Source: Tyzzerella sp. (GTDB lineage Bacteria > Bacillota > Clostridia > Lachnospirales > Lachnospiraceae). From it: a stretch of 34,542 nucleotides of DNA. Position 1 is the stretch's first letter; each line of letters begins with the position of its first letter. Positions 1-34,542 of this stretch are shown here, one piece after another. A program made the translations under genes and the position numbers. Location: NCBI GenBank assembly GCA_017410145.1, contig JAFQRJ010000002.1:1-34542 (forward strand). The letters run 5' to 3'. The notes below the pieces were generated by a model. It was given only the letters and a program-made list of their open reading frames with translations. It made no database searches and was not told the origin of the DNA.

Positions 1-150
1 ATCAAAAGGTAAACTCTAAATTTTCGTTTACAAAACGGGATTTTTGCTTACAAAAGGGGATTCTCGATTACAAAAAGAGAATCTTATTTACAAAATGTCA
101 GTTTTCGTCTTACAAACGGGACTCTCGGACTACAATTCACCTCTTTGTCA
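1..150 (-). mobile_element. Possible end of an IS21-type insertion sequence, partial
   Basis: The stretch has no gene and is filled by a degenerate direct repeat with a 20-bp period. Read on the minus strand it would start TGACAAAGAGGTG at 150 and continue leftward out of the window. A TG...CA terminus followed by several internal, evenly spaced transposase-binding repeats is the known end architecture of IS21-family elements. No transposase is visible because the window starts here, so the identification is an inference. It could instead be an operator array for a gene off the left edge. Confidence 0.4.
28..135. repeat. 20-bp phased degenerate direct repeats (TTACAAAA core)
   Basis: The core TTACAAAA begins at 28, 48, 68 and 88. 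Variants follow at 110 (TTACAAAC) and 130 (CTACAATT). Each core is followed by a G-rich then T-rich spacer such as cGGGATTTTT. The period of 20 bp, about two helical turns, puts all copies on one face of the DNA, which suggests repeated protein binding. Confidence 0.75.
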
Positions 151-229
151 TATTTATACCTCCTTAACGTCTATAATTATAGACAAAATATATAATAATG
201 TCAATAATTATAAATGTTAGTATTTATTC

Positions 230-1117
230 TCACCCCATAATCGATGCCTTATACTCGCTTGGTGTCATATTCGTAACTGCTTTAAAGCATTTTGAAAAAT
301 ACTGCGGATTATCGAACTGCAGCATATCGGAAATCTGCGTCATATTATATTTGCCTTCGCGGATGAGCTTACGGGCCTCTTTAATCTTGAGGGCATTATA
401 ATAACGGATAATCCCGCCATCACGGTACTGGGCGAAGAGCTGCTTCACGGTGCTTTCGCTCTTGTCTAAATGTTTGGCTAAGTCTCGGATGGTAACCTTG
501 CCGTAAATATGTTCCTTCAGATAGTCAAGGATTTCCATCACATTATAAGGAACATCCACGCCGTCAATCACATAACTCTGGCGCATTTCCTTTGTGACAA
601 CATCCGTGTTACGACATAACTTAATAAGGAAAATTTCCAATAAATTTTTGGTCATCTGGCTACTTCCAAGAGGAGAAGGCTCGATGACCTTTAATTTTTG
701 CAGGAGAGGATTCCGCGCATCCTCCAATTGATAGCAAGACAAACCTTCTGAAAATAGCGTGGATAACAAAGATTTTTCTTCTGCGTTCAGCCTGAAAATC
801 TTTCCTTCAAAATGCTTCATGGCACGGCTTTTGCATTCAAAGGTCAGAATGCTGACATTGGGAGCAACGCTACTGTCGCCGGAAAGATTATGAAATTCAT
901 TTGGCTTGTGAAAAGTCATTTCTCCACTTTTTAATACAAATCTTTTGTCATCAGCGGTACAAATCATTTCCCCTTTATCAATGTATACCATTTCCCAAAA
1001 ATCATGTTTTTCCCCTTCGTAATAGAAGTTTTTAGACAACTCCATATAGAAAATGGTTATAATCTTGTCTATATTAAAAATTTTTTCAAAACTTAAACGT
1101 GTAAAATTATCTTTCAT
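230..1117 (-). CDS. AraC-family transcriptional regulator with N-terminal cupin-type sensor
   Basis: This 295-residue protein has the usual AraC-family layout. A ligand-sensing beta-barrel lies at about residues 20-140 (FHKPNEFHNL is a typical cupin stretch) and a double helix-turn-helix DNA-binding domain at about 190-295. The second HTH carries the family signature around FDNPQYFSKCFK. The ATG at 1117 follows a GAGG ribosome binding site. It is transcribed divergently from the sugar operon at 1234, with only about 115 bp between them containing a pair of direct repeats, so it is probably the local activator responding to the operon's substrate or an intermediate. The ligand cannot be deduced. 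Confidence 0.9.
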   Translation of the reverse strand: MKDNFTRLSFEKIFNIDKIITIFYMELSKNFYYEGEKHDFWEMVYIDKGEMICTADDKRFVLKSGEMTFHKPNEFHNLSGDSSVAPNVSILTFECKSRAMKHFEGKIFRLNAEEKSLLSTLFSEGLSCYQLEDARNPLLQKLKVIEPSPLGSSQMTKNLLEIFLIKLCRNTDVVTKEMRQSYVIDGVDVPYNVMEILDYLKEHIYGKVTIRDLAKHLDKSESTVKQLFAQYRDGGIIRYYNALKIKEARKLIREGKYNMTQISDMLQFDNPQYFSKCFKAVTNMTPSEYKASIMG

Positions 1118-1133
1118 AAATAAACCTCATTGT

Positions 1134-1165
1134 CTGATTTTGCAAATATTATAACTGATTTTGCA
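1134..1165. promoter_or_regulatory. Probable AraC-type operator: direct repeat CTGATTTTGCA x2
   Basis: The 11-mer CTGATTTTGCA occurs at 1134-1144 and again at 1155-1165, starts 21 bp apart. AraC-family activators classically bind two direct half-sites spaced by two helical turns next to the -35 region. The second copy ends right where the -35 element of the downstream promoter would be. The repeats are seen directly; that the neighbouring AraC protein binds them is inferred. Confidence 0.7.
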
Positions 1166-1185
1166 CTCTCATGTAAAGTGGGAAT

Positions 1186-1194
1186 TGCTATAAT
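1186..1194 (+). promoter_or_regulatory. Extended -10 promoter of the sugar operon
   Basis: TGCTATAAT is a perfect extended -10 element. There is no good -35 at 17 bp spacing, where the sequence is CTCTCA directly after the second operator repeat. This is the usual state of an activator-dependent promoter. Confidence 0.6.
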
Positions 1195-1233
1195 AGAGGC
1201 AGAAAATATTGTACAGGATAAAGGAGGTATAGT

Positions 1234-1941
1234 ATGTATACGGTTTTAGTAATCTCATGTCACCCGGATGATATGGAAATTGCATGTGCCGGAACTCTTT
1301 TGAAATGTAAAGAGCGTGGAGACAGAGTTGTTGTTTGTCATCTATCTAGCGGAAATCAAGGCCATGAAATCATTATGCCGGATGAACTGACGGAAATGAG
1401 AGCAAAAGAAGCGAAGAAGAGCGGAGAACTTGCCGGATTTGAGGTTATTTGGGGCGGTTTTGACGACCTCGAAATCTATGATAACAACAAGGAATCCAGA
1501 GACAAGGTGGTCCGTGTGATTAAGCAGGTAGACCCTGATTTCATTATTACACATGACCCAAACGATTATATGCCAGACCATGTGGCTACATCCAAGTTAG
1601 TGTTTGATGCATGCTTCACAGCTACACTTCCTCACTATGATGTGGGAGTGGAAGGTAAAGCAAGACTTACACCAATTTATTACATGGATACATTGTGCGG
1701 AGTGAATTTCCAACCGACGGAATATGTAGATGTAACACCGTACATTGATAAGAAGTTGGAAATGTTAAATTGTCATGAATCGCAGATTGTATGGATGCGT
1801 GATCATGACGGTATTGATTTCCCTGATATGGTGAAAACCTGTTGCAGATACAGAGGTTTCCAATGTGGAGCAGAGTATGCAGAAGGATTTACACAATGTC
1901 AGGTATATTTAAAAGGTACGACAAAACGTTATCTTCCATAA
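1234..1941 (+). CDS. PIG-L (LmbE-like) family N-acetyl-sugar deacetylase
   Basis: This 235-residue zinc hydrolase of the PIG-L/LmbE family most likely removes the N-acetyl group of an amino sugar or amino-sugar conjugate. The family's first metal motif is HPDD at residues 10-13, where H10 and D13 bind zinc and D12 is the catalytic base. The second is PDH at 114-116, where H116 is a zinc ligand. Relatives include MshB, BshB, GlcNAc-PI deacetylase and archaeal diacetylchitobiose deacetylase. The ATG at 1234 follows a strong AAGGAGG. There is no signal peptide, so it acts in the cytoplasm. As first gene of the operon, ahead of a NagB-like protein, kinase and aldolase, it probably supplies the free amine. 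The substrate is unknown. Confidence 0.88.
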   Translation: MYTVLVISCHPDDMEIACAGTLLKCKERGDRVVVCHLSSGNQGHEIIMPDELTEMRAKEAKKSGELAGFEVIWGGFDDLEIYDNNKESRDKVVRVIKQVDPDFIITHDPNDYMPDHVATSKLVFDACFTATLPHYDVGVEGKARLTPIYYMDTLCGVNFQPTEYVDVTPYIDKKLEMLNCHESQIVWMRDHDGIDFPDMVKTCCRYRGFQCGAEYAEGFTQCQVYLKGTTKRYLP

Positions 1942-1996
1942 TTGGAATTGGTGAAAACGGAACTATAAAATATAATTAAGAAAAAGGAGAAGGATT

Positions 1997-2944
1997 ATGA
2001 ATTTTAATTCAACAGTAAAAGGTTCAGCACTTGAAGGATTTTACCCAGCAGGATGGGATTTTGACAAGATTGATGCATGTATCGATGCACCGGAAAAGAT
2101 TACAGAAAGACAAGCACACTGGAATGAAGGTTTCACACCAATTAAATGTGAAAGCCTTGGAGAATTTGAAACATATATGGGACATGAAATTGCAATGCAG
2201 ATTAAGCTTGCAAAAGAAAGAGGAGAAAAAATCGCATTCATTCTCCCTGTAGGTCCTATGGGAATGTACAAATGGGTTGTTTACTTCTTACAAGAATGGA
2301 AGGTTTCTTGTGAACACGTACATACATTTAACATGGATGAATGGGCAGATGCAGAAGGAAACACATTAGCTCCTGATAATTCAGGTGCATTCCAATATGC
2401 AATGGAACAAGCACTTTTCAATCCACTTGGAGACTTAACTGTTCCGAAAAACCAAAGAAATTTTGCTACAAAAGAGAATCTTCCTACTTATCCGGAAAAA
2501 ATTGCTGCATTAAAAGCTGAAGGAGCAAAATTAGTACTTGTTTATGGAATCGGAAGAATGTGTCATATCGCATTCTGGGAACCACAATTTGCAGGTGAAT
2601 ATGCAACAGAAGAGGAGTGGAAGGCACAAGCCTATAGAATCGCAGCAAAGATTCACCCACTTACTGTAGAACAAAATGCATTTACAAGCTTCAAATCAAG
2701 AACAACTTTAGTACCATGTCGTGCTAATACAATCGGACCTGGACTTATGTTCCAAGCTGATTATGCAATCGGTGGTGCAGACGGAATTTTAGGGCGTGGA
2801 ATGCAATGGCAAGGAATGTCACTTTGGATGACACTTCGTTATGGCACAACTCCATGGATTACATCTTCTTATATTCCTACAATTCCTGGTAGATTATTCT
2901 TCTTAGGCGAACTTGCAGGACCACTTGTAGCGGAGTGCAACTAA
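1997..2944 (+). CDS. NagB/AgaS-like sugar isomerase/deaminase with altered active site
   Basis: This 315-residue protein belongs to the glucosamine-6-phosphate deaminase/6-phosphogluconolactonase fold. FNMDEW at 111-116 corresponds to the FNMDEY motif of NagB, and D114 matches the NagB proton-transfer Asp72. [13 protein letters not shown] at 184-196 corresponds to NagB GVGNDGHIAFNEP. It keeps the catalytic His (H190) and Glu (E195) but has Met188 where NagB has Asp141 of its Asp-His-Glu relay. The phosphate-binding loop is also changed, to VGPMG near 85-89. It is about 50 residues longer than NagB, so a true nagB call is unsafe. It probably converts an unusual amino sugar or its phosphate into a ketose. 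RBS AAGGAGA precedes the ATG. Confidence 0.8.
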
Positions 2945-2948
2945 GAAT

Positions 2949-3923
2949 ATGGGAAATACAGAAAGAAACGGGATTGCTGTCGTTGGCAGCATTCTCGTGG
3001 ATAAAATAAATGAAATAAAAGCATATCCGCAAAGTGGTGAGCTGACACAGATTGTAGGTCTTGAAAAAGCCGTTGGCGGATGTGTTCCGAATGTGGCATT
3101 GGATTTGAAAAAGATTTGTCCGGAGTTGGATGTAAAAGCTATCGGTAAAGTAGGAAATGATGAAGATGGTGTATATGTTTCAAACGTGCTAAGCCAAGGC
3201 GGCGTGGATGTCAGCGGTTTTGTAGTGGATGATAGTGACAAGACCAGCTTCACAGAAGTTATGAGTGTTATTAACGGACAGAGAACCTTCTTTACTTATC
3301 CGGGAACAAGTGCGGATTTTGGTTTTGCGGATATGGATTTTGATAATTTAAATACAAAGATTTTACATTTGGGATATTTCTTGCTTTTAGAGAAAGTGGA
3401 CCGTGGAGACGGCATCCTTATTTTACAGAAAGCAAAAGAACTGGGGATTAACACTTCTATTGATTTGGTCAGTGAGAACTCTGATAGATACAAATTAGTA
3501 CTGCCATGTTTACCATATACCGATTATCTCATTATCAATGAAAATGAAGCAGGAAAACTTACCGGAATGGAACCGACAGATGAGAATCTTGAAGAGATTG
3601 CACGCAAGTTAATGGAACTGGGTGTAAAAGAAAAAGTTGTCATTCACAAGCCGGAATTTGCAGTTTGTTTGTCAAAAGATGCATATACGCTTGTACCTTC
3701 CTACAAACTGCCGGAAGGTTATATTAAGGGAACAACAGGAGCTGGAGATGCTTTCTGTGCCGGAACTCTGATTGGTATTTATGAGGGATGGTCAGACAGC
3801 GAAATCTTAGAGTTCGGTTCTGCATGCGCAGTTATGGCTCTTGGAAAAGCAGATGCGACCAGCGGACTTATAACAAAAGCAGAGATTAAAGACTACTGCA
3901 AACAATTTGAAAGACAAAACTAG
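2949..3923 (+). CDS. PfkB-family carbohydrate kinase
   Basis: This 324-residue protein belongs to the ribokinase/PfkB family. It has an N-terminal G-rich substrate-binding region (GGCVPNVA near 43-50) and the ATP/anion-hole signature GTTGAGDAF at 261-269, in which D267 is the catalytic base. Its start is 4 nt after the upstream stop, implying translational coupling; the only SD-like sequence (GCGGAG) lies within the end of the previous gene. Between an isomerase/deaminase and a class II aldolase the likely role is phosphorylation of a ketose phosphate to a ketose bisphosphate, as tagatose-6-phosphate kinase or 1-phosphofructokinase do. The exact sugar is not determinable. Confidence 0.88.
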   Translation: MGNTERNGIAVVGSILVDKINEIKAYPQSGELTQIVGLEKAVGGCVPNVALDLKKICPELDVKAIGKVGNDEDGVYVSNVLSQGGVDVSGFVVDDSDKTSFTEVMSVINGQRTFFTYPGTSADFGFADMDFDNLNTKILHLGYFLLLEKVDRGDGILILQKAKELGINTSIDLVSENSDRYKLVLPCLPYTDYLIINENEAGKLTGMEPTDENLEEIARKLMELGVKEKVVIHKPEFAVCLSKDAYTLVPSYKLPEGYIKGTTGAGDAFCAGTLIGIYEGWSDSEILEFGSACAVMALGKADATSGLITKAEIKDYCKQFERQN

Positions 3924-3938
3924 GAGGTGTTGTAGCAC

Positions 3939-4871
3939 ATGTTAGTAAATATGAATGATGTACTGTATGATGCGAAAAAAGGCAAATATGCAGTTGGATT
4001 ATTTAACGCTGTAAACTTAGAACTTGCAAGAGGAATTATTGCGGCGGCAGAACAAACCGGTTCTCCGGTTATCATGGGAACAGCGGAAGTTCTTTTCCCA
4101 TACGGACCATTAGAGGAAGTATCTTACTATTTACTTCCAATGGCAAAGAAAGCTAAGGTTCCGGTGGTTATCCACTTAGACCACGGTTTAAAGAAAGAAA
4201 CTTGTTTAAAAGCTCTTGAACTTGGATTTACATCTATTATGTACGATTGCTCGACAGATTCGTATGATGATAATGTGAAGAAAGTAAAAGAAATGGCAGA
4301 TATCGCACACTCTTTCGGAGCAACTATCGAAGGTGAGCTTGGTCACGTTGGAGATAATGAAGGTTCTGCAGAGGGAAGTTCGCATTTGGCAGACCCATCG
4401 AAATTCTTTACAGATCCAAAGATGGCAAAAGACTACGTACAAAAAACAGGTGTAGATGCACTTGCAATTGCAGTAGGTAATGCACATGGTGCTTACAAAT
4501 TACCACCTAAGTTGGATTTTGAAAGAATTCGTACCATTGCCAAAACAGTAGATGTACCGTTGGTTCTTCACGGTGGTTCCGGTCTTACAGACAATGACTT
4601 TAAACAGGCAATCAAAGAAGGTATCAGCAAGGTAAATATCTTCACTGATATCAACGTAGCAGCTGTTAAAGCAGAGTTTAGTCGCTTCACAGATATGAAC
4701 AAGGGTATCATCGATTTGATTCCTGCAGCTGTAGAAGCAATTAAGCAGGAAAGTATGAAGAAGATGGAACTTTTCGGTTCTGTTGGAAAAGGTGGCGTAA
4801 TGCCGAAAGCTGATACAGATGCAATTGTGCGTCGTGTAGTAGAAGAAGTTTTAAGAACAATGGGTAAATAG
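3939..4871 (+). CDS. Class II ketose-bisphosphate aldolase (Fba/GatY/KbaY family)
   Basis: This 310-residue zinc-dependent aldolase would cleave a ketose bisphosphate to dihydroxyacetone phosphate and an aldehyde. HLDHG lies at residues 79-83, with D81 the proton donor and H82 a zinc ligand. Further ligands are in GELGHVG, GNAHG and LHGGSG, and KVNIFTD provides phosphate-binding residues. AGGAGGTG ends 9 nt before the ATG. Last gene of the operon, followed by a strong terminator. Together with the kinase it would feed triose phosphates into glycolysis. It may be specific for fructose- or tagatose-bisphosphate or a homologue; residues distinguishing these were not resolved. Confidence 0.9.
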   Translation: MLVNMNDVLYDAKKGKYAVGLFNAVNLELARGIIAAAEQTGSPVIMGTAEVLFPYGPLEEVSYYLLPMAKKAKVPVVIHLDHGLKKETCLKALELGFTSIMYDCSTDSYDDNVKKVKEMADIAHSFGATIEGELGHVGDNEGSAEGSSHLADPSKFFTDPKMAKDYVQKTGVDALAIAVGNAHGAYKLPPKLDFERIRTIAKTVDVPLVLHGGSGLTDNDFKQAIKEGISKVNIFTDINVAAVKAEFSRFTDMNKGIIDLIPAAVEAIKQESMKKMELFGSVGKGGVMPKADTDAIVRRVVEEVLRTMGK

Positions 4872-4876
4872 AAAAT

Positions 4877-4912
4877 AGCAGGATGCTTTGTGAAGGGCAT
4901 CCTGCTTTTTTG
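4877..4912 (+). terminator. Rho-independent terminator of the sugar operon
   Basis: AGCAGGATGC (4877-4886) pairs perfectly with GCATCCTGCT (4897-4906), followed by a run of T. It lies between the aldolase and the convergent sdaAA. Confidence 0.9.
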
Positions 4913-4922
4913 CGTGATAATC

Positions 4923-5795
4923 CTATTTACATATTCCGCAACCAAGACTGCATCCGGTCGGTGTGCCGGCTAAGCCGCCCATTGCAGTTTCACGAAGTTC
5001 AAAAGGTAGACTTTTTCCTACACGCAGCATGGCGTGAGCGATTTCATCAAACGGAATGTGGTGTGTCACACCGCTGAGAACGAGCTCAGCAGAGGTAATA
5101 GCATTTGCCACACCGATTGCATTTCTGCTCTGGCAAGGTGCTTCTACCAATCCGGCGATAGGGTCGCATACAAGTCCTAGTAAGTTGGAGAGTGCAAAGC
5201 TTGCGGCATCCAGACACATTTCCGGTGTTCCACCCATGATTTCAACAATGGCACTTGCGGCCATAGCACTTGCGGCACCAACTTCGGCCTGACATCCGGC
5301 TTCGGCACCGGATACAGAAGCGTTTCGCATTAACAAGTATCCAATAGCACTTGCATTAACAAGTCCTTTACAAAGGGTTTCATCATCAATGTTGTGTTCG
5401 TCAGCAAGAGCCAGCAGTACACCTGGTACTACTCCGGATGAACCGGCTGTAGGAGCTGCTACAATCAGACCCATGGAAGCATTCACTTCCAAAACAGCCA
5501 TGCTATAGGAAATAGCTTTGGATAGCATGGAGCCGCAAACACAATTCGATGTCTTACCGTGTTCTGCTACTTTCTTCGCTTCGCCACCTATGAGACCACC
5601 AATAGATTTGCTGGGATTTGTCAGAGGTTTTGTTGCAGAGTGCTTCATAATTGAAAGTGCTTTTTCTAGTTTCTTTTCAAATTTTTCAGGAGGCATTGAG
5701 CCGGTTGTGATTTCCCTAAGTCTCATAATCTCAGAGATAGGAAGTTGCTGTTCTTGACATTTTTTTAATAATTCTTTTCCATTATAAAAATCCAT
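4923..5795 (-). CDS. sdaAA: L-serine dehydratase, iron-sulfur type, alpha subunit
   Basis: This 290-residue catalytic subunit of the two-chain [4Fe-4S] L-serine ammonia-lyase converts L-serine to pyruvate and ammonia. Family hallmarks are the Gly/Ala-rich core (APTAGSSGVVPGVLLA), GAEAGCQAEVGAASAMAA, and the Cys-rich C-terminus (GCSLGCGIC), which with CVCGS supplies cluster ligands. The length is normal for the split Firmicute enzyme. The AGGAGG ahead of its ATG overlaps the TAG stop of the beta subunit, so the two genes are translationally coupled. An oxygen-sensitive cluster fits an anaerobe. Confidence 0.95.
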   Translation of the reverse strand: MDFYNGKELLKKCQEQQLPISEIMRLREITTGSMPPEKFEKKLEKALSIMKHSATKPLTNPSKSIGGLIGGEAKKVAEHGKTSNCVCGSMLSKAISYSMAVLEVNASMGLIVAAPTAGSSGVVPGVLLALADEHNIDDETLCKGLVNASAIGYLLMRNASVSGAEAGCQAEVGAASAMAASAIVEIMGGTPEMCLDAASFALSNLLGLVCDPIAGLVEAPCQSRNAIGVANAITSAELVLSGVTHHIPFDEIAHAMLRVGKSLPFELRETAMGGLAGTPTGCSLGCGICK

Positions 5796-5807
5796 CCTTC
5801 TTTCCTC

Positions 5808-6476
5808 CTACATCTGAATCAGCATCAAATTATCCACGTTTGGATTGGTACGAATTTTATCCAAAACATCTTCCGGAATCGGTTCATCGGATTCCACCAC
5901 AGTATAAGCATTTGCTCCTTTGTCCTCACGGAATAGCCGCATAAATGCAATGTTTACTTCCTGTTCGCTAAGTGCCTGCGTAATGTGAGCAACAACGCCA
6001 GGCTTGTCCTGCTGGTGAACGATAAGGGTGCTGTATTCACCGGTAAATTCCACGTCAATGTTGTCAATACGCACAATCTTCATTTTGCCGCCACCGATGG
6101 ACTCGCCGCGGATGGATAGCTTGTGCCCATTTACACCAACAATATCAATATCCGCTGTGTTTGGATGGTTTGTCTGTGTTTGCTCATCAATAATATATTC
6201 ATATTCCACGTTCATTTCCTTTGCATAATCAAAGGCATCCCGAATACGTTCGTCATCTGTTGCAAAACCAAGAATGCCGCCGAGGAGTGCTCGGTCTGTT
6301 CCGTGGCCACGGTATGTCTTGGCAAAAGAGCCGTATAAGGTAAAGGTCACTTTTGAAATGGCTTCCGGAAACATCTTGCGAGCCATAAGTGCAATGGAAA
6401 CGGCACCGGCTGTGTGAGAGCTGGAAGGACCAATCATATTTGGACCTATGACGTCGAAAATACTTAAAAAGTTCAT
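5808..6476 (-). CDS. sdaAB: L-serine dehydratase, iron-sulfur type, beta subunit
   Basis: This 222-residue partner of sdaAA is first in the two-gene operon. The N-terminal half shows the conserved GPSSSHTAGA motif (about 16-25). The C-terminal part, from about residue 145, is an ACT-type ligand-binding domain (LIVHQQDKPGVVAHITQAL) that usually senses serine. The start follows AAGGAGGATATTTTT. An extended -10 (TGTTATACT) lies 30-40 nt upstream on the minus strand, back to back with the hydE promoter. Confidence 0.95.
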   Translation of the reverse strand: MNFLSIFDVIGPNMIGPSSSHTAGAVSIALMARKMFPEAISKVTFTLYGSFAKTYRGHGTDRALLGGILGFATDDERIRDAFDYAKEMNVEYEYIIDEQTQTNHPNTADIDIVGVNGHKLSIRGESIGGGKMKIVRIDNIDVEFTGEYSTLIVHQQDKPGVVAHITQALSEQEVNIAFMRLFREDKGANAYTVVESDEPIPEDVLDKIRTNPNVDNLMLIQM

Positions 6477-6508
6477 AAAAATATCCTCCTTAGGATGTAT
6501 CTAACGCT

Positions 6509-6517
6509 AGTATAACA
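6509..6517 (-). promoter_or_regulatory. sdaAB: Extended -10 promoter for sdaAB-sdaAA
   Basis: On the minus strand the sequence reads TGTTATACT, an extended -10, about 33 nt upstream of the sdaAB start. No convincing -35 is visible. Confidence 0.5.
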
Positions 6518-6566
6518 AGAAAAGTGGAAAAAATCATCGAAAATAAATTATTTTTGACAGAAAGTA

Positions 6567-6575
6567 TGCTATACT
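6567..6575 (+). promoter_or_regulatory. hydE: Extended -10 promoter for the hyd operon
   Basis: TGCTATACT is an extended -10 element identical in sequence to the one at 28169-28177. Transcription would start near 6582, leaving a short leader with AGGTGA at 6592-6597 just before the ATG at 6602. A TTGACA at 6554 is only 10 bp upstream, too close to act as its -35. Confidence 0.55.
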
Positions 6576-6601
6576 CTGTTGAGAAAGTATTAGGTGAACC
6601 A

Positions 6602-7651
6602 ATGTTAAAATTAATCGATAAATTAAAAGAAATGAATCATCTTACAAAAGAAGAATGGATGGCGCTGATTGAAGGACGAACTGCGGACGTGGCAGAATAC
6701 TTATTTACCCAAGCACGGGCTGTTCGGGAACAGGTATATGGAAAGGATATCTACATTCGTGGCTTGATTGAATTTACAAATTATTGTAAAAATGATTGCC
6801 TTTATTGCGGAATTCGAAGAAGTAATACAAATGCATGCCGTTATCGTTTGGATTTGGGTGAGATTCTGCAATGTTGTGAAAAAGGATATGAATTAGGATT
6901 TCGCACCTTTGTGCTGCAGGGCGGTGAGGATGCGTATTTCACAGATGAACGACTGGAGCAAATCGTGAAGGCCATTCGAGGTCGATATCCGGAATGTGCA
7001 ATTACGCTTTCCGTGGGAGAACGTTCCTATGAAAGTTATAAGCGTTTATTTGATGCGGGGGCTGACCGCTATCTGCTTAGGCACGAGACATATAATTCAG
7101 AGCATTACGCAAAGTTACATCCGGCAGAGCTGTCTGCCAAAACCCGTCAACAATGTTTACGAAACTTGAAGGAGATTGGTTATCAGGTGGGCTGTGGATT
7201 TATGGTGGGTTCGCCATATCAGACAGCAGAGTACTTGGCGGAGGATATGATGTTTATTGCCGATTTAAAACCTCACATGGTCGGAATTGGGCCATTTATT
7301 CCTCACAAGGATACACCGTTTGCAAAGGAACCTTCGGGCACATTGGAGCTGACACTTTATATGCTTGGACTGATAAGGTTATTGCTTCCAAATGTTCTTC
7401 TTCCGGCAACAACAGCACTTGGAACCATTGCACCAAATGGCCGCGAACTTGGAATAATGGCAGGGGCAAATGTGGTCATGCCGAATTTATCTCCAAGTGT
7501 GGTTCGAGAGAAATATTTGTTATATAACGATAAAGCCTACACTGGTCTGGAGGCAGCAGAAAGCGTACAAGAGTTGCGAGAGAGCATGCAGCAAATTGGC
7601 TACGAGGTGGTTGTGTCAAGGGGCGACTGGTTGGGCGAAAGGAGCAAATAA
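6602..7651 (+). CDS. hydE: [FeFe]-hydrogenase maturase HydE, radical SAM
   Basis: HydE is a radical-SAM enzyme that works with HydG and HydF to build the 2Fe subcluster of the [FeFe]-hydrogenase H-cluster. The radical-SAM motif CX3CX2C is C62-C66-C69 (NYCKNDCLYCG), near-identical in position to characterised HydE. The frame is open back to a GTG at 6524, but that codon has no ribosome binding site and lies upstream of the promoter. Starting at the ATG at 6602 gives 349 residues, the usual length. It is 3 nt from hydG. No hydrogenase structural gene is in the window. Confidence 0.93.
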   Translation: MLKLIDKLKEMNHLTKEEWMALIEGRTADVAEYLFTQARAVREQVYGKDIYIRGLIEFTNYCKNDCLYCGIRRSNTNACRYRLDLGEILQCCEKGYELGFRTFVLQGGEDAYFTDERLEQIVKAIRGRYPECAITLSVGERSYESYKRLFDAGADRYLLRHETYNSEHYAKLHPAELSAKTRQQCLRNLKEIGYQVGCGFMVGSPYQTAEYLAEDMMFIADLKPHMVGIGPFIPHKDTPFAKEPSGTLELTLYMLGLIRLLLPNVLLPATTALGTIAPNGRELGIMAGANVVMPNLSPSVVREKYLLYNDKAYTGLEAAESVQELRESMQQIGYEVVVSRGDWLGERSK

Positions 7652-7654
7652 GTA

Positions 7655-9085
7655 ATGTATAAATACAATCCTGCATCGAAAATAGCAGAAGAATTTATCA
7701 ATCATGAAGAGATTCTGGAAACCTTGCAGTATGCAGAGGATAATAAAAATAATGAACAGCTAATTGCAAGGCTTATTGAAAAGGCGAAGCTTTGCAAAGG
7801 TCTTTCCCATAGAGAAGCCTCTGTGTTATTGGCCTGTGAGATTGAGGAGAAGAATCAGGAGATTTATGAGTTGGCGGCAAAAATCAAGCAGGATTTCTAC
7901 GGGAATCGTATTGTGATGTTTGCACCATTGTACCTCTCAAATTATTGTGTCAATGGCTGTACCTATTGTCCGTATCATGCAAAGAATAAAACCATTCCGC
8001 GTAAGAAACTATCTCAGGAAGAAGTGCGAAAAGAAGTGATTGCGCTTCAGGATCTGGGACATAAGCGATTGGCGTTAGAAGCAGGAGAGGACCCAAAGAA
8101 TAATCCGATTGAATATATTTTAGAATGCATTGATACGATTTACAGTATCAAACATAGAAACGGGGAAATCCGCCGAGTAAATGTGAATATTGCAGCAACA
8201 ACAGTGGAGAATTACCGAAAACTGAAAGATGCAGGAATCGGAACTTATATTTTGTTTCAAGAAACTTACCATAAAGAAAGTTACTTGGAACTCCACCCTA
8301 CAGGACCAAAGCATGATTATGCCTACCACACAGAAGCCATGGACCGTGCCATGGAGGGCGGCATTGATGATGTGGGACTTGGGGTGTTATTTGGACTTGA
8401 TAAATATCGTTACGAGTTCGCGGGACTTTTGATGCACGCAGAACATTTGGAAACCGTTTGGGGAGTGGGCCCACACACCATCAGTGTTCCGCGTCTTCGC
8501 AATGCAGATGATATTGATATCAATGCATTTACAAATGGAATCAGTGATGATATTTTCGCAAAGATTATTGCCTGCATTCGTATTGCAGTTCCTTATACGG
8601 GAATGATTATCTCCACAAGGGAAAGTAAAGAATGCCGTGAAAAAGTTTTAAAGCTAGGTGTATCTCAGATTAGCGGTGGCTCGAAAACCAGCGTCGGTGG
8701 ATATGCGGAAACGGAATCAGAAGGAGAAATGGGTTCTGAACAATTTGAAGTTAGTGACACGAGAACTTTGGACGAAGTCGTGAAATGGCTGATGGAAATG
8801 GGCTATGTGCCGAGTTTTTGTACGGCATGTTATCGGGAGGGTCGTACCGGCGACCGATTTATGCAGTTATGCAAGAGTGGGCAGATTCAAAACTGTTGTC
8901 ATCCAAATGCACTTATGACACTAAAAGAATATTTGACAGACTATGCTTCAAAAGAGACAAAGCAGGTTGGCGAACAGTTGATTGAGAAGGAATTGCAGAC
9001 CATTCCAAAGGAAAAGGTTCGTAAGATAGTAATAGAGAATTTACGTGCCATTGAGGAAGATAATCGACGAGATTTTCGGTTTTAG
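7655..9085 (+). CDS. hydG: [FeFe]-hydrogenase maturase HydG, tyrosine lyase
   Basis: This 476-residue radical-SAM enzyme cleaves tyrosine to p-cresol and supplies CO and cyanide on an iron synthon for the H-cluster. The radical-SAM cysteines are C98, C102 and C105 (NYCVNGCTYCPY). The C-terminal auxiliary-cluster motif CTACYREGRTG begins with C389 and C392. The length is typical. It lies tightly between hydE and hydF in one operon. It is distinguished from ThiH by the C-terminal CX2C extension and the hyd neighbours. Confidence 0.95.
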   Translation: MYKYNPASKIAEEFINHEEILETLQYAEDNKNNEQLIARLIEKAKLCKGLSHREASVLLACEIEEKNQEIYELAAKIKQDFYGNRIVMFAPLYLSNYCVNGCTYCPYHAKNKTIPRKKLSQEEVRKEVIALQDLGHKRLALEAGEDPKNNPIEYILECIDTIYSIKHRNGEIRRVNVNIAATTVENYRKLKDAGIGTYILFQETYHKESYLELHPTGPKHDYAYHTEAMDRAMEGGIDDVGLGVLFGLDKYRYEFAGLLMHAEHLETVWGVGPHTISVPRLRNADDIDINAFTNGISDDIFAKIIACIRIAVPYTGMIISTRESKECREKVLKLGVSQISGGSKTSVGGYAETESEGEMGSEQFEVSDTRTLDEVVKWLMEMGYVPSFCTACYREGRTGDRFMQLCKSGQIQNCCHPNALMTLKEYLTDYASKETKQVGEQLIEKELQTIPKEKVRKIVIENLRAIEEDNRRDFRF

Positions 9086-9099
9086 AATCAGGAGGGAGT

Positions 9100-10314
9100 A
9101 TGAATCACACACCAACATCAGAACGTATACATATCGGAATATTTGGGAAACGTAATGCAGGGAAGTCCAGCATTATCAATGCAATTACCGGACAAGACCT
9201 TGCTATCGTGTCGGATGTAAAAGGCACAACCACGGATCCGGTTCTAAAGGCAATGGAACTTCTTCCGTTGGGACCAGTTGTATTTATCGATACGCCGGGC
9301 CTGGACGACGAGGGCGAACTGGGTGAACTGCGCGTAAAAAAAGCGTACCAGATGTTAAATAAGACAGATGTTGCGCTTGTTTTGATAGATGGAGACAATG
9401 GAATGACCGTAGAGGATGAAAGTGTTTTAGCCAAGATTCAAGAAAAAGGGATTCCATACTTTGTCGTTTATAATAAGAAGGATTTGATTGTAGATGATGC
9501 TGTCGGCAGACCGTCAAACTTGCAGAAAAGCGGAATTGTAGAAAATGACACAGCTTGTGTTTGGGTTAGCACAGCAACGGGTGAAAACATCGAGCAACTA
9601 AAAATAATGATTGCAAACGTTGTTCCAAAAACAGATATTTGCAAACCGATTGTAGCCGACTTAATCAAACCTCTGGATTTCGTGGTGTTGGTTGTTCCGC
9701 TTGATGGTTCAGCACCAAAAGGGAGACTTATTTTACCACAACAGCAGACCATACGAGATATTTTGGAAGCGGGGGCAGTACCAGTTGTAGTAAAAGATAC
9801 TGAGTTGGAAGAAATGCTTGGCAAGTTGCAGGTGCAACCAAGTCTTGTCATTACCGATAGTCAAGTGTTTGGAAAAGTAGCACGGATTGTACCAAACGAA
9901 GTGCCATTAACTTCATTTTCAATCTTAATGGCTCGCTATAAAGGAGATTTAAAAACTGTTGTGAAAGGTGCCTATGCATTAGATGATTTGCAGGATGGAG
10001 ATATGGTTTTGATTTCTGAAGGTTGCACCCATCATCGTCAGTGCGAGGACATTGGAACCGTGAAACTTCCAAAATGGATTCGTGAGTATACGAGAAAAGA
10101 TATTCACTTTGCATTTACCAGCGGCACAGAATTTCCAGATGATTTATCCATGTATAAAACGGTCATTCACTGTGGCGGATGTATGCTGAATAAACGTGAG
10201 ATGCGGTATCGCTTGAAATGTGCAGAAGATGCGGGTGTGCCGATGACGAATTACGGAACTGCCATTGCGCATATGAAGGGGATATTGGAGAGAAGTATTG
10301 AGATATTTATTTGA
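9100..10314 (+). CDS. hydF: [FeFe]-hydrogenase maturation GTPase HydF
   Basis: This 404-residue scaffold GTPase receives the 2Fe precursor made by HydE and HydG and delivers it to the apo-hydrogenase. The N-terminal Era-like GTPase domain shows the P-loop GKRNAGKSS (about 15-23), switch II DTPG and NKKD. The C-terminal cluster-binding cysteines are spaced CX47HCX2C (GCTHH ... HCGGC), matching the HydF signature. AGGAGGGA precedes the ATG at 9100. Its stop overlaps the ribosome binding site of the next gene. Confidence 0.95.
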   Translation: MNHTPTSERIHIGIFGKRNAGKSSIINAITGQDLAIVSDVKGTTTDPVLKAMELLPLGPVVFIDTPGLDDEGELGELRVKKAYQMLNKTDVALVLIDGDNGMTVEDESVLAKIQEKGIPYFVVYNKKDLIVDDAVGRPSNLQKSGIVENDTACVWVSTATGENIEQLKIMIANVVPKTDICKPIVADLIKPLDFVVLVVPLDGSAPKGRLILPQQQTIRDILEAGAVPVVVKDTELEEMLGKLQVQPSLVITDSQVFGKVARIVPNEVPLTSFSILMARYKGDLKTVVKGAYALDDLQDGDMVLISEGCTHHRQCEDIGTVKLPKWIREYTRKDIHFAFTSGTEFPDDLSMYKTVIHCGGCMLNKREMRYRLKCAEDAGVPMTNYGTAIAHMKGILERSIEIFI

Positions 10315-10328
10315 GGTGAAATTATAAC

Positions 10329-11021
10329 ATGAGAATACAAGGTTTACAAAGATTGACATTATTGGATTTTCCGGAAAGGACAGCGTGTACAGTATTTACT
10401 GCAGGCTGTAATTTCCGTTGCCCATTTTGTCACAACGCTTCCTTAGTGGTGGATATTCCGAAAGATGCAGAACTCAGCGAAGAAGAATTTTTTGCTTTTT
10501 TAGGTAAACGAAAAGGAATTCTTGACGGGGTGTGCATTAGTGGCGGGGAGCCATTGCTGCAACCGGACATTGAAAACTTTATGCGAAAAATCAAAGACAT
10601 GGGATTTGCCATTAAGTTAGATACCAATGGAAGTTCCCCAGATAAGTTGATTTATTTGGTGGAGCAGGGGCTTGTGGACTATGTTGCAATGGACATTAAG
10701 AATTGTCCCGAAAGCTATGGAATTACTGCAGGTGTAGAGGTACTCGATATTGAAGCTATTAAGAAATGTGTTTCTTATTTAAAAGAAGGACATGTGCCGT
10801 ATGAGTTTCGGACAACCGTTGTGAAGAATTATCATTTCAAAGAAAATTTTGAATTGATTGGAAAGTGGCTTCAGGGCACAGAAAAGTACTACTTACAAAA
10901 CTTCGTGGATTCAGGAGATTTGATTGGAAAGAAAACGAGAGGATGCAGCGAGGAAGAAATGAAAGAGTTTCTTGCAGTAGTACAGAAATACATACCAAGT
11001 GCAAAGTTGCGAGGGATGTAA
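10329..11021 (+). CDS. nrdG: Anaerobic ribonucleotide reductase activating enzyme, radical SAM (NrdG type)
   Basis: This 230-residue radical-SAM activase has CX3CX2C as CNFRCPFC near residue 27 and the SAM-binding GGEP. The opening RIQGLQRLTLLDFPERTACTVF is typical of the longer NrdG form rather than the short E. coli type. It would install the glycyl radical on a class III ribonucleotide reductase; nrdD lies about 7.7 kb downstream under a separate, NrdR-box-bearing promoter. It is co-transcribed with hydEGF, with its RBS (GAGGTGA) overlapping the hydF stop. Activation of another glycyl-radical enzyme cannot be excluded. Confidence 0.82.
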   Translation: MRIQGLQRLTLLDFPERTACTVFTAGCNFRCPFCHNASLVVDIPKDAELSEEEFFAFLGKRKGILDGVCISGGEPLLQPDIENFMRKIKDMGFAIKLDTNGSSPDKLIYLVEQGLVDYVAMDIKNCPESYGITAGVEVLDIEAIKKCVSYLKEGHVPYEFRTTVVKNYHFKENFELIGKWLQGTEKYYLQNFVDSGDLIGKKTRGCSEEEMKEFLAVVQKYIPSAKLRGM

Positions 11022-11038
11022 ATGAATAAGATAAGGAT

Positions 11039-11064
11039 AAGGTGCGACGAGAGTTGCGCCTTTT
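11039..11064 (+). terminator. Terminator of the hydEGF-nrdG operon
   Basis: AAGGTGCGAC (11039-11048) and GTTGCGCC plus TT (11053-11062) form a 10-bp stem with two G-U pairs and a GAGA tetraloop, followed by T residues. Confidence 0.8.
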
Positions 11065-11212
11065 CTATTGGCTAAACAGATTCAATATATGTTGAAATAT
11101 AATTGAAATAATGATAGTATGCTTATACATCAAATTATCAATATATCTATGAATTTTCTGACGTTTCTGTCAAAGAATTCCAAAGTTGATGAAAACAGAA
11201 TAAGGAGGTTGG

Positions 11213-11248
11213 ATGCCTATGATTGTTTTTGGCCTACTTACAACTTGA
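11213..11248 (+). CDS. Possible 11-codon leader ORF
   Basis: ATG at 11213 follows an excellent AAGGAGG (11202-11208) and encodes MPMIVFGLLTT before a TGA that overlaps the -35 of the next promoter. It may be a leader peptide, or the leftover start of a gene destroyed when the downstream module inserted. No similarity is recognisable. Confidence 0.2.
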   Translation: MPMIVFGLLTT

Positions 11249-11271
11249 CAATATAGGATATATCCTATACA
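11245..11271 (+). promoter_or_regulatory. Promoter with an embedded 18-bp palindromic operator
   Basis: TTGACA (11245-11250) and TATACA (11266-11271) are separated by 15 bp. TATAGGATATATCCTATA (11252-11269) is a perfect 18-bp palindrome filling the spacer and touching the -10. This is the expected place for an autoregulatory operator. The HTH domain of the protein at 11565-12035 is the obvious candidate ligand. Confidence 0.7.
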
Positions 11272-11291
11272 GTAAAGAAAGGAGAAGTAAG

Positions 11292-11546
11292 ATGCCAGTT
11301 ATATCACGTTTTGAAGGCATAGTAATCAAAATGTACTTTAGGACAAAGGAACATAACCCGCCACATATCCATGCAATATATGGAGAGTACATAGGTGTGT
11401 TTTCTTTAAAAGATGGAGAGATGTTTCAAGGAGATTTACCCATTAAAGAGCAAAGGCTTGTAAAAGATTTTATTGATTTTTATCGAGATAAATTGCTTGT
11501 TATGTGGGTAACACAAAAGTTTGAAATGTTGCCATCAGTTGAATAG
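11292..11546 (+). CDS. DUF4160-family protein, predicted toxin-like partner
   Basis: This 84-residue protein resembles DUF4160. It has the typical motif EHNPPHIHAIYGEY (about residues 15-28), rich in His and acidic residues, followed by a helix ending WVTQ. The frame is open upstream, but the ATG at 11292 is preceded by AAAGGAGAAG and gives the family's usual start. It is followed 18 nt later by a DUF2442-HTH protein. Such DUF4160/DUF2442 pairs are common in bacteria and have been suggested as toxin-antitoxin modules; the activity is unproven and the toxin label is an inference. Confidence 0.7.
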   Translation: MPVISRFEGIVIKMYFRTKEHNPPHIHAIYGEYIGVFSLKDGEMFQGDLPIKEQRLVKDFIDFYRDKLLVMWVTQKFEMLPSVE

Positions 11547-11564
11547 TTTTAAGGAGGGAGCAGA

Positions 11565-12035
11565 ATGACACATAGAATTACACAAGTGGAAACATTAGAA
11601 AAATATATCATAATAGCAGTATTTCAAAATGGGGTGGAAAAGAAATATGATATGTGTCAACTGTTTTGCACTATTCCACAGTTTGAAGCACTAAAGGTGG
11701 AACCTGGTTTGTTTGAACAAGTAAGAGTGGATGTTGGTGGCTATGGAGTATCATGGAATGATGAACTTGATTTGTCAGCTGAAGAAATCTGGCAAAATGG
11801 AGTCATAACAGGGAAGACTTATGAATTTGATATAAAAACTTCCGTCGGTGATAAGTTGACTAGTGCGCGGGAATTAGTTGGTATGAAACAAACAGAACTA
11901 GCAGAAATCACCGGAATATATCAAGCTGATATAAGCAAAATAGAAAGAGGTTTGGCGAATCCCTCGCTACTTACTCTTAAAAGGCTTGCTGATGGAATGG
12001 GAATGAAACTGAATATTGAATTTATTGCAAAATAA
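11565..12035 (+). CDS. DUF2442 domain fused to an XRE-type HTH, predicted antitoxin/autorepressor
   Basis: This 156-residue protein has two parts. Residues 1-85 resemble DUF2442 (GGYGVSWNDELDLSAEEIWQNG is typical). Residues 95-150 form an XRE-type helix-turn-helix (MKQTELAEITGIYQADISKIE, then RGLANPSLLTLKRLADGMG). AAGGAGGGAG precedes the ATG. The fusion of the partner domain to a DNA-binding domain, together with the palindrome in the promoter, fits an autoregulated two-gene module. DNA binding is strongly supported by sequence; the antitoxin role is inferred. Confidence 0.75.
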   Translation: MTHRITQVETLEKYIIIAVFQNGVEKKYDMCQLFCTIPQFEALKVEPGLFEQVRVDVGGYGVSWNDELDLSAEEIWQNGVITGKTYEFDIKTSVGDKLTSARELVGMKQTELAEITGIYQADISKIERGLANPSLLTLKRLADGMGMKLNIEFIAK

Positions 12036-12040
12036 ACTGA

Positions 12041-12071
12041 AACGGCATGGTACACGAAATACCATGCCGTT
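12041..12071 (-). terminator. Hairpin terminator; arms shared with the hairpin at 17274-17322
   Basis: AACGGCATGGTA (12041-12052) pairs perfectly with TACCATGCCGTT (12060-12071) around a 7-nt loop. It separates the convergent DUF2442-HTH and XRE genes. The T-rich flank is on the minus-strand side, so it mainly ends the XRE transcript. Confidence 0.75.
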
Positions 12072-12080
12072 ATATATGTT

Positions 12081-12299
12081 CTACCGTTTTTTGTTTGATA
12101 TTCCTAATAGGTAATCGGCTGAAACGTCGTACAGTTTACATAATGAGATAAGATGCCGAATAGGTAGCTCGTTTGCCCCTCGTTCGTAGCGAGCATACAT
12201 TGTCTGGGATGTGCCCAAATAATCTGCTACATTTTGTTGAGTTTTATCTGAATCTTCGCGAAGGTCTCGCATTCTTTGAATATAATTTGTACTGCTCAT
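12081..12299 (-). CDS. XRE-family transcriptional regulator
   Basis: This 72-residue protein is essentially one Cro/C1-type helix-turn-helix domain. TQQNVADYLGTSQTMYARYE (about 20-39) is the HTH core, followed by LPIRHLISLCKLYDVSADYLLG, the usual XRE C-terminal helix pair. AAGGAT precedes the ATG at 12299. It is divergent from the secreted amidase-cohesin gene, and the 150 bp between them carries repeated inverted sites. It probably represses itself and/or the secreted genes. Confidence 0.88.
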   Translation of the reverse strand: MSSTNYIQRMRDLREDSDKTQQNVADYLGTSQTMYARYERGANELPIRHLISLCKLYDVSADYLLGISNKKR

Positions 12300-12345
12300 A
12301 TCCTTATACTTCCCATGTTTTGTTTATCTTATCACAGTAAAAAAA

Positions 12346-12408
12346 TTTACTATTGAAAATAGTAAAGAAGTGTACTAAAATACATTTATCTAGTAAATAA
12401 GTGTACTA
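12346..12408. promoter_or_regulatory. Repeated operator sites between the XRE gene and the amidase-cohesin gene
   Basis: TAGTAAAGAAGTGTACTA (12360-12377) and TAGTAAATAAGTGTACTA (12391-12408) match at 17 of 18 bases with starts 31 bp apart, about three helical turns. Each is an inverted repeat TAGTA-N8-TACTA. A third site, TTTACTAT ... ATAGTAAA (12346-12366), overlaps the first. They are likely binding sites for the divergent XRE regulator. No clear -35/-10 pair was found, so promoter positions are left open. Confidence 0.65.
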
Positions 12409-12447
12409 GACAAATAAAACTAAAATAATTATGAAAGGTGAAAAGGG

Positions 12448-15414
12448 ATGAAAGAGATTAAAAAGAGTATATCTATGATTTTGGTAGTGGTTATGTTGGC
12501 TTCGGTTGTTCCGTTTGAGGCAAGCACAGTGAAGGCGGCATCATATAATGCCTCGGCGGCTATTACATATGCTAACTCCCATTGGAATGATGGAGTAGGG
12601 CTATGTGCAGAATTTGTTTCAAGATGCTTGGCGGCAGGTGGTGTAGGTATACCAAACAAATCGTATTATTCATCATCAAAACAATCATATGAAAATAATA
12701 GCGGTACATTAGAAGGATATACGAATCCATACAAATGTTCAGCGGCATTACTATTGTATCTATCAGAAAATTATACAATTATAACTAATCCATCTATAGC
12801 AGATATTAGTCTCGGTGATGTTGTTTTTATGTACGGTGGCAGCAGTGGGCAATGGCGAGACGGACATGTGGGAATTGTTATCAATGAAGATGGTGGAGCA
12901 CCAATTTATGCTGCGCATAATAAAGCTACAAATTCAGGAAAATTCAGTAGTAATTATCCATGTACATATGTTGCTAAAATGAACGGTAATTCATCATTAA
13001 AGGAATCCACCAAATTTTCAACCCCAATAAAAGCTTATACATTAGCGACAGGGAAAACAACTGTATATAGCTCTATTGGTGGAAGTGCTAAGGTCAATAA
13101 GATTTATGATACCGACCGCTGTACCATAAATGCAATTTACGAAAATGGATGGTGTAAAGTCACGTTTCCATTAGATGCCGGTGGGACAGAAACTGGTTAT
13201 GTAAAAACAGCAGTATTCTTTAATCCGGATTATGACACTTTTAATGCTACAGCAAGTAAGAAAATGTCTGTTTATACAAGAAGTGATTTGAGTACAGAGA
13301 TTGGAAAAATAGCAGCAGATACAAAACTGCAAGTGGTTGGTCACACTTCTAAAGCGGTGCAAGTTTTATATCCTCGTACAAGTGGAGGATATGGCGTTGC
13401 TTGGGTTCCGATTTCTGCATTTACATATACCATTGCTTACAATGCAAACGGTGGAAGTGGGACTATGGCAAGTACTACCGCAAAGTATAATGGAACAATG
13501 ACGCTTTCGGCTAACAAGTTTGTCAAGACTGGTTATACATTTAAAGGGTGGAATGTATACAGAAGTTCTGATAAGACATGGTATGTCAAGGGAATAGGGT
13601 GGCAAACATCCAGTCAAATTAGCTCCAATGGATATACGAAAAGTGTATATAAGGATGGGCTAAGTTGCACTTTTGACAGAAGTTGGGTAAAAGGTAGTGC
13701 GACAACTGATACCTTGACTTTTTATCCTGTATGGGAGGCAAATGTGCTTTATGTGTATTTTCATGCAAATGGGGCGGCAATTGACTCAGATACATACAAG
13801 TTAAGTAACGAACTCGTTTGTTACCAAAGCGATGGAAGCAAGGTATATAACAAATGGGTATATAATGAGAAGAAGAAAAATGGTTTAACTAATGTAACCA
13901 CGCTTGGTTTGACCAAGACAGGACATACATTTGCAGGATGGGGAAGCTCAGCAAGTGGTGGCACAATATTTGACCAAAATGATACAGATTTAGTACCAAC
14001 CAGTATTACTTCAGATATTAAAACTGGAAGTTGCAAAAAAACACTTTATGCAATATGGAAACCGAATACATATGCAGTTAAATATAACGCTAATGGTGGA
14101 ACGGGAGCACCTTCTACTCAGACTAAAACATATGGGACTGCGTTGACTCTTAGTAGTACTACTCCAACAAGAATTGGTTATACATTTGTTGGATGGGGAA
14201 CATCAAGTGATACAACTACAGCAAAATATCAACCAGGAGCAAGTTACACGTCGAATAAGGCTGCAACCTTATATGCTGTTTGGGAAATTGATAATTCTCA
14301 AACTACTCATACACATGAATGGGCTTCAGATTACACAGTAGATATCGAACCGACCTGTACAGAGGAAGGTGTAAAATCCATACATTGCGTAACTTGTAAT
14401 GAATCAACTAAGGTCACAACGATTCCGGTTGCAGAACATACTTTGAAAGAAATAGTTGTTCGGGAAGCAAGTTGTAAAACGGTAGGACAAAAAGCATTTA
14501 TGTGTTCTGTATGTGATTCGATAACAGACCAAGCAGAAATTCCAAAGGAGGAACACCATTATGTTACAACTGTGATAACAGAGGCAACTTGTTCCCAAAA
14601 AGGAGTCAGAGCTGATGTTTGTGCCGAATGTGGAACTCAGGAAAATGAGATAGTAATTTCAAAAGATGATCATGAATTTGGAGAGTGGACAGTAGTTACA
14701 GAAGCAACAGCAAGTGGTGATGGAGTGGAAAGTAGAAAATGTGTTGCTTGTCAACACGAAGAAACAAGACCAATACACTATGTTCCAGTTTATGACGAAA
14801 GTTCGTCAATGATAACATTAGAACATGTACAGGTCAATGGCCAACAAGAGATAAAAATGTCTGTTGATTTGGCAAACAATCCTGGTTTTTGTGCTCTCAA
14901 TATAGCATTTATATATGATGCAAATTATTTTACACTTAAGTCTATTCAAAATAAAGTTCCGTCAATGGTTATGACTGCTGATACAGCGATTGTTTGGGAC
15001 TCAGCAGAAGATTATTTATCAAATGGTCAACTTGCAGAATTGACTTTCGAGGTTTCAGAGGATACACCAAGTGAGAAATATGAAATCCAGATTATATTCA
15101 TGGGAGCATCAAATAGTAATTTTGAAGAAGTACCTATGTTAGGAGTTAGCGGTACGATAACGGTGAATTCGGTAGTATACGGAGATGCAAACGGAGACAA
15201 ACAGGTTACGACTGTTGACTTGGCAATGATTAGAAAGTATTTGGCAAGCAAGGATCCGATTACAGGAGAATCTTCTATTGTAGTTCAAGGAGGGGCTGAC
15301 TGTAATGGTGATGCATCTGTAGGAACAGTAGACCTAGCAATGATAAGAAAGTACTTGGCCAGTAAGGATCCAATTACAGGTGAGTCATCCATTGTCTTAG
15401 GACCAAAATCATAA
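12448..15414 (+). CDS. Secreted multidomain protein: amidase (papain-fold), SH3-like, InlB B-repeats, cohesin and dockerin
   Basis: This 988-residue exported protein has a signal peptide with likely cleavage after VKA (residue 30). Residues 31-175 form an Amidase_6/CHAP-like domain: CAEFVSRCL puts the probable nucleophile at C53, and H140 (GHVGIV) or H157 (AAHN) is the partner. Two SH3-like segments follow at about 189-255 and 265-327, then three InlB-type repeats (NANGG ... TGYTFKGW) to about 612. Cys/His-rich repeats occupy 620-777, a type I cohesin 785-905, and a dockerin with two Ca-binding loops (DANGDKQVTTVD, DCNGDASVGTVD) 912-988. The two dockerin halves are almost the same. It likely cuts peptidoglycan or peptides and docks into a cohesin-based assembly. 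RBS AAAAGGG. Confidence 0.85.
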   Translation: MKEIKKSISMILVVVMLASVVPFEASTVKAASYNASAAITYANSHWNDGVGLCAEFVSRCLAAGGVGIPNKSYYSSSKQSYENNSGTLEGYTNPYKCSAALLLYLSENYTIITNPSIADISLGDVVFMYGGSSGQWRDGHVGIVINEDGGAPIYAAHNKATNSGKFSSNYPCTYVAKMNGNSSLKESTKFSTPIKAYTLATGKTTVYSSIGGSAKVNKIYDTDRCTINAIYENGWCKVTFPLDAGGTETGYVKTAVFFNPDYDTFNATASKKMSVYTRSDLSTEIGKIAADTKLQVVGHTSKAVQVLYPRTSGGYGVAWVPISAFTYTIAYNANGGSGTMASTTAKYNGTMTLSANKFVKTGYTFKGWNVYRSSDKTWYVKGIGWQTSSQISSNGYTKSVYKDGLSCTFDRSWVKGSATTDTLTFYPVWEANVLYVYFHANGAAIDSDTYKLSNELVCYQSDGSKVYNKWVYNEKKKNGLTNVTTLGLTKTGHTFAGWGSSASGGTIFDQNDTDLVPTSITSDIKTGSCKKTLYAIWKPNTYAVKYNANGGTGAPSTQTKTYGTALTLSSTTPTRIGYTFVGWGTSSDTTTAKYQPGASYTSNKAATLYAVWEIDNSQTTHTHEWASDYTVDIEPTCTEEGVKSIHCVTCNESTKVTTIPVAEHTLKEIVVREASCKTVGQKAFMCSVCDSITDQAEIPKEEHHYVTTVITEATCSQKGVRADVCAECGTQENEIVISKDDHEFGEWTVVTEATASGDGVESRKCVACQHEETRPIHYVPVYDESSSMITLEHVQVNGQQEIKMSVDLANNPGFCALNIAFIYDANYFTLKSIQNKVPSMVMTADTAIVWDSAEDYLSNGQLAELTFEVSEDTPSEKYEIQIIFMGASNSNFEEVPMLGVSGTITVNSVVYGDANGDKQVTTVDLAMIRKYLASKDPITGESSIVVQGGADCNGDASVGTVDLAMIRKYLASKDPITGESSIVLGPKS

Positions 15415-15435
15415 ATTAAAGGGAGAAAATGAACA

Positions 15436-16998
15436 ATGATAACAAATAAAAAAATATGGGCTATAGTATTGAGTATATTAATGTTAATTGCAACCTTTAT
15501 TCCAAGCCCTTATACAAATGCAGCAGGTGAATTTACAATAACAGGAAACTCTGTAAATGTTAAGGCGGGAAAAGAAGTTTCTGTAAATGTCAGCTTAGTA
15601 AACAATCCAGGTATTTCTGCAATTAATTTATACTATACTTACGATACAAATTATTTAACTTTAAAGAACGTAGAAAATAAGGTTTCTAAATTCACAATGA
15701 CAAACGATGTAACAACGGTGTGGGATGCGGCTAGTAATTACACAGAAGACGGAATACTTGCTACTTTGACTTTTGAAGTTGCAAAAGCAGCACCTTCCGG
15801 AGATTATACAGTTGGAATCAACTTTTTATCTGCATCAAATGATAGTTTCCAATCTGTTACAGCACAGACAACAGCGGCAACCATTACTGTAGAAGCGTTA
15901 CCTGTGGCTACGACTGGCGTGACTCTAAATAAAAACAGCGTTTCTCTTGTCACAGGCGACATGGAAACCTTAATTGCTACGGTGACTCCGGACAATGCAA
16001 CAAACAAAGCAGTTTCATGGAAAAGCAGTGACACAACGGTTGCAACAGTTGACAGTAATGGTAAAGTTACAGCAATGAAGAAGGGGACGGCGACTATTAC
16101 AGTAACCACGGAAGATGGTAGTTTTACCGATACTTGTGAGGTGAGTGTTGCTTGTTCTCATGCAAATACTACTGTTCATCCTGCTGTTGAATCTACATGT
16201 TTGATTCAGGGAAATAACACATATACAACATGTAATGATTGTGGTGTTATAGTATCTGGTTCAGATGCAAAACTTCCTTTTGACTCTCATAAAGGTGGTA
16301 CCGCTACCTGTAAAGATAAAGCTGTATGTATCGTGTGTAATAAAGCCTATGGTGAATATGCAGGACATCAACTTACCAATCACCCTCATAACGAATCTAA
16401 TCACAGTAAGGCAGGTAATATTGAGTATTGGACCTGTGATATTTGTAACAAGTTTTTCAATGATGCAGCAGGTAAAAATGAGATAGAACAAAAGGATACA
16501 GTTATAGACAAAGAACCACATAGTTATAACACGGAATGGTCGTATAACGGAACACAGCATTGGAAAGAGTGTGCTTGTGGAGAACAGACAGAGTTAGCAA
16601 ATCATCAATTTGACAATGACTGCGATACTACATGTAATGCGGGCTGTGGATACACGCGTTCAATTACACATCAATGGATGTCCGCTTACTCTACGGGTGA
16701 TAACAAGCATTGGTATGAATGTGAAATTTGTGGAGAGAAAAAAGACGAAGGCAACCATTCTGGTGGTACAGCAAGCTGTAAAGAAAAGGCATTGTGTGAA
16801 GTGTGTAATAAATCTTATGGTGAACTCAAAGCACATGTTTTAGTAGAAAAAGTGGATAATAGATATTTGAAAGCAGAAGCAAATTGTGTTGCAAAAGCTG
16901 TGTATTACAAGAGTTGCTCAGTTTGTGGCACTGCAAGTACAGAAACATTTAAAACAGGTGAGTTAGATTCTAGTTTCCCTTTGTTATATATGTTCTGA
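15436..16998 (+). CDS. Secreted cohesin protein with Ig-like domain and Cys/His-rich repeats, possibly truncated
   Basis: This 520-residue exported protein has a signal peptide (cleavage near TNA, residue 29). Its type I cohesin at about 30-155 is clearly homologous to the cohesin of the upstream protein (NNPG, Y.Y.TNYLTLK, NKV, VWDAA, LTFEVA). A Big_2 Ig-like domain lies at 156-236 (SWKSSDTTVATVDSNGKVTA). Then come repeats with paired cysteines (CX2C) and His to the end. There is no dockerin, LPXTG or membrane anchor. It stops inside a repeat with an unrelated tail (DSSFPLLYMF), so it may have lost its C-terminus. GGGAG lies 10 nt before the ATG, 21 nt after the upstream gene. It probably serves as a docking partner for dockerin proteins. 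Confidence 0.8.
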   Translation: MITNKKIWAIVLSILMLIATFIPSPYTNAAGEFTITGNSVNVKAGKEVSVNVSLVNNPGISAINLYYTYDTNYLTLKNVENKVSKFTMTNDVTTVWDAASNYTEDGILATLTFEVAKAAPSGDYTVGINFLSASNDSFQSVTAQTTAATITVEALPVATTGVTLNKNSVSLVTGDMETLIATVTPDNATNKAVSWKSSDTTVATVDSNGKVTAMKKGTATITVTTEDGSFTDTCEVSVACSHANTTVHPAVESTCLIQGNNTYTTCNDCGVIVSGSDAKLPFDSHKGGTATCKDKAVCIVCNKAYGEYAGHQLTNHPHNESNHSKAGNIEYWTCDICNKFFNDAAGKNEIEQKDTVIDKEPHSYNTEWSYNGTQHWKECACGEQTELANHQFDNDCDTTCNAGCGYTRSITHQWMSAYSTGDNKHWYECEICGEKKDEGNHSGGTASCKEKALCEVCNKSYGELKAHVLVEKVDNRYLKAEANCVAKAVYYKSCSVCGTASTETFKTGELDSSFPLLYMF

Positions 16999-17008
16999 AA
17001 AGTAAAAT

Positions 17009-17265
17009 CTACGGTGTGCCTTGCTAAATATAATCATCTCACCGTAATTTATATTGAAAGAAGAAAACGTAATACAGTAAATTACGGTGTATTTCAAGAA
17101 AGAGCACTTCTACGCCGTAACTCGCCCCAAAACCAGTAGAAGCAATCCAAACAACTACGGTGCAATGCACTCAAGAGCACTTCTACACCGTAACTCGCCC
17201 TAAAACCAGTAAAAGCAATTCAAGCAATTACGGTGCAATCCCCAAAAAGCAACATTACGCCGTAA
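17009..17265. repeat. Array of four tandem stem-loops (TTACGGTG ... CRCCGTAA)
   Basis: The intergenic stretch holds TACGGTG-type arms in strict alternation with their complements: forward at 17009, 17082, 17155 and 17228; reverse at 17040, 17111, 17184 and 17255. Each forward/reverse pair can form a hairpin with a roughly 20-nt loop. The middle units repeat at 73 bp (AAGAGCACTTCTAC starts at 17100 and 17173), with loops and linkers also conserved. The linkers contain ACTCGCCC and AAAACCAGTA. No poly-T follows any stem, so these are not terminators. Function unknown. Confidence 0.8.
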
Positions 17266-17273
17266 AAATCAAA

Positions 17274-17322
17274 AACGGCATGGTATCACCCCGAGATGTA
17301 GGGAGGTAAATACCATGCCGTT
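17274..17322 (-). terminator. Hairpin terminator with the same arms as at 12041-12071
   Basis: AACGGCATGGTA (17274-17285) and TACCATGCCGTT (17311-17322) are the same arms as at 12041-12071, here with a 25-nt loop. On the minus strand it is followed by TTTGATTTTT, which makes it a plausible terminator for the antiporter gene. Confidence 0.7.
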
Positions 17323-17336
17323 TCTAATGTAATTGT

Positions 17337-18269
17337 TTAAAATAGCAAATACAAAAAGTATGCCAGATAACAAATCAACATAATGATTCCGCCTGTTCTT
17401 GTAAGCTTCCTTTTGCGGAATGTACATAGCCACAATACAATTCCTGCCAAGATTGCTACAATACAGTCAATCACAAAACTTGATACGAAAGCAACCGGAA
17501 TAATAACTGCGGATGTTCCTACTACGAATAAGATGTTGAAAATGTTACTTCCCACAATATTACCAATTGCAATGTCAGCTTTTCCTCTGTGGGCTGCTAC
17601 GACTGAGGTAAATAACTCCGGAAGTGATGTTCCAAGTGCTACAATGGTTAGCCCAATAAATCTTTCACTCATTCCGAACATTTTTGCGAGTGAAGTTGCA
17701 GCATCAACTGTCACATCGCTACCCCAGATAATCAGTACCAGACCAATGACACCCATTAGGATCATTTTCCAGATAGGGGACTCTTTCGTTTCTAGTTCCT
17801 CTGCCTGCATTTCTCCTTTTTTCATCAACACAAACATGTATGCCAAATATCCAAGGAAGCACACCCACATAATGATACCTTCTAATAGGTTGATTGTTCC
17901 GCCCGTTGCACCGCATACTAATAAAAGCAATGTGGCAGCTAACATAATCGGAATTTCGTAACGTATGGTAGTCTTTGCAATTGCAATGGACGTGATGACA
18001 GAAGCAATTCCAAGAATAATAAAGATATTCAAGATATTACTTCCAACAACATTTCCTACTGTAATATCCGCATTGCCTTTTAAAGCAGCAGTAATACTGA
18101 CAGCAGCTTCCGGTGCACTGGTTCCCATGGCGACGATAGTAAGACCAATCACTAATTGTGGGATGCCGAATTTATCAGCAATCCCTGACGTACCTTCCAC
18201 GAACCAATCCGCACCTTTTACGAGTAGTACAAAACCAAGTGCTAACAATAGTAACTCAACAAATAACAT
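17337..18269 (-). CDS. CaCA-family sodium/calcium-type antiporter, probable Mn2+ (or Ca2+) exporter
   Basis: This 310-residue inner-membrane protein has two homologous halves of about five helices each, the standard YrbG/CaCA fold. Each half carries the signature repeat: GNVVGSNILNIFIILG in the first and GNIVGSNIFNILFVVG in the second, with partner motifs GTSAPEAAVS and GTSLPELFTS holding the ion-binding acidic residues. RBS AGGAGAG precedes the ATG at 18269. The leader contains a yybP-ykoY riboswitch, whose family senses Mn2+. The physiological substrate is therefore probably Mn2+, although automatic annotation would say calcium/sodium. Confidence 0.9.
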   Translation of the reverse strand: MLFVELLLLALGFVLLVKGADWFVEGTSGIADKFGIPQLVIGLTIVAMGTSAPEAAVSITAALKGNADITVGNVVGSNILNIFIILGIASVITSIAIAKTTIRYEIPIMLAATLLLLVCGATGGTINLLEGIIMWVCFLGYLAYMFVLMKKGEMQAEELETKESPIWKMILMGVIGLVLIIWGSDVTVDAATSLAKMFGMSERFIGLTIVALGTSLPELFTSVVAAHRGKADIAIGNIVGSNIFNILFVVGTSAVIIPVAFVSSFVIDCIVAILAGIVLWLCTFRKRKLTRTGGIIMLICYLAYFLYLLF

Positions 18270-18337
18270 ATCTTTCTCTCCTATAATAAAATATGTGGCG
18301 AGAAGTCATAACTTTGCTGTAAGCACTTTTATTCCAA

Positions 18338-18381
18338 CAAAAAAGAGACTTCATCGCATAAAAAATGTGCAATAAAGTCTC
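18338..18381 (-). terminator. Riboswitch-controlled intrinsic terminator
   Basis: On the minus strand GAGACTTTATTGCAC pairs with TGCGATGAAGTCTC, with G-U wobbles, followed by TTTTTT. Its 5' arm is the 3' edge of the aptamer, so metal binding and terminator formation are mutually exclusive. Confidence 0.8.
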
Positions 18382-18465
18382 GTTCTTATCTCAGTATGCA
18401 TCCCGGCTTTTAAAAGCGTGGTGACGTTATGCATAACACTATCTCTAGTGTGAACTACTCCCTTG
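18372..18465 (-). promoter_or_regulatory. yybP-ykoY (Mn2+) riboswitch aptamer
   Basis: Minus-strand reading gives the conserved blocks of the yybP-ykoY class in order. AAGGGAGTAG is the 5' block, ACGTCACCACG and CCGGG form the paired central part, and GAACGAGACTTTATTGC matches the 3' GAGCAAGACYUUUGC block. It precedes the antiporter and ends in an intrinsic terminator. By family knowledge Mn2+ binding would switch expression on. Confidence 0.85.
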
Positions 18466-18475
18466 TATTGATATT

Positions 18476-18504
18476 ATTATATGCATCCCTTCGCAGAATG
18501 TCAA
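18476..18504 (-). promoter_or_regulatory. Consensus sigma-A promoter of the antiporter
   Basis: On the minus strand TTGACA and TATAAT are separated by exactly 17 bp, a full-consensus promoter just upstream of the riboswitch. Confidence 0.9.
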
Positions 18505-18595
18505 CCTTATAAAAACTTTTTTCGTGGTTGTGTTTTCTGCAAAAAAAATATATAGTGAAGTGGCAGATGTATTTTCTAATAATCACAAATAATTT

Positions 18596-18677
18596 CAACA
18601 AGATATTGTGTCTTTAAAATCATAAAAAAGCACAATATCTTGTTGTTTTTTATATTGACGAACACAAATCTTAGTGT
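18596..18677. promoter_or_regulatory. Three NrdR-type boxes upstream of nrdD
   Basis: Three 16-mers resemble the NrdR consensus acaCwAtATaTwGtgt: CAACAAGATATTGTGT (18596-18611), GCACAATATCTTGTTG (18630-18645) and ACACAAATCTTAGTGT (18662-18677). Starts are 34 and 32 bp apart; NrdR usually binds two boxes about three helical turns apart. The third fills the promoter spacer exactly. The first two also form a perfect 15-bp inverted repeat. The protein NrdR itself is not in the window. Confidence 0.75.
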
Positions 18678-18683
18678 TACAAT
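18655..18683 (+). promoter_or_regulatory. nrdD: nrdD promoter
   Basis: TTGACG (18655-18660) and TACAAT (18678-18683) are separated by 17 bp. The spacer carries the third NrdR-type box, so bound NrdR would block polymerase directly. Confidence 0.85.
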
Positions 18684-18721
18684 GATTAAACGAGGGTTGT
18701 ATTTTGTACGGAGGAAGAAAG

Positions 18722-21106
18722 ATGTATCAAGTAAAGAAGAGAGATGGAAAGATTGCAGATTTTAATCTGCAAAAGATAGCAGCAGCTATCACGAAAGCAT
18801 TTGAAGCACAAGAAATGGACACACATCCGGATATTATCGATATGCTTGCATTGAAAGTAACAGCAGACTTTAGTGCAAAGATTAAAGATGGATTTGTACG
18901 TGTGGAAGACATCCAGGATAGTGTAGAATCTGTGCTCATCCAAGCAGGATATAGCGAAGTTGCGAAGGGCTATATCTTGTATCGTAAACAAAGAGAAAAG
19001 ATTCGTAACATGAAGTCAACGGTTCTTGATTATAAAGAAATCGTGGACAACTATGTAAATGTCAATGACTGGCGCGTAAAAGAGAACTCTACAGTAACAT
19101 ACTCTGTAGGTGGTCTTATCTTAAGTAACTCCGGAGCCATTACAGCAAACTACTGGCTGTCAGAGATTTATGATGAAGAAATCAGCAATGCTCATAGAAA
19201 TGCTGATATTCACATTCATGATTTATCTATGCTTACAGGGTACTGTGCAGGATGGTCACTGAAACAATTAATTCAAGAAGGACTTGGCGGAGTAGTTGGA
19301 AAAATTACATCTGCACCGGCGAAACATTTATCTACGTTGTGTAACCAGATGGTAAACTTCTTAGGCATTATGCAAAATGAATGGGCAGGAGCACAGGCAT
19401 TTTCTTCATTTGATACTTATCTTGCACCATTTGTAAAAGTAGATAACTTAAACTATGAACAAGTAAAGAAATGTGTGGAATCATTTGTATACGGTGTAAA
19501 CACACCGAGCCGTTGGGGAACACAGTCACCATTTACTAACATTACTTTAGACTGGACAGTACCAAACGACCTTGCTGAACTTCCGGCAATCGTTGGCGGC
19601 AAGGAAATGAATTTCAAATACAAAGATTGTAAGAAAGAAATGGATATGGTAAACAAAGCATTCCTTGAAATTATGATTGAAGGCGATGCAAACGGACGTG
19701 GATTCCAATATCCAATTCCAACATATTCAATTACAAGAGACTTTGACTGGTCAGACACAGAAAACAACCGCTTGTTGTTTGAAATGACAGCAAAATACGG
19801 TACTCCATATTTCTCAAACTATATCAACAGCGATATGGAACCAAGTGATGTAAGAAGTATGTGCTGCCGTCTGAGATTAGATTTGCGTGAACTCCGTAAG
19901 AAATCAGGTGGATTCTTCGGTAGTGGTGAAAGCACAGGTTCTGTTGGTGTTGTTACAATCAACATGCCAAGAATTGCATACCTTTCAAATGATGAGAGCG
20001 AATTCTACAGAAGACTTGATCGTTTGATGGATATCTCAGCACGTTCACTGAGTGTAAAACGTTCTATCATTACGAAACTTTTGGATGAAGGTTTATATCC
20101 ATATACTAAGAAATATCTTGGAACATTTAACAACCACTTCTCAACAATCGGTTTGGTTGGTATGAATGAAGCTGGTCTTAATGCAAAATGGTTACAAGCA
20201 GATATGACACATGAGAAAACACAAGAATTCTCAAAACAAGTGTTGAATCACATGAGAGAAAGACTTTCTGATTATCAGGAAATGTATGGCGACCTTTACA
20301 ACTTGGAAGCTACTCCTGCTGAGTCAACAACATACCGTCTTGCAAAACATGATCTTGCAAGATATCCGGATATTATCACAGCAGCAGAAGAAGGCGGAGC
20401 TCCATACTATACAAACAGCTCACATCTACCGGTTGGATATACATCTGATATTTTTGAAGCACTTGATATTCAAGATGAACTTCAGACATTGTATACATCA
20501 GGAACTGTATTCCACGCATTCTTAGGAGAGAAACTTCCTGATTGGAAGGCAGCAGCAGACTTGGTTCGCAAGATTGCTGAAAATTATAGGTTGCCATATT
20601 ACACAATGTCACCAACATATTCTATCTGTAAAGACCACGGATATTTGACAGGTGAGCAATATACGTGTCCACATTGTGGTGGTGCAACGGAAGTTTACAG
20701 CCGTATTACAGGTTACTACAGACCGGTGCAGAACTGGAATGATGGTAAATCTCAGGAATACAAAGAACGTAAAGTCTACGACATTGCAAACTCAAAGTTG
20801 ACAAGATGCGAATGTGAAGAAACAGAGGATGTGACTCCAGGAAATGTTGCAGAGTCACCTGTAGCAGATGCACCAGTTAACAAGACCATGTTATTTACAA
20901 CAAAGACATGCCCGAACTGCAGAATCGTATGTGCAATGTTAGAAGATGCCAATATTGATTATGAAAAGATCGATGCAGATGAAGCGCCGGAATTGGTAGC
21001 AGAGTTCGGTATTAGACAAGCACCTACTTTGGTAGTTGTAAAAGATGGACAAGCTGCAGTGTATGCAAATGCATCAAGCATTATCGGATATATTGGGGAG
21101 ATTTAA
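18722..21106 (+). CDS. nrdD: Anaerobic (class III) ribonucleoside-triphosphate reductase with fused thioredoxin-like domain
   Basis: The enzyme reduces NTPs to dNTPs in anaerobes using a glycyl radical. It is 794 residues long from the ATG at 18722, which follows GGAGGAAGAAAG; an in-frame TTG at 18704 has no good site. Residues 3-92 are the allosteric ATP-cone and about 100-700 the catalytic barrel. Zinc-site cysteines include C649 and C652 (CPHC), and the glycyl radical is about G664 in RITGYYRPVQNW. A linker of acidic and Pro residues leads to a thioredoxin/glutaredoxin-like domain at about 718-794 with CPNC (C730, C733). The fusion suggests a redoxin, rather than formate, as reductant. The activase NrdG is at 10329. 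Confidence 0.94.
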   Translation: MYQVKKRDGKIADFNLQKIAAAITKAFEAQEMDTHPDIIDMLALKVTADFSAKIKDGFVRVEDIQDSVESVLIQAGYSEVAKGYILYRKQREKIRNMKSTVLDYKEIVDNYVNVNDWRVKENSTVTYSVGGLILSNSGAITANYWLSEIYDEEISNAHRNADIHIHDLSMLTGYCAGWSLKQLIQEGLGGVVGKITSAPAKHLSTLCNQMVNFLGIMQNEWAGAQAFSSFDTYLAPFVKVDNLNYEQVKKCVESFVYGVNTPSRWGTQSPFTNITLDWTVPNDLAELPAIVGGKEMNFKYKDCKKEMDMVNKAFLEIMIEGDANGRGFQYPIPTYSITRDFDWSDTENNRLLFEMTAKYGTPYFSNYINSDMEPSDVRSMCCRLRLDLRELRKKSGGFFGSGESTGSVGVVTINMPRIAYLSNDESEFYRRLDRLMDISARSLSVKRSIITKLLDEGLYPYTKKYLGTFNNHFSTIGLVGMNEAGLNAKWLQADMTHEKTQEFSKQVLNHMRERLSDYQEMYGDLYNLEATPAESTTYRLAKHDLARYPDIITAAEEGGAPYYTNSSHLPVGYTSDIFEALDIQDELQTLYTSGTVFHAFLGEKLPDWKAAADLVRKIAENYRLPYYTMSPTYSICKDHGYLTGEQYTCPHCGGATEVYSRITGYYRPVQNWNDGKSQEYKERKVYDIANSKLTRCECEETEDVTPGNVAESPVADAPVNKTMLFTTKTCPNCRIVCAMLEDANIDYEKIDADEAPELVAEFGIRQAPTLVVVKDGQAAVYANASSIIGYIGEI

Positions 21107-21121
21107 AATATATAAAAACCA

Positions 21122-21150
21122 TTGACGAACGGGAAAACTAATACTATAAT
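21122..21150 (+). promoter_or_regulatory. thrS: Promoter of the thrS T-box leader
   Basis: TTGACG (21122-21127) and TATAAT (21145-21150) are separated by 17 bp, shortly upstream of the T-box element. Confidence 0.9.
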
Positions 21151-21165
21151 ATCCTTATATTTGAA

Positions 21166-21392
21166 AAGCGTTGACGGAACGAGTAACTATTTGGAAGTAT
21201 CCAGAGAGGGAAGCATTTGGTGGAAGCTTCTTATATGAAAGAATAGCGAAGACCACTCCCGAGCTGTGCGCGACATAAGCGTTACCGTAATTCTGCGTTA
21301 AAGATATAAGAGTGAAATATTAAGGTGGAACCGTGTGTTGATATGATGTGACGCACCCTTAAATAGCTTTAGCTATTTAAGGGTGTTTTTTA
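21166..21392 (+). promoter_or_regulatory. thrS: T-box riboswitch, specifier ACC (Thr)
   Basis: The leader has the T-box order: stem I with ACGAGTAAC and AGAGAGGGAA, the specifier region GAAGACCACTCCCGAG with ACC at 21252-21254, the antiterminator T-box AAGGTGGAACCGTG (21322-21335), and the terminator. ACC is a threonine codon, matching thrS downstream. Uncharged tRNA-Thr would pair with the specifier and with TGGA and let transcription continue. Confidence 0.92.
21354..21391 (+). terminator. T-box attenuator terminator
   Basis: CACCCTTAAATAGCT (21354-21368) and AGCTATTTAAGGGTG (21371-21385) form a long stem followed by six T. The remaining 209 bases to the thrS start contain no recognisable gene. 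Confidence 0.92.
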
Positions 21393-21600
21393 TTTCGCTA
21401 GCACTTGTTCGTATGCAAAATAATTGCACAAAAACTAACTCATATTGTGTTGTTTTGGGTTAGGAATATATAAATTATTTCATACACGAACAAAATTTCA
21501 TAAAAAACAGGAAAATTAGCATAAATTGGGTTAGTTTTTGGTGGTTTTTTTGAAATACACCCCAAAAGATTTACAAAAATTGAAACAGGAGGAATGACAA

Positions 21601-23565
21601 ATGAAAGTAATGTTAAAAGATGGTTCAAGCAAAGAGTTTGAAAATGGTGTTTCCGTGCTTGATATTGCAAGAGAAATCAGTGAAGGCCTTGCAAGAGCAG
21701 CATGTGCCGGAAAAGTAAATGGAGAGGTAGTTGATTTAAGAACAGAAGTGAGTGAAGATTGTGAGTTGGAAATTCTCACATTCAGAGATGACGAAGGAAA
21801 GAAAGTGTTCAGACACACAGCATCCCATGTTATGGCTCAAGCTGTGAAGAGATTGTATCCAGATACAAAGTTAGCAATCGGTCCAGCAATTGAAGATGGA
21901 TTTTATTATGATTTCGATAGAGCGAGTGCTTTTACACAAGAAGAACTCGCAGATATTGAAAAAGAGATGAAGAAGATTGTGAAAGAAAATATTAAATTAG
22001 AAAGATTTACACTCCCGAGAGAAGAAGCAATCAAATTTATGGAGGAAAGAGAAGAACCATATAAAGTGGAGCTGATTCAAGATCTTCCAGAAGGATCAAT
22101 TATTTCATTCTACAAGCAAGGTGATTTTGTAGACCTTTGTGCCGGTCCGCACCTTATGAGTACGAAGGGTATTAAAGCATTTAAGTTGATTTCTTCTTCC
22201 ATGGCTTATTGGAGAGGTGATTCCAACAAAGCGCAGTTACAACGTATCTATGCAACTGCATATGATAATAAAGAAGATTTAGCAGCACACATGGAACGTT
22301 TGGAAGACATTAAGAAACGCGACCACAATAGACTTGGCCGTGAAATGGAATTATTTACAACCGTTGATGTTGTAGGACAAGGACTTCCATTAATGCTTCC
22401 TAATGGTACAAAGATGATTATGAAACTTCAAAGATGGATTGAAGATTTAGAAGACAAAGAGTGGGGTTATGTTCGTACAAAGACTCCATTGATGGCAAAA
22501 TCTGATTTGTACAAGATATCAGGCCACTGGGATCACTACAAAGACGGAATGTTCGTATTAGGGGATGAAGAAGTTGATAAAGAAGTGTTTGCACTCCGTC
22601 CGATGACATGCCCATTCCAATACTATGTGTACAAAAACTCACAGAAATCATATAGAGACCTTCCATACAGAATGGGTGAAACATCTACTCTGTTCCGTAA
22701 CGAAGATTCGGGGGAAATGCACGGTCTTACACGTGTGCGTCAGTTCACAATTAGTGAAGGTCACAATGTGATTCGTCCGGACCAAGCAGAAGAAGAACTT
22801 CAAAACTGTTTGAACCTTGCAATTTATATTTTAACAACATTAGGCTTACAAGACGAAGTGACATACCGTTTATCAAAATGGGATCCTGAAAACAAAGAAA
22901 AATATCTTGGGGACGAAGCGTATTGGGAAAGTACACAAGATGCACTTCGCCAAATCTTAATTGAAAAAGGCATTAATTTTGCTGAGGCAGATGGCGAAGC
23001 TGCATTCTACGGACCAAAGATTGATATTCAAGCTAAGAATGTATATGGTAAAGAAGACACTATGATTACCATTCAATTAGACTGTGCAATCGCAGAAAAA
23101 TTTGATATGTACTATATTGACCAAAATGGTGCAAAGGTTCGTCCATACATTATTCACAGAACATCGCTTGGATGTTACGAAAGAACACTTGCATGGCTTA
23201 TAGAAAAATACGCAGGTAAATTCCCGACATGGTTATGCCCAGAACAAGTACGTATTTTACCAATTTCTGAAAAATATGCTGATTATGCAGAGAAGGTTCG
23301 CAAAGAACTTGCTAGAAATGGTGTAGATGTTACAGTTGACAATCGCTCAGAAAAGATTGGTTACAAGATTCGTGATGCAAGACTTTCAAGACTTCCATAT
23401 ATGCTTATTGTTGGTGAAAAAGAAGAAGCAGAAGGACTTGTTTCTGTAAGAAGCCGTTTTGCAGGAGACGAAGGACAGAAATCTATCGATGCATTTGTAG
23501 AACAGATTTGCAAAGAAATCCGTACAAAAGAAATTAGAAAAGAAGAAGTTCAAGAAGAAAAATAG
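21601..23565 (+). CDS. thrS: Threonyl-tRNA synthetase
   Basis: This 654-residue class II aminoacyl-tRNA synthetase charges tRNA-Thr. It has a TGS domain at 1-60, an editing domain with HTASH near residue 70 and the CAGPH zinc-type motif near 180, the class II catalytic core (RPMTCPFQYY carries the zinc-binding active-site Cys; motif 2 around RMGETSTLFRNEDSG; HRTSLGCYER in motif 3), and the anticodon-binding domain from about 545. The length is normal. AGGAGG precedes the ATG. It is under T-box control and is followed 10 nt later by proC. Confidence 0.97.
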   Translation: MKVMLKDGSSKEFENGVSVLDIAREISEGLARAACAGKVNGEVVDLRTEVSEDCELEILTFRDDEGKKVFRHTASHVMAQAVKRLYPDTKLAIGPAIEDGFYYDFDRASAFTQEELADIEKEMKKIVKENIKLERFTLPREEAIKFMEEREEPYKVELIQDLPEGSIISFYKQGDFVDLCAGPHLMSTKGIKAFKLISSSMAYWRGDSNKAQLQRIYATAYDNKEDLAAHMERLEDIKKRDHNRLGREMELFTTVDVVGQGLPLMLPNGTKMIMKLQRWIEDLEDKEWGYVRTKTPLMAKSDLYKISGHWDHYKDGMFVLGDEEVDKEVFALRPMTCPFQYYVYKNSQKSYRDLPYRMGETSTLFRNEDSGEMHGLTRVRQFTISEGHNVIRPDQAEEELQNCLNLAIYILTTLGLQDEVTYRLSKWDPENKEKYLGDEAYWESTQDALRQILIEKGINFAEADGEAAFYGPKIDIQAKNVYGKEDTMITIQLDCAIAEKFDMYYIDQNGAKVRPYIIHRTSLGCYERTLAWLIEKYAGKFPTWLCPEQVRILPISEKYADYAEKVRKELARNGVDVTVDNRSEKIGYKIRDARLSRLPYMLIVGEKEEAEGLVSVRSRFAGDEGQKSIDAFVEQICKEIRTKEIRKEEVQEEK

Positions 23566-23575
23566 AGGTGGTCGT

Positions 23576-24370
23576 ATGAAACTTGGATTTATCGGATGCG
23601 GGAATATGGCAAGTGCCATTATGAGTGGTATCATTTCCAACGGACTGATTCAAGCAGAAGAAATTATTGGGGCAGATGTATTTGCCCCAAGTAAAGAAAA
23701 AGCCAAAGAGAATCTTGGTATTCAGATTGCAGAAAGCAACATCGAAGTGGTACAGAAGGCGGATGCGTTTGTCTTATCAATCAAACCACAATTCTATGCG
23801 CAGGTAATTTCTGAAATCAAAGATTATGTAAAAGAAAATCAGATTATCATTACTTTGGCACCAGGTAAGACATTAAATTGGTTGGAAGAACAATTTGGCA
23901 AACCGGTAAAAGTCGTTCGTACCATGCCGAACACTCCGGCTATGGTGCAAGAAGGCATGACAGCCGCATGTGCAAGTGCATCTGTTACCACAGAAGAACT
24001 GGCATATGTATGTGACATTTTAAAGGCCTTCGGTGAGGTAGAAGTTGTTCCAGAAAAATTAATGGATGCAGTGGTGGCAGTGAGCGGAAGCTCGCCAGCT
24101 TATGTATTTATGATGATTGAAGCTATGGCCGATGCAGCAGTTGCAGAAGGTATGCCAAGAAATCAGGCTTACAAATTTGCAGCCAAAGCTGTGATGGGAA
24201 GTGCTAAGATGGTTCTTGAAACAGGAAAACATCCTGGTGAACTGAAAGACATGGTATGTTCTCCGGGAGGTACTACGATTGAGGCAGTGAAAGTGCTGGA
24301 AGAAACCGGATTCAAAGGTGCGCTTATGCAGGCAATGGAAGTTTGTGCGGAGAAATCGAGAAGTTTATAA
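23576..24370 (+). CDS. proC: Pyrroline-5-carboxylate reductase
   Basis: This 264-residue NAD(P)H-dependent enzyme makes proline from 1-pyrroline-5-carboxylate. The N-terminal Rossmann motif is GFIGCGNMASAIM (residues 4-16). The family signature around the C-terminal dimer domain (DAVVAVSGSSPAY ... KDMVCSPGGTTIEA) is intact. GAGGTGG precedes the ATG. It lies 10 nt after thrS and ends at a hairpin, so it is probably co-transcribed with thrS under the same T-box and thus partly responsive to threonine. Confidence 0.95.
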   Translation: MKLGFIGCGNMASAIMSGIISNGLIQAEEIIGADVFAPSKEKAKENLGIQIAESNIEVVQKADAFVLSIKPQFYAQVISEIKDYVKENQIIITLAPGKTLNWLEEQFGKPVKVVRTMPNTPAMVQEGMTAACASASVTTEELAYVCDILKAFGEVEVVPEKLMDAVVAVSGSSPAYVFMMIEAMADAAVAEGMPRNQAYKFAAKAVMGSAKMVLETGKHPGELKDMVCSPGGTTIEAVKVLEETGFKGALMQAMEVCAEKSRSL

Positions 24371-24373
24371 TGA

Positions 24374-24412
24374 AAAAAGTTAGGGGTATATCGCTAGGAT
24401 ATACCCCTGTTG
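24374..24412. terminator. Bidirectional terminator between proC and the TetR gene
   Basis: AGGGGTATAT (24382-24391) pairs with ATATACCCCT (24399-24408). A T run follows on the plus side and six A precede it, serving the convergent minus-strand gene. Confidence 0.85.
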
Positions 24413-24414
24413 TT

Positions 24415-25017
24415 TTACATCAAAACCCCATCTAAGTAATGTGAGATAGAACGTCTGATATTTTCCTTTAAGTCTACTTCGCCATTTCGTAATGCCCATT
24501 CAAATGCATTTCCAATCACCAGCATACGAATATCTGTGACAACTTCCTCGATAGATAGTTTCAACTGAATGGCATTGGCTGACACAGCCTTTTCTAAATA
24601 TTTTTGCACTGTGACAATTGGATAAGGGCGTTCGGTACGAATGTCTGGATTGAGCGCTTGGTTTTTTGTATGGTAGTATCCGGCAATAAAATCCACACCC
24701 AGTACATAACAGTAAGAGGCGTAGTTGAGATACACTTCCAGGATAGCTGCCTTTGCACTTTCTTTGTCGGTCGGAATATCCAGAAGCTCCGGATTGATAG
24801 CGGGTTGTTCTTCTACGTGATACGAAAGTAGGTCATCCTTGCTTTGGAAATGGTGATAAAAACTTCCGTTAGAAACTCCGGCTTCCTCACATATATTTTT
24901 TATAGATAAATTCTCATAACCGCTTCTTTGTAAAATGTTTTTAGCGGCCTGGAAAATGCGTTCTTTCGTCTCTTTTGATTTCAATTGTTGCTTAGATAAT
25001 TCACTAAATTTTTCCAC
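24415..25017 (-). CDS. TetR/AcrR-family transcriptional regulator
   Basis: From the GTG at 25017 the protein has 200 residues, with an N-terminal TetR helix-turn-helix (ERIFQAAKNILQRSGYENLS, then IKNICEEAGVSNGSFYHHF) and an unassigned ligand-binding C-terminal half. An ATG at 25041 is in frame, but it lies within about 10 nt of the -10 element and has no ribosome binding site. The GTG is preceded by AAAGGAGA at good spacing and is the likelier start. The target is not obvious; no transporter neighbours it. Confidence 0.88.
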   Translation of the reverse strand: MEKFSELSKQQLKSKETKERIFQAAKNILQRSGYENLSIKNICEEAGVSNGSFYHHFQSKDDLLSYHVEEQPAINPELLDIPTDKESAKAAILEVYLNYASYCYVLGVDFIAGYYHTKNQALNPDIRTERPYPIVTVQKYLEKAVSANAIQLKLSIEEVVTDIRMLVIGNAFEWALRNGEVDLKENIRRSISHYLDGVLM

Positions 25018-25050
25018 AGGAATATCTCCTTTGCTTGACATACTAAAAAT

Positions 25051-25079
25051 ATTATATCACACCAATATGGAAAAAACAA
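25051..25079 (-). promoter_or_regulatory. TetR gene promoter
   Basis: Minus strand TTGTTT and TATAAT with 17-bp spacing. Transcription would start near 25044, almost at the upstream ATG, which supports the GTG start at 25017. Confidence 0.75.
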
Positions 25080-25115
25080 GAAAACAGAGTATGCTCTAAA
25101 ACTTTGTTTTATACA

Positions 25116-25144
25116 TTGTAAAGTTCTTAGAAATATGGTATTCT
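25116..25144 (+). promoter_or_regulatory. tex: tex promoter
   Basis: TTGTAA (25116-25121) and TATTCT (25139-25144) with 17-bp spacing, about 40 nt upstream of the tex start. Confidence 0.65.
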
Positions 25145-25183
25145 TAAGAAAGTATTTTTGACAATATGGAGAGGTTATATTAC

Positions 25184-27334
25184 ATGGACATTATTCAAAA
25201 ACTGACACAAGAATTAGAAGTACAGAGATGGCAAATAGAAGCCGCTGTACAATTGATTGATGAAGGGAACACGATTCCTTTTATTTCAAGATATCGTAAA
25301 GAAGTTACGGGTTCGCTGAATGACGAGCAACTTCGTAAGTTGCATGAGAGACTGCAGTATTTACGTAACTTAGAAGAAAAGAAAGAACAAGTGCTCGCGA
25401 CGATCGAGGAGCAGGGTAATCTGACAGAGGAATTGAAGGCTCAGATTCTTGCTGCAGAAACCTTAGTAGTAGTAGAGGATTTGTATCGACCATATAGACC
25501 AAAGAGAAGAACGAGAGCGACTATTGCAAAGGAAAAAGGACTGGAACCTTTGGCAGCACTCATCATGCTTCAAAAATTGGACATGCCTTTAGAGGAAGCA
25601 GCAGCAGAATATATTTCAGAAGAAAAAGAAGTTGCCACAGCAGAGGAAGCTATTGAGGGAGCAAAGGATATCATAGCAGAACAGATTTCAGACGAAGCAG
25701 ACTATCGTATCTATATTCGTGATTTAACAACTAAGCAGGGAAAAATTATTTCTGTGGCAAAGGACCCGGAAGAGCAGTCTGTTTATGAAATGTACTACGA
25801 ATTTGAAGAACCGATTACCAAACTTGCAGGACATCGTGTTCTTGCCCTTAATCGCGGTGAAAAAGAGAAATTTTTGACAGTGAAAGTGGAAGCACCAGAG
25901 GATAAGGTTTTAGGATATTTGGAGAAACAGGTCATTGTTTCAGATAATCCATACACAACGCCGGTGCTAAAAGATGTGATTGCAGATAGCTATAAACGAC
26001 TTATTGCTCCTGCGATAGAACGTGAGATTCGAAATGATTTAACAGAAAAAGCAGAAGATGGTGCAATTGTTGTATTTGGTAAGAACTTAGAACAACTCCT
26101 GATGCAACCACCAATTGTCGGACAGACCGTGCTTGGCTGGGACCCGGCATTCCGTACGGGATGTAAACTGGCGGTAGTGGATGCCACAGGAAAGGTGTTG
26201 GATACAACGGTTATTTACCCAACAGCACCGACTACACCACAGAAGATTGCAGCAGCAAAAGATACACTGAAGAAGTTAATTCGTAAGTACAATATCACAT
26301 TATTTTCAGTAGGAAATGGTACAGCATCCCGTGAGTCAGAACAGATTATTGTGGAACTGTTCAAGGAGATTCCGGAAAATGTACAATACATTATAACAAA
26401 TGAAGCAGGTGCATCTGTTTATTCGGCAAGTAAGCTTGCAACAGAAGAATTTCCAAACTTTGATGTAGGACAAAGAAGTGCGGCTTCTATTGCCAGAAGA
26501 TTGCAGGACCCGCTGGCTGAATTAGTTAAGATTGACCCGAAATCAATTGGTGTTGGTCAGTATCAGCATGACATGAATCAAAAGAAACTCAGTGAAGCAC
26601 TTTCAGGAGTTGTGGAAGACTGCGTAAATAAGGTTGGTGTAGATTTGAATACTGCGTCTGCTCCATTACTTGCATATATTTCCGGTATTTCAGGAACGCT
26701 GGCAAAAAATATTGTTGCCTACCGTGAAGAAAACGGAAGTTTCACAGACCGTAAGCAGTTACTGAAAGTGGCAAAGCTTGGACCAAAAGCATACGAACAA
26801 TGCGCAGGTTTCATGCGAATCCAAGGCGGAGATAATCCATTAGATGGAACCAGCGTGCATCCGGAAAGCTATGAAGCTGCAGAAAAACTATTGGCTAAAC
26901 TTGGATATATTACAGAAGATATTGTTGGTGGAAAACTAAATGGACTTTCAAAATCAGTGAAGGATTACGCAAAACTGGCAGAAGAATTAGAAGTTGGTGA
27001 AATTACTCTACGAGATATCGTGAAGGAATTGGAAAAACCGGCACGTGACCCGCGTGATGAAATGCCAAAACCAATTCTCAGAACAGACGTATTGGAAATG
27101 AAGGATTTGACAGAAGGTATGATATTGAAAGGAACAGTTCGTAACGTGATTGATTTCGGTGTGTTTGTAGACATCGGTGTACATCAAGATGGATTGGTTC
27201 ACATTTCTCAAATCACAGATAAGAAATTTATCAAACATCCACTGGAAGTAGTGAGTGTCGGGGACATTGTAGAAGTAAAAGTTATGAGTGTAGATTTGCA
27301 AAAGAAGCGAATCCAATTGACAATGAAACTTTAG
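25184..27334 (+). CDS. tex: Tex-family RNA-binding transcription accessory protein
   Basis: This 716-residue protein has the Tex/Spt6-like layout: an N-terminal helical Tex domain (SRYRKEVTGSL near 30), a YqgF/RNase H-like domain in the middle (GWDPAFRTGCKLAVVDATGK), a helix-hairpin-helix region (LNTASAPLLAYISGISGTLA), and a C-terminal S1 RNA-binding domain from about 645 (GMILKGTVRNVIDFGVFVDIGVHQDGLVHIS). The ATG at 25184 follows GGAGAGG at 9-nt spacing; an in-frame ATG at 25166 precedes that site and is less likely. It probably aids transcription or RNA turnover. Confidence 0.94.
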   Translation: MDIIQKLTQELEVQRWQIEAAVQLIDEGNTIPFISRYRKEVTGSLNDEQLRKLHERLQYLRNLEEKKEQVLATIEEQGNLTEELKAQILAAETLVVVEDLYRPYRPKRRTRATIAKEKGLEPLAALIMLQKLDMPLEEAAAEYISEEKEVATAEEAIEGAKDIIAEQISDEADYRIYIRDLTTKQGKIISVAKDPEEQSVYEMYYEFEEPITKLAGHRVLALNRGEKEKFLTVKVEAPEDKVLGYLEKQVIVSDNPYTTPVLKDVIADSYKRLIAPAIEREIRNDLTEKAEDGAIVVFGKNLEQLLMQPPIVGQTVLGWDPAFRTGCKLAVVDATGKVLDTTVIYPTAPTTPQKIAAAKDTLKKLIRKYNITLFSVGNGTASRESEQIIVELFKEIPENVQYIITNEAGASVYSASKLATEEFPNFDVGQRSAASIARRLQDPLAELVKIDPKSIGVGQYQHDMNQKKLSEALSGVVEDCVNKVGVDLNTASAPLLAYISGISGTLAKNIVAYREENGSFTDRKQLLKVAKLGPKAYEQCAGFMRIQGGDNPLDGTSVHPESYEAAEKLLAKLGYITEDIVGGKLNGLSKSVKDYAKLAEELEVGEITLRDIVKELEKPARDPRDEMPKPILRTDVLEMKDLTEGMILKGTVRNVIDFGVFVDIGVHQDGLVHISQITDKKFIKHPLEVVSVGDIVEVKVMSVDLQKKRIQLTMKL

Positions 27335-27346
27335 ACGAGATATAAT
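27317..27346 (+). promoter_or_regulatory. ribU: Promoter of the FMN riboswitch-ribU unit
   Basis: TTGACA (27317-27322) and TATAAT (27341-27346) with 18-bp spacing. The -35 lies inside the last codons of tex. Confidence 0.85.
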
Positions 27347-27364
27347 AAGAAAAAATCAATAAGG

Positions 27365-27476
27365 ATTCTTCGGGGCGAGGTGTGATTCCTCACCGGCGGT
27401 AAAGTCCGCGACCCACGAAAGTGGCTGAACCGGTGTGATTCCGGTACCGACAGTTAAAGTCTGGATGAGAGAAGAA
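27365..27476 (+). promoter_or_regulatory. FMN riboswitch (RFN element)
   Basis: All conserved RFN blocks are present in order: GGGGCGAGGTGTGATTCC, TCACCGGCGGTAAAGTCCGCGACCC (27389-27413), CTGAACCGGTGTGATTCCGG, and ACCGACAGTTAAAGTCTGGATGAGAG. The closing stem pairs TTCTTC with GAAGAA. It precedes a terminator and the riboflavin transporter gene. FMN binding would shut transport off. Confidence 0.97.
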
Positions 27477-27496
27477 AAGCAAGAAATGCTATGTTT

Positions 27497-27526
27497 ATGC
27501 CCTGAGTTTATGCTCGGGGCATTTTT
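27497..27526 (+). terminator. Riboswitch terminator
   Basis: ATGCCCTGAG (27497-27506) and CTCGGGGCAT (27513-27522) form a stem with one G-U pair, followed by five T. Confidence 0.88.
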
Positions 27527-27560
27527 GAAGACTCCTTTAATAGACAGAAAGGAAAAAAAT

Positions 27561-28148
27561 ATGAAAACACAACAAAAAACAAAATTTGGTGTCAGAGAAA
27601 TTGCAACCATAGGAATGCTGGCGGCTGTCTCCATTGTGCTGACGTTAATTGGGCGTATTTCAATTGTTCCTCCAGTGTATGATCTGGATTTTAGTGAGGT
27701 TCCTGTGTTGATCGGTACGTTTGCAATGGGGCCTCTGGCGGGGGTGGCTATAGAAGCAATCAAAGCCTTTGTGGATTTTTTGATGGGTTCGCATACAGGG
27801 GGCGTTGGTGAATTTGCACAGTTTGTTATGGGATGTTCCTTATGTGTTCCGGCAGGACTTATTTACAAACGCAAAAAGACCAAATCCACTGCGATTGTAG
27901 CATTGGGCGTTTCTGTTATTATATTAATTATTGTTGCTTGCATTATGAACAGATATGTGATGTTGCCATTGTTTTGGGGAAGTGATATGCAGGCAAATGT
28001 GATTGCAATGGGGCTTAGGGGTATTGATAGTGTAACGAAATTTATTTTGCTGGTGTGTGCCCCATTCAATTTGCTCAAAGGTGGTTTAAATGCACTGATT
28101 GTTGCATCAATTTACAAAAAAATCAGCCCAATAATAAAAAGACATTAG
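27561..28148 (+). CDS. ribU: Riboflavin ECF transporter S component
   Basis: This 195-residue membrane protein is the substrate-binding subunit of an energy-coupling-factor transporter. It has about six hydrophobic helices and the RibU/BioY-like segments LDFSEVPVLIGTFAMGPLAGV and FNLLKGGLNAL. The frame is open upstream into the riboswitch, but the ATG at 27561 follows AAAGGA and the terminator, so it is the only sensible start. The ATPases and T component are not nearby. The FMN riboswitch confirms riboflavin as the likely cargo. Confidence 0.93.
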   Translation: MKTQQKTKFGVREIATIGMLAAVSIVLTLIGRISIVPPVYDLDFSEVPVLIGTFAMGPLAGVAIEAIKAFVDFLMGSHTGGVGEFAQFVMGCSLCVPAGLIYKRKKTKSTAIVALGVSVIILIIVACIMNRYVMLPLFWGSDMQANVIAMGLRGIDSVTKFILLVCAPFNLLKGGLNALIVASIYKKISPIIKRH

Positions 28149-28177
28149 TTGTAACAATGAAAATGCTGTGCTATACT
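28149..28177 (+). promoter_or_regulatory. Promoter of the YcxB-like/tsaE operon
   Basis: TTGTAA (28149-28154) and TATACT (28172-28177) with 17-bp spacing and an extended TGC ahead of the -10, directly after the ribU stop. Confidence 0.7.
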
Positions 28178-28198
28178 CAAGGGTGTGTACAGCATTTT
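28160..28198 (+). other. Inverted repeat around the promoter -10
   Basis: AAAATGCTGT (28160-28169) and ACAGCATTTT (28189-28198) are perfect complements 19 nt apart, with the -10 in the loop. It may end the ribU transcript or be an operator; there is no further T run. Confidence 0.5.
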
Positions 28199-28238
28199 GT
28201 ATGCAATGGGAAAAGATGTATTAATCGGAGGGATATAG

Positions 28239-28745
28239 ATGCCGGTAAAATTTAATGTGAAAATGACAGCAGAATACATGTATGACTTTATGCTATACCA
28301 CAATTACACGCACATGAGCGGATTGATGACAGCAATCGCAGGTGTTCTTTCTTTTGCAGTTTTTATTCAGAAACTAATGGATGGGGAAATGCAAGCGTGT
28401 GCAGTATGGTTTATGTGCGCGGTTTTGTTTTTGGTTATTTCTCCATCGTCTATGAAGGCGAAGGCAAAAAGTCAGGTAAACAATACAGAAATGTTTCAAA
28501 AACCATTAGAATATGAATTTACGGAAGAAGGAATTCTTGTAAGTCAAGAGGATGCAAAGGCAGAAACAAAATGGGATGAAGTGACAAAAGCAGTCAGCAC
28601 ACAAAAAAGTGTGATTTTGTATCTAGGGAGAGTGCGTGCCTTGATTTTGCCGAAAGCAAGTATGGGTGATCAATATGAAGAAGCATTGAAAATGATTCAT
28701 ACCCATATTCCGCCGAATAAAGTAAAAATACGCCACATTCATTAA
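28239..28745 (+). CDS. YcxB-like membrane protein of unknown function
   Basis: This 168-residue protein has two transmembrane helices at about residues 25-45 and 53-70. A soluble C-terminal half (FTEEGILVSQEDAKAETKWDEVTKAVSTQKSVILYLG) is typical of the YcxB-like C-terminal domain. GGAGGGATATAG precedes the ATG. It is first gene of the run that continues with tsaE, 12 nt downstream; the association is operonic only. No function is known. Confidence 0.75.
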   Translation: MPVKFNVKMTAEYMYDFMLYHNYTHMSGLMTAIAGVLSFAVFIQKLMDGEMQACAVWFMCAVLFLVISPSSMKAKAKSQVNNTEMFQKPLEYEFTEEGILVSQEDAKAETKWDEVTKAVSTQKSVILYLGRVRALILPKASMGDQYEEALKMIHTHIPPNKVKIRHIH

Positions 28746-28757
28746 CAGAGGTTTGAC

Positions 28758-29189
28758 ATGATTATAGAAACAAGAAGTGCAGAACAAACTTATCAATTAG
28801 GTCGGGAACTTGGCAGCAAGGCCAACAAAGGACAGGTGTTCACCTTGGTTGGGGACCTGGGTGTTGGCAAAACTGTTTTCACACAAGGACTGGCAAAAGG
28901 ATTGGAAATCCAGGAGCCTATCAACAGCCCCACATTTACCATTGTGCAAGTGTATGATGAGGGGCGTTTGCCATTTTATCACTTCGATGTGTATCGCATT
29001 GGAGATATCAGCGAGATGGATGAAATAGGATACGAAGATTATGTATATGGGGAGGGTGTGTCCCTCATTGAGTGGGCAAATTTAATTGAGGAAATTCTTC
29101 CTGCACGCAGAACTTCTATCATAATAGAAAAAGATTTGGAACAGGGATTTGATTATCGAAGGATTACAATTGAAGAGAGGAAGGCATAA
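28758..29189 (+). CDS. tsaE: tRNA threonylcarbamoyladenosine biosynthesis ATPase TsaE
   Basis: This 143-residue P-loop ATPase is required for the t6A37 modification of ANN-decoding tRNAs. The Walker A motif is GDLGVGKT near residue 32. NSPTFTIVQVY and FYHFDVYRI are the family motifs, and SLIEWAN follows. It works with TsaB and TsaD, both encoded just downstream. It is 2 nt from tsaB. TsaC, the first enzyme of the pathway, is not in the window. Confidence 0.95.
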   Translation: MIIETRSAEQTYQLGRELGSKANKGQVFTLVGDLGVGKTVFTQGLAKGLEIQEPINSPTFTIVQVYDEGRLPFYHFDVYRIGDISEMDEIGYEDYVYGEGVSLIEWANLIEEILPARRTSIIIEKDLEQGFDYRRITIEERKA

Positions 29190-29191
29190 GT

Positions 29192-29899
29192 ATGCGTATA
29201 CTTGCTTTGGATAGTTCCGGTTTAGTTGCGACAGTAGCCATTGTAGAAGATGAGCAAACAGTAGCAGAATATACAGTGAACTATAAGAAAACACATTCAC
29301 AAACTTTGCTTCCAATGTTGGATGAGATTGTGAAAATGACAGAATTTGATTTAAATACAATTGATGCTATTGCAGTAGCCGGAGGTCCGGGTTCGTTTAC
29401 GGGACTTCGCATCGGTTCGGCAACAGCAAAGGGATTGGGATTAGCACTTAACAAACCGCTTATCCATGTACCTACTGTAGACGGTATGGCGTACAATCTG
29501 TTTGGCTGTAAGGGTCTGATTTGTCCAATGATGGACGCAAGGAGAAATCAAGTGTATACCGGTATCTATCGTTTTGAAAATCAATTTGAAGTGGTAGAAG
29601 AGCAGATGGCTATTTCCGTAGAAGAATTAATCGAGAAACTGAATCAGTATGGAGAACAAGTAACCTTCCTGGGAGATGGTGTGCCCGTATACGGAAAACT
29701 TTTGGAAGAAGGTTTGAGAATACGGTACGCTTTAGCACCGGCACATGTGAATCGTCAGAGTGCCGCAGCGGTTGGAGCACTGGGCATGCAGTATTTTACA
29801 GAAGGAAAGATTGAAACGGCAAAGGAACATCAGCCGGATTATCTCAGACTTTCACAAGCGGAACGGGAGCGTGCAGAGAGAAATGCCAATAATTCGTAA
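29192..29899 (+). CDS. tsaB: tRNA threonylcarbamoyladenosine biosynthesis protein TsaB
   Basis: This 235-residue protein is the non-catalytic ASKHA-fold partner of TsaD. It begins RILALDSSGLVATVAIV and carries the typical GGPGSFTGLRIG motif near residue 65. It is needed with TsaE to transfer the threonylcarbamoyl group to A37. The last 17 nt overlap the start of rimI, indicating translational coupling. Length is normal. Confidence 0.95.
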   Translation: MRILALDSSGLVATVAIVEDEQTVAEYTVNYKKTHSQTLLPMLDEIVKMTEFDLNTIDAIAVAGGPGSFTGLRIGSATAKGLGLALNKPLIHVPTVDGMAYNLFGCKGLICPMMDARRNQVYTGIYRFENQFEVVEEQMAISVEELIEKLNQYGEQVTFLGDGVPVYGKLLEEGLRIRYALAPAHVNRQSAAAVGALGMQYFTEGKIETAKEHQPDYLRLSQAERERAERNANNS

Positions 29900-30323
29900 G
29901 ATGACAGAAAAAGATATTGCACAAGTTGCTGAATTAGAGAAAAAGATTTTTTCTGACCCGTGGACAAGCCAAGGAATCTATGATACATTCTGCCAAAAAC
30001 AAGCCTTTATTGCGGTGGCTGAACAGGATGAAAAAGTAGTTGGATACAGTATCATATATTATGTGCTGGATGAAGGCGAGATTGCCCGTATTGCTGTGGA
30101 TGAGACAGTGCGTCGTCAGGGCGTAGGGCGTGGCATTTTGGATTATGTTTGCGAATGGTGTAAGAAAGAAAATGTAAAACGTCTGCTATTAGATGTGCGC
30201 GAGAGTAATGCGAGTGCAAGGGCATTTTATGAGCAGTATGGATTTATTGTAGATGGAATTCGTAAAAATTTTTACAAGGGACCAAATGAGAATGCAGTCT
30301 TGATGAGTAAGGCATTGGCATAA
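29883..30323 (+). CDS. rimI: Ribosomal protein N-acetyltransferase RimI-like (GNAT)
   Basis: This 146-residue GNAT acetyltransferase, usually ascribed to N-terminal acetylation of ribosomal protein bS18, has the acetyl-CoA motif RRQGVGRGIL and the motif B segment DVRESNASARAFYEQYGF. The frame is open upstream through tsaB, but the ATG at 29883 with GAGAG just before it gives the conserved start MPIIRKMTEKDI. The tsaE-tsaB-rimI-tsaD gene order is common in Firmicutes. Confidence 0.92.
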   Translation: MPIIRKMTEKDIAQVAELEKKIFSDPWTSQGIYDTFCQKQAFIAVAEQDEKVVGYSIIYYVLDEGEIARIAVDETVRRQGVGRGILDYVCEWCKKENVKRLLLDVRESNASARAFYEQYGFIVDGIRKNFYKGPNENAVLMSKALA

Positions 30324-30363
30324 GATGCAATGTTTTCCACTAGGATAGGTTTTTTGAAAACGA

Positions 30364-30369
30364 TATAAT
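30364..30369 (+). promoter_or_regulatory. Possible -10 of an internal promoter
   Basis: TATAAT in the 77-bp gap after rimI. The position where a -35 should be reads TAGGAT, so the promoter is weak or not real. Confidence 0.35.
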
Positions 30370-30400
30370 AAGACGTAGCAAATTCAAAGGAGGAAATTGT

Positions 30401-30589
30401 ATGCGTCAAATGAAGATAGTATGTAATAAATGCGGACGGGAAATTACAAATGAAGATATCCTCACGGTAGAAAAGAGATGGGGGTATTTTTCAAATAATA
30501 AAGATAATGAAGTGCATAGTTTCGATTTGTGTGAGAAATGCTATGATGAATTCATATCGACCTTTCAAGTCCCGGTTGAAATAAAATAA
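30401..30589 (+). CDS. Small protein with two Cys pairs, probable zinc ribbon
   Basis: This 62-residue protein has CNKC at about 8-11 and CEKC at about 46-49, a spacing that suggests a single zinc-ribbon-like site. There is no signal peptide or membrane segment. AAAGGAGG precedes the ATG at 30401. It sits between rimI and the ribonuclease Z gene, 13 nt before the latter. Its role is unknown; a link to tRNA or ribosome biology is suggested only by neighbours. Confidence 0.7.
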   Translation: MRQMKIVCNKCGREITNEDILTVEKRWGYFSNNKDNEVHSFDLCEKCYDEFISTFQVPVEIK

Positions 30590-30602
30590 GTGAGGAAAAT
30601 TC

Positions 30603-31514
30603 ATGTTAGATGTTTGTTTGTTAGGGTGCGGTGGAATGATGCCGCTTCCATATCGTTGGTTAACTGCATTGATGACTCGTTTTAATGGGAGCAGCCTTTT
30701 AATTGACTGCGGAGAAGGAACCCAGATTGCAATTAAAGAAAAAGGCTGGAGTTTTAAGCCGATAGATGTGATTTGCTTTACCCATTATCACGGAGATCAC
30801 ATCAGTGGACTTCCGGGTCTTCTTCTTACGATGGGAAATGCAGATCGAACGGAGCCGCTGACTTTAATCGGCCCAAAAGGTTTAGAACGGGTGGTAAATG
30901 CACTGCGTGTCATTGCACCGGAGCTTCCGTTTGAGCTGAAGTTTATAGAGATCACGCAGCCGGAAGAAATAATTGAATTAAATGGTTATCGTCTGAAGGC
31001 CTTCCGAGTGAATCACAATGTGCTGTGTTACGGGTATACATTGGAGATTGACCGTGCGGGCAAATTTGATTTAGAAAGAGCACTGGCTTTGGATATTCCA
31101 AAGCAATATTGGAAATATTTACAAAAAGGCGAGACGGTTGAACTAGAAGGGAAGACCTATACGCCAGATATGGTTCTTGGTGCACCACGAAAAGGTATTA
31201 AATTGACCTATTGCACAGACACTAGGCCGACCAACTCCATTCGTGAAAATGCGAAAGGTTCTGACCTTTTTATTTGCGAGGGAATGTATGGCGAAACAGA
31301 CAAGGATGCCAAGGCAAGCGAATACAAGCACATGACATTCTATGAGGCGGCGGATTTAGCGAAGACTGCAGAGGCAAAAGAATTGTGGCTGACACATTAC
31401 AGTCCGTCACTTACTTGGCCGGAAGAATATATGGAAGCAGTGCGCGAGATTTTCCCAAACGCTAGAGCCGGAAAAGATGGGATGACGGCAGAACTTACAT
31501 TTTTGGAAGAGTAG
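30603..31514 (+). CDS. rnz: Ribonuclease Z
   Basis: This 303-residue metallo-beta-lactamase-fold endonuclease trims tRNA 3' ends. The zinc motif [14 protein letters not shown] (HXHXDH) lies near residue 60, and further His ligands appear in [10 protein letters not shown] and LTHYSPS. The CTDTRPT segment carries the metal-bridging Asp. The length fits the short bacterial form. Both tRNA-Ser genes at the end of the window lack an encoded CCA, so such an enzyme would be needed to mature them. Confidence 0.9.
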
Positions 31515-31552
31515 AAGCCAGAAATGGCTTCCGGACAAAGAGGACAGGAAAC

Positions 31553-32581
31553 ATGGAAGAACAGAAAGATGTATTGATATTAGCAATTGAAAGTTCTTGT
31601 GATGAAACGGCAGCTTCCGTTGTGAAAAATGGGCGAGAAGTATTGTCAAATGTAATCTCTTCGCAGATAGAACTGCATAAATTATACGGCGGTGTAGTTC
31701 CGGAAATTGCATCTCGTAAACATATTGAAAAAATAAATCAAGTTATTGAGGAGGCATTAACAGAGGCGAATGTTACCTTAGATGACTTGGATGCAGTTGG
31801 AGTGACTTACGGACCGGGGTTGGTAGGGGCACTCTTAGTTGGTGTTGCTGAGGCAAAGGCAATTGCATATGCAAAACAACTGCCACTAGTTGGAGTTCAT
31901 CATATCGAAGGACATATTTCTGCTAATTATATAGAAAATAAAGAACTGGAGCCGCCATTCATATGTTTGGTTGTATCCGGTGGACATACGCATTTGGTAT
32001 GTGTAAAAGATTATGGCAAATATGAGATTATCGGAAAAACCAGAGATGATGCAGCAGGAGAAGCCTTTGATAAAGTCGCTCGTGCAATTGGACTTGGATA
32101 TCCGGGTGGTCCAAAAATTGACAAGTTGTCCAAGGAAGGAAACCCAGATGCGATTGTATTTCCAAAGGCAAATGTTGCAGATGCACCATATGATTTCAGT
32201 TTCAGCGGTGTCAAATCAGCAGTACTTAACTATATAAACGGTTGTCAGATGAAAGGTGAAACATACAACAATGCAGATATAGCGGCATCCTTCCAAAAGG
32301 CAGTTACAGATAAGCTGGTAGAAAATGCAATGCGGGCAGTGAAGGAATATGGGCTTTCTAAATTTGCAATTGCAGGTGGTGTGGCCTCAAACAGCACGTT
32401 GCGGGCGGCTATGAATACTGCGTGCGAGGAAAATGGAATTGAGTTCTATTATCCTTCACCGATATATTGTACGGATAATGCAGCAATGATTGGGACAGCA
32501 GCTTATTATGAATATATCAATGGAACCAGACATGGATGGGACTTAAATGCAGTTCCAAACTTGAAATTAGGAGAACGATAA
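31553..32581 (+). CDS. tsaD: tRNA N6-adenosine threonylcarbamoyltransferase TsaD
   Basis: This 342-residue catalytic subunit of t6A synthesis is an ASKHA-fold protein. [14 protein letters not shown] opens it, the metal-binding HHIEGH lies at about 112-117, and the nucleotide-binding motifs VVSGGHTHL and [12 protein letters not shown] follow. AGGACAGGA precedes the ATG. With tsaE and tsaB upstream, three of the four t6A genes are in one run, interrupted by rimI, a Cys-pair protein and rnz. Confidence 0.97.
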
Positions 32582-32582
32582 G

Positions 32583-33275
32583 ATGCAAAAAGCAAAATGC
32601 ACAGCAATTGTATTGGCGGCAGGTCAGGGAAAACGCATGGGGACCAAAACACAAAAGCAGTATTTAGAAATAGGAGGCAAGCCAGTTCTCTATTATTCTT
32701 TGCGTGCTTTTGAAGAATCTGAACTCATTGATGAAATGATTCTGGTAGTAGGCGCCGGTCAAATGGACTATTGTGAAAGAGAAATAGTTTCAAAATATGG
32801 ATTCAGTAAAGTGAAGCATATCGTTGAAGGCGGGGCCGAGCGGTATCATTCTGTCGCAAATGGTTTGCATGAGGTGGAAGATGGATATGTGTTTATCCAT
32901 GATGGTGCGAGACCATTTGTAAATGAAGAAATTTTGCGACGCGTATATAATGAAGTAATTCTTCACAAGGCATGTGTAGTTGGGATGCCGGTGAAAGACA
33001 CCATTAAAATTGCCGATGCGAATGGGTTCGCAGACAGCACGCCGGATAGAAATTTTTTGTGGCAAATCCAAACTCCTCAAGTGTTTGAATCTTCTCTTAT
33101 AAAAGAGGCGTATAAAAAACTCATGGGAAGCGATACTATTAAAGTGACGGACGATGCAATGGTCGTAGAACAAATGCTCGGACAAAAAGTAAAATTGGTT
33201 ACAGGTGATTATGAGAATATAAAGATCACAACACCGGAAGACTTGAAAATAGCAGAAATTTTTTTGAAAAAATAA
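32583..33275 (+). CDS. ispD: 2-C-methyl-D-erythritol 4-phosphate cytidylyltransferase
   Basis: This 230-residue enzyme of the MEP isoprenoid pathway transfers CMP from CTP to methylerythritol phosphate. The CTP-binding loop is LAAGQGKRMG (about 12-21), with a following KQYLEIGGKPVLYYSL. HDGARPFV near 103 and the late motif NIKITTPEDLKIAE are diagnostic. It starts one base after the tsaD stop, so it is probably co-transcribed. Length is normal. Confidence 0.95.
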   Translation: MQKAKCTAIVLAAGQGKRMGTKTQKQYLEIGGKPVLYYSLRAFEESELIDEMILVVGAGQMDYCEREIVSKYGFSKVKHIVEGGAERYHSVANGLHEVEDGYVFIHDGARPFVNEEILRRVYNEVILHKACVVGMPVKDTIKIADANGFADSTPDRNFLWQIQTPQVFESSLIKEAYKKLMGSDTIKVTDDAMVVEQMLGQKVKLVTGDYENIKITTPEDLKIAEIFLKK

Positions 33276-33288
33276 ATTTAAAAAAGTG

Positions 33289-33317
33289 TTGACAGTGTCC
33301 GTTTCGCGTGCTAAGAT
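33289..33317 (+). promoter_or_regulatory. tRNA promoter
   Basis: TTGACA (33289-33294) and TAAGAT (33312-33317) with 17-bp spacing, about 40 nt upstream of the first tRNA. Confidence 0.8.
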
Positions 33318-33357
33318 AAATTACGTCGCTGACGGACGCGACAATAATTTTATATTT

Positions 33358-33443
33358 GCAGAGGTATCGAAGTGGTCATAACGAGGCGGTCTTGAAAACC
33401 GTTTGTCCGAGAGGGCGCGTGGGTTCGAATCCCACCCTCTGCG
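33358..33443 (+). tRNA. tRNA-Ser (anticodon UGA)
   Basis: The acceptor arms GCAGAGG and CCTCTGC pair. The anticodon loop CTTGAAA carries TGA, there is a long variable arm as in all serine tRNAs, and the T arm is GTGGGTTCGAATCCCAC. CCA is not encoded. Confidence 0.96.
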
Positions 33444-33446
33444 TTG

Positions 33447-33475
33447 AAAACCATCAAAAGGATTTGATGGTTTTT
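33447..33475 (+). terminator. Hairpin between the two tRNA-Ser genes
   Basis: AAAACCATCAAA (33447-33458) and TTTGATGGTTTT (33463-33474), followed by T residues. Either a terminator or a processing signal, since the second tRNA has no clear promoter of its own. Confidence 0.7.
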
Positions 33476-33493
33476 GTTTTGAAAATGTGTTTT

Positions 33494-33582
33494 GGAGAAG
33501 TACCCAAGAGGCTGAAGGGGCTCCCCTGGAAAGGGAGTAGGTCGTTAATAGCGGTGCGCGGGTTCAAATCCCGCCTTCTCCG
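33494..33582 (+). tRNA. tRNA-Ser (anticodon GGA)
   Basis: Acceptor arms GGAGAAG and CTTCTCC pair. The anticodon stem CTCCC/GGGAG encloses CTGGAAA with anticodon GGA. A long variable arm and the T arm GCGGGTTCAAATCCCGC are present. CCA is not encoded. Confidence 0.96.
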
Positions 33583-33586
33583 TTTA

Positions 33587-33620
33587 GAATCGGCAATTGT
33601 ATAATTGCCGATTCTTTATT
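33587..33620 (+). terminator. Terminator after the tRNA-Ser genes
   Basis: AATCGGCAAT (33588-33597) pairs with ATTGCCGATT (33604-33613), followed by a T-rich stretch. Confidence 0.8.
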
Positions 33621-33748
33621 GTTTAATAAGAAATTTCGCAATTTTTTATTAAACAAAGCTCCGCACGGATGCGCAGAGGTGCGTGCAATGAAGATGTTGC
33701 TTTGCAACCGCACCTCGCGCGAGAGTTTGCAAGCAAACTCTTTGTTTT
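33619..33748. other. Intergenic run of three further hairpins
   Basis: After the tRNA terminator come three inverted repeats: TTGTTTAATAA/TTATTAAACAA (33619-33656), GAGGTGCG/CGCACCTC (33676-33716), and AGAGTTTGC/GCAAACTCT with TTGTTTT after it (33722-33748, terminator-like). No gene is seen. The GC-rich middle part has a different base composition from its surroundings and may be a dispersed intergenic repeat. Confidence 0.6.
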
Positions 33749-33760
33749 CTTAATGGTAAT

Positions 33761-34171
33761 TTAATCATCACATCTTGCGATGCATTTTATCAGACAAGCA
33801 GTTGTCAGTAATATAAGCGAGAAAGAAAATACAAGTAAGCCGACCAGAATGGAACCAATTACGCTGGTAGCGGCCACATCAATTATCAGAAGTATAACAG
33901 CAAATAATACGCTTCCTAAAATACCGAACAAAAGAACCGACAATACAGAACATAAAGTTCGACAGGCAGTGGAAGTTTGCGTTAGGGAAATTGCAATCAG
34001 TGTTACAGCAAGATAGACAAGGGCAATTATAACAACCCCTGCAAATAATACAGGTGGTATTGTTAGCACTGCAGTGATTTGCAGAAATGCTGCAATGATG
34101 CCTAGAATTAAACTTGCGACAATTGCGATTCCGGTACAATTGAATTTTGTTTCACAATTTGAAATAGTCAT
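33761..34171 (-). CDS. Small four-helix membrane protein with Cys residues at both ends
   Basis: This 136-residue protein has about four hydrophobic helices (roughly 13-35, 39-63, 75-98, 103-127). Cysteines flank them on the soluble edges: C6 and C12 at the N-terminus, two in the central loop, and three near the C-terminus (CLIKCIARC). The frame is open further upstream, but the ATG at 34171 follows AGGAGGTGAATCATCA and is the clear start. It stands alone between tRNA genes and the rRNA promoter region. I do not recognise a family with certainty. Confidence 0.75.
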   Translation of the reverse strand: MTISNCETKFNCTGIAIVASLILGIIAAFLQITAVLTIPPVLFAGVVIIALVYLAVTLIAISLTQTSTACRTLCSVLSVLLFGILGSVLFAVILLIIDVAATSVIGSILVGLLVFSFSLILLTTACLIKCIARCDD

Positions 34172-34323
34172 TGATGATTCACCTCCTAATATAATGTATG
34201 AATGGACTATATAATAAGTGAAAAAACACACGGCATATATTGATGTTCATTAGGAGAAAAACACTATATTTAGATATAGAAAAATTAGGCATAAAAAAAG
34301 GTAAAAAAATTGAAAAAAGAGTG

Positions 34324-34353
34324 TTGACAATTAAAAATAAACTATGATATTCT
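34324..34353 (+). promoter_or_regulatory. rRNA-type promoter P1
   Basis: TTGACA (34324-34329) and TATTCT (34348-34353) with 18-bp spacing. The same boxes and spacing recur 90 bp downstream. Confidence 0.75.
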
Positions 34354-34413
34354 TGTAAAGCACTCACAAAACGACTGTTTGAAGTTTAAAAATAAAAAAA
34401 CTTAAAAAAGTTG

Positions 34414-34443
34414 TTGACAAAGGCTTGGTTGGTGTGATATTCT
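34414..34443 (+). promoter_or_regulatory. rRNA-type promoter P2 and leader
   Basis: TTGACA (34414-34419) and TATTCT (34438-34443), 18-bp spacing. The following leader (AGAGCAAAGAGAACATTGAT, then AATTAAACAATAGATGACAA) looks like clostridial pre-16S leaders. No rRNA sequence lies inside the window. Confidence 0.75.
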
Positions 34444-34542
34444 AACTAGGCTGTCGCAAGAGAGCAAAGAGAACATTGATAATTAAACAATAGATGACAA
34501 TAAACGAATTCCTGAAAATTTCTAAGAGAAAAATTCAAGAAC

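What the first reader, a model, noticed from the sequence alone, without database searches (positions are those of the whole stretch)
12448..16998. Miniature cohesin/dockerin system built on an amidase rather than a glycosidase
One secreted protein carries an amidase-type domain plus both a cohesin and a dockerin, so it can in principle act as enzyme, adaptor and scaffold and could chain with itself. The next gene supplies a second, homologous cohesin. Neither protein has a carbohydrate-active domain, unlike cellulosomes and amylosomes. Both dockerin halves have T-V at the recognition positions, allowing two binding modes. The role may be wall remodelling, bacterial competition or adhesion.
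Basis: partly seen in the sequence, partly recalled or inferred. Interest (0 to 1): 0.75.

Follow-up and report, generated by a model that had tools for sequence, protein, structure and literature searches.

The report
Cohesin-dockerin amidase gene pair
A gut bacterium carries a two-gene module whose secreted amidase-like protein bears both halves of the cellulosome 'plug and socket', next to a second socket protein; similar modules, some carrying enzymes of cell-wall-cutting families, recur in related bacteria, so the plug-and-socket trick is probably used here to hold surface enzymes rather than to digest plant fibre.

Summary
P1 (12448-15414) has an Amidase_6/CHAP cysteine-hydrolase module, surface-type repeats, a cohesin and a symmetric T-V/T-V dockerin; P2 (15436-16998) has a sister cohesin (43% identity). 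Neither has a catalytic carbohydrate-active domain by Pfam. The pair is not alone: the genome has 9 dockerin and 8 cohesin hits, among them a glucosaminidase-dockerin gene followed by a cohesin gene. P2-type cohesins occur in 10 of 397 family genomes (own included); 7 of 10 loci outside the window have a dockerin in the same or next gene, 3 of them with wall-hydrolase-like payloads (C39-like peptidase, NlpC/P60 plus M14, phage-tail lysozyme). In three cassettes the two cohesins are sisters. Four or five of 11 loci have a divergent Cro/CI-type regulator (background 2 of 385 genes). Most likely a regulated accessory cassette docking a wall-type hydrolase onto cohesins. Not shown: binding (fold test inconclusive), activity, anchoring (P2 has no detectable anchor). 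Peptidase-cohesin-dockerin proteins and a 'lyticome' idea are in print, so this is a new variant, not a new kind.

The parts
12041..12071 (.). palindrome, arms AACGGCATGGTA/TACCATGCCGTT, left end of the cassette (terminator-like)
   Evidence: exact pattern found only twice in the 1.89 Mb assembly (67.8% complete), once on each side of P1-P2; reversed-pattern control 0
12081..12299 (-). 72-aa Cro/CI-type regulator gene, divergent to P1
   Evidence: ORF; HTH_3 46.0 bits, cut-off 23
12360..12408 (.). two 18-nt operator-like copies TAGTAAA(G/T)AAGTGTACTA in the divergent promoter region
   Evidence: repeat D9; promoter-like hexamers at 12353-12381, where such sites are no more frequent than in shuffles
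12448..15414 (+). P1, 988 aa: signal peptide - Amidase_6/CHAP - SH3-like region (by eye) - InlB-type repeats x3 - His/Cys repeats (by eye) - cohesin - dockerin
12538..12999 (+). Amidase_6/CHAP cysteine-hydrolase module; C53, H140, H157/N158
13003..13437 (+). region homologous to parts of the L139 NlpC/P60 and M14 proteins, SH3-like by eye
   Evidence: E 2.6e-19 and 2.9e-19; no Pfam or PDB hit names it
14803..15168 (+). P1 cohesin
15169..15411 (+). P1 dockerin, two T-V calcium repeats
15436..16998 (+). P2, 520 aa: signal peptide - cohesin - Big_2 - His/Cys repeats (by eye); no anchor found
15517..15900 (+). P2 cohesin, sister of the P1 cohesin
17273..17323 (.). second copy of the palindrome, right end of the cassette

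Best explanation
P1-P2 is an accessory, regulated two-gene cohesin-dockerin cassette that assembles a secreted cell-wall-type hydrolase on a non-catalytic cohesin partner. Shown: domain content, conserved catalytic residues, a dockerin whose two halves are kept alike by selection, two sister cohesins, recurrence of the cassette type (some with wall-hydrolase-like payloads), and a divergent Cro/CI-type regulator gene. Inferred: the P1 dockerin binds the P2 cohesin (and, since the two cohesins are sisters, probably also the P1 cohesin of another molecule), so P2 acts as base or cap and P1 can chain head to tail; the Amidase_6/CHAP module cuts peptide or amide bonds of peptidoglycan with C53-H140-N158 while the SH3-like region holds wall material; the regulator represses the divergent promoter. 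Whether the target is the cell's own wall or that of competitors is open.
For: Domains. H140 and H157/N158 (and C53) are invariant in the 21 rows of A4, P1 included; the Cys was part of the motif by which I picked rows, so only the other residues are independent evidence. Dockerin halves: 14 nt differences, 0 aa. Cohesin sisters: P1/P2 99/98, L141 pair 100/95, L137 pair 94/83. P2-type cohesins: 10 of 397 family genomes, own included; dockerin in the same or next gene at 7 of 10 loci outside the window, 2 of the other 3 cut on one side by a contig end. Wall-hydrolase-like payloads at 3 of these 7: C39-like peptidase with Coh-Doc plus a Coh gene (L137), NlpC/P60 plus Coh beside M14-dockerin (L139), phage-tail lysozyme with Coh-Doc-Coh (L141). 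Amidase_6 plus dockerin in L091, L175, L176; Amidase_6-like gene (under cut-off) beside a three-cohesin gene in L087. Same genome: glucosaminidase-like dockerin gene followed by a cohesin gene; a dockerin-then-cohesin pair of that kind is complete in 4 further relatives (L070, L071, L075, L077) and cut by a contig end in L072 (their enzyme parts were not scanned). Regulator: Pfam HTH domain at 5 of 11 P2-type loci; 4 of 11 by the rule that gives 2 of 385 background genes.
Against: The only binding test was inconclusive: P1 dockerin joined to P2 cohesin through the intergenic read-through gave pTM 0.53 and dockerin pLDDT block means of 46-71. P2 has no LPXTG, SLH or C-terminal hydrophobic segment, unlike partners at L136, L137, L138, L140, L142. 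Payloads at L136, L138, L140, L142 are not wall hydrolases by Pfam (DUF6273, GDSL, LRR, Glug). Most relatives of the hydrolase module show no dockerin: 24 of 25 loci (ORFs of 120 aa or more, some cut by contig ends) and 10 of 13 places. The P1 cohesin-dockerin has no counterpart in the 9 other genus genomes searched, several of them incomplete (4 have only weak dockerin matches), so no orthologue shows conservation. Position 9 of the calcium loops is T and G, not the N/D usual in dockerins (recalled).
Confidence: 0.55

Rival explanations
1. A general surface-display cassette: the cohesin-dockerin pair attaches whatever payload is fused to it, and the P1 hydrolase module acts on protein or host/mucus peptides or serves adhesion, not on peptidoglycan.
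For: Payloads of sibling cassettes are mixed: GDSL, DUF6273, LRR, Glug. P1 has three InlB-type repeats and P2 a Big_2 domain, as surface proteins do. The C39 family of the L137 payload is better known for cutting peptides (recalled).
Against: P1 residues 2-325 align with the NlpC/P60 protein of L139 (E 1.7e-19). Of the 4 weak PDB profile hits (E 0.005-0.1), 3 are CHAP lysin or LytN wall hydrolase; the best is a 'putative cytoplasmic protein'.
Confidence: 0.2
2. The P1 dockerin mainly docks onto other cohesins of the cell, for example that of contig C5, and P2 has another partner.
For: The genome has 8 cohesin hits and P2 lacks an anchor.
Against: P2-type and C5-type cohesins fall on different sides of a branch with 100/99 support, and the dockerin recognition pairs differ (T-V against A-Q), which suggests insulation. 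P1 and P2 are adjacent and co-directional.
Confidence: 0.1
3. The P1 cohesin is no longer a socket but a structural support for its own dockerin, as X modules are for some dockerins; only P2 binds.
For: P1 cohesin has a longer branch than P2 (1.02 against 0.39), scores under the Pfam cut-off, and sits a few residues before the dockerin with a moderately confident joint model (pTM 0.77).
Against: It keeps the cohesin fold and 43% identity to P2; a cohesin directly before the dockerin also occurs in L137, L140 and L141.
Confidence: 0.15
4. The cassette is decaying: P2 has lost its C-terminal anchor and the pair no longer works.
For: P2 ends, as I read it, inside a His/Cys repeat with no anchor, no continuation in other frames, next to 73-nt repeats; no counterpart of the P1 cohesin-dockerin in 9 other genus genomes.
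Against: Both reading frames are intact and the dockerin repeats show only synonymous differences.
Confidence: 0.1

Closest known systems
ScaO/ScaP of Pseudobacteroides cellulosolvens and Acetivibrio cellulolyticus (PMC5590126, passages seen)
   Same: A predicted peptidase module with a single cohesin and a dockerin in one protein.
   Different: Those of P. cellulosolvens carry several PPC modules and belong to a large cellulosome system; here the module is Amidase_6/CHAP with InlB-type repeats, in a two-gene cassette with its own regulator gene. No sequence comparison was made.
RflaF_05439 of Ruminococcus flavefaciens (PMC3573020, abstract and section 13 read)
   Same: NlpC/P60-superfamily cysteine peptidase modules with a C-terminal dockerin; said there, as unpublished, to bind the cell-surface ScaE cohesin.
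   Different: Part of a cellulosome; two tandem peptidase modules and an X-dockerin, no cohesin in the protein.
'Lyticome' idea and dockerin-bearing cell wall hydrolases (PMC6403190, one passage)
   Same: Proposal of an extracellular complex for bacterial lysis, based on lysozyme activity in a Ruminococcus cellulosome and dockerin-bearing wall hydrolases.
   Different: A concept in a review; its primary sources were not read (one look-up by a DOI from memory was not held). Here the genes form small cassettes with no sign of a cellulosome in P1-P2.
Mucinolysome of Limousia and cohesin-dockerin toxin complexes of Clostridium perfringens (PMC12997984, passages)
   Same: Cohesin-dockerin complexes outside cellulosomes in Firmicutes, with a sortase-anchored cohesin and some dockerin-peptidases.
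   Different: Centred on mucin-degrading glycoside hydrolases with multi-cohesin scaffoldins.
Glucosaminidase-like dockerin / cohesin gene pair of the same genome (contig C5, locus L018)
   Same: Wall-hydrolase-like protein with C-terminal symmetric dockerin followed directly by a cohesin gene.
   Different: Different cohesin group, a membrane segment in the partner (by eye), no cohesin on the enzyme, and kin in other genomes of the genus and family.

Membership tests
Cellulosome / amylosome | Carbohydrate-active enzymes or carbohydrate-binding modules on the dockerin protein or scaffold | tested here: not met
   Pfam lists no catalytic or binding one in P1 or P2 at E <= 1; one hit under cut-off to a non-catalytic hyaluronate lyase domain in P2. 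Elsewhere in the genome one dockerin protein has GH32, DUF2961, GDSL and BNR domains.
Cellulosome / amylosome | Scaffoldin with several cohesins | tested here: not met
   P1 and P2 have one cohesin each; the 8 cohesin hits of the genome lie in 8 different open frames, but the assembly is only 67.8% complete.
Dockerin type I (PF00404) | Over the curated cut-off with two calcium-loop repeats | tested here: met
   46.1 bits, cut-off 22.9; both loops found.
Cohesin (PF00963) | Over the curated cut-off and cohesin fold | tested here: met
   P2 34.8 bits. P1 19.3 bits in the whole protein, under 24.1, 24.2 bits in the genome search; fold met by model and Foldseek.
Cohesin-dockerin pair | Binding of the P1 dockerin to the P1 or P2 cohesin | tested here: inconclusive
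   Joined-chain fold pTM 0.53, dockerin part poorly modelled.
Amidase_6 (PF12671) / CHAP | Over the curated cut-off with conserved Cys-His | tested here: met
   28.5 bits, cut-off 23.2, module scanned alone; 19 of 21 rows of A4 match Amidase_6 at E <= 0.01; C, H, H/N invariant in those 21 rows (the Cys was in the motif used to pick them). CHAP stays under its cut-off; Amidase_6 is not listed in the whole-protein scan.
Amidase_6 (PF12671) / CHAP | Peptidoglycan amidase or endopeptidase activity | not testable with these tools
   No assay; the Pfam name itself says 'putative'.
ScaO/ScaP-type peptidase scaffoldins | Peptidase plus one cohesin plus one dockerin in one protein | tested here: met
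   Architecture only.
ScaO/ScaP-type peptidase scaffoldins | PPC modules | tested here: not met
   No PPC domain among the Pfam hits of P1.
ScaO/ScaP-type peptidase scaffoldins | Sequence kinship | not tested
   Their sequences were not fetched.

The most novel reading that the evidence does not exclude
P1 polymerises head to tail through its own cohesin and dockerin into a fibre of wall hydrolases, with P2 (in relatives an SLH- or sortase-anchored cohesin) as its base or cap; such hydrolase fibres, under Cro/CI-type or recombinase control, are an accessory weapon or wall-remodelling organelle spread among Lachnospiraceae - a dedicated 'lyticome'.
Probability: 0.17. Interest if true: 0.8.

Novelty: new variant of a known kind. 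Interest (0 to 1): 0.52.

Why it matters
Cohesin-dockerin assembly is known mainly from plant-fibre, starch and mucin degradation. A recurring small cassette in which the payload is in several cases a peptidoglycan-type hydrolase, and in which two sister cohesins share one symmetric dockerin, would extend this assembly principle to bacterial wall cutting and make the 'lyticome' suggestion directly testable with a few small protein modules. It also gives new candidate orthogonal cohesin-dockerin pairs from gut Lachnospiraceae.

Tried and rejected
Isolated miniature system: rejected, 9 dockerin hits (8 over cut-off) and 8 cohesin hits (7 over cut-off) in the genome. Against that: the dockerin search at E <= 1 also rings in 9 of 14 control genomes (over cut-off in 2) and the cohesin search in 2 of 14 (over cut-off in 1), so the weakest hits may be chance; of 7 other dockerin proteins scanned whole, 3 fall just under the Pfam cut-off (22.5, 21.3, 20.7 bits), and one of the 9 (L025) was not scanned. 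Plasmid or phage origin: no plasmid hit for P1 cohesin-dockerin; 5 phage records matched parts of P1, of which two were opened: MT837133 holds genes that look bacterial, among them the cohesin + Amidase_6-like pair; MT837130 matched only in the repeat region and was not used further. Empty site: only G398 has a close homologue (64%) of the flanking exchanger and its neighbours differ, so insertion could not be shown. The 351 bases behind P2 have only one short further match in the genome (40 bases). Dockerin-cohesin complex by joined-chain folding: inconclusive. An alignment with dockerin-only rows came out misaligned and was not used, nor were A3, A5 and A6 folded. SH3-like part against the PDB: nothing of note. 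The regulator profile was trained on the five cassette regulators themselves, which favours them; by one fixed rule the count is 4 of 11 (L137 missed because its ORF was called too long), by Pfam and eye 5 of 11; the Fisher test printed used 5 of 11 although that script's rule found 4; for 4 and 5 of 11 the p-values are 4.8e-6 and 1.2e-7. Both background hits (L094, L107) are themselves at CHAP-type genes. My ORF picking is greedy and missed one CHAP gene at first (L177, found). Papers: listings show no title on this cassette; I read only the passages and sections named, and most subscription papers are not held.
Full report
What is there. The two ORFs are intact, co-directional and 21 nt apart. 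P1 has a signal peptide (by eye; hydrophobic N-terminus), an Amidase_6/CHAP module, a region I read as SH3-like, three InlB-type repeats, His/Cys repeats (by eye), a cohesin and a C-terminal dockerin; P2 has a signal peptide, a cohesin, Big_2 and His/Cys repeats. The Pfam score of the P1 cohesin is under the cut-off (19.3 against 24.1), but 43% identity to the P2 cohesin, a confident model (pLDDT 91.7, pTM 0.77) and Foldseek hits to solved cohesins (E 2.5e-11 for 6kgf_A) settle it. The hydrolase module passes the Amidase_6 cut-off when scanned alone (28.5 against 23.2), and 19 of the 21 rows of alignment A4, P1 included, match Amidase_6 at E <= 0.01; in the scan of the whole protein Amidase_6 is not listed. 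C53, H140 and H157/N158 are invariant in the 21 rows. A4 is a selection of the relatives found, and the Cys was part of the motif by which I picked them, so the His and Asn columns are the independent evidence.

The dockerin is under selection to stay symmetric. Its halves carry T-V at positions 10-11 and share 24 identical residues over DNA that differs at 14 of 72 bases; random placement gives 9.4 amino-acid changes on average and never fewer than 4 in 20,000 trials. Of the 8 dockerins of this genome that I compared (of 9 hits; in two of them my pattern found only one loop), only P1 and the C5 protein have the same pair in both halves, and these two are the only ones whose contig also holds a cohesin hit, directly behind them.

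The genome. The window is a whole contig of a 1.89 Mb, 67.8% complete assembly with 9 dockerin hits (8 over cut-off) and 8 cohesin hits (7 over cut-off). The controls of these searches ring in 9 of 14 genomes for dockerin (over cut-off in 2) and 2 of 14 for cohesin (over cut-off in 1), so the weakest hits are doubtful. The closest parallel is on contig C5: SH3 - glucosaminidase-like part (SagB model 38.7 bits, far under its cut-off of 425; PDB kin mostly autolysins and glucosaminidases, best E 4.6e-7) - cadherin-like - dockerin, then a cohesin protein with a membrane segment seen by eye. A dockerin gene followed by a cohesin gene of this kind is complete in 4 other relatives opened (L070, L071, L075, L077) and cut by a contig end in L072; their enzyme parts were not scanned. 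In the same genome a further cohesin-like protein lies three genes behind a LytR-CpsA-Psr gene; in L073, L074, L076 and L079 a similar-looking gene is the direct neighbour (Pfam run only for L069).

Relatives of P1. The hydrolase module is found in 12 of 397 family genomes, 13 places, and at 25 loci of a named-genome scan, mostly Clostridia by title and one Polyangiaceae. Three members scanned carry ricin-type lectin or SLH domains instead. Dockerin occurs with it in 3 of the 13 places (window, L175, L176) and at 1 of the 25 loci (L091, whose next gene also has a dockerin). A cohesin by my own profile stands in the gene two before the CHAP gene at one locus, L097, not confirmed by Pfam. In L087, from a record labelled bacteriophage but holding genes that look bacterial, an Amidase_6-like gene (17.1 bits, under cut-off) follows a three-cohesin gene. 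The module thus has interchangeable attachment parts, and cohesin-dockerin is one of them.

Relatives of P2. A profile of the two cohesins hits 10 of 397 family genomes, own included. At 10 loci outside the window, 7 have a dockerin in the same or next gene; of the other 3, two are cut on one side by a contig end and one (L144) has three cohesins and no dockerin. Payloads: C39-like peptidase with Coh-Doc and an adjacent Coh gene (L137, the same layout as P1-P2), NlpC/P60 with Coh beside an M14 carboxypeptidase with Doc (L139), phage-tail lysozyme with Coh-Doc-Coh (L141); and, not wall-related by Pfam, GDSL (L138), DUF6273 (L136), LRR (L140), Glug (L142). C39 and NlpC/P60 are only just over their cut-offs (24.1 against 22; 23.6 against 23). 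P1 residues 2-325 align with the L139 NlpC/P60 protein (E 1.7e-19), and P2 aligns with the L137 partner in both cohesin and His/Cys parts (low-complexity filter off). Partners are anchored by SLH (L140, and L143 without visible dockerin), LPXTG (L142, over cut-off) or hydrophobic tails (L136, L137, L138); P2 shows none.

Cohesin kinship. P1 and P2 cohesins are sisters (99/98), as are the two of L141 (100/95) and, with less support, of L137 (94/83); those of L140, L144 and L087 do not form single groups. One dockerin with two sister cohesins, one in cis and one in trans, suggests that both are meant for it. This is inference.

Regulation and ends. A divergent 72-aa HTH_3 gene lies about 150 nt upstream of P1 with two 18-nt operator-like copies between. 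Pfam finds such regulators at 5 of 11 P2-type loci; one fixed rule counts 4 of 11 against 2 of 385 background genes. Resolvases stand upstream of the cohesin genes of L141 and L144. A palindrome found only twice in the assembly flanks the cassette. The P1 cohesin-dockerin has no counterpart in the 9 other genus genomes searched. Together this reads as an accessory, perhaps transferred, cassette; transfer itself was not shown.

What is not shown. Binding, activity, secretion and attachment. The joined-chain fold of P1 dockerin with P2 cohesin was inconclusive (pTM 0.53). P2 may be truncated.

Known and new. Peptidase plus cohesin plus dockerin in one protein (PMC5590126, passages), an NlpC/P60 dockerin protein said to dock on a surface cohesin (PMC3573020, abstract and section 13), dockerin-peptidases (PMC2930009, passages; PMC12997984, passages) and the lyticome proposal (PMC6403190, one passage) precede it. 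What I did not find in the listings searched is the small cassette form, its recurrence with different wall hydrolases, the sister cohesins and the linked regulators. I therefore call it a new variant of a known kind.

Noticed in passing
L018:4878-8542 (own contig C5); L070, L071, L072, L075, L077: Glucosaminidase-like protein with C-terminal dockerin directly followed by a cohesin gene with a membrane segment (by eye); dockerin-then-cohesin pairs of this kind recur in the genus and other genera.
   Followed up: partly
L069:3060-8365; also L073, L074, L076, L079: Cohesin-like protein near a LytR-CpsA-Psr (LCP) gene in a recurring neighbourhood; Pfam does not see the cohesin, kinship rests on my profile and tree.
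   Followed up: partly
L141:6322-7026 and L144:6857-7495: Serine recombinase genes directly upstream of cohesin genes in two genera, which may mean phase variation.
   Followed up: no
window 12041-12071 and 17273-17323: A palindrome found only twice in the assembly, once at each end of the P1-P2 cassette with its regulator.
   Followed up: partly
window 17057-17202: Two 73-nt direct repeats (74% alike) just behind the abrupt end of P2.
   Followed up: partly
window 11292-12035: DUF4160 gene followed by a DUF2442-HTH gene, a toxin-antitoxin-like pair (my reading) just outside the cassette.
   Followed up: no
window 18704-21106: Class III ribonucleotide reductase-like protein with a glutaredoxin/thioredoxin-like C-terminal extension (seen in the translation; families recalled, not searched).
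   Followed up: no
L087 (MT837133.1): Record labelled bacteriophage that holds genes that look bacterial, among them a three-cohesin protein next to an Amidase_6-like protein.
   Followed up: partly
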